34,074 nucleotides of DNA, taken from assembly GCA_029239905.1 (NCBI GenBank), contig JARBUB010000037.1, positions 1 through 34,074 of the forward strand. Reading direction: 5' to 3'. A program made the translations under genes and the position numbers. This DNA comes from Clostridia bacterium (GTDB taxonomy: Bacteria; Bacillota; Clostridia; Lutisporales; Lutisporaceae). Below, one piece after another: positions 1-34,074 of the stretch (the first letter of the stretch is position 1; each line of letters starts with the position of its first letter). A model generated the notes under the pieces. That model searched no databases, was not told the DNA's origin, and saw only the letters and a program-made list of their open reading frames with translations.

Positions 1-253
1 TGCTTACTCCGCGGCAGTCCCAGACCATTTTGCGGCAGATGAAAAACCTCAAAATCTCGACGGGATATAAGGGATGGAAGATAGCTTTCATCCCAAAATT
101 TTTTGTTTTTTTCGCCAAACAGAGTAACACTTATGTTTGATTTATCCAGCATAAAATCATAGCCGTCGTTTGGCCAAAAAAAGGTATATGAATTGCTATT
201 GTCAATTGATATAATATTTTCCATCAATCTTGCAGTGTAAGTCCCTATGCCGG
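1..253 (-). pseudogene. Host GT4-type glycosyltransferase, 3' part of the split gene (partial)
   Basis: On the minus strand an open frame runs from the integration core off the window's left edge, about 83 codons. Joined through CCGG to the 28-codon fragment at the other end it reads MQICVDTRGAKLYAG, then IGTYTARLMENI, and later FHLPQNGLGLP. This is the N-terminal pattern of GT4/group 1 glycosyltransferases of Clostridia (IDxRGxxxYxGIGTYT, FHxPQNGIG). In the lysogen this part has lost its start and first ~14 codons. An internal ATG at 222-224 could start a truncated product lacking the first Rossmann strand. The enzyme would transfer sugar to a cell-surface acceptor. The gene continues outside the window. 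Confidence 0.75.
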
Positions 254-1881
254 TTGCTATCGGCACTAAAGTACAACTCTTTAGCTTTGCCGGTACCCCA
301 GATGTTTATATCTATCTTGCCTTTTGTCCATACAACACTTTCAACAACCTTGTTAATCAGCTTTCGCTTTTCTTCAACTGTCGCATTCTCAATATCTTTT
401 GCAAAGGTGATAATGCTTTCAGTAACTATATCAGCATTAATAGAAACGTTATTGATTACAAATAATTGATCATTGATTTTATTAAGCTCCTGTTGCAATG
501 CATCAAGCTCTGTTTGATGCTTAGATATCTTCTGTTTGATATTGGACTTAGGGAGGTCGTTATCTGTCAACAGATCGATAAGTGCTGATATTCTATCATT
601 TAGCTTGATTATTTCCTTATTGATTTGCTGCTTTTGCTTTTCCATCTCTACACTAGATACCTTTGCTTTATCTTTAAGCTCATTAATCTGTGCTTTGACT
701 ATTTCGGGATTATTAGCTATCTCAATTAGCTTCTCAACAACAATATTGTCTATAATTTCAGTTCGTATATTTGTATTCTCACAAGACTTCATGCCTTTTA
801 CAACTTTAGTCCTGCAGCGGTAATATGTGACCCTCTCATTAGATTGCCTTATTACTTTGCTACCTGACACTACATTCATATTCTTGCCACAGCAGCCGCA
901 TTTCAATATGCCGGCAGATAGAATCCCCTTCTGGGATGGCAAGTTACCTTCTAGTCGCCTATCTACTAAACCCTTCGATACTTCGGCAAATAGTTTGCCT
1001 GGTATTATGCCCTCATGAATACCTATGCTAATAATCCAATCCTCTTTTTCCTTCCAATAACTCTCGCCTACCTTATGACTGGATTTGTTATAGCACATAA
1101 CACCTTTGCTTCCATCCCATTCCTCGCGTGATCCTACTAGATTTACCCCCAAGGTGGAGAAGTAATCATAGGCATCTTGGTCGGCACTACAAAAGACCGG
1201 ATTGTGCAGTAACCTAGCTACAGTACTTAATCCCCACTTGCCATTATGTATTCCTGACACACGATTAGAGATAAGCTTCTCTGAAATTGTGCGTAAAGAT
1301 TCTCCATCCTTTGCCCAGGTAAATATATGTTCTACAATTTTTGAGCGTTCTGGATCCTTGACTAAGAGAGTGGTATTTTTACCATCAACTTTTGTTTTCT
1401 CTACTAAGTAGCCAAAAGGAGGCCTGCCGCCGTTCCATTTACCCTTTTTAGCAAGGTCTAGCATATTATCCTTAACACGCTCAGAAATAGTCTCACGTTC
1501 AAGCTGTGCAAATACAGCAGTAATTAAAAGCATAGCTCTGCCCATTGGGGTAGTAGTATCAAAATTCTCAGATATAGATACAAATCCAATCCCCTTTTTA
1601 TTCAGATCCTCAATAAAATTAATAATATCTATGACTCGTCTTGAAACACGATCCAGTCGATAAAATATTACATTCTGAATTTCGCCACGGTTTATAGCTC
1701 GAAGCATTTCCTGAAATTGCGGGCGGTTCATATCTTTTCCGGAATAATCTTCATCAGAGTAGACTTTGATTTCCCAACCTCTCATAGCAGCAAATGCGCT
1801 GCATCGATCTATTTGGTTTTGTATACTCTCGCCTTTATCAGTAAATACACTTTTACGCGCGTATATAGCTGCTAATTCCAT
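202..1881 (-). CDS. int: Large serine recombinase (phage integrase)
   Basis: Catalyses phage integration and, with a directionality factor, excision. 559 aa, usual for large serine integrases. The resolvase catalytic domain (about 1-150) has YARKS with nucleophile Ser11, YRLDR at 74-78 and FAQLERETISER at 124-135. A recombinase DNA-binding domain (about 155-300) follows. The zinc ribbon has Cys328, Cys331, Cys356 and Cys367, followed by a long coiled coil (about 395-475). Start is ATG at 1881 with GAGGTG a few bases upstream. The stop codon lies in host DNA: the frame crosses the attL core at residues 543-544, so the last ~15 residues are host-encoded in the lysogen. In the circular form the frame would run through attP into the right end of the phage and finish with a different 24-residue tail. 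Confidence 0.95.
   Translation of the reverse strand: MELAAIYARKSVFTDKGESIQNQIDRCSAFAAMRGWEIKVYSDEDYSGKDMNRPQFQEMLRAINRGEIQNVIFYRLDRVSRRVIDIINFIEDLNKKGIGFVSISENFDTTTPMGRAMLLITAVFAQLERETISERVKDNMLDLAKKGKWNGGRPPFGYLVEKTKVDGKNTTLLVKDPERSKIVEHIFTWAKDGESLRTISEKLISNRVSGIHNGKWGLSTVARLLHNPVFCSADQDAYDYFSTLGVNLVGSREEWDGSKGVMCYNKSSHKVGESYWKEKEDWIISIGIHEGIIPGKLFAEVSKGLVDRRLEGNLPSQKGILSAGILKCGCCGKNMNVVSGSKVIRQSNERVTYYRCRTKVVKGMKSCENTNIRTEIIDNIVVEKLIEIANNPEIVKAQINELKDKAKVSSVEMEKQKQQINKEIIKLNDRISALIDLLTDNDLPKSNIKQKISKHQTELDALQQELNKINDQLFVINNVSINADIVTESIITFAKDIENATVEEKRKLINKVVESVVWTKGKIDINIWGTGKAKELYFSADSNRHRDLHCKIDGKYYIN
240..277. other. attL attachment site (B-P')
   Basis: The host half is 240-249, the shared core CCGG is 250-253 and the phage half is 254-277, ending in AAAGTACAAC at 268-277. 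That 10-mer is the exact reverse complement of GTTGTACTTT at 33938-33947, the distal end of the other phage half. Serine-integrase attP sites are imperfect palindromes, so this inverted relation is expected. The site lies inside the 3' end of the integrase coding frame. Confidence 0.8.
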
Positions 1882-1912
1882 AAGAACACCTCACTCTTTA
1901 AAATATTCGGAC

Positions 1913-1944
1913 TCTCAAATTTCTTATGCATAGTAGATTTGAGA
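1913..1944. promoter_or_regulatory. Composite palindrome upstream of the integrase
   Basis: TCTCAAAT at 1913-1920 and ATTTGAGA at 1937-1944 form a perfect 8-bp inverted repeat. Centred between them, with 4 bp on each side, is the 8-bp palindrome TATGCATA. It lies 32-63 bp upstream of the integrase start, where the minus-strand promoter should be. There is no T-tract on either strand, so it does not look like a terminator. Inference: an operator bound by a dimer or tetramer, perhaps controlling integrase. Confidence 0.45.
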
Positions 1945-2004
1945 AGGATTAAAAAAAAGTTTGTAGAAAACATTATAATATATTTTCAAATATGTATTTT
2001 TAAT

Positions 2005-2033
2005 AGCATTTTTTTTGTAAATCATGGTATAAT
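2005..2033 (+). promoter_or_regulatory. Promoter of the 2102/2700 gene pair (extended -10)
   Basis: TATAAT at 2028-2033 is preceded by TGG, giving an extended -10 (TGGTATAAT). The -35 region near 2005-2010 is poor, which extended -10 promoters tolerate. Transcription would start near 2040, just ahead of a LexA-like box at 2046-2059. Confidence 0.5.
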
Positions 2034-2045
2034 ATAATTATAAAC

Positions 2046-2059
2046 AGAACACTTGTTCG
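2046..2059. promoter_or_regulatory. LexA-like (SOS) operator
   Basis: AGAACACTTGTTCG contains GAAC-N4-GTTC, the core of the Gram-positive LexA box (Bacillus consensus CGAACATATGTTCG). It lies just downstream of the predicted transcription start of the 2102 gene, a good position for repression. Binding is inferred, not shown. Confidence 0.5.
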
Positions 2060-2101
2060 CATCAAGATATTTGTTATTGTTTATGATAAGGAGGTTCTTT
2101 T

Positions 2102-2689
2102 ATGAATAAAAAGGATTTAAAAGCTAAAGACTTATTGCTTACACTTTTATTTTTACCGGGAATTAACAATGAGTATAATGAGCCTATAGATGGAAGGACT
2201 AGAATTACAAAAATGTTCTATCTATTTGATAAAGAGATAGTTCAATATTTTAACAATTTTAATATTATCAATATGCCAGAGTTTTTTGCTTATAACTATG
2301 GACCTTTCTCAAAAGAATTATTAGATGATATTGGTTTTTTCAGCGCAATAGGATTTGTAAATGAGAAAACACTTGAACAGCCTATGTCAGAATCAGAAGC
2401 TGCTGAATATTGTTTTGATAAGTACGATGATATTGGATATGGAGAAGAATCAGAGAGTTGCGAAAAGGAGAATCCTTTAGAAGTAAGTTATTATCTTACC
2501 GAAAAGGGAATAGAATATGTTAAGGAAAACGTAATTAATAACTTTTCAGAGGATCAGATCGAATTACTTACTAAGTTTAAAAGCAAAATAAACGCACTTC
2601 CTCTTGATGCAATAATAGAATATGTTTATAAAAAGTATCCTGAAAGTGCAGAGAAATCAAAAATAAAAGATAAGTATTTGAAGAATTAA
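2102..2689 (+). CDS. Panacea/YwgA-like (DUF4065-related) protein
   Basis: 195 aa. Start ATG has AAGGAGG at 2088-2094, spacing 7. Residues 28-85 (GRTRITKMFYLFDKEI, then FAYNYGPFSKELLDDIGFF) match the pattern of YwgA-like and Panacea/DUF4065 proteins: a helix with R-I/L-x-K-xx-F/Y-L, then a Y-G-PFS-x-E-L-x-DI segment. Such domains often act as antitoxins or in regulatory and defence pairs. The downstream gene begins 10 bp after the stop and is clearly co-transcribed. The middle (about 100-125) is acidic. Family assignment is from motif memory only; the function is inference. Confidence 0.55.
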   Translation: MNKKDLKAKDLLLTLLFLPGINNEYNEPIDGRTRITKMFYLFDKEIVQYFNNFNIINMPEFFAYNYGPFSKELLDDIGFFSAIGFVNEKTLEQPMSESEAAEYCFDKYDDIGYGEESESCEKENPLEVSYYLTEKGIEYVKENVINNFSEDQIELLTKFKSKINALPLDAIIEYVYKKYPESAEKSKIKDKYLKN

Positions 2690-2699
2690 GGTGGTTTTT

Positions 2700-3134
2700 A
2701 TGACAGAAACTGAAATGATGCTTGACTGCTATAACAAGTTGCAATCAAATGAATTATATAAAGAAATTGTATTAGAAGTACCATATCTTTCTAGGTGTAT
2801 TGATATGGTACTTGTAGACCAAAATAACGAGATTTTGAGTATTGAGTTTAAATTAAAAGACTGGAGAAAGGCTATTGCGCAAGCAAAGGATCATAGGTTG
2901 GGAGCTGATAGAGCATATATATGCTTGCCAAAACCTTATAAGGAAGTATCAAAGCTATTAATACAGGAAGTTGAAAATCAAGGGATAGGCTTACTACTAT
3001 ATGATAATGAAAGTGAGTATCCATTTATAGAAGTAGTACCATCAAAGTCTTTGAATGATAGATGGCAACCATGGATCGATAGTCTGAAAAATAGAATTAA
3101 TAGAATCTCTGAAAAAGTAGTTTTTGAGAGATAA
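2700..3134 (+). CDS. PD-(D/E)XK-like nuclease-fold protein
   Basis: 144 aa from ATG at 2700, chosen because AAGGTGG at 2688-2694 lies 5 bp upstream. A GTG at 2691 lies inside that ribosome site. The sequence SRCIDMVLVD, then ILSIEFKLKDWRKAIAQAK, fits a PD-(D/E)XK core: Asp on one strand, E-x-K on the next, then a helix with a Q. RAYICLPKP and a later GIGLLLYD resemble further strands of the fold. It forms a two-gene operon with the Panacea-like gene upstream and converges on the SIR2 gene. Could be the effector of a toxin-antitoxin-like pair; substrate unknown. Confidence 0.5.
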   Translation: MTETEMMLDCYNKLQSNELYKEIVLEVPYLSRCIDMVLVDQNNEILSIEFKLKDWRKAIAQAKDHRLGADRAYICLPKPYKEVSKLLIQEVENQGIGLLLYDNESEYPFIEVVPSKSLNDRWQPWIDSLKNRINRISEKVVFER

Positions 3135-3146
3135 TACATTAATTTT

Positions 3147-4469
3147 TTAAAACCACCCATCATTCAATGCATTTTCAATGCCCTTGTAACAGAATTCAAC
3201 CTTATGATTTTTAAAAAAGGAAATGTATCTTTTATAGGGTAAGTTTATTCTATAAAATGTTTCATTTTTGTCTGCAATGGGTTTAATATCTTTTAAAATA
3301 GAACGATATAACTTGGGGTTGTCCTTTTGGTGAAGGATAACCTTTATTTTTGCACTAGGTTTGATAGCTTTTTTTAATAAATATCTTAATTCAAAGTCTG
3401 CATCAGGGAATGAATATCCAATAAAAATTATTTCATCAGCCTCACATAAATCTAAATAAGCATTATGCCACACGTTTTTTAAATGTAGATTATTAAAAGC
3501 TTTTATAAAGGTTGGGGTTATAATAAGTCTTCTGAGCTTATATTCTCTGCTGGACGATTCGCAAAATTTACACTTCACTTCACCTTTGTTACTGTATTGT
3601 AGTGATATATTTCTAGCGTAGTCAGAATATAAACGACCACAATTACTGCAGACTAACCAATTTATTGAACCATGTAATTTCATCAGTTTAATATTATAAT
3701 TACCTTTTGCTTTTATATGAATTGATGGAACTTCTGAATTAATATCGTAATTGTAACAACAGTAATCAGGAAAAATTTGTTTTTCAGGATGAATCAAGTT
3801 ATTACTCTTACACTTATCGTAAATGTACTTATCTAATACTGTATCCCAGTTTAAAGTTATTAAAGAAAAGGTATCAGCTTCTAAGCCAGGTTTTAATCTT
3901 TTTCTTATTAGGAACTCTGCAATTTTATCATATAATTCAACATGGCTGGAAATATGTATAGAATTAGAAATTGAATATACTATACAGTAGTTTAAGCTTT
4001 CTTGAATATTGTCCATATCAGCTACCGAATACAGCGAAAAGTATTCTTTTGATAATGATGCTTTGTCAAGCAGTGTAAATACATCTTCAAGAGAAATATC
4101 AATGTCTTTAAGGTGAATATAAAATTGATTCCATTTTTCATTGAGTTCTATATTTGTGTTATCATATCTGTTAATATCGTAATCATATGAAACAAATTTA
4201 TCTTTGAATCTCTGACGAAGCTGGATATCTCCAAAAGTCTGTATAATAAATTTTGTAAGTATACGTCTGCTTTTTTCAAAGAATTCATATTGACTTATTA
4301 ACATAACAGAAAACTCATCAAAGGATTCAATAAAACCAAGGGGCATTGTAATAATTGGTTTTTGCAAAGTAAAAATGTTATTCAAGATATTTGATTGAAT
4401 TGGTAGCTTCGCTGCTACTGACGCACCGGCACCAAATATATAAACCTTCTTTTTAACTGGTCTAGACAT
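3147..4469 (-). CDS. SIR2-family NAD-binding/NADase-like protein
   Basis: 440 aa from ATG at 4469, whose A overlaps the TAA of the upstream gene (TAATG), indicating translational coupling. A start at 4508 would overlap the upstream gene by 40 bp. SIR2 signs: VYIFGAGAS at 9-17 (NAD-binding loop), LITLNWD at about 203-209, KLHGSINW at about 264-271 and FIGYSF at about 349-354. A zinc ribbon has CSNC at 274-277 and CKFC at 300-303. Standalone bacterial SIR2 proteins in phage cargo commonly deplete NAD during infection by another phage. Here it is paired with a TGT-like protein, which I infer is a sensor or modifier. Confidence 0.75.
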   Translation of the reverse strand: MSRPVKKKVYIFGAGASVAAKLPIQSNILNNIFTLQKPIITMPLGFIESFDEFSVMLISQYEFFEKSRRILTKFIIQTFGDIQLRQRFKDKFVSYDYDINRYDNTNIELNEKWNQFYIHLKDIDISLEDVFTLLDKASLSKEYFSLYSVADMDNIQESLNYCIVYSISNSIHISSHVELYDKIAEFLIRKRLKPGLEADTFSLITLNWDTVLDKYIYDKCKSNNLIHPEKQIFPDYCCYNYDINSEVPSIHIKAKGNYNIKLMKLHGSINWLVCSNCGRLYSDYARNISLQYSNKGEVKCKFCESSSREYKLRRLIITPTFIKAFNNLHLKNVWHNAYLDLCEADEIIFIGYSFPDADFELRYLLKKAIKPSAKIKVILHQKDNPKLYRSILKDIKPIADKNETFYRINLPYKRYISFFKNHKVEFCYKGIENALNDGWF

Positions 4470-5884
4470 TATTTCAACCCCACTAGAGATTTTAAAACTG
4501 ACGACCAATTACTTAAATAGTCAATTTGCTTAGACAATTCAGGTTCATGTGGAGCATAATCGCTATTAGTTTTTTCTAATCTGCTTATGAAATCATTTAG
4601 GCTTCTTTTTTCTACCTCTAAGAACTCTTTATGCTTGTTGTACTGATAATGTAATACGCAAATCTCTTTTGTATCTTGACTTGCATAGCTTCTTTTTTGT
4701 TTTACTCCATGTAGGGTAATGTCGTAGAACTCAGTATTTTCAAATAACGAGAAATTATTAATATCATCTTGAATAACTTCCATGCAAGTTGGGCAATGAC
4801 AAATATTCTTCTTATACTCTCTTGCTCCATCAGATGGAGGCACAGAAAAATAGCCCAATGACCTTAATAGCGTACTGGCATCCTTATAATCAAGGCGATT
4901 ATGTAAGGGATAATAGTAATACTTATTTGTAGGTATACCTCCTCCAACTGGAACTACAGCTCGACTCTCGCCATATTCAAGAGCATGTCCAACACCGCTC
5001 AATTCAAATCCAAGCTCGTTTTTAAATCCGGTTAATATAGTAGAGAAGAAACCACCATACAAATTATAAATTGGGATTTCATTTTGAGTAAATTTTTTAA
5101 TAATTTCTACAAAGCTATTTAATTCTGAAATATTTGCATCATGGTCATCAAACTTATCAATCCATAATAATACACCACTTGGTTTAACCTTAGTATATTC
5201 ATCTAAGATTTCATTTCTAAAGCTTTCATTAGTAAGGATTTCCTTTGAGACTACAAGCTGTGCATAGACTTCTTGATCATTTGCTATTGATTTTGTTAGC
5301 TTAATAAATTCACAATTTAGTGGCAACCATTTAAAATCAGTAGGTTTTGTAGTTAAGTAAAAATAGGGTGCTATTAAAAAACATGGTTTCAATTTACTTA
5401 TATCAAGAGCGGCATTATTTATATAGTCCATAAATCCTTTTTTTTCTAATTCTGTAATAATAGTATTAAGCTGAAAATTAATAACGTTTTTACAGAATTC
5501 CAACTTTAATTCAGGTGTATTAAAATGTGAGGGTAATACACTTATTTCAGAATTAATATTTGATTGTATTGGTTCGCCATATGCTTCAATTAAGTTTTCA
5601 ACAGATTTCTTTATTTTTATTTTCTTTTCTTTTTCACTATAGGAAGATATAGTACTTATGTCATGTTGAAATGCATGTGTAATAGGATCAATAAAGTAAC
5701 CTTTCGAACGCTTGCTTTTTAATATATGCATCATAATAAAACCTGCAATAGCACCAGGTGTATATGCTAACATATTTCCGTTAAAAGCCAATAAATCAAA
5801 TGAATTTTTAATTTGCTCAATATACTTCTGCTCTGCATTGGTTCCATATCTCAAAATATGTTTCATATTACTGCAATTATCCAT
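4469..5884 (-). CDS. TGT/DpdA-like barrel protein partnered with SIR2
   Basis: 471 aa, no confident family. CHCPTC (Cys362, Cys364, Cys367) followed by candidate His412 and His418 resembles the C-terminal CxCxxC...H zinc site of tRNA-guanine transglycosylases and DpdA-type relatives. Upstream, alternating strand-like segments (PCFLIAPYFYLT about 167-178, VYAQLVVS about 207-214, GVLLWID about 237-243, IYNLYGGFF about 272-280, ELSGVGHALEYG about 294-305) look like a TIM barrel. It is followed without a gap by the SIR2 gene and preceded by the repressor's terminator, so the pair forms its own unit. A radical or other metal enzyme with a similar Cys cluster cannot be excluded. Function unknown. 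Confidence 0.45.
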   Translation of the reverse strand: MDNCSNMKHILRYGTNAEQKYIEQIKNSFDLLAFNGNMLAYTPGAIAGFIMMHILKSKRSKGYFIDPITHAFQHDISTISSYSEKEKKIKIKKSVENLIEAYGEPIQSNINSEISVLPSHFNTPELKLEFCKNVINFQLNTIITELEKKGFMDYINNAALDISKLKPCFLIAPYFYLTTKPTDFKWLPLNCEFIKLTKSIANDQEVYAQLVVSKEILTNESFRNEILDEYTKVKPSGVLLWIDKFDDHDANISELNSFVEIIKKFTQNEIPIYNLYGGFFSTILTGFKNELGFELSGVGHALEYGESRAVVPVGGGIPTNKYYYYPLHNRLDYKDASTLLRSLGYFSVPPSDGAREYKKNICHCPTCMEVIQDDINNFSLFENTEFYDITLHGVKQKRSYASQDTKEICVLHYQYNKHKEFLEVEKRSLNDFISRLEKTNSDYAPHEPELSKQIDYLSNWSSVLKSLVGLK

Positions 5885-5960
5885 AGCAACTCCCCCTCGT
5901 TACATTGTTATTATGTTTATAGCCATTACCATATAAGAGATTATTTTCCTTAAATAGGTG

Positions 5961-5987
5961 TAAAAATAGTCCCCTTTGGAGGACTAT
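5961..5987 (-). terminator. Intrinsic terminator of the repressor gene
   Basis: On the minus strand ATAGTCC pairs with GGACTAT, extended inward to about 9 bp with a small loop (stem 5966-5987), and is followed by five U residues (5962-5966). It lies 40 bp after the repressor stop and separates lysogenic repressor transcription from the TGT-like/SIR2 cassette. Confidence 0.75.
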
Positions 5988-6027
5988 TGATAACAAATTA
6001 TTATTCATATTATTTTTACTAACTAAC

Positions 6028-6789
6028 CTAAGTTTTTTTTATATGAGATAGCACATCAAGATACTGTCTCAAGCTAACCGCATCAAGTCCTAATGAAATA
6101 GCCTTTTCTATGGTCTCATTCCATTCATTACTTAGACTCTCTTTATCATGTAGAAAGTCTCTATATGTAGACATAGTTGGAGCATCCTTTTGGACACTTA
6201 CCAGGGTGCCAATAATCTTATGCACACCGTTAACTTTAATATCTGGATAACTTGGATTGGCAGCTCTTAATACAGGGGTGCCGTTTTCTTGACAGAAGAA
6301 TTTAAGAGTAGCGGTCCATTCACCTTCATTGGCACCAGCAGCGACGATCTGTCCATGTTGAGCAGTGCTTGTCTGCTTCATAATAGCAATATCACCTTCA
6401 TGTATGCCTACCCAGCTCATGCTGTCTCCTACAACCCTCAATGCAAAGTCTGCCTTTAAATCCGTGGGGACTTCTATTTGCCCATCCCAATTATCTTCCG
6501 CAAGTAATGGAAGTCCGGCACGGATAGTGCCAAGTATAGGAATATTGAATCTATTTTGTGTATCTTTAAATTTCTCATCTATATAACCTGCAACTACAAG
6601 CAATTTCATATAGTCCAGATTTAAATAATCAGATATTTTTTTTAAAATCTCCGGACTAGGATTTAATCTTTCTCCGGATTCAATTTTTGATATTTCTGTG
6701 TTGCTAATTCCTGTGTAAAGAGCAAGTTGCCTTTGTGAGTAATCTTTTTTATCTCTAGCTTCTTTAATTATTTCTCCCACAGTTTTCAT
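6028..6789 (-). CDS. CI/LexA-type phage repressor (HTH + S24 peptidase)
   Basis: 253 aa. An N-terminal XRE helix-turn-helix (about 5-60: YSQRQLALYTGISNTEISKIESG) is followed by an S24 self-cleaving domain: cleavage bond Ala91-Gly92 (GTIRAGLP), nucleophile Ser123 (GDSMSW) and Lys163 (ATLKFF). It maintains lysogeny by blocking the rightward promoter and would be inactivated by RecA-stimulated autocleavage in the SOS response. It is divergent from the Cro-like gene. GGTGGTGAG precedes the ATG. The C-terminal ~50 residues extend beyond the usual S24 domain. Confidence 0.92.
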   Translation of the reverse strand: MKTVGEIIKEARDKKDYSQRQLALYTGISNTEISKIESGERLNPSPEILKKISDYLNLDYMKLLVVAGYIDEKFKDTQNRFNIPILGTIRAGLPLLAEDNWDGQIEVPTDLKADFALRVVGDSMSWVGIHEGDIAIMKQTSTAQHGQIVAAGANEGEWTATLKFFCQENGTPVLRAANPSYPDIKVNGVHKIIGTLVSVQKDAPTMSTYRDFLHDKESLSNEWNETIEKAISLGLDAVSLRQYLDVLSHIKKT

Positions 6790-6826
6790 TCACTCACCAC
6801 CTATTTTAATATTATCAGTGATGTTA

Positions 6827-6865
6827 CCAATTGGAAATATGTTTTAAAAAAATGTGTAAACGCAT
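6827..6865. promoter_or_regulatory. Operator-like dyads of the lysogeny switch
   Basis: Two dyads lie between the divergent genes: CCAATTGG (6827-6834) and ATGTGTAAACGCAT (6852-6865, 10 of 14 positions symmetric). The second abuts the -35 hexamer of the rightward promoter. These are natural binding sites for the repressor and Cro-like protein. Inference from position and symmetry only. Confidence 0.45.
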
Positions 6866-6866
6866 G

Positions 6867-6895
6867 TTGACAAATGGAAAGGCTTGGACTATACT
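6867..6895 (+). promoter_or_regulatory. Strong early rightward promoter (PR-like)
   Basis: Consensus TTGACA at 6867-6872, a 17-bp spacer and TATACT at 6890-6895. Predicted start near 6902, which excludes the TTG at 6900 as the start of the following gene and supports GTG 6942. Confidence 0.9.
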
Positions 6896-6941
6896 GTAAT
6901 TGAACGATGACACCAGTCAACAACAACTAGGAGGTGATAAG

Positions 6942-7196
6942 GTGCGTATTAATAAAGATTATATAATATTATTAATGCAGCAGTATGGATGGTCGCAGTC
7001 TGAGTTGGCAAGGAGAATGAACGTTTCTAGAGCTACAATAAGTCGTATATTTAATGACAGCAGAGGTTCGGGCAAAGAAGTGATTGCGGGATTATTGAAA
7101 GCTTTTCCTAATGAACCAATCGATAAATTATTTTTTTTATCTGATGTGTCAACCAATGATGACAAAGGCGGCGTGCAGACAAGTCAAGCAAGTTAG
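6942..7196 (+). CDS. Cro-like XRE-family regulator
   Basis: 84 aa from GTG at 6942, preceded by AGGAGGTG (6929-6936). A longer in-frame reading from TTG 6900 would begin at or before the transcription start. The helix-turn-helix is GWSQSELARRMNVSRATISRIF near the N-terminus. First gene of the early operon and divergent to the repressor, so likely Cro-like and promoting lytic growth. The C-terminal tail is short and polar. Confidence 0.85.
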   Translation: MRINKDYIILLMQQYGWSQSELARRMNVSRATISRIFNDSRGSGKEVIAGLLKAFPNEPIDKLFFLSDVSTNDDKGGVQTSQAS

Positions 7197-7209
7197 GGGG
7201 TGAGGGAAG

Positions 7210-7362
7210 ATGGATTATAAGAAAGAGCTGGAAGAGCAAATTGAGACGCTTAAAACCAAACAAAAAGAACTCCAGTATAAGCCAGGGACAGCATCAGATA
7301 TGTGCAAGATAGCAGAGACAATTATTCAACTTGTTGATAAAGCATCTGCCTATTTTGACTAG
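7210..7362 (+). CDS. Small coiled-coil early protein, unknown
   Basis: 50 aa starting MDYKKELEEQIETLKTKQKE, with a GGGGGTGAGGGA ribosome region just upstream. It is helical and charged in the first half, with SDMCKIAETIIQLVDKAS at the end, suggesting a small helical hairpin. It sits 13 bp after the Cro-like gene, in the same operon. Its TAG stop overlaps the first base of the left 15-bp inverted repeat. Function not recognised. Confidence 0.65.
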   Translation: MDYKKELEEQIETLKTKQKELQYKPGTASDMCKIAETIIQLVDKASAYFD

Positions 7363-7376
7363 ATGTAAAGGGGCTT
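7362..7376 (+). repeat. 15-bp inverted repeat, left arm
   Basis: GATGTAAAGGGGCTT, an exact inverted copy of 7586-7600. The two arms bound a 209-bp interior holding one minus-strand small gene. The loop is far too long for a terminator. Confidence 0.85.
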
Positions 7377-7383
7377 CCGTTAT

Positions 7384-7584
7384 TTAATCTTTAGTAGATA
7401 CATTTAATGATTCAACAACATGATTATATATTGAATCAAAAATTCGGTGTATTTCATCTAATCTTTGCTCAGGGTTACCTTTAAACTCATACTTGTTAAT
7501 TAAAGCTACTGTTATGTCTTTGGCTATTAAAGCTGATGTTTCCTTAAAATTGTTGTCTGACATTAAATCACGCTCCAAATACAT
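7384..7584 (-). CDS. Small protein in an inverted-repeat cassette, unknown
   Basis: Up to 66 aa on the minus strand inside an operon otherwise read rightward. Two starts are possible: ATG 7584 with AAAGGGG supplied by the inverted repeat (close spacing), or ATG 7563 (MSDNNFKETSALIAKDI) with GGAG 9 bp upstream. Composition is helical (KGNPEQRLDEIHRIFDSIYNHVVESL), without Cys or membrane segment. It resembles small phage proteins of unknown role. The flanking 15-bp repeats mean that inversion would place the gene in line with the operon. Confidence 0.55.
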   Translation of the reverse strand: MYLERDLMSDNNFKETSALIAKDITVALINKYEFKGNPEQRLDEIHRIFDSIYNHVVESLNVSTKD

Positions 7585-7585
7585 T

Positions 7586-7600
7586 AAGCCCCTTTACATC
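7586..7600 (-). repeat. 15-bp inverted repeat, right arm
   Basis: AAGCCCCTTTACATC, the perfect inverted partner of 7362-7376. It contains the AAAGGGG that may serve as ribosome site for the small gene at 7384-7584 on the minus strand. Confidence 0.85.
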
Positions 7601-7697
7601 AACATTTTACCATTTGTTAAGAAGGTGAGTAAATAAGCATAGTATCAGACAAACCGTGCACTGCATAGAATTCAATAAACGATAAAGGGGGTATATC

Positions 7698-7853
7698 ATG
7701 AAATCCAGCCCAGTAATAAGCGTAACTGTGAATATAATACCAAAATACAGCGAAGATGAATGGAATAAGATATGGCTGGATTGGCATTATGAGGTACAGT
7801 CCAGAATGGAGAAAGATAAGTTAGATATACAAAAGAAGGAGAAGGCAGTGTAA
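7698..7853 (+). CDS. Small early phage protein, unknown
   Basis: 51 aa (begins MKSSPVISVTVNIIPKYSED), ATG 7698 with AAAGGGGG upstream. A beta-like N-terminus is followed by a Trp-rich segment (WNKIWLDWHYEVQ) and a basic tail. No family recognised. The stop codon lies in the loop of a terminator-like hairpin. Confidence 0.65.
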   Translation: MKSSPVISVTVNIIPKYSEDEWNKIWLDWHYEVQSRMEKDKLDIQKKEKAV

Positions 7854-7865
7854 GCCTTCTTTTAT
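7840..7865 (+). terminator. Weak terminator-like hairpin
   Basis: AGAAGGC (7840-7846) pairs with GCCTTCT (7854-7860), a 7-nt loop holds the stop of the preceding gene, and only four T residues follow. May attenuate rather than end transcription. Confidence 0.4.
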
Positions 7866-7917
7866 AGGGAAAAAGTAGGACATGCAGCCCAATAGTAATC
7901 TTGAGAGGAGGTGTAAT

Positions 7918-8151
7918 ATGAGCTATGTAGCTAAAACTGATAAGGTCCGACCTGTGGAGGAAGCTCCAAAGAAGAGAACAGGAATTCGGATACTTAAGGA
8001 TGTTCCCTATGAAGTGCTGGCTGCTGAATGCAGAGTATGCCAACTTCTGAAATTCAATAAAGGTTCTTGTGGAGGCAGGAGGGGGCAAAATATTTGTCTC
8101 GCGTTCAAAGAAAGTCCTTCAGCAAAATTAAGAGAGAAAGCATTTCAATAA
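7918..8151 (+). CDS. Small Cys-containing phage protein, unknown
   Basis: 77 aa from ATG 7918, chosen because GAGAGGAGGTG lies just upstream; an in-frame ATG at 7882 has no such site. Four Cys: CRVC, SCGG and NIC in the second half (AAECRVCQLLKFNKGSCGG), possibly one zinc site. Preceded by a basic, Pro-containing N-terminus. No family recognised. Followed by about 195 bp without a gene, containing only a short GGCGG/CCGCC hairpin near 8169-8188 and a TTTGGG/CCCAAA pair near 8227-8246. Confidence 0.6.
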   Translation: MSYVAKTDKVRPVEEAPKKRTGIRILKDVPYEVLAAECRVCQLLKFNKGSCGGRRGQNICLAFKESPSAKLREKAFQ

Positions 8152-8355
8152 CTTAAGGTGGGCAGGCGGCAGCTATCTACCGCCAATACATAATAGAACA
8201 GCATAGATATGAATACATTAAAATAGTTTGGGGTGGGAAGCCCAAAAGATTTGATTTATTTAATTTTATCAATAGTGGTAGTTATAAATAAATTCCCTTT
8301 TTATAACAATTTCATATAGATTTCAAGAACTTTATACAGAGGGGAGGTGTGGATA

Positions 8356-8874
8356 ATGTGCATGGCTGATCGTATTAGAGAGGCAAGATTAAGCAATAAT
8401 TTGTCTCAAGCTGAGCTGGCAAGGATGCTTCATATATCACAGCCAATGATTTCTGATATCGAAGCAGGCAAAAAACCTGCCCCAGCCGATATCGTCTCAA
8501 GAATACCTTTAGTGCTGGATGATGCAAAGGCGAAAGCTGAACTTTCTTATGAAACAGGCAGTGAGTTTTTTAATGTGCCGTTGCTTAAAAATGTGGATGA
8601 CAATCCTAAGAATGTGCTTGAAGTGCTGACTACTGAAATGTTCGAAGCCGGCAAAGGCATTCAAACAATTAAGACTCTATTAACAAATAAAAAGCCAGGT
8701 AGCAGTTTAACTGATGAGCTAAGGGAGCAAATATATGAACAAGAAGAGCAAATTGCAGATTTATATGTAGCATTAAAGATGCATTTCACTAGCATGGATG
8801 AAGCATATGGCATAAAGCTCAAGGACATCGAGAAAAGAACCAATGCAAAGCTAAAGAGAAAGGGGTATGTGTAA
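8356..8874 (+). CDS. XRE-family HTH regulator
   Basis: 172 aa from ATG 8356, with GGGGAGG at 8341-8347 at good spacing; a GTG at 8347 overlaps that ribosome site. The XRE domain (about 4-60) includes LSQAELARMLHISQPMISDIEAGKK. The C-terminal half is helical and charged (LREQIYEQEEQIADLYVALKMHF), probably a dimerisation helix. Unlike the repressor it lacks a peptidase domain. Likely a second regulator of early genes. Confidence 0.8.
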   Translation: MCMADRIREARLSNNLSQAELARMLHISQPMISDIEAGKKPAPADIVSRIPLVLDDAKAKAELSYETGSEFFNVPLLKNVDDNPKNVLEVLTTEMFEAGKGIQTIKTLLTNKKPGSSLTDELREQIYEQEEQIADLYVALKMHFTSMDEAYGIKLKDIEKRTNAKLKRKGYV

Positions 8875-8875
8875 A

Positions 8876-9109
8876 ATGAGGACAAGCCGTATGTACCTGA
8901 TTGTATTACTACTAGGATTACTACTTACACCTTATGCAGTTAAAGCAGCTTATATTCAGAGAGGGTATTTTGCAGTAGGTGGAGAGCTATTTGTACCATT
9001 TTTATTTGTCATATTATTAGCCCTGGGTAAAGAAATAAAGAGAGTGCTTCCAGAGCATAAAAAAAGCACACAAGACTGTGCGCAAACTAAAATTATATCG
9101 TTGAATTAA
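8876..9109 (+). CDS. Small membrane protein, unknown
   Basis: 77 aa. ATG 8876 begins one base after the preceding stop, with AGAAAGGGG about 10 bp upstream; an ATG at 8867 is too close to that site. Two hydrophobic segments (MYLIVLLLGLLLTPYAVKAA and FVPFLFVILLALG) suggest a hairpin in the cytoplasmic membrane or a signal peptide plus one anchor. The cytoplasmic tail is basic. Too early in the genome for a holin; superinfection exclusion is possible but unsupported. Confidence 0.6.
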   Translation: MRTSRMYLIVLLLGLLLTPYAVKAAYIQRGYFAVGGELFVPFLFVILLALGKEIKRVLPEHKKSTQDCAQTKIISLN

Positions 9110-9130
9110 GTATAACAAAGTACATAAGTA

Positions 9131-9165
9131 AAATCAATAGGTAGAAGAGCTCTGCCTATTGATTT
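9131..9165. terminator. 11-bp stem-loop between operon segments
   Basis: AAATCAATAGG (9131-9141) pairs perfectly with CCTATTGATTT (9155-9165); the loop contains the palindrome AGAGCTCT. A TTATTTT stretch follows after 9 bases rather than directly. A terminator or RNA-processing site is possible. Confidence 0.4.
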
Positions 9166-9196
9166 AAATTACCTTATTTTAAGGGAGTGAATGTAT

Positions 9197-9553
9197 ATGC
9201 TAGAAAAAGCGAGAAAAAAACTTCTCGATGAGATAGGAAAAGATAATGGATATAAGAAGATAATCGGTGATTTCCTGCTCCAACAGTTAGATGCAAATCC
9301 AGGATCAGCTGATATGATTCTTAAGGGTAACAAGTCAATTAAAGGTGCCATGGAAGCTATGAAAGCTGAGGCGCGGAAGATTCAAAAGGATGGCTGCGGG
9401 GTCCTGACTGATGATGAGGGTTTTGCAATTGTCCTTGAATACTTTGATATTCCAATGGCTAGGGTTACGAAACCTATACTGCAGGTGGTCAAACCCACAG
9501 TGGCTGAAACAACTAAATTCGATGTCAATCTGGAGGATCTGTTAAATGGATGA
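9197..9553 (+). CDS. PcfK / AcrIIA9-like protein
   Basis: 118 aa from ATG 9197; GGGAGTGA (9183-9190) is correctly spaced for it and too close for the ATG at 9191. The pattern MLEKARKKLLDEIGKDNGYK, KGNKSIKGAMEAMKAEARK and VLTDDEGFAIVLEYFD matches the PcfK-like family. To my knowledge AcrIIA9 Cas9 inhibitors belong to this family. PcfK and PcfJ genes are often adjacent in Firmicute plasmids and phages, as here (8-bp overlap with PcfJ). The molecular role outside Cas9 inhibition is unknown, and not all members inhibit Cas9. Confidence 0.7.
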   Translation: MLEKARKKLLDEIGKDNGYKKIIGDFLLQQLDANPGSADMILKGNKSIKGAMEAMKAEARKIQKDGCGVLTDDEGFAIVLEYFDIPMARVTKPILQVVKPTVAETTKFDVNLEDLLNG

Positions 9554-11165
9554 GAAGGTGAAAGCTTATATTCAACATTTCAATGATGGATACAGCCAAG
9601 AAATTATTGACTATGCTACTAATGTGATGCTTGAAGAAAGCAGATACGTATTTGTAACTACAATCAAGAAACAACAGTATGGCTATTGCACACACTGCTA
9701 CAGCGAATTTAAAACCCATTTGAAGAAACCTACAGAAAGGCAGAAATCAGAAGTAGACCAGTGTGGGTGTCATGCAGCATATTACTACAATTCAGAATAC
9801 GAGAAACAGAAACACGGACAGTCTATGGAGTGCCCAGTATGCAAGAGTAAATGTAAAGTACGTTACTCAGGACTTGGGCACAGTAGGCTCTTGGATAGCT
9901 CATACTTTGTCTACTATGAAAAATCAGTATTGGATCCAAAAATAATCGTAGCGAGAGGCTTTTTAGCTTGGAGAGATTATACTGCGGACTATAAAAATGT
10001 AAAAACCAATTTACATACTGATTACTATTACATTTTCGAGTATAGCAAGGGCGGAAAAATGATCAAATGGATTGACAGGTGGCAGGCTCCATCGGGATGG
10101 GGATTCACGAAGACGGTATATTCAAGGTTACACAACCAGGCACCAAGTACTGTGACCGGGTATTCAAAAGAGAGCATCAAGACAGCTGTTAAAGACACAC
10201 CTTTTGCTTGGAGTGGCTGGGAGCTATGTGAATATGAAGACATGGTGAGATTCTTTGATTTCTATGCTAGGTATCCGGTTGTTGAGTATCTTAACAAGCT
10301 TGGCTACCGGAAGCTGATACTTAGCAGGCTTAAAGGTGATAACACTTTCAATACAATCAACTGGCGAGGCAAGACACTGTTAAAGGTATTCAAACTCACT
10401 GATGAAGAGTATCAGATGATTAAACAACAAAAGATTATACCGACCTTTTGGTTCCTGCACTTGATAAAACTAAATAAAGATAAGGGACTAGGGCTTAGCA
10501 TCATTGAAGTAAAACAACTGTCTGAAATGATTTATGGTATTGGCGAAATAGACACCATTGGAAGTATGACATGTGAAAGCTTCACATTCAAAGATGCAAT
10601 AAGGTATATATCAAAACAACTGAGAAATAGCAATCGCACATATTATGGAACCTCTAATGTCGTGAGGGATTGGATGGATTATAAACAGGAGTGTAAGAAA
10701 CTTAACATTGATACAAGTGAAATGAGGATTCTTTACCCAAATAATCTACATTCTGCTCATCAGAATACAAGTGCCCAAATAAAATACGCAGAGGACCTCG
10801 CACTGACAGAAAAGATTAAGGAGAGGTTGCCTGATCTAAAAAAATTCTCTTTTAAATACAATGGTTTGTTCATTAGGGCAGCTGTGAGTTCACAAGAGTT
10901 AGTAAATGAGGGAAAAGCTCTAAATCATTGTGTAGGACGCTATAGCAAAGACTATGCGGATGGAAAGACCAATATCTTACTGATAAGGAAAGAGAGAGAG
11001 CCAGATACTCCATTCTACACATTGGAAGTGCGTGGAACCACAATATACCAAACTAGGGGACTTCGCAACTGCGTAGCCACAGATGAGGTACAAGCTTTCG
11101 TTGATGAGTTCGAAGCTGAAGTGCTACTCAAGAAAAAGAAATCAAAAGTTAAGGTGCCGGCATAA
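9546..11165 (+). CDS. PcfJ-like protein
   Basis: 539 aa, overlapping PcfK by 8 bp. An N-terminal Cys-rich region (Cys48, 51, 73, 75, 96, 99, 103) looks like one or two zinc ribbons. The C-terminal PcfJ signature contains LNHCVGRYS (about 459-467), then a FYTLEVRGTTIYQTRG segment. PcfJ was named from enterococcal conjugative plasmid pCF10, and homologues are frequent in clostridial phages near early and replication genes. The biochemical function is not known; a nucleic-acid-binding role is an inference from the ribbons. Confidence 0.82.
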   Translation: MDEKVKAYIQHFNDGYSQEIIDYATNVMLEESRYVFVTTIKKQQYGYCTHCYSEFKTHLKKPTERQKSEVDQCGCHAAYYYNSEYEKQKHGQSMECPVCKSKCKVRYSGLGHSRLLDSSYFVYYEKSVLDPKIIVARGFLAWRDYTADYKNVKTNLHTDYYYIFEYSKGGKMIKWIDRWQAPSGWGFTKTVYSRLHNQAPSTVTGYSKESIKTAVKDTPFAWSGWELCEYEDMVRFFDFYARYPVVEYLNKLGYRKLILSRLKGDNTFNTINWRGKTLLKVFKLTDEEYQMIKQQKIIPTFWFLHLIKLNKDKGLGLSIIEVKQLSEMIYGIGEIDTIGSMTCESFTFKDAIRYISKQLRNSNRTYYGTSNVVRDWMDYKQECKKLNIDTSEMRILYPNNLHSAHQNTSAQIKYAEDLALTEKIKERLPDLKKFSFKYNGLFIRAAVSSQELVNEGKALNHCVGRYSKDYADGKTNILLIRKEREPDTPFYTLEVRGTTIYQTRGLRNCVATDEVQAFVDEFEAEVLLKKKKSKVKVPA

Positions 11166-11183
11166 CCGGAGAAAGGACAAAAG

Positions 11184-12134
11184 ATGAGTGATTTAGTTAT
11201 AAATAGAACCCCTGAACTGATAGCAGCTGAGATTAATAATATTAAGAATCAGACTAGGAAGATGGTTTTATATAACAGCATTGAAATAGGCCGTCGCCTA
11301 ACCGAGGCAAAGCAACTTGTATCTCATGGCGAGTGGGGCGGTTGGTTAGAAGCTTCAGTGGACTACTCGCAAAGAACCGCCTCAAATCTAATGAGGATAT
11401 TTGAAGAATATGGAGCTGATCAACTAACTCTTTTAGGGGATAATTCAAAATCGCAAGCGCTTGCCAATTTGAGCTATACGCAAGCAGTTGCATTGCTCGG
11501 AGTACCTGAAGAAGAGCGAGAAGAGTTCGTTGGAAAGCATGATATAGACAATATGAGCACCAGAGAGCTGCAGCAAGCCATAAAAGAAAGAGACGAGGCA
11601 GTTAAGAAGCTTAAGGATGCTATACAGACAGCGAAAGCTAAAGAAGATGAAGCTTCAAAGCTGCAGCAAGACCTTAAAAAAGAGCAAGAGCATTCAGTTG
11701 TTGAGATAACTCGACTTAGAAAATCCATAGAAGAACTGAAGGATAAAATCAAGGATGCTGAGGACTCAGGGAATGATGAAGAGATTGATGCCTTAAACGA
11801 TTCACTTAAGAAAACAGAGGATGATTTGAATTGGGCAAACAGTAGGATCCTTGAACTTGAGAAGCAGCTCAAAGAAAAACCCATCGAAGCTACTGTAGCA
11901 ACTATAGAAAAGGTACCAGAAGAAATTGAGAAAGAGCTTGAGGATTTAAGAAGAAAAGCTTTGGTTGGTGGAGCTGCTGAGAAATTTGCAATTTACTTTG
12001 ATGAGCTGGTTAAGGACTTCCAGAAGCTACTCGGAGTATTGGCCGAAATCGCCGGCACAGACGAAGAGAGCTATAGCAAATATAAGAATGCTATCAATGC
12101 TTTGCTTAGTAAAATGGGAGAGAAAGTCCTGTAA
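11184..12134 (+). CDS. DUF3102-domain protein with long coiled coil
   Basis: 316 aa. Residues 1-120 carry the DUF3102 pattern (AAEINNIKNQTRKMVLYNSIEIGRRL, GEWGGWLEASVDYSQRTASNLMRIF), an HTH-like region seen in Firmicute phage and plasmid proteins. Residues about 130-245 form an uninterrupted charged coiled coil (KKTEDDLNWANSRILELEKQ), followed by a helical tail. GGAGAAAGGACAAAAG precedes the ATG. Probably DNA-associated; exact role unknown. Confidence 0.78.
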   Translation: MSDLVINRTPELIAAEINNIKNQTRKMVLYNSIEIGRRLTEAKQLVSHGEWGGWLEASVDYSQRTASNLMRIFEEYGADQLTLLGDNSKSQALANLSYTQAVALLGVPEEEREEFVGKHDIDNMSTRELQQAIKERDEAVKKLKDAIQTAKAKEDEASKLQQDLKKEQEHSVVEITRLRKSIEELKDKIKDAEDSGNDEEIDALNDSLKKTEDDLNWANSRILELEKQLKEKPIEATVATIEKVPEEIEKELEDLRRKALVGGAAEKFAIYFDELVKDFQKLLGVLAEIAGTDEESYSKYKNAINALLSKMGEKVL

Positions 12135-12161
12135 TGACTAAAATGCGAAGGAGTGAAATTG

Positions 12162-12422
12162 ATGAATAAACCTCATTGCTACGGAAAAATGGATTGGGTA
12201 TTAAAGTACTCAGAGGATGAAATACCAAGAACAAGTATTTGCTCTTGCAACTATACAAACAGTTGTTTAAGGATTACTAATAACAAAAGACAGGAAGTTA
12301 AATGCAACGAAGCTGAAAAAACTACCGAAAACAAATGTTTAGGGTATCAAATGTCAGAACATGATGATGAGCCAATAGAAAGATGCAAAGGGTGCAAAGA
12401 CAATATTTTTTATGAAGAATAG
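12162..12422 (+). CDS. Small Cys-rich protein, unknown
   Basis: 86 aa from ATG 12162, AAGGAG at 12148-12153. Eight Cys residues in pairs (CSC, SCL, KC, KC, RCKGCK) suggest one or two metal sites, with CKGC near the end. N-terminal HCYGKMDWVLKYS. No family recognised. Located between the DUF3102 gene and a DUF4406-like gene with short spacing, so co-transcribed. Confidence 0.6.
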   Translation: MNKPHCYGKMDWVLKYSEDEIPRTSICSCNYTNSCLRITNNKRQEVKCNEAEKTTENKCLGYQMSEHDDEPIERCKGCKDNIFYEE

Positions 12423-12468
12423 TTACACATCACAAGATAGATATTCAATGAGATTGGAGGTTTTTGAA

Positions 12469-12810
12469 TTGGACAAAGACTGTATATACTATCTTAGTCA
12501 TCCATGCACAACTTTTGGAGATCCAGCTGCTAATAGATATGCAGCTGCTATATATGAACGTTGTTTAAGCGATATGCATCAAATCACTATGATAAATCCT
12601 ATTGTTATAATTCCTGTTAACACAGAAGACTCTGTTGCAATGATAATGTGCAGGAAGATGTTTGACGTATGCGGTGCAATAATTATGTGTCCAAATTGGG
12701 ACAAGTCCAAAGGCTGTAACGAAGAGTTTCAGTGGGCATTGCAGGATAACAAGCCAATATATATTTTGAATCAGGACTTAACTGTATTTCGATATGAGCT
12801 AGCAGGTTAA
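12469..12810 (+). CDS. DUF4406 / deoxyribosyltransferase-like protein
   Basis: 113 aa if it starts at TTG 12469, which has GGAGG at 12456-12460; a start at ATG 12412 lacks a good ribosome site and overlaps the upstream gene. IYYLSHPCTTFGDPAANR, then VIIPVN, GAIIMCPNWDKSKGCNEEFQWAL and KPIYIL follow the nucleoside 2-deoxyribosyltransferase-like fold (N-terminal strand with Y/S loop, central D/N, and GCxxE near the acid). Phages use such proteins in nucleotide metabolism or as uncharacterised DUF4406 members. Substrate unknown. Confidence 0.65.
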   Translation: MDKDCIYYLSHPCTTFGDPAANRYAAAIYERCLSDMHQITMINPIVIIPVNTEDSVAMIMCRKMFDVCGAIIMCPNWDKSKGCNEEFQWALQDNKPIYILNQDLTVFRYELAG

Positions 12811-12839
12811 GAAATTTTATAGTAAGAGGGTGATACAAA

Positions 12840-13835
12840 TTGCCTAATAGGATAATAAAAGAAAGCATCTGCATAAGCGAAGATATAGATGAATTGAGTC
12901 CTGAAGAAGAAGCTTTTTTTTATAGAATAATTGTGAATTGTGATGACTATGGAAGAATGGATGCAAGGACTCAAATTGTAAGAGCTAAGTGCTACCCTTT
13001 AAGGACAGATCGATTAAGTCTTGAAGTTATCGATAGTTGGCTGCTAGCACTTACAAAGAGATTAATTACTCTATATGAGGTTTGCGGAAAAAGATACCTT
13101 CAAGTAAATACCTGGGAAAGACATCAAAACATTAGGGCTAAAGAAAGCAAATTTCCGTCGATAGAAGAAGGTGATATTATAAACCTACATATGAATACGG
13201 ATGAATACATATGTAATCATGTGCAATCAAATGTTCCCGTATCTCGTATCTCGTATCTCGATACTCGTAACTCGATACTCGATAATATGTCTGCACCTGT
13301 CGGTACAGACGATTGCGCAAAGGCCTCGGCTGAGAAACCCAATTCAAAGGGTGGAGCGCAGAATGGAGATTCTGGCAAAGGCAAGAATGAGTATACAGAT
13401 GAGTTTGAGAAGTTTTGGAGCTACTATCCTCGTAAAACGGAGAAATCTGCTGCATTTAGCAAATGGAAGGCCAGGCTTAAGCAAAAGGTGTCAGCTGCGG
13501 ATATGATAAAGGCTGCACAAAACTATGCTGAAAAGTGTAAGCTAGAGGGCGCAGAAGAAAGATTCATAAAGCATGCGAAAACTTTCTTGGGTGAGAATAA
13601 ACCATTTGAAGAGTTTATAACGGGGACATCCATACAAAAGGCTGGTAAAGCATATCCTCTAGCAGGAAAAAGTAAGTCTAATGGATTTAATAATTTTACG
13701 CCAAGGGACTATGACCATAAAGACCTTGAAGAGAAGCTGCTAAAGAGGAGCAGTATCGAAAACCCAATGAGCGAGGAAGAATTTGAAAAGCTCATGGCAG
13801 ATCGTAGAGCAAGAGCAGAACTTAACGTTCAATAG
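12840..13835 (+). CDS. Phage replication initiator (DnaD-like replisome organiser)
   Basis: 331 aa from TTG 12840, with GAGGGTGAT upstream. N-terminal segment PNRIIKESICISEDIDELSP, AFFYRIIVNCDDYGRMDA and LQVNTWERHQNIR is the hallmark of Firmicute phage replication proteins that recruit the host helicase loader. The C-terminal part has FWSYYPRKTEKSAAFSKWKA, the conserved YPRK motif. Between the domains, codons 134-149 are made of seven 7-bp tandem units, a probable origin. Loads the host replisome at the phage origin. Confidence 0.82.
   Translation: MPNRIIKESICISEDIDELSPEEEAFFYRIIVNCDDYGRMDARTQIVRAKCYPLRTDRLSLEVIDSWLLALTKRLITLYEVCGKRYLQVNTWERHQNIRAKESKFPSIEEGDIINLHMNTDEYICNHVQSNVPVSRISYLDTRNSILDNMSAPVGTDDCAKASAEKPNSKGGAQNGDSGKGKNEYTDEFEKFWSYYPRKTEKSAAFSKWKARLKQKVSAADMIKAAQNYAEKCKLEGAEERFIKHAKTFLGENKPFEEFITGTSIQKAGKAYPLAGKSKSNGFNNFTPRDYDHKDLEEKLLKRSSIENPMSEEEFEKLMADRRARAELNVQ
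13238..13286. repeat. Seven tandem 7-mers (iteron-like, candidate origin)
   Basis: Consecutive units: CGTATCT three times, then CGATACT, CGTAACT, CGATACT and CGATAAT. Consensus CGWWWCT with no spacers, in the interdomain linker of the replication gene. Iterons inside the initiator gene are typical origins of temperate phages. Confidence 0.7.
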
Positions 13836-13851
13836 CAGAGGGGGAATGGAA

Positions 13852-14022
13852 TTGGACAATGATAAAAAGCAGCTTAAACGAAAGATAGTTGAAAGAGCAG
13901 GGGAGCTGGTGGACTGCATAGAGAAAATTGGAAAGTCTGACTACTTTGAAATCAATATCCGGCATGTAAACGGAGAAATAATTTCAAAGACGGAGTTTTC
14001 AGAGAAAGAAAAAATTAAGTAG
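13852..14022 (+). CDS. Small charged protein, unknown
   Basis: About 56 aa. AGAGGGGG (13837-13844) favours TTG 13852; ATG 13846 is in frame but only one base from the site. Sequence includes KIVERAGELVDCIEKIGKSD and FEINIRHVNGEIISKTEF, a helix followed by a beta hairpin. No family recognised. Last gene before a strong terminator. Starts with the same GAATTGGACAA context as the gene at 12469. Confidence 0.55.
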   Translation: MDNDKKQLKRKIVERAGELVDCIEKIGKSDYFEINIRHVNGEIISKTEFSEKEKIK

Positions 14023-14039
14023 GGCTGACCGAAGAGCGG

Positions 14040-14073
14040 AGGCACTATCCTTGGGAGGGGTAGTGCCTTTTAT
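14040..14073 (+). terminator. Intrinsic terminator of the early operon
   Basis: GGCACTA (14041-14047) pairs with TAGTGCC (14061-14067), with further CC/GG pairing inside, followed by TTTTATT. Ends the early and replication transcript. Confidence 0.75.
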
Positions 14074-14117
14074 TATTAGTAACTAGGAAATGAATACAAG
14101 AGAAGGGTGGGAGTCGC

Positions 14118-14552
14118 ATGGATTTTGGGTCATTCAAAAATTTGGTTTTACAGAGGGAAATGCATGAAAGATATCTAGAGATAGCAGAAGAAAATTATAA
14201 CTATTATAAGAAGCTGCTGCACAAGGATGCTCCACACGAAATAAGTAGTATCAGCTATGATGGCTTGCCAAGTGGGAACGGTAACGCTATGAGCTTAGAT
14301 CGAATATATATGTATCTTCAGAAATATGAGAGTATGATTGAACATGAAACATGGACCATTGAGAACTTGAAAAAGCTGGAGAAGGAAATACTGGCAAAGG
14401 TGATGCAGTTGGATGGTATTGATCAAAAGGTAGTTTACCTTAGAGACATAAAGGGAATGAAGCTGCAGGAGATTGCTGATGAGTTGAAATATACACTGGA
14501 TTATATAAAAGAAATTTCAAAGAGGAATAAAAACCCACTTTTTACCCACTGA
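14118..14552 (+). CDS. ArpU/sigma-like late transcription regulator
   Basis: 144 aa, ATG 14118 after GAAGGGTGGGAG. The C-terminus (LDGIDQKVVYLRDIKGMKLQEIADELKYTLDYIKEI) is a sigma-region-4-like helix-turn-helix, preceded by a long helical section with a pairwise heptad pattern. Proteins of this type (ArpU, RinA and DUF1492 relatives) sit just before terminase genes and activate late transcription. The position and HTH support that role; the exact subfamily is uncertain. Confidence 0.65.
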   Translation: MDFGSFKNLVLQREMHERYLEIAEENYNYYKKLLHKDAPHEISSISYDGLPSGNGNAMSLDRIYMYLQKYESMIEHETWTIENLKKLEKEILAKVMQLDGIDQKVVYLRDIKGMKLQEIADELKYTLDYIKEISKRNKNPLFTH

Positions 14553-14602
14553 CAATATTGACAAACTAAATTAATCTATAAAATAGAAGTACAATAAAAT
14601 TT

Positions 14603-14629
14603 AGCTCGGGCACATGCCCGGGCTTTTTA
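14603..14629 (+). terminator. Intrinsic terminator
   Basis: AGCTCGGGC (14603-14611) pairs with GCCCGGGCT (14616-14624), ACAT loop, then TTTTT. Strong GC stem. It lies 14 bp ahead of the next small gene's ATG, so that gene depends on read-through or antitermination. Confidence 0.8.
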
Positions 14630-14642
14630 ATTAGGTGATATT

Positions 14643-14810
14643 ATGAGTAAAAAGCTTGAAGTAAAAAAGCAAAAACTAATTGATTCAGAGGTCCAGAAAG
14701 AACGGTCTGATCACAAATGTACAGGCTGCTGGTGCGGAAGATGGTTGGAATACAAGTATTTTTGTTTAGTGCCTTTTTGTATTAAAGAAGATCAAAAAAA
14801 TTCAAGGTAG
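14643..14810 (+). CDS. Small Cys-rich protein, unknown
   Basis: 55 aa, ATG 14643 with AGGTGAT upstream. CTGCWC (CxxCxC) followed by two more Cys in FCLVPFC suggests one zinc-binding knuckle; the N-terminal half is a basic helix (KKLEVKKQKLIDSEVQKER). Lies immediately before the tyrosine recombinase. No family recognised. Confidence 0.55.
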   Translation: MSKKLEVKKQKLIDSEVQKERSDHKCTGCWCGRWLEYKYFCLVPFCIKEDQKNSR

Positions 14811-14820
14811 GTAGATTCAG

Positions 14821-15429
14821 ATGGTAAAGAAGAGACCAGCTAATCCGATAAAAGATGAAAAGTTGATACTGGATATCCAGGATTATTTGAAATATAAAGA
14901 TGAGAGAAATTTTGTTTTATTTGTCCTTGGGATATCAACTGGATATAGAGCTGGTGATCTTGTAATCCTGAAGTCAAGAGATATAAGAAAGGCTCTATCT
15001 GATGGCTATTTTGAAATTTTAGAAGGGAAAAAGATTCATAGCAAAAATATCCGGAAAGAAAATATTAAACCTAGAGTAGTAAAGATAATAGGAAATCTTG
15101 AGATAATATTAAAACGGTTTATTAAAGATAAAAAAGACTATGAATATATATTTCAATCAAGAAAAGGCTGCAACAAACATATAGAGGTCAGTAGAGTGAG
15201 CACTATATTAAGGGAAGCCGGGGAACAATTTGGTTTAAAAAATATAACAGCCCATTCTTTGAGAAAAACCTTTGCTTATCAGATCTATGTTGAAAGTAAT
15301 TATGATATCACTGTTGTTAAAGAGATGCTTGGTCATAGCAGCATTGAAGAAACTAAAGCATATATAGGCCTCGATAGAGAAACCTACGACAAATATACAG
15401 ATTCACTTAATAAGTTCATAAGAGCTTGA
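14821..15429 (+). CDS. Minimal tyrosine recombinase
   Basis: 202 aa, only a catalytic domain. The active-site set appears complete: Arg43 (GYRAGDL), Lys at about 70-71, His145 and Arg148 (HSLRKTF), His172 (LGHSS) and nucleophile Tyr181 (AYIGL). The N-terminal core-binding domain of phage integrases is absent, so it is probably not the integrase of this phage, which encodes a serine integrase. Such short recombinases lie before terminase genes in several clostridial phages. Possible resolvase of genome multimers or of the nearby inverted repeats. Confidence 0.82.
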   Translation: MVKKRPANPIKDEKLILDIQDYLKYKDERNFVLFVLGISTGYRAGDLVILKSRDIRKALSDGYFEILEGKKIHSKNIRKENIKPRVVKIIGNLEIILKRFIKDKKDYEYIFQSRKGCNKHIEVSRVSTILREAGEQFGLKNITAHSLRKTFAYQIYVESNYDITVVKEMLGHSSIEETKAYIGLDRETYDKYTDSLNKFIRA

Positions 15430-15446
15430 GTGAATCTTATTTTTTA
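15399..15446 (+). terminator. Terminator overlapping the recombinase 3' end
   Basis: AGATTCACT (15399-15407) pairs with AGTGAATCT (15429-15437), a 21-nt loop with a weak inner pair, then TATTTTTTA. The first arm is inside the recombinase coding sequence. Confidence 0.6.
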
Positions 15447-15790
15447 GGCTCGAATGTTTTATTTTTTAACTATTGAACATTAACATATAAAAATTATCGT
15501 GCATATATAAGAAGAGATTTTTAAAAATGAATGTTTGATTCCCTATGAAAATGCAACATTCAAAAAGTAGTGGAAGAATCAACTCAAAGCATTGATATAT
15601 TTAGCTTACAAGCACTTAGTGGTGAAAATTATAAAAAGAATATCAAAAACTGAAATTCTCAAACTGTCCTTTTTAAAGCGGATAAATGCCGAGAACAACT
15701 CAACTAAATTCATTTCAGTAAAGTTTATTGTATATTTTTATTAGAATTTATAGACAGTGAAAATGGACAGTTACATGTGGAGGAGAGGAT
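15447..15790. other. Gene-free leader of the late operon
   Basis: About 344 bp without a credible gene between the early and late blocks. It holds GAATGTT at 15452-15458 and 15529-15535, GAACATT at 15475-15481 and AACATTC at 15555-15561; the last two facing copies could form a 7-bp stem with a 19-nt loop. An 8-bp inverted pair AACTGTCC (15662-15669) / GGACAGTT (15765-15772) also lies here. Natural place for the late promoter and activator sites; no consensus promoter is convincing. Confidence 0.5.
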
Positions 15791-16429
15791 ATGGCTAAGG
15801 AAAGAAATCCAAACAGAGATAAAGCATTTGTTTTATACAAGGAGCATCATGGCAATATAACAATAATTAAAATAGCTGAGATGCTATCTGAAAAAGAAAG
15901 AAACGTTAGGTTCTGGAAAAGTGAAGATAAATGGGACGAGAACTATAACCCAAAAGGAGGAGCACCAAAGGGGAATCAGAATGCCGTTGGTAATAATGGT
16001 GGTGCTTCTGAGAGAAATCAAAATGCAAGAAAAGAAGGATGGTATTCAAAATATTATCCTACTGAGTCTAGAAACCTTATAAAAGAGGTTGAGGAAGCGG
16101 GAGGTTCTACCTTAGAAATACTTTGGGCTCAGATAATTACACAATGGGAATGGGAATTCCAGTTCGCTTGGGATAGACAAGCTACTTTTCTTAATTCTCA
16201 ATCAAGGGCAATGGCGCAATTGACAAGCATGATTAAGCGCTATGAAGAAATGCTTGTTACAAATAGAGATTTAATTACAGAAGAACAACGGTTAAGAGTT
16301 CAAAAGCTTAAGACAGAATTAAAGAATCCGGAGCTTAAGCATAGAATTAAGCATGACAATGAAAAGCTTAAGCTTGAGAAGGAAAAATTCAAGCATCAAA
16401 AAGCAATGAACAAAGAAAAGATGTGGTGA
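15791..16429 (+). CDS. terS: Terminase small subunit (PBSX/PF10668-type)
   Basis: 212 aa, GTGGAGGAGAGG upstream of ATG 15791. The N-terminal HTH (RDKAFVLYKEHHGNITIIKI, then RFWKSEDKW) is followed by the characteristic GGAPKGNQNAVGNNGGA linker and a long basic C-terminal coiled coil (about 160-212). Binds the packaging site and stimulates the large terminase. Stop TGA overlaps the ATG of the next gene. A second, P27-like small-subunit gene lies downstream. Confidence 0.82.
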   Translation: MAKERNPNRDKAFVLYKEHHGNITIIKIAEMLSEKERNVRFWKSEDKWDENYNPKGGAPKGNQNAVGNNGGASERNQNARKEGWYSKYYPTESRNLIKEVEEAGGSTLEILWAQIITQWEWEFQFAWDRQATFLNSQSRAMAQLTSMIKRYEEMLVTNRDLITEEQRLRVQKLKTELKNPELKHRIKHDNEKLKLEKEKFKHQKAMNKEKMW

Positions 16430-17100
16430 TGAGCATGGACAAGGTACATTTATTTTATTGTTCTAAACCTTGGAGGGACTTGTCATATAGACTAAAGATA
16501 GAAGCCAAGGGCAGATGCAGCAGGTGCGGAGAAGTAATTGAAGACTTTAGCCAGTTGATAGGGCATCACAAGATAGAACTTACTGAAGATAATGTAGATG
16601 ATCCTAACATATCTCTTAACCCAATACACATTGAGATTATCTGTTTTAATTGTCACAACAAAGAGCATAGAAGGTTTGGCAATAAGCAGCATGTATATAT
16701 TGTGTATGGCAGTCCACTTAGTGGAAAGAGTACTTTGGTTAGGGAACTCATGCAGCATGGAGATATAGTACTTGATATGGATGCGCTATGGCAGGCGGTT
16801 ACATTTCAACCTGAGTATATCAAGCCAAAGAATGTACGCTTTAATGTGTTTAAGATTAGGGATGATATACTCGACCAGATAAAGACAAGGTATGGTCAAT
16901 GGTATGATGCATATATCATAGGGGGTTATCCTGATAAGTATGAGCGTGAGAGATTGGCACAGTCCTTAGGAGCAGAGTTTATTTATTGTGAGAGTACTAA
17001 AGAAGAATGTATTAAAAGATTAGAGCAAAGCAATAAGCCGAAGCAATGGCTTGAATATATAAATGATTGGTGGGAAAAGTATAGCCCCCCTGGTCAGTGA
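16429..17100 (+). CDS. HNH nuclease fused to a P-loop kinase-like domain
   Basis: 223 aa from ATG 16429 (TGATG overlap with terS). Residues 1-85 form an HNH module with two Cys pairs (Cys30/33 and Cys72/75) and His46-His47. From residue 88 a P-loop domain begins: Walker A GSPLSGKST at 94-102, DMDALW about 116-121, and a C-terminal part resembling small kinases. HNH proteins beside terminase assist packaging cleavage in HK97-like phages. The fused kinase-like domain is less usual: it could be a nucleic-acid kinase or act in end processing, as inference. Confidence 0.75.
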   Translation: MSMDKVHLFYCSKPWRDLSYRLKIEAKGRCSRCGEVIEDFSQLIGHHKIELTEDNVDDPNISLNPIHIEIICFNCHNKEHRRFGNKQHVYIVYGSPLSGKSTLVRELMQHGDIVLDMDALWQAVTFQPEYIKPKNVRFNVFKIRDDILDQIKTRYGQWYDAYIIGGYPDKYERERLAQSLGAEFIYCESTKEECIKRLEQSNKPKQWLEYINDWWEKYSPPGQ

Positions 17101-17203
17101 TATATAGCGATAGCGATTTACTGGGAGGGGTTATCTTTGTAACATACAGTAAAATTTTGACTTTTTGTTTCAGATTTTTGGAGAAAAATTAAAAGAGGGT
17201 GAG

Positions 17204-17527
17204 ATGATGGCAAATGTTGACTTGTTAGCCGAGATTGAGAGGCTTAAAGCAGAATTTATTGGTGCAAGCGAAAATAAATTAAGAGCTTTTGCATTGATAG
17301 AGCAAGCAGCTTATGAAAGGTTATATTTACGTAGGCTGAATGAGCAGGCCTTAGCAACCGGATTGGTCAAAATACACCCTAAGAATCCTCAAATGCAAAA
17401 GGCTTTGCCTGTATCTAATGAGATTTCTAAACATTCAGCTTCACTGACAAATATAATGGATAAGCTAATAAAGCATTTATATACAGAAACGGATGATGAT
17501 GATGACGGACTTGACGAATATGCATAG
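17204..17527 (+). CDS. P27-family-like terminase small subunit
   Basis: 107 aa from ATG 17204, AGAGGGTGAG upstream. NPQMQKALPVSNEISKHSASLTNIMDKL followed by an acidic tail ending DDDDDGLDEYA resembles short P27 small terminases, which end in DDGLDEF/Y. Overlaps the large terminase by about 8 bp, as small and large subunits often do. A different small-subunit type is encoded at 15791, so one may have another role. Confidence 0.6.
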   Translation: MMANVDLLAEIERLKAEFIGASENKLRAFALIEQAAYERLYLRRLNEQALATGLVKIHPKNPQMQKALPVSNEISKHSASLTNIMDKLIKHLYTETDDDDDGLDEYA

Positions 17528-19205
17528 TTACTTAATTGAGTACTATAAGAAATGTAAATCTAAAGAAATCATCATAGGCAAAGAGTTAATGGCACAACTT
17601 GAAATACTTATGAATGACATGGATAGTTCTTCATATCGTTTTGATGTAACTGAAGCTCATAAGAGGATTAAGTTTATCGAGCATGAGTGTAAACATAGCA
17701 TTTCACCTTTTGCCGGGGCTCCTTTTTTACTGGAGTTATGGCAAAAAGCATTTCTTGAAGCAAAGTACAGCTTTTATATGGAGATTGAGGGGAAGTGGCT
17801 AAGAAGATTTAACAGGACCTTATTATTAATTGGCAGAAAAAACGGAAAAACAACACTCTGCGCAGCTGACAGCTTAGCGGAGTTTTTTTGTGGGAATGTT
17901 GGTACCAATATCTTATGTGCCTCTAATGATTATGAGCAGGCAGGGCTTGTTTTTGATGAGATAAACAACATGAGGGAAGAAAGCCCAAAGCTTGAAAAGG
18001 TAAGCCGCAAAAATATTAAGGGCATATTCATGGGTAACCCTAAGCAAAAGAAGAAAAAGGGTAAGTTTAGCAAGCAAAATAAGGCTAAAATTAAAAAGCT
18101 TTCTGTTAAGACTGGTGCCAAAGAAGGCAAGAACGTAGATAAGGCGGTTATTGATGAAGTGCATGAGATGGAAGACAACAGTCTAGTAGCACCAATAGTT
18201 CAGTCCACTTCGACTAAAGATGAAGCAATGATTGATGAAATATCAACTGAGGGATTCACTCAAGATGGATATTTAGATGGGGAGCTTAAAGAAGCCAGAT
18301 TAGCGCTAAAAGGAGAGTTGCATCGGCCAAGAACACTGTATTGGCTTTACACCCAGGATAGTGAAATTGAGATATGGCAAGACCGCAGCAGTTGGCCGAA
18401 GAGCAATCCTAATCTTGGAATAGCAAAGAAATGGCATTATCTTGATGGGTTAATTGAAGAAGCTAAGACCAACAGCGCAACCAGAGCATTCATGTTAGCA
18501 AAGGATTTTAACATAAAGCAATCCAATGCCCAGGCTTGGATGCAGCAAAGTGACATACTGAATACTGAAACCTTCGACCTTAAGGATTTTGTCGGAGGTT
18601 TTTATATTTCCGGTAATGACTTTGCAGAAACTACGGATTTGTGTGCATCAAGAATACTTCTTAAGAAGCCTAATGATAAAAAGACTTATTTATATTCAAG
18701 GTATTGGATCCCAGAAAGCAAATTAGAAAACGCTCCGGATGATGTAGACTATAGAGAATGGGAGAGCATGGGATTGCTTACAATTGTGCCAGGCAATGTA
18801 GTTACAAGCTCGTTGATAGCCGATTGGCATTTTTATTTGCTTACTGAATATGATTTAAAGCCTTTTAAAAGTGGATACGATAACAGATTTGCTAAGGATT
18901 TTCAAAATAAATATATAGAGTTGTTTGGAGAAAAGGTAGCTGTCAATATACCACAGGAAGCAAAGGTTCTAAATAATCCAATGAGAACATTAGAAGCAGA
19001 TCTAAGAGATAAGACTGTAATTTATAATAATAATCCTATGGACTTCTGGTGCTTTTGCAATACAGGCATAAAACTTGATACCGTGGGCCGAATAATGCCT
19101 TGTAAAATGCATCCTAAAAAGAAGATTGACGGCACAGCTACTGCAGTTATTTGTTATGCAACTTTAGAATGGTTTAGATCAGAGTTTATGTCTCTGATTG
19201 GATAG
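17520..19205 (+). CDS. terL: Terminase large subunit
   Basis: 561 aa from ATG 17520 (overlapping the P27-like stop); ATGs at 17493-17502 are in frame but lack a ribosome site. ATPase: Walker A GRKNGKTT about 105-112, Walker B VIDEVHE about 210-216. A Lys-rich insertion (NPKQKKKKGKFSKQNKAK) lies between about 173 and 191. Nuclease part includes GNDFAETTD and a distal Asp-rich region. Terminase_1 family; it translocates DNA into the prohead and cuts headfuls or cos ends. Confidence 0.93.
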   Translation: MHSYLIEYYKKCKSKEIIIGKELMAQLEILMNDMDSSSYRFDVTEAHKRIKFIEHECKHSISPFAGAPFLLELWQKAFLEAKYSFYMEIEGKWLRRFNRTLLLIGRKNGKTTLCAADSLAEFFCGNVGTNILCASNDYEQAGLVFDEINNMREESPKLEKVSRKNIKGIFMGNPKQKKKKGKFSKQNKAKIKKLSVKTGAKEGKNVDKAVIDEVHEMEDNSLVAPIVQSTSTKDEAMIDEISTEGFTQDGYLDGELKEARLALKGELHRPRTLYWLYTQDSEIEIWQDRSSWPKSNPNLGIAKKWHYLDGLIEEAKTNSATRAFMLAKDFNIKQSNAQAWMQQSDILNTETFDLKDFVGGFYISGNDFAETTDLCASRILLKKPNDKKTYLYSRYWIPESKLENAPDDVDYREWESMGLLTIVPGNVVTSSLIADWHFYLLTEYDLKPFKSGYDNRFAKDFQNKYIELFGEKVAVNIPQEAKVLNNPMRTLEADLRDKTVIYNNNPMDFWCFCNTGIKLDTVGRIMPCKMHPKKKIDGTATAVICYATLEWFRSEFMSLIG

Positions 19206-19215
19206 GAGGTGAATG

Positions 19216-20463
19216 ATGAGAATATTAGATTATCTTAAAAATGTACTACCCCAGAGCCAAGAGCGAAAATATAGGTCTTGGCTGATTGATGGCGCACCAC
19301 TCTTTTCAAGTTTCGGAAAAGATATCTACCTTTCTGACTTCGTCAATAACGCCATCGATAGGGTAGCAAGTGAAATTAGTAAGATAGAATTAAAAAGCAT
19401 AGTTCAGAATGGTGATGTGCTGAAAGTTCAAAACGATGACATTACAAGACTATTCAGATTTAAACCTAACCCTCTGCAAACAACAAGTGATTTTTTTGCA
19501 AACGTAGAATGGTTGCGGCGCAAACACTGTAATGCATTTATTTACCCACAGTATGTGAATATTATATTACCTGATGGAAGACAATTCAAAAAATATATTG
19601 CCTTCTATCCACTGAATCCAAGTTTTGTTTATATAGGTGAAAATGATGGCAAGGTGTGGGAGATAAGATTTGATTTTGAGGATGGGAGCAGCTACACATT
19701 ACCTTACGCAGACTTGATTCATTTAAGGTGGCGCAGGGGAGCGAATACGATCATTGGCGGTGGTGATGATCGCGGTGAGGTCAATGATTACGATGTAATT
19801 CGTACCATTGATGCTTTGGACAAAACAATCCAAGGCTTACCGAAGAGTATAGAAGCATCCTTGCAAATTAAAGGAGTCTATAGCGCTAAGACACTAGCAG
19901 ATCAAGCGAAACTGGGCAAAATGAGAGATGACTTTGAAAGCCATATAACAACAAGTAAAAGTGGTATGATTGCCACAGATTTAGCGGGTGAGTTTACACC
20001 GGTTAATATTAATGCTCCGGAAATATCTGATACAGCATTAAAATTTCTTAAGTCAGTTATTCAAGAACGCTATGGAGTTTCAGCTGCAATTCTCAGTGGT
20101 GATTATACCGGCAATCAACATAGCGCATTTTATCAAACTGCAATAGAAGACTTTATAGTGCAATTTGAACAGGCATTTACAGCTTGTATATTCACTCAGA
20201 GGGAGCAGGATGTAGGCCATAGGGGCAAATGCTATTACTCTAAGGTTAATTATATGGCAACTGCTGACAAAATGAACCTAGCAGGGCTTGCAAAGGAAAC
20301 TGGAATAATGACACTTAATCAAATAAATGAAATGTTTGGCATTGAACCATTCCCAGATGGAAATAGGAGGCTGCAGAGTCTTAACTATGTGAATATCAAA
20401 GATATAGATGCTTACCAAAAGGGCAAGGCGGGAGTGAAGGAGGGAAAAGATGAGCAAGAATAA
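19216..20463 (+). CDS. HK97-family portal protein
   Basis: 415 aa from the second of two adjacent ATGs (19216), better spaced from AGGAGG (19204-19209) than 19213. Motifs: VNNAIDRVASEISKI, RFKPNPLQTTSDFFANVEWL and ERYGVSAAILSGDYTGNQHS, typical of HK97-type portals. The 12-mer ring forms the DNA entry channel. Overlaps the protease gene by 14 bp. Confidence 0.93.
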   Translation: MRILDYLKNVLPQSQERKYRSWLIDGAPLFSSFGKDIYLSDFVNNAIDRVASEISKIELKSIVQNGDVLKVQNDDITRLFRFKPNPLQTTSDFFANVEWLRRKHCNAFIYPQYVNIILPDGRQFKKYIAFYPLNPSFVYIGENDGKVWEIRFDFEDGSSYTLPYADLIHLRWRRGANTIIGGGDDRGEVNDYDVIRTIDALDKTIQGLPKSIEASLQIKGVYSAKTLADQAKLGKMRDDFESHITTSKSGMIATDLAGEFTPVNINAPEISDTALKFLKSVIQERYGVSAAILSGDYTGNQHSAFYQTAIEDFIVQFEQAFTACIFTQREQDVGHRGKCYYSKVNYMATADKMNLAGLAKETGIMTLNQINEMFGIEPFPDGNRRLQSLNYVNIKDIDAYQKGKAGVKEGKDEQE

Positions 20464-21052
20464 AGAATATGAACGTCGATTGATTGAAATTAGAGCTGTT
20501 GAAAATGATGAAGATAAAATGTTAGTGGAAGGTTATGCAATTATTTATGATCAACCGGCTACTCATCAATATGGTAGCAGGAAATTTACGGAGACAATAA
20601 AAAAAGGTGCGCTAGACAACACTGACATGAAAGATGTACCTATGAGGTATAACCATAATGATAATGTAATGATTATGGCCAGAACAAGAAATAAGTCATT
20701 GCAGCTTATAAAAGATGCTAAGGGGTTAAAGATACAAGCTGATCTATTAGATACACAAAGCAATAGAGATTTATACAAAGGGATACAGGAAGGTCTGATA
20801 GACAAAATGTCCTTTGCCTTTTCCGTTGCTGATGGCGGAGATACTTGGACCTTTGGAGAGAAAGAGACTACTAGAGATGTAAACAACATTGCGAAACTGT
20901 ACGACGTATCGGTTGTGGACACGCCGTTTTACGATAGTACATCTATATATGCTCGTAGCCTTGAATTGCTGGATAGCGAAGAGAAGCGGCTGGAAAGCTT
21001 ACACGAGTTAGAATTACTAAAACTAAAAGCAAAAATTAAGGGGGAAATGTAA
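20450..21052 (+). CDS. HK97-family prohead protease
   Basis: 200 aa. LVEGYAIIYDQP near the N-terminus, candidate catalytic His69 (RYNHN) and Ser121 (KMSFAFSV), then VVDTPFYDSTS. Serine protease of the U35 type that trims the capsid delta domain and scaffold during maturation. Usual length and position between portal and capsid. Confidence 0.93.
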   Translation: MSKNKEYERRLIEIRAVENDEDKMLVEGYAIIYDQPATHQYGSRKFTETIKKGALDNTDMKDVPMRYNHNDNVMIMARTRNKSLQLIKDAKGLKIQADLLDTQSNRDLYKGIQEGLIDKMSFAFSVADGGDTWTFGEKETTRDVNNIAKLYDVSVVDTPFYDSTSIYARSLELLDSEEKRLESLHELELLKLKAKIKGEM

Positions 21053-21053
21053 A

Positions 21054-22316
21054 TTGAAAAAGAAATTAATGGACCTGTTAGCAAAGAAAAATGAGAGAAA
21101 GGCAGCTATAAACACGCAAGCTCAAGCATCTAGCGATGTTGCAGAGCTAAGAAACTTGAATGCAGAACTTGATGGGCTTAATGTGGAGATTAGAAGTCTT
21201 GAAGAAATGATTGCTGCTCTTCCTGATGAGGAAGAAAAGCCAAATGAAAGAACAGCAGCAGTTAACGGACAAATCCCAGGGGTAGTAGTGGCAAGTGCCA
21301 AAGGTCAAGAGCAACGTAAAGCTGCGGATGAAATAGAAACCCGCATTGAAGCAGTTGCCACAGATTTGAGAAGCGGCAAAGAAGTAGCTATTTCAGCTGA
21401 TATTCAAGAATACCTTGAAAAGCGTGCAGTTACCACTGCCAATATTATGTTGGAAAATAAATACAAGAGAGAAGTAGCGGAAAACTTTAATGAGGTAGCA
21501 CAGACAATTGACTTAGTTGATGCTTTCCCGCTTGATGGCGGAAGTGCTTATGATGTTTCTTTCCAAATTACTGATGGCGATGCAGATTATGCTGTTGAAG
21601 GAGAAACATATACAAACGATGAGGGTACATTTGGAACTGCAAGCACTGGCAGAGCAAAGATTACCAATAGTGCAATTGTAAATGAGGAAGTTGTGGAGCT
21701 TCCGAATGCTGACTATCTTACTAGAATTGTAAACAGCGTAAGAAAGTCAATTCGTAAGAAGGCAAGCAATCAAATCATTGCTGGATTAGGAGGGACCAAT
21801 CAGCTAAAAGGTATTTACAATGCTCCAGCAATATTAATACCTGACACTTATAAGGTTGAAGTATCTGAGATTAACGGAGAGACTTTAAGAAAGATAGTGT
21901 TTGCGTATGGTGGAGATGAAGATATCGAAAGCCCTGCAACTTTGTTCTTGAGCAAGCTTGATTTAGCTGCATTTGCTGCAGTCAAAGCAACAGATGGCAG
22001 ACCTTACTACAGCATAACCTACAATGGAGCAAACGGTACTATTGAAGAAGTTGGCGGAGGATTAAGAGTTCCATACAGCATTAATAGTGCTTGTAATGCT
22101 CTATCAAATGTTGCTACAGTTGTAGGAACAAAGACTATGGTTTATGGTTCCCCAACGAACTATGAATTGCCATTATTCTCTCCTTTGACAATAAAAAGGT
22201 CAGACGAGAGATACATCGACCAAGGCAAGATTGGTTTCTTTGGCAAGACTATCGCTGGAGGAATAGTAAACAAATACAAAGGCTTCATTCCTATAGTTAA
22301 AATAGCAGCAGTATAG
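21054..22316 (+). CDS. HK97-fold major capsid protein
   Basis: 420 aa from TTG 21054, AAGGGGGAAATG upstream and 1 bp after the protease stop. Residues 1-120 are a helical, charged delta domain, to be removed by the protease. The mature shell part has YDVSFQITDGDADYAVEGE, RKKASNQIIAGLGGTNQLKG and a C-terminal ERYIDQGKIGFFGKTIAGG segment typical of phage capsids. Confidence 0.95.
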   Translation: MKKKLMDLLAKKNERKAAINTQAQASSDVAELRNLNAELDGLNVEIRSLEEMIAALPDEEEKPNERTAAVNGQIPGVVVASAKGQEQRKAADEIETRIEAVATDLRSGKEVAISADIQEYLEKRAVTTANIMLENKYKREVAENFNEVAQTIDLVDAFPLDGGSAYDVSFQITDGDADYAVEGETYTNDEGTFGTASTGRAKITNSAIVNEEVVELPNADYLTRIVNSVRKSIRKKASNQIIAGLGGTNQLKGIYNAPAILIPDTYKVEVSEINGETLRKIVFAYGGDEDIESPATLFLSKLDLAAFAAVKATDGRPYYSITYNGANGTIEEVGGGLRVPYSINSACNALSNVATVVGTKTMVYGSPTNYELPLFSPLTIKRSDERYIDQGKIGFFGKTIAGGIVNKYKGFIPIVKIAAV

Positions 22317-22327
22317 GAGGCTGAATT

Positions 22328-22750
22328 ATGAAAGCAAAAGTAATTAAGCGGTTTGAAGATAAATACACCAAAGCCATTCATGTAGAGGGTGAGGATATAA
22401 CAATATCAAATGAGAGGTTCGAGGAAATTAACTCGACCTCTCTAGGTATTTTCCTTGAACCTATCGAAGATGAAGAAGAAAAACTTGCTAAAGAAAAGGC
22501 AGAAAAACAAAAGGAAGCTGAGGCAAAACTAAAGGCAGAACTTTATGCTAGAGTAGAAAAATTACAACTTGAACTGCCTGATGGGCTAACAATAAAGCAA
22601 GTGCAAGAAGCAGTTGAAGAGGCTGAGGCTAAGGCAAGAGTGCTTGCTGAAAAAGAAGCAGAGGAAGCGAAGGCCAAAGCTAAAGAAGAAGCGAGGGTTA
22701 AGAAGAAGAAGCGAGGGTTAAGTCCGAGGAAGATAAAAAGAAAAAGTTAG
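22328..22750 (+). CDS. Charged structural-region protein with frameshifted C-terminus
   Basis: 140 aa, AGGAGG upstream. N-terminal 45 residues form a small folded unit (KAKVIKRFEDKYTKAIHVEG), followed by an Ala/Glu/Lys helix. A 20-bp tandem duplication (GCGAGGGTTAAGAAGAAGAA at 22691-22710, then again from 22711) is not a multiple of three and changes the frame. The present end is basic (KKKKRGLSPRKIKRKS). Without the duplication it would read RVKSEEDKKKKLEE and stop at 22756-22758. Unknown; possibly a head decoration or accessory protein. Confidence 0.65.
   Translation: MKAKVIKRFEDKYTKAIHVEGEDITISNERFEEINSTSLGIFLEPIEDEEEKLAKEKAEKQKEAEAKLKAELYARVEKLQLELPDGLTIKQVQEAVEEAEAKARVLAEKEAEEAKAKAKEEARVKKKKRGLSPRKIKRKS
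22691..22722 (+). repeat. 20-bp tandem duplication
   Basis: GCGAGGGTTAAGAAGAAGAA is followed directly by GCGAGGGTTAAG, a period of 20 in a purine-rich tract, probably replication slippage. It shifts the reading frame of the gene at 22328. Confidence 0.85.
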
Positions 22751-22768
22751 AAGAGTAGGTGATGGAGT

Positions 22769-23038
22769 ATGGCACTAATTGATGATGTAAAACCACGACT
22801 CGGAATATACTACTCCGATGTCAAAAAAGACAAAGAAGTCCAGGACATGATTAATGGTGCTACTCTATATTTCAAAGGTGCGGGGTGGGATATTTCCACC
22901 CCTGATGCCTTAGCTATAGAGGCAGTCACACTCTATTGCAAAATGGCTCAGTCAACAGACCCAGCACAACTAATCAATCATCCTGTGCTTTTGTCTTTCA
23001 TTGCACAAGGAAGGGTGGTGGTATCGGATGAAATTTAA
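22769..23038 (+). CDS. Head-tail connector (gp6-like)
   Basis: 89 aa, all helical (LIDDVKPRLGIYYSDVKKDK, ALAIEAVTLYCKMAQSTDP), typical of gp6/gp15-type connector proteins that form a ring under the portal. Start ATG after GGTGATGGAG. Overlaps the next gene by 11 bp. Confidence 0.82.
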   Translation: MALIDDVKPRLGIYYSDVKKDKEVQDMINGATLYFKGAGWDISTPDALAIEAVTLYCKMAQSTDPAQLINHPVLLSFIAQGRVVVSDEI

Positions 23039-23462
23039 CCCGAATACACCTATTATGTTGTATGCCAAAGAAAGCGGCGCATATGTGCCTGGTCAAGGTC
23101 AAACAAATACATGGGCTTTGGTAGAAAGCATAACCAAACCTGAAACAGAAGAAATGCCTGCAGAAAAAGCAAGCGTTTTTTATTGTGAATGGAAAGGCAG
23201 CTTTGGAGACAGGGCAATATCTGCAGAGGCCATAGGTGTAAAAGACTCAGCGACTATAAGAACATTTTATAATCCCACAGTTTATGAAAAGCTTAAGACT
23301 GTACAAGTAGTAATTGTGAAAAATGCTGATTCTACCGCCATTGTAGATGGAGAACCAAACAAGAATAATCCCAATGTTTATGAACTCTGGGGCTGCGTGG
23401 ACAACGTGCTGGAGGAAAATCAGTTTATGGAATTTAGGGTTAGGAGGTATGAAGGACTATGA
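23028..23462 (+). CDS. Head-closure / head-tail adaptor protein
   Basis: 144 aa from ATG 23028, with GGAAGGGTGGTGG upstream; an earlier in-frame start at 23001 lies deep in the preceding gene. N-terminal LYAKESGAYVPGQGQTNTW and later SATIRTFYNPTVYEKLK, VYELWGCVDN and EFRVRRYEGL fit the beta-barrel adaptor family (SPP1 gp16-like). Closes the head after packaging. Confidence 0.75.
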   Translation: MKFNPNTPIMLYAKESGAYVPGQGQTNTWALVESITKPETEEMPAEKASVFYCEWKGSFGDRAISAEAIGVKDSATIRTFYNPTVYEKLKTVQVVIVKNADSTAIVDGEPNKNNPNVYELWGCVDNVLEENQFMEFRVRRYEGL

Positions 23463-23836
23463 TAAAAGACTTATTACAGAATACCCTTGATACAGTCCTA
23501 CATCCTAAAGGAATTCACGTTCATGATCAAAGAAAATCAGGACCAGAAGCACACGAATATGTAGTATATTCATCTGCAGGGGATAGCTCACAAGAGTTTG
23601 CAGACGATATAGTACTCACTAAAAATGCCAGCTTAACCGTTAGGTATTATTACAGATCAAGTAAACTTGACAATTATACCACCAGAAAAAAGGTCAGAGA
23701 AATTGAGGATATCATTGAGAATGCTCTAATTGACGCAGGATTTGAAATACCTCCGGGAAGATTTGATGCTGGGGATGTTGATGATATTGGATATTGTGTT
23801 ACCGTGTTTGAATGTGAGTACTGGAGGGGTGTATAA
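23459..23836 (+). CDS. Tail terminator / tail-completion protein
   Basis: 125 aa, 4-bp overlaps on both sides (ATGA with the adaptor and TAATG with the next gene). Starts MIKDLLQNTLDTVLHPKG; ASLTVRYYYRSSKLD and RKKVREIEDIIENALIDAG fit small alpha-beta tail terminators (gpU/gp17-like) that cap the tail tube. Assignment rests mainly on fold pattern and gene order. Confidence 0.6.
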   Translation: MIKDLLQNTLDTVLHPKGIHVHDQRKSGPEAHEYVVYSSAGDSSQEFADDIVLTKNASLTVRYYYRSSKLDNYTTRKKVREIEDIIENALIDAGFEIPPGRFDAGDVDDIGYCVTVFECEYWRGV

Positions 23837-24213
23837 TGGCAGGCATAAAAATTGATGATTTAGAGGGTGCCATTGCAGACATATTGAGAGGTTACGGCGA
23901 TGTAGTTTACCAAGCAACTGAAGAAGGGCTTGATGCAGCTCAAAAGGTTTTAATTAAGAACCTTAAAGCAGCAAGTCCTAAAGGAATAAGCAAGCAGTTT
24001 GCAAAGTCTTGGAAGAGCAAAAAGAAATATAAATTAAAGAGATATGTTGGAAATACAAAAATGGTACCAGGCAAAAAAGGTGATATACCTTTATCAAACA
24101 TATTAGAATACAGCTCAAATTCACCGCACCAAGGGCTTATAAAAAGAACTTATGAAAAAAGTATAAATGAAATGGCAGCCGCGGTGGTGGCTGAAATAAA
24201 AGGAGTGAAATAG
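23836..24213 (+). CDS. HK97 gp10-like tail-completion protein
   Basis: 125 aa. IADILRGYGDVVYQATEEGLDAAQKVLIKNL, then basic KQFAKSWKSKKKYKLKRYVG and LSNILEYSSNSPHQG match the HK97-gp10 family: an N-terminal helix, basic core and a conserved LxxxLEYG/S-x-P/S-H motif. Belongs to the head-tail joining set. Confidence 0.85.
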   Translation: MAGIKIDDLEGAIADILRGYGDVVYQATEEGLDAAQKVLIKNLKAASPKGISKQFAKSWKSKKKYKLKRYVGNTKMVPGKKGDIPLSNILEYSSNSPHQGLIKRTYEKSINEMAAAVVAEIKGVK

Positions 24214-25038
24214 ATGCCGAAAAATAAAGTTAAATTTGGTCTGAAAAATGCTCATTATGCTGTTATAACAGAGCTTAATGGAGTTGTAACTTATGGCACA
24301 CCTAAACCAATACCCGGTGCTGTCAATTTAGTTCAAAATCCTGTAGGAGATCCAGTATTATTCCATGCAGATGATATAGAGTATTTCAACGAGGATACAA
24401 ACAATGGATATGATGGATCCTTAGAAATGGCATTGATACCGGATGATTTCAGGGTGGATGTGTTTGGCGATGAAATAGATGCCAACGGAGCACTTATTGA
24501 AAATGCTGACGCTAAACCAAATAAAATTGCCTTAATGTATGAGTTTACAGGAGATGTAAACAAGATAAGACATGTCAACTACAATGTAAAAGTTTCTAGG
24601 CCGAATATAGATGGGTCAACCAAGACAAATACCAAAGAGCCAAAAACGGAAACAATGAATATTGCGGTAAGACCTGCAGTGGACACCAGCAATGTAAAAG
24701 CTAAATTAGAACAAGATAAAACAGGATATGATACCTTCTTTACAGCGGTATATCTGAAGAATGCAGTAAATAACTCCGTAGCCGTATCAACTGCAACATT
24801 TAGCCTAGCAGCTCCAGCAAATGTTACTATTGATGCAACAAGTACTGATGCCACTAATACAATCAAGGATGTTAAGCTTGATGGAGTATCCATTGGCGGT
24901 GCAAATATGTCATACATTGGCGTTGATGCAACAATCCTTAGCGCATATCTATCTACTCTTGATATTGGAACTTATACAATTACTGTTGAGTTTGTCAAGG
25001 GCAATGCAATAACTGTAACTCTAACTGTAACAGCTTAG
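24214..25038 (+). CDS. Major tail (tube) protein with C-terminal Ig-like domain
   Basis: 274 aa, GGAGTG upstream. Tube domain about 1-190: LKNAHYAVITELNGVVTYGT, VLFHADDIEYF and KIALMYEFTGDV are typical of the phi13 family. The C-terminal ~85 residues (ATFSLAAPANVTIDATSTDA to TITVEFVKGNAITVTLTVTA) form an X2/Big-type immunoglobulin-like domain displayed on the tail surface, which may bind cell-wall sugars. Confidence 0.88.
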   Translation: MPKNKVKFGLKNAHYAVITELNGVVTYGTPKPIPGAVNLVQNPVGDPVLFHADDIEYFNEDTNNGYDGSLEMALIPDDFRVDVFGDEIDANGALIENADAKPNKIALMYEFTGDVNKIRHVNYNVKVSRPNIDGSTKTNTKEPKTETMNIAVRPAVDTSNVKAKLEQDKTGYDTFFTAVYLKNAVNNSVAVSTATFSLAAPANVTIDATSTDATNTIKDVKLDGVSIGGANMSYIGVDATILSAYLSTLDIGTYTITVEFVKGNAITVTLTVTA

Positions 25039-25049
25039 GAGTGAATTAG

Positions 25050-25397
25050 ATGGAAAAAGTATTAAATATTGATTGTAGAAATGTAAAATTCAAGTCTACT
25101 GGTGCTTTTTTACTAAGGTATAAAGCGCAATTTCACAGGGATGCATTGCAAGATATTTATAGGCTGCAAGGTGCAGTAGATGAGAACAATAAGATCACTA
25201 ACATCGAAGCACTTGACCTAGAAGTGTTTTATAACTTGATTTGGACACTTGCAAAGGCGGCAGACCCATTGATACCACCTCCAGTTGAATGGCTAGATAC
25301 TTTTAGCGAATTTCCGTTGATGGATATCATACCAGAATTAACAGATATGATGTTCAACTGCTTGACTTCAACGGTACAGAGTAAAAAAAAAGTATAG
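25050..25397 (+). CDS. Tail assembly chaperone gpG
   Basis: 115 aa, stop TAG at 25395-25397 six bases after nine A residues. Short helical protein encoded between tail tube and tape measure, the standard place for the chaperone that coats the tape measure. Most ribosomes end here; a fraction would slip -1 at the A9 run to make gpGT (see 25050-25609). Confidence 0.85.
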   Translation: MEKVLNIDCRNVKFKSTGAFLLRYKAQFHRDALQDIYRLQGAVDENNKITNIEALDLEVFYNLIWTLAKAADPLIPPPVEWLDTFSEFPLMDIIPELTDMMFNCLTSTVQSKKKV

Positions 25398-25609
25398 AGA
25401 ATAATGATGAAGAGACCTCTCTCGAGCTAACAACAGAAATATTGATGTTGAGAGCTATCGAGAGAGGTCTCTGTTTGAATGATTTTGAAAACATGACTCC
25501 TGGAATGATTATTGGGTTTATTATCACTTATAACAATGAGCATCTAGCTGATGATGAAAAAGAAGACGATGTGAGAATGGCGACTCAATCAGACTTCGAC
25601 AGATTCTGA
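25050..25609 (+). CDS. gpGT: tail assembly chaperone with programmed -1 frameshift
   Basis: The 0 frame reaches AGT AAA AAA AAA GTA TAG. Slipping -1 on the A9 tract (25383-25391) reads on as AGT ATA GAG and gives IENNDEETSLELTTEILMLR, later GMIIGFIITYNNEHLADDEK, ending DFDRF with TGA at 25607-25609. This extension has no start of its own and ends 16 bp before the tape measure gene. It is the classical gpG/gpGT arrangement of siphophages. Confidence 0.85.
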
Positions 25610-25624
25610 TAGGGAGGTGAAGGC

Positions 25625-27427
25625 ATGGCAAGTATTAAAGGCATTACTATAGAAATTGGCGGCAATACGCAGCCTTTAAATAAGGCTTTAGAAGGTGTAA
25701 ATAAAAAGTCCAAGGATTTACAGTCTGAGCTTAAGCAAGTTGATAGACTATTAAAGCTAGATCCATCCAATACAACCTTAATTGAACAAAAGCAAAAACT
25801 CCTAGCTGAGGCAATTGGAAATACAAAGAGCAAATTAGACACCTTAAAGGAAACAGAGAAGCAAATATATCTGCAATTGAAGGAAGAAGGCAAAGGCAGT
25901 GAAGAACAATACAGGCTCATCCAAAGAGAAGTAATAGCTACTACGCAGAATTTAGAGAGCTTAGAGAACCAAGCAAAAAAATCGAATGCAGTTTTATCCA
26001 AGGACGAAGCTGTAGGAAATCTTAAGAATATAGCAGTAGCAGCAGGAACTGCAGCTTTAGCAGTTGGAGCGGCATTTGTTGGATTGGCAGCAGAAGCAGT
26101 CAATAGCGCTGATGAACTACAAAGACAGGCTGATGTAACAGGACTAACAGCTGAAAGATTGCAAGAACTGCAATATGCAGGTAATAATTTAGGGGTAGAG
26201 CTTGAAACGATAACAGGAGCTCAAGCAAAGCTAACAAAAGCAATGTATGAAGCTCAAGATGGTACCGGTACACAAGCTGATGCATTTAAAGCATTAGGCA
26301 TTTCTGTTGTTGATAGTAATGGTCAAATGAGAGATGCTAAAGCAGTTATGGAAGAAGCTTTTACAGCTCTCAATAACGTAGGGAATGAAACCGAACGCGA
26401 CGCTTTATCAATGCAAATATTCGGTAGATCTGCTATGGATATGAATCCTCTTATTAAAGCTGGTGGAGATGAGCTTGCGAGACTCTCTGAAGAAGCTAGA
26501 AATAACGGAGCAGTAATGTCTGATGAAGCCGTTGCAGGATTAGATGCTTTTGGAGATACAATAGATAATTTGAAATCATCCGTATTAGGTTCGTTTGGGG
26601 AAAAGTTTGCCGAGGTACTTCCTCAAATACAAGAATTTCTTGAAAAGTTAAAAGAATTACCTGAATGGATAGAAAACAATTCAACACTGCTGACAGTGCT
26701 AGGTGTAGTGATAGGAACAATTATAACCTTAATGATAGCTTTCAATATACAGCAAGCCCTTATGGCTGCTGAAATGACATTGTGGAGTGCCATAGCTGCA
26801 GGTGCAACTGCAGTAACAACGGCTTTGGGTACGGCCTTTGCATTTTTAACAAGCCCAATTGGACTTATTATTTTGGCAATTGGGGCAGTAATCGCTGCAG
26901 GAGTACTTTTATATAAAAATTGGGACACCGTTAAAGAAAAGCTTGGTGCGCTTGGATCTGCGATTAGTCAAAAGTTTAATGAAATAAAAACAGGTATTAC
27001 AGATAAAATTAATGCAGCAAAGGATGCAATACGAATTGCTATAGATAAAATAAAAGATTTCTTTAAATTCAAATGGGAGTTACCAAAGATCAAGCTGCCA
27101 CACTTCGATGTAACTGGCAAGTTTAGTTTGAATCCACCACAAATACCGAAATTCAATATTGATTGGTACGACAAAGGGGGAGTATTTAGATCACCTGGCA
27201 TTATTGGTATAGCTGAAAAAAGACCTGAATTTGTTGGTGCATTAGATGATCTAAGAAAAATTGTAAGAGAAGAGTTTAATAACAGTAATGGACAATCATC
27301 GGCGCAGGATATATATGTGACTATGCCTGTATATTTAGAAGGTAAAGAGATTGCTAGAAGCACAAGTAGAATTCAAGCTCAGAATAACAGAAGCAAATCA
27401 AGGGCGTTAGGAGTGGTGCCAGTATGA
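25625..27427 (+). CDS. Tail tape measure protein
   Basis: 600 aa, AGGGAGGTGAAGGC upstream. N-terminal IKGITIEIGGNTQPLNKALE and SELKQVDRLLKLDPSNTTL are a frequent opening of Firmicute tape measures. Hydrophobic, Ala/Gly-rich segments near 132-158, 355-375 and 390-428 may cross the target membrane during DNA ejection. Length implies a rather short tail (about 90 nm at 1.5 angstrom per residue). The C-terminus has KRPEFVGALDDLRKIV, usual in this family. Confidence 0.92.
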   Translation: MASIKGITIEIGGNTQPLNKALEGVNKKSKDLQSELKQVDRLLKLDPSNTTLIEQKQKLLAEAIGNTKSKLDTLKETEKQIYLQLKEEGKGSEEQYRLIQREVIATTQNLESLENQAKKSNAVLSKDEAVGNLKNIAVAAGTAALAVGAAFVGLAAEAVNSADELQRQADVTGLTAERLQELQYAGNNLGVELETITGAQAKLTKAMYEAQDGTGTQADAFKALGISVVDSNGQMRDAKAVMEEAFTALNNVGNETERDALSMQIFGRSAMDMNPLIKAGGDELARLSEEARNNGAVMSDEAVAGLDAFGDTIDNLKSSVLGSFGEKFAEVLPQIQEFLEKLKELPEWIENNSTLLTVLGVVIGTIITLMIAFNIQQALMAAEMTLWSAIAAGATAVTTALGTAFAFLTSPIGLIILAIGAVIAAGVLLYKNWDTVKEKLGALGSAISQKFNEIKTGITDKINAAKDAIRIAIDKIKDFFKFKWELPKIKLPHFDVTGKFSLNPPQIPKFNIDWYDKGGVFRSPGIIGIAEKRPEFVGALDDLRKIVREEFNNSNGQSSAQDIYVTMPVYLEGKEIARSTSRIQAQNNRSKSRALGVVPV

Positions 27428-28254
27428 TAGGTAGCTTTGAGTATAAAGGCACAGCAAGCATGATATTTAAGCTTGTCTGCATGTCCATAAAACGCCCCAT
27501 GCTCGCTGCTATACGTCCTAAATCGAAAGAAATATACGGCAAGTCAGGCATAATTGACTATGGCGAAAATGATTACTCTCCAAAGCCTATAATAATGCAT
27601 ATTGCCTATAAAGGTGAAAGCTATGCAGAATTGAGAAGGAGAGCAAGAGAAATAGCGGCATGGCTAAGCTCAGAACAGTGGGAAAAACTTATCATAAATG
27701 ATGAGCCTGATAAATACTATCTGGCTAGAGTTATTGGTGGAGTAGATTTAGACACTTTCAAAAAAACTGGTCAGGCAGATATCACCTTTGAATGCCAGCC
27801 CTTTGCATATATGGTTATAGACACTGATGCTGATCTAACTTGGGGAGAAGCCAATTTTCCTTGGGGGACGGATATACCATGGGGAATGAGTAATGCTTAC
27901 ACATTTTCAGCCACGGCAAATACATCCTTTGAATTTGAGAATCCTGGTACTAAAGAAATAGACAATAGCAGTCCACAAGGCAGCAAGTTTAATGTAGTTA
28001 TAACAGGTACATGGACAACCCTTTCAATATCGCTTAACGGTAAGACATTAGGATATGTTGGTGCAGGTACAGGAACCTTAGTGATTAATAATATCGATAT
28101 GGAAGCCACCTTGGATGGCCTTAATGATCTTGATAATATAGATGGGGACATAGATAGCTTCCTCAGTATTATACCCGGGCAGAACTCAATCAATGTAAGC
28201 GGTACCGGGCTAAATATAACAGTTCAAATAGTATTTGCTCCTATGTGGTTATAA
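27424..28254 (+). CDS. Distal tail protein (Dit)
   Basis: 276 aa, 4-bp overlap with the tape measure. Opens with SFEYKGTASMIFKLVCMSIK; then RRRAREIAAWLSSEQWEKL, YYLARVIGGVDLD and GQADITFECQPFAYM, the standard Dit N-terminal motif. The C-terminal galectin-like half is beta-rich. Forms the baseplate hub ring that carries Tal and fibres. Confidence 0.92.
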   Translation: MIGSFEYKGTASMIFKLVCMSIKRPMLAAIRPKSKEIYGKSGIIDYGENDYSPKPIIMHIAYKGESYAELRRRAREIAAWLSSEQWEKLIINDEPDKYYLARVIGGVDLDTFKKTGQADITFECQPFAYMVIDTDADLTWGEANFPWGTDIPWGMSNAYTFSATANTSFEFENPGTKEIDNSSPQGSKFNVVITGTWTTLSISLNGKTLGYVGAGTGTLVINNIDMEATLDGLNDLDNIDGDIDSFLSIIPGQNSINVSGTGLNITVQIVFAPMWL

Positions 28255-28270
28255 GGCAGGTGATAGACTT

Positions 28271-29725
28271 GTGATAAAGATATTAAATAGTGCTTTTAAA
28301 AGGCTTGTAATACTCAAGAAGGCAGAAAATCCAGTTCGCTCTGAAGAAATAAATGGAGAGAATACGCTTAATTTTAGTACTGAGTTAACTGAAAAATTAG
28401 CTCAAAATGTTGATGAAAACAGCATAATTGAGCTAGAAAATGACTATTTTGACATAGCTTATTACTTAAAAGGACAGGCAGAGAACGGTTTATTATCGAT
28501 GGATATACAAGCAGAACATGTGAGCTATAGATTGAATAATCCAGAGTATGACATGGAATACTTTACAGCTACCGGTACACCAGAAACTATATTAGCACAG
28601 ATGCTTGTTGGTACAGAATTCGCTGTAGGCACAGTAGAATTCACTAAAAATACAACATATTCAGCACAAGAAGCAAAGAGCAGACGGCAAATCCTCATGG
28701 AGTTCATTGCACAGCTGGGTGGAGAAGCTGATTTTAACAAGTTTGAAATATCCATTGTTGCACATCGAGGTAACACTACACGTAAGTTGTTGACCAAGGG
28801 TAAAAACATCAAGGTTGTCAGCAAGGTATATGACAAGAGACAAGCAGATGAGGCTGGAAATGCATTAGTGGCTTATGCCTGTGAGCCTATTCAATTAGAA
28901 AATACGAAATTTGCATTAGGTGATGAAGCACTACTCATACAAAAGGATCTAGGCATACAACAACAGTTGAGAATAGTTAAAATTAGTTACAACCCATACA
29001 ACAACCTAGAAGCAAGCATAGAGCTTGCTAATTTTATTGATACGATAGAAACCCAAATGTATCGTATGGAAACGAAAACAGTCATCAAAGACAAATTGTA
29101 TTACGGATCCAGGATAGGTCCTGAATTTGGATTTGAGTGCGTAAGGTCAGATAAACTGGCCAGAAGTATTTACAATGCAGATACTATAGCTATGCAAGCT
29201 GGAGACGGGTTAGGCAGCTATGTAGATAAGCTGTATTTTAATCCATTAGAAGGCGAGTTTGTATTTGACGGCACAATATATGCAGCCAGTGGAGTATTCT
29301 CCGGGGATGTAACAGCAGCGACTATTACCGGGGGTTCAATTATGGGTAGTACAATAGACATTGGAGAGGACGGATCTGGCGGTTACAACTTTAGTGTTGA
29401 TGTTGCAGGACATATGAATGCTAAAACTGGAACCTTTGGCGGAACAATAGAAACTGTTGAAAATGCAAGAGTAGGCAATAATCTTTACTTAGGCGATACG
29501 AATAACACTGGTAAGGCTATTGTTTTTAGTGCAAGTGCCAGTATAAGCAATCCATACGGCACAGATGCTGTATTGCTTTCAGCTCTTGGCAATATTGAAT
29601 TTGAAACTCCATATGATGTGGATTTTTCATCGGTAAATGTAGTAGGCTTAGGAAACTCAGGGTATGTAAAGCAATCCGCTATAAACGCGGCAATAGCAGA
29701 TCACATAGCTGCTTATCATGTATAA
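28271..29725 (+). CDS. Tail-associated protein (Tal / prophage tail endopeptidase family)
   Basis: 484 aa from GTG 28271, AGGCAGGTGATAG upstream; the longer frame from 28235 overlaps Dit. N-terminal part (NSAFKRLVILKKAENPVRSE, FDIAYYLKGQAENGLLSMDI) is the gp27-like hub of the Prophage_tail family. After about 330 a repetitive, Gly-rich beta region (DGTIYAASGVFSGDVTAAT, TGSFGGT-like) continues as a thin fibre. No lytic catalytic domain recognised. Confidence 0.85.
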   Translation: MIKILNSAFKRLVILKKAENPVRSEEINGENTLNFSTELTEKLAQNVDENSIIELENDYFDIAYYLKGQAENGLLSMDIQAEHVSYRLNNPEYDMEYFTATGTPETILAQMLVGTEFAVGTVEFTKNTTYSAQEAKSRRQILMEFIAQLGGEADFNKFEISIVAHRGNTTRKLLTKGKNIKVVSKVYDKRQADEAGNALVAYACEPIQLENTKFALGDEALLIQKDLGIQQQLRIVKISYNPYNNLEASIELANFIDTIETQMYRMETKTVIKDKLYYGSRIGPEFGFECVRSDKLARSIYNADTIAMQAGDGLGSYVDKLYFNPLEGEFVFDGTIYAASGVFSGDVTAATITGGSIMGSTIDIGEDGSGGYNFSVDVAGHMNAKTGTFGGTIETVENARVGNNLYLGDTNNTGKAIVFSASASISNPYGTDAVLLSALGNIEFETPYDVDFSSVNVVGLGNSGYVKQSAINAAIADHIAAYHV

Positions 29726-29743
29726 AGATAAAGGAGGATTCAC

Positions 29744-29989
29744 ATGGCAATTCAAAAGACTTTAAAGAAAAATTTCAAAACCACTGAAAATGGTGGTGTG
29801 ATAATAACAGAGACGGTGGAAAAGCAACTTTCGAAAGAAGAGCTCATGGCAGAAAAACAAAGATATTTTGCACAACAACAGCAGATCGTAAGGCAGAGCA
29901 CCCAACTAAAGGCTCAATATGATTTATTGAATGCAAACATACAAGAAATTGACGAGATGATAGCTGCAATACCCGAAACTTCATTATAG
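29744..29989 (+). CDS. Small coiled-coil baseplate-region protein
   Basis: 81 aa, AAGGAGG upstream. KQLSKEELMAEKQRYFAQQQ continues as a Gln-rich coiled coil to residue 75. Such small proteins between Tal and fibre genes are frequent in clostridial phages. Role unknown; a fibre chaperone is possible. Confidence 0.6.
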   Translation: MAIQKTLKKNFKTTENGGVIITETVEKQLSKEELMAEKQRYFAQQQQIVRQSTQLKAQYDLLNANIQEIDEMIAAIPETSL

Positions 29990-30037
29990 GCGTTAAGTGA
30001 TTAGTAAAGTATATATTAATTTACTTAATTATAAATA

Positions 30038-30069
30038 TTTACAATAATTTAATAAAAGTGTTATATAAT
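30038..30069 (+). promoter_or_regulatory. Promoter ahead of the fibre gene
   Basis: TTTACA at 30038-30043 with TATATA at 30062-30067 (18-bp spacer), overlapping TATAAT at 30064-30069. Within a very AT-rich 119-bp gap (29990-30108), unlike the tight spacing elsewhere in the late operon. Confidence 0.5.
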
Positions 30070-30108
30070 GGTATTTGTGGAATATAATTATAGGTTGGAG
30101 GTTTTGTT

Positions 30109-31830
30109 ATGTTTTATAAGTATAATAAACTTGCAGTACGAATTGCTATTTTTATATTAGCATTTTCTATTATCTCTGTAGGTGCCATTGGTAACACGGA
30201 AGAGGTGACTAGAATGAATAACAAGTATTGCAACCTTGATGTGAACAAAAACATAAGTGAAGAATACATAAAAATAAATGATGGCTTTGGTAAGGTAGAA
30301 GCTGATATAAATGCGACTAACAACAGAGTGAATGAAATTATCACCACGCCAGTAGATGGTACTATAGCAGCTCAGGAGATTATTGATGCTAGGGGTGGAG
30401 AAGCTACTCTTGGTCTTAGACTAGATGGTAATGCGCAAGATATATCGGATATTAATGCAAATTTGACTGAATATGCTAAAAAGATAAAGTACATGAATCA
30501 AGCTGATTACGTTGAACTAATAAAAAAGCATACTAATTATAATCGATTAAGATTTAGGATGATTGCAGAAAATAGTTATCAAGTATGTGTTGACAATGGT
30601 AATAATTATGTGTCTTATGGTTTTATCAAAGACGCAAACGATGACTTTATAAAATTAGGTGCTTGTGATATTGGGTTAATTGGCGGATTGGTTGATACCG
30701 GATTAGCGACAAATCTAACAGGTACATGGAATACAGCTAGTCCGCCCGATTATTATACAACAATAGCAGAATCCACATTTACAGTTAATGTAACAGGTAC
30801 AAAACTTGTATTTAGACATAGAGCAGATTCAAGAGGTGGCATATTTGAATTTGTAATAGATGGAGATACTGCCAATCCAATTACTATATCAACGTGGAAT
30901 CTAACTGATACAGGCGGTGTTAGATTAGAATCGGAAATTGTAAGAGGTTTAAATAATGTAGAGCATACTATTGTAGCAACATATAAAGGGGCTGACCCTA
31001 ACCATGCCCCAACAGGTGGAACAGCGAGGGGTTGGATAAATGGCACAGATGCACTAGTTGCAGGTACTATACAAGGATATGATGAAGATGGCATTGTAAA
31101 AACAGCAACCTTGTTAAATGAAGCATCTAATAAAGAGATAGCGGTTGATATTAGTTATAATGGAGTACATCGTTTCAATCCTGAGCATGAAATGATAGGA
31201 ACAACATTTGCCAATGATATTCCTGTATTTACGGTTGATGGAGTAAAAATAAATGAAGCAGATTTACCGTTAAATGAATGGGTTGAAGGGGCGAGTTTTC
31301 AGCTATTTCAAGATAATTATATCGAATATACTGAATTCCCTGGAGTCAAACTTGCAACATGGTTTATAACACACAGTATAGGATTAGATGGAGTTGTTGA
31401 ATATAGTGGATATTTAAGAGCTGAGGCGGATACTGTATGTAATACAATATATCCACTGATGTTACCTGTTGAATATTCCACATTAAATAGAGCGATTACT
31501 TCATTAGGAGATTCAAGAACTTCTCAAAATGATGGTACAGACTATTATTTTACAGAAAATGACAATATGAAAAGCGGTTGCTTTATTTCATCTGTAAATA
31601 ACTCCTATATTGCGGCTGGTACAATAACCGAACCACTCAGCACAATGCGAATTGGCGAAACAGTTGGAAAAGCAGAATTTCCTATTAGATTTTGGCAAAG
31701 ATTAAATTATCCAAAACTTTATTTTAGTGCAGCCGAATTATGGGATGTTAACACGTTAGATACCTATAGATGGGGTGGGAAAATTGCAGTTGCAAACATC
31801 AATAAGATAATGGCATATGTAAAAGGATAA
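30109..31830 (+). CDS. Tail fibre / upper baseplate protein
   Basis: 573 aa from ATG 30109 (TTGGAGG upstream). Residues 8-28 (LAVRIAIFILAFSIISVGAI) look like a signal peptide or anchor, odd for a fibre. A second start, ATG 30214, has AGAGGTGA 6 bp upstream and would give a normal 538-aa fibre. From residue 90 VDGTIAAQEIIDARGGEATL is the conserved phage stalk motif, followed by a helical stalk and beta-rich domains about 200-573. It probably binds the host surface. The C-terminal region (YWFITHSIG-type, TTIAESTFTVNVTGT) has jelly-roll-like modules. No enzymatic motif is visible. Confidence 0.75.
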   Translation: MFYKYNKLAVRIAIFILAFSIISVGAIGNTEEVTRMNNKYCNLDVNKNISEEYIKINDGFGKVEADINATNNRVNEIITTPVDGTIAAQEIIDARGGEATLGLRLDGNAQDISDINANLTEYAKKIKYMNQADYVELIKKHTNYNRLRFRMIAENSYQVCVDNGNNYVSYGFIKDANDDFIKLGACDIGLIGGLVDTGLATNLTGTWNTASPPDYYTTIAESTFTVNVTGTKLVFRHRADSRGGIFEFVIDGDTANPITISTWNLTDTGGVRLESEIVRGLNNVEHTIVATYKGADPNHAPTGGTARGWINGTDALVAGTIQGYDEDGIVKTATLLNEASNKEIAVDISYNGVHRFNPEHEMIGTTFANDIPVFTVDGVKINEADLPLNEWVEGASFQLFQDNYIEYTEFPGVKLATWFITHSIGLDGVVEYSGYLRAEADTVCNTIYPLMLPVEYSTLNRAITSLGDSRTSQNDGTDYYFTENDNMKSGCFISSVNNSYIAAGTITEPLSTMRIGETVGKAEFPIRFWQRLNYPKLYFSAAELWDVNTLDTYRWGGKIAVANINKIMAYVKG

Positions 31831-31867
31831 TTCACATGAGGACAATTATGCGTAACTAAAAACAGAT

Positions 31868-31896
31868 AGGAGCTTACAAAAGTAGGCTCCTTTTTC
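31868..31896 (+). terminator. Intrinsic terminator after the fibre gene
   Basis: AGGAGCTTAC (31868-31877), AAAA loop, GTAGGCTCCT (31882-31891), then T5. Separates tail genes from the lysis block. Confidence 0.82.
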
Positions 31897-31928
31897 ATTA
31901 CAAAAACTAGACTTGATGGAGGTGCCGA

Positions 31929-32255
31929 ATGCAAGATTGGATACTCAAATACTGGATTGAGGTACTATTTGGACTTATATGTGCGGGCTTGGTTGCGTTA
32001 TATAGAAAGCTTCAAATGAAGTCAAGAGAGCAAGATGCTATTAAGCTAGGCATACAAGCGCTGCTTAGAGACCGAATAATCCAGTCGTATAATCACTATC
32101 ATGAAAAAGAGTTCTGCCCCATATATGCGCTTGATAACGTTACGGCACTATATACTCAATATCATGCGCTTGGCGGCAATGGAACTGTTACGGAGCTGGT
32201 TGAAAGACTTAAGGATCTTCCAACGGAGAAAAAAGATATCAAAAATATAATTTAG
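31929..32255 (+). CDS. Small membrane-anchored phage protein
   Basis: 108 aa, GGAGGTGCCGA upstream. One N-terminal transmembrane segment (WIEVLFGLICAGLVALY) then a soluble helical part: KLGIQALLRDRIIQSYNHYH, YALDNVTALYTQYHALGGNG and TELVERLKDLP. This pattern is very common next to holins of clostridial phages and is usually left unnamed. Possibly a holin partner or antiholin, inferred from location. Confidence 0.7.
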   Translation: MQDWILKYWIEVLFGLICAGLVALYRKLQMKSREQDAIKLGIQALLRDRIIQSYNHYHEKEFCPIYALDNVTALYTQYHALGGNGTVTELVERLKDLPTEKKDIKNII

Positions 32256-32266
32256 GAGAGATGAAA

Positions 32267-32584
32267 ATGGATATGGAAATATTACTACAATTCGTGAAAC
32301 CTGAGCTACTGATATTAGTAGCATTCTTATGGTGCTTAGGATTGTTCCTAAAAAAGGCACCTTGGTTCAAATCAGAGTGGATGATACCTTTTATTTTACT
32401 GCTTATAGGCATAATTTTTGCGGTGATATACTCAGCTATTGTTTTAGGTGAAGGCTTTACTATAGCTGGACTTATTATAGGTATCATTCAAGGGGTAATC
32501 ATAGCGGCGTTAACTGTATTTTTTAATGAGTCAGTAAAACAGGTATTAGTCAAACGCCAAGATGATAATCCTAAAAGAGAATAA
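32267..32584 (+). CDS. Phage holin
   Basis: 105 aa from ATG 32267; AGGAGAG directly precedes ATG 32261 and is better spaced for the second. Three hydrophobic segments (PELLILVAFLWCLGLFL, MIPFILLLIGIIFAVIYSAI, IAGLIIGIIQGVIIAALTVF) and a charged C-terminus fit a class I holin, probably the Hol44/superfamily V type. Makes membrane lesions releasing the amidase. Confidence 0.78.
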   Translation: MDMEILLQFVKPELLILVAFLWCLGLFLKKAPWFKSEWMIPFILLLIGIIFAVIYSAIVLGEGFTIAGLIIGIIQGVIIAALTVFFNESVKQVLVKRQDDNPKRE

Positions 32585-32593
32585 ATTTAAACT

Positions 32594-32624
32594 GGGGTAG
32601 GCAGCTGCCTGCTCCTTTCTTTTT
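32594..32624 (+). terminator. Terminator / attenuator before the amidase
   Basis: GGGGTAGGCAG folds on CTGCCTGCTCC (32594-32615), including the palindrome GGCAGCTGCC, then TTTCTTTTT. The T-tract runs into GGAGGTG, the ribosome site of the amidase, so termination and initiation signals are adjacent. Confidence 0.6.
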
Positions 32625-32636
32625 GGAGGTGCAAAC

Positions 32637-33368
32637 ATGAGTAAAGTATTAATTGACATTGGTCATGGCGGCAGTGATCCGGGAGCCCAGGCAAACGGAC
32701 TTGTTGAAAAAGTTATCAACTTGAAGGTAGGCCTTCTGCTAAAGGATTATTTATTAGGCTTTGAATGTGATGTGAAGCTGACAAGAGAAACAGACATAAC
32801 CCTTACAGCAGATCAAAGGGTTGCAATCGCAAAAGCTTATAATCCTGATTTATGTATATCCGTACATCATAATGCTGCAGAAGATATAAAAGCAAGAGGC
32901 AGCGAGGTCATTCATGCGCATTATGATGATTATGATGATAAACTGGCACTTGATATAATGCAAAGGTTAGCTGTAGCAGGTATGCCAAAACGAAGGGCAT
33001 TTACAAAACTTAATAGTATCGGTTCTGATTGGTATTACATGATCCGCAGAATATGGGATAATGACACCGATGCCATTATAACAGAGGGTGGTTTTGTAAC
33101 CAATGCAGCTGATGCAGCTCTGCTTAAAACAGATGCCTTTTTAACCGTAGAAGCTCAGGCAATAGCTTATAGTATTGTTGATTACTTAAAACTGCGGCTA
33201 AAGAAGCTGACAGAGGAACAACAGCTATATATAGCAATAGCCAAGTTGAAAGATAGGGGCATAATGAATTCACCTGCTCACTGGTTAGAAAATGCAAAAG
33301 CTGGCAAGTTGATAAGAGGCGAATTTGCTTCACAATTAATTATAAAATTTGCAAAGGAATTAGAATAG
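32637..33368 (+). CDS. N-acetylmuramoyl-L-alanine amidase (endolysin)
   Basis: 243 aa, Amidase_3 domain about 3-180. Zinc ligands: His10 (IGHGG), Glu24 (LVEK) and His77 (SVHHN); catalytic Glu150 (TEGGFVTN). It cleaves the bond between N-acetylmuramic acid and L-Ala in peptidoglycan. C-terminal segment about 190-243 (QLYIAIAKLKDRGIMNSPAH, GEFASQLIIKFAKEL) is a small helical module, not a known wall-binding repeat. No signal peptide, so release depends on the holin. Confidence 0.94.
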   Translation: MSKVLIDIGHGGSDPGAQANGLVEKVINLKVGLLLKDYLLGFECDVKLTRETDITLTADQRVAIAKAYNPDLCISVHHNAAEDIKARGSEVIHAHYDDYDDKLALDIMQRLAVAGMPKRRAFTKLNSIGSDWYYMIRRIWDNDTDAIITEGGFVTNAADAALLKTDAFLTVEAQAIAYSIVDYLKLRLKKLTEEQQLYIAIAKLKDRGIMNSPAHWLENAKAGKLIRGEFASQLIIKFAKELE

Positions 33369-33370
33369 TA

Positions 33371-33402
33371 AAAAAGCGTAGCGTTGTCTACGCTTTTTTA
33401 TT
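33371..33402 (+). terminator. Strong, probably bidirectional terminator
   Basis: AAAAAGCGTAG (33371-33381), loop CGTTGT, CTACGCTTTTT (33388-33398), followed by TTATTTTTT. Poly-A on the other side allows termination on the minus strand too. Confidence 0.9.
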
Positions 33403-33499
33403 TTTTGAAAAAACAACCTCTCAAAATGCTCTACAACGAAGTAAAATCAATGGGGTAATAGGTTTATACCTCTGGGTTTTACGCGTTATTAGATTTATG

Positions 33500-33528
33500 T
33501 TCCAAAGCAAACATATGTTTGGTATAAT
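33500..33528 (+). promoter_or_regulatory. Promoter with SOS-like palindrome in the spacer
   Basis: Extended -10 TGGTATAAT-like context (TATAAT 33523-33528) with TTCCAA near 33500-33505. Between them CAAACATATGTTTG (33508-33521) is a perfect 14-bp palindrome, two symmetric changes away from the Bacillus LexA box CGAACATATGTTCG. The operator overlaps the promoter, ideal for repression. Confidence 0.6.
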
Positions 33529-33555
33529 ATACTAAAAAATATGCGGAGGGATACT

Positions 33556-33816
33556 ATGAGACCTGTGGAATGTATAGTTGATTGTGATGGCAAAGGCGGG
33601 CTAAAGCCAATGCGAATAAGATTCGAGGATAAAGAAGGAAAACACGTTATAAACGTGGATAAGATTGTTGAGCAAGAGGTTAAAAAGGTCTTTGCATCAA
33701 TGAACAATCCTGCTGGAAGAGCATTCCATTATAAATGTGAGAGCACTATTGATGGTTTACGAGTACCCTTTAAGTTGATGTTCGATAATAATAATTGCAA
33801 ATGGTATTTAATGTAG
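33556..33816 (+). CDS. Small conserved phage-end protein, unknown
   Basis: 86 aa from ATG 33556 with GGAGGG at 33544-33549. Pattern GGLKPMRIRFEDKEGKHVINVD, then FHYKCESTIDG and NNNCKWYLM resembles short conserved clostridial proteins (RIRFED...F.C.S.I.G...CKWYL) that I recall near SOS-controlled dinB/yolD genes. Single-gene unit isolated by the amidase terminator and controlled by its own promoter, so it may be expressed in the lysogen after DNA damage. Function unknown. Confidence 0.7.
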   Translation: MRPVECIVDCDGKGGLKPMRIRFEDKEGKHVINVDKIVEQEVKKVFASMNNPAGRAFHYKCESTIDGLRVPFKLMFDNNNCKWYLM

Positions 33817-33848
33817 AAGGGTTGGACAAGTATTGTTATTGTAGATTA

Positions 33849-33890
33849 AGACCATTCGGAAAGCTGCAAGAGCTGCTGAGAGAATGGTCT
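33849..33890. repeat. Inverted repeat near attR
   Basis: AGACCATTC (33849-33857) and GAATGGTCT (33882-33890), perfect 9-bp arms, 24-bp loop, no T-tract. It lies 48 bp inside the attR phage arm, and its right arm overlaps the stop codon that the integrase would use in the circular phage. Confidence 0.6.
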
Positions 33891-33923
33891 ATTCCCGCGA
33901 AAATTTTGTTTCATAAGAAAAAC

Positions 33924-34007
33924 TCAATATACTATTTGTTGTACTTTTGTACCTATTGGAGTTCCGGCATAGAGCTTTGCTCCTCTGGTATCAACGCATA
34001 TTTGCAT
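33924..34007 (-). pseudogene. Host GT4-type glycosyltransferase, 5' fragment
   Basis: ATG at 34007 with GGGAGTGAG upstream on the minus strand. The 27-aa product starts MQICVDTRGAKLYAG, the first beta strand and loop of a GT4 glycosyltransferase. After the core it continues into phage DNA (TPIGTKVQQIVY) and stops. The rest of the gene is at 1-253. The fragment retains the host start and its signals. Confidence 0.78.
33938..33980. other. attR attachment site (P-B')
   Basis: The phage half is 33938-33963, starting with GTTGTACTTT, the core CCGG is 33964-33967 and the host half starts at 33968. The host flanks of the two sites combine into the palindrome CTATGCCGGCATAG, a plausible attB centre. 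Confidence 0.8.
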
Positions 34008-34029
34008 AAGCTCACTCCCAAGGTTTGAT

Positions 34030-34074
34030 TCAGTATACACTTTTCATTATATGATAAGAGGCTGTAAAGGTTGC
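34030..34074 (-). CDS. Possible 3' end of an upstream host gene (partial)
   Basis: Open frame entering from the right edge and ending at TGA 34030-34032, 14 codons only (ATFTASYHIMKSVY). It ends 22 bp before the glycosyltransferase start, a spacing normal for an operon. Too short for any assignment. Confidence 0.35.
   Translation of the reverse strand, partial: ATFTASYHIMKSVY

Follow-up and report, generated by a model that had tools for sequence, protein, structure and literature searches.

A prophage-borne gene set joining a TGT-like protein family to Panacea and PD-(D/E)XK genes and an exchangeable effector, a candidate suicide-type defense system

Panacea antitoxins reportedly neutralize toxins of unrelated types, RNases and membrane disruptors among them, and a sensor role has been proposed for them (PMC8832971, PMC10440598); neither of these papers mentions SIR2. 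The survey of Panacea toxin–antitoxin (PanAT) systems excluded longer operons (PMC8832971). Homologues of tRNA-guanine transglycosylase (TGT) offer another point of comparison, since a 2026 study predicts them in BREX-related systems, where their partners are quite different from those described below (PMC12839542). Known SIR2 systems (Thoeris ThsA, DSR1, DSR2, SIR2-HerA, and SIR2-APAZ Argonaute) all lack a TGT-like partner, as the earlier note on this DNA correctly stated. When we searched the literature for Panacea with SIR2, TGT-like proteins with SIR2, and similar combinations, we found no description among the open-access papers covered.

The window, i.e., the whole stretch of 34,074 nucleotides that was analyzed, had been thought to carry a two-gene cassette consisting of a SIR2 gene and a gene for a 471-aa protein, hereafter TGTL. 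The unit is in fact composed of four genes, two of which (Panacea and PD-(D/E)XK) had been missed. The features are as follows.

2102..2689, + strand: antitoxin-like Panacea/SocA-domain protein, 195 aa (Pfam SocA_Panacea, E 1e-4)
2700..3134, + strand: PD-(D/E)XK-fold protein, 144 aa (AlphaFold model, Foldseek, conserved columns)
3147..4469, − strand: SIR2-family protein, 440 aa from ATG, predicted effector (Pfam SIR2_2/SIR2, PADLOC SIR2 models, family alignment)
4469..5884, − strand: TGT-like TIM-barrel protein TGTL, 471 aa, with CHCPTC...H412, D66, and E306, unclassified family (AlphaFold, Foldseek)
about 5965..5988, − strand: terminator-like hairpin 3′ of the repressor gene (folding energy −13.3 kcal/mol with z −2.8, then a U-run)

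The SIR2 and TGTL open reading frames (ORFs), both on the − strand, share one base in a TAATG overlap, just as the earlier note had read it, and the Panacea and PD-(D/E)XK genes at 2102-3134 (+) are convergent with them. By Pfam, the SIR2-TGTL pair has a serine recombinase (202-1881, −) on one side, which bears out its placement near the integrase, and on the other a LexA/CI-like repressor (6028-6789, −). The prophage, one end of which is formed by this region, also has ORFs that, judged by eye, are terminase-, portal-, capsid-, tape-measure-, and amidase-like. The hairpin behind the claim that a terminator cuts the unit off from the repressor is real as well: it has a 10-bp stem and divides the repressor gene from the TGTL-SIR2 transcript, although it was missed in a strict search for terminators. 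A second, tyrosine-recombinase-like ORF (14821-15429) is found within the prophage, in addition to the serine recombinase. In locus L001, the serine recombinase gene shares its end with an overlapping glycosyltransferase-like ORF (11619-12701), which may mark an attachment site within a host gene. A sister locus, L069 (54% identical), is a related prophage contig from the metagenome that also yielded the window's twin contig; it has exactly the layout of the window, again between repressor and recombinase.

How conserved is this gene set? A first tblastn with TGTL yielded Haloarcula and Arthrobacter plasmid loci, in both of which two genes come before TGTL, one for a Panacea/SocA protein and a small one showing the pattern D...ExK...Q. 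Scanning 84,980 species genomes with TGTL sequences then turned up 27 loci, spread over Bacillota, Planctomycetota, Acidobacteriota, Bacteroidota, Actinomycetota, Verrucomicrobiota, several candidate phyla, and one archaeon. Two candidate relatives were left out, G167 (stops, no context) and G333 (fragmentary). Panacea and PD-(D/E)XK genes adjoin TGTL in all 30 loci that are uncut upstream, window included, and, because the survey was queried with TGTL alone and not with its neighbors, this is independent evidence for the gene set. The sample is biased toward sequences close to the search patterns, and several loci are metagenome-assembled. In Moorella mulderi and a Thermanaeromonas MAG (Bacillota), the four genes form one operon in the order Panacea, PD-(D/E)XK, TGTL, SIR2. 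The convergent arrangement occurs only in the window (2102-5884) and L069 (5983-9755), where one transcript cannot cover all four genes since they lie on opposite strands; elsewhere, all genes are co-directional. Near the M. mulderi operon (L023), there are also an 831-aa SIR2-matching protein (2455-4950) and a second Panacea-like gene (12156-12755). Mobile settings include 1) prophages, between repressor and recombinase (window and L069), 2) a phage contig (L070), and 3) plasmids (L003 and L004); most loci sit on cellular contigs, several of them adjoining transposases, recombinases, or restriction genes. By raw adjacency, some loci have neighbors that match recombinases or models of defense genes, namely mad2, DUF1156/DUF499, HNH, type I methylase, and integrases. 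The unit comprises three constant genes (Panacea, PD-(D/E)XK, and TGTL) and one that is interchangeable.

Structure prediction and profile searches of TGTL, which the earlier note had proposed, gave TGT as the best fold in the Protein Data Bank (PDB) and no described family as a match. The AlphaFold model (pLDDT 92.6, pTM 0.91) consists of a TIM barrel, a helical insert, and a C-terminal domain, in keeping with the barrel and the CHCPTC motif read from the sequence. The best PDB match by Foldseek is a bacterial TGT (E 4.8e-4), with a full-length structural alignment (TM 0.52 on target, rmsd 8.5), generic TIM barrels ranking behind at E 2e-3. Of 27 family members, 23 have the zinc motif CxCxxC and all 27 the histidine that follows (His412), at a spacing of 15-49 residues; for canonical TGT, these data give about 25, and L037 has 25. 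Using hhalign, IDPxTHAFQ in TGTL, in which D66, F72, and Q73 are invariant, is placed against the TGT active-site motif TDSGGFQ with a modest P of 0.027, which makes D66 a candidate counterpart of the catalytic Asp102 of TGT. Since the positive control with true relatives, DpdA against TGT, scored only P 0.089, hhalign is too insensitive to prove TGT membership. In the region of the TGT nucleophile Asp280, alignment by eye finds an invariant Glu306 in TGTL and no clear Asp280 counterpart. TGTL matched no family above noise in Pfam, PADLOC, NCBIfam, or PHROGs, and its family members likewise matched nothing in Pfam (TGT included), NCBIfam, or PADLOC. No relatives were found among annotated phages, the TGTL profile returned nothing useful against PDB sequences, and a viral fold library gave just weak TIM-barrel matches. 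The suggested resemblance to TGT and DpdA thus survives in its first half, through fold and zinc motif. DpdA identity was rejected, because NCBIfam NF041059 matches 0 of 27 TGTL members and hhalign to phage DpdA gave P 0.78. Judging from the model, TGTL is probably a divergent member of the TGT superfamily, TGT-like in its fold and zinc motif.

For the 144-aa protein (pLDDT 96.6 for the AlphaFold model), the top Foldseek match is SPO1766 (MmcB-like, E 2.5e-6), followed by NucS/EndoMS, AF2093, and Card1, and D35, E49-x-K51, Q61, and E3 are invariant in conserved columns of the family. The modeled structure has the PD-(D/E)XK core fold with its D/ExK motif, which makes this protein a candidate nuclease. 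The window Panacea protein scores 23.5 bits against Pfam SocA_Panacea (PF13274), slightly below the 25.7 cut-off, and 12 of 29 family members match this model, the best at 1e-7.

SIR2-family membership, claimed from motifs, is borne out by Pfam: SIR2_2 matches above cut-off (E 7e-6) and SIR2 slightly below it (E 1e-4), PADLOC SIR2 models giving partial, weak matches only. All the named motifs (GAGAS, TLNWD, KLHGS, and FIGYSF) are present, as is the internal zinc ribbon (C274, C277, C300, and C303). In an alignment of 11 members, all keep the four zinc cysteines and His266, and nearly all keep Asn207; the catalytic Asn/Asp/His are kept in the family, with TLNWD and KLHGS conserved and SLDWD in one member. 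That member (L019, 3535-4746) has Asp replacing the catalytic Asn, and another SIR2 gene (L015, 8314-9303) is apparently frameshifted close to its end. From its sequence, the protein is predicted to degrade NAD+. This clade, with TGTL adjoining, matches at E<1e-139; the next SIR2 relatives (E 5e-44) have no adjoining TGTL.

SIR2 and TGTL do occur together repeatedly, SIR2 being directly 3′ of TGTL in 12 loci, but it is not the fixed partner it was taken for. The fourth gene is 1) SIR2 in 12 loci, 2) a protein with two or three hydrophobic transmembrane (TM) segments in 17, or 3) a PIN-domain protein in one (Pfam PIN, E 6e-8), and two of these are never found together. The TM proteins, of about 160-210 aa, are encoded between Panacea and PD-(D/E)XK and have no convincing Pfam family, known membrane families included; the PIN gene, in an archaeal locus, occupies the same position. 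No effector gene was seen in the Haloarcula locus. Panacea is immediately 5′ of the toxin candidate only in the TM and PIN forms, not in the usual SIR2 form. On a maximum-likelihood TGTL tree, effector labels need four changes, strongly supported branches forcing at least two for SIR2 and three for TM, and these labels are far more clustered than when shuffled. Phyla are intermixed on the tree, as expected of horizontally moving genes.

Further out, the TGTL and PD-(D/E)XK pair is kept while its other neighbors vary. Panacea is absent next to the pair in L066, L068, L081, and L103. By eye, a Ser/Thr kinase is the third gene in L068/L072 (G418:C80), L103, L078, and L079, replacing Panacea and SIR2/TM; in L078 and L079, the kinase accompanies PD-(D/E)XK, and in L079, TGTL lies beyond the stretch covered. 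Also by eye, the pair adjoins AbiEi/AbiEii-like genes in L071 (2-4291) and an HsdM-like fragment in L081 (87-3060). TGTL is absent from the immediate surroundings of SIR2 relatives outside the clade and of most other PD-(D/E)XK relatives.

What might these genes do together? We give an even chance to the reading that they form a four-gene, prophage-borne abortive-infection or toxin–antitoxin-type system with an exchangeable effector. Suicide-type defense is suggested because unrelated killers swap around a constant core, and because there is a Panacea gene, carriage on prophages and plasmids, and, in several loci, neighbors that match restriction or Mads-type models. In an uninfected cell, the Panacea protein would keep the effector inactive, while TGTL and PD-(D/E)XK would act as a joint sensor that binds, probes, or edits a nucleic acid (a tRNA or DNA base). 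Phage infection would alter that nucleic acid, or the complex, and free the effector. Once freed, SIR2 would deplete NAD+, so that growth would stop before the phage matures and the lysogen population would be protected against other phages. Counted against this reading are the opposite strands in the window and L069, the usual SIR2 form in which Panacea does not precede SIR2, the effectorless Haloarcula locus, and the window Panacea match just under its cut-off. More tentatively, and with some doubt, TGTL and PD-(D/E)XK may embody a new immune sensing principle, where a base-exchange-type enzyme checks a base in tRNA or DNA for what it is or how it is modified, and a change made by the phage licenses any one of the plug-in killers held by Panacea (NADase, membrane toxin, PIN nuclease, or kinase).

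Other readings of the same genes have to be weighed. Dpd makes use of TGT homologues, and BREX-related systems are predicted to include them (PMC12839542); here, a TGT-like fold with a zinc motif is paired with a nuclease fold in every complete locus. It is conceivable, if unlikely, that the set is a Dpd-like modification-restriction system in which TGTL inserts a modified base in host DNA or tRNA, PD-(D/E)XK cuts nucleic acid without (or with) that base, and SIR2, TM, or PIN proteins are a back-up suicide arm. Against this, the constant set has no base-synthesis or ATPase/helicase genes, TGTL has no similarity to DpdA and, by eye, an invariant Glu306 where the nucleophile Asp280 would be expected, and the nuclease, at 144 aa, is a minimal domain with no further one for recognition. 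The Panacea domain, exchangeable toxins of types known from PanAT, and mobile elements would also suit a plain Panacea toxin–antitoxin (addiction) module that stabilizes the prophage, with TGTL and PD-(D/E)XK as accessories. We think this quite unlikely, since these two genes are the most constant part and, unlike accessory genes, are kept in distant loci that have no Panacea.

A role in RNA repair has been proposed for phage sirtuins (PMC9503650), and TGT and PD-(D/E)XK folds handle nucleic acids, so a non-immune cassette for nucleic-acid repair or tRNA maintenance might aid the phage, with SIR2 in RNA-end clean-up. This is improbable: the set has no ligase, kinase-phosphatase, or Nudix partner, a swap of SIR2 for membrane proteins or PIN is ill-suited to repair, and most loci are on cellular contigs, several next to transposases, recombinases, and restriction genes.

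We rate the set as a putative modular suicide defense of a known sort with an unclassified core, which would become categorically new if base reading by TGTL were shown; nucleobase chemistry would then be linked to suicide-type immunity. It is in any case a defined and testable gene set that spans bacteria and archaea and is centered on an unclassified enzyme family, and, at about 3.8 kb, it is short and suited to cloning and phage challenge. It also bears on the role of multi-gene Panacea loci, with a constant three-gene core around which SIR2, membrane, and PIN effectors are swapped.

Compared with known systems, the set shares a part with each. Like PanAT, it joins a gene with a Panacea domain to exchangeable toxins of unrelated types, membrane proteins and RNases among them, but both its main forms have four genes, two further ones being constant, while PanAT systems have two or three; it could have escaped the PanAT survey because longer operons were set aside (PMC8832971). 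TGTL has in common with TGT (PF01702) and DpdA a TIM barrel and the CxCxxC...H site, and its IDPxTHAFQ can be lined up with TDSGGFQ of TGT, but by profile comparison it reaches P 0.03 with TGT and P 0.78 with DpdA, it matches neither Pfam nor NCBIfam, it has a long helical insert, and its constant set, unlike TGT/Dpd, has no base-synthesis genes. The SIR2 domain with its N/D/H, a predicted NADase effector, recalls Thoeris ThsA, DSR1/2, SIR2-HerA, and SIR2-APAZ/short pAgo, but it forms its own clade with an internal zinc ribbon, and none of its partners is a TIR, HerA, Argonaute, or STAND protein. The PD-(D/E)XK protein shares the alpha-beta-beta-beta-alpha-beta core and D...ExK...Q motif of SPO1766, NucS (EndoMS), and Card1, but is a minimal single domain with a dedicated TGTL partner. 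Finally, a constant sensor part with swappable SIR2, TM, and nuclease effectors resembles the CBASS-type design, from which the set differs in that its constant genes include no nucleotide cyclase or second-messenger enzyme.
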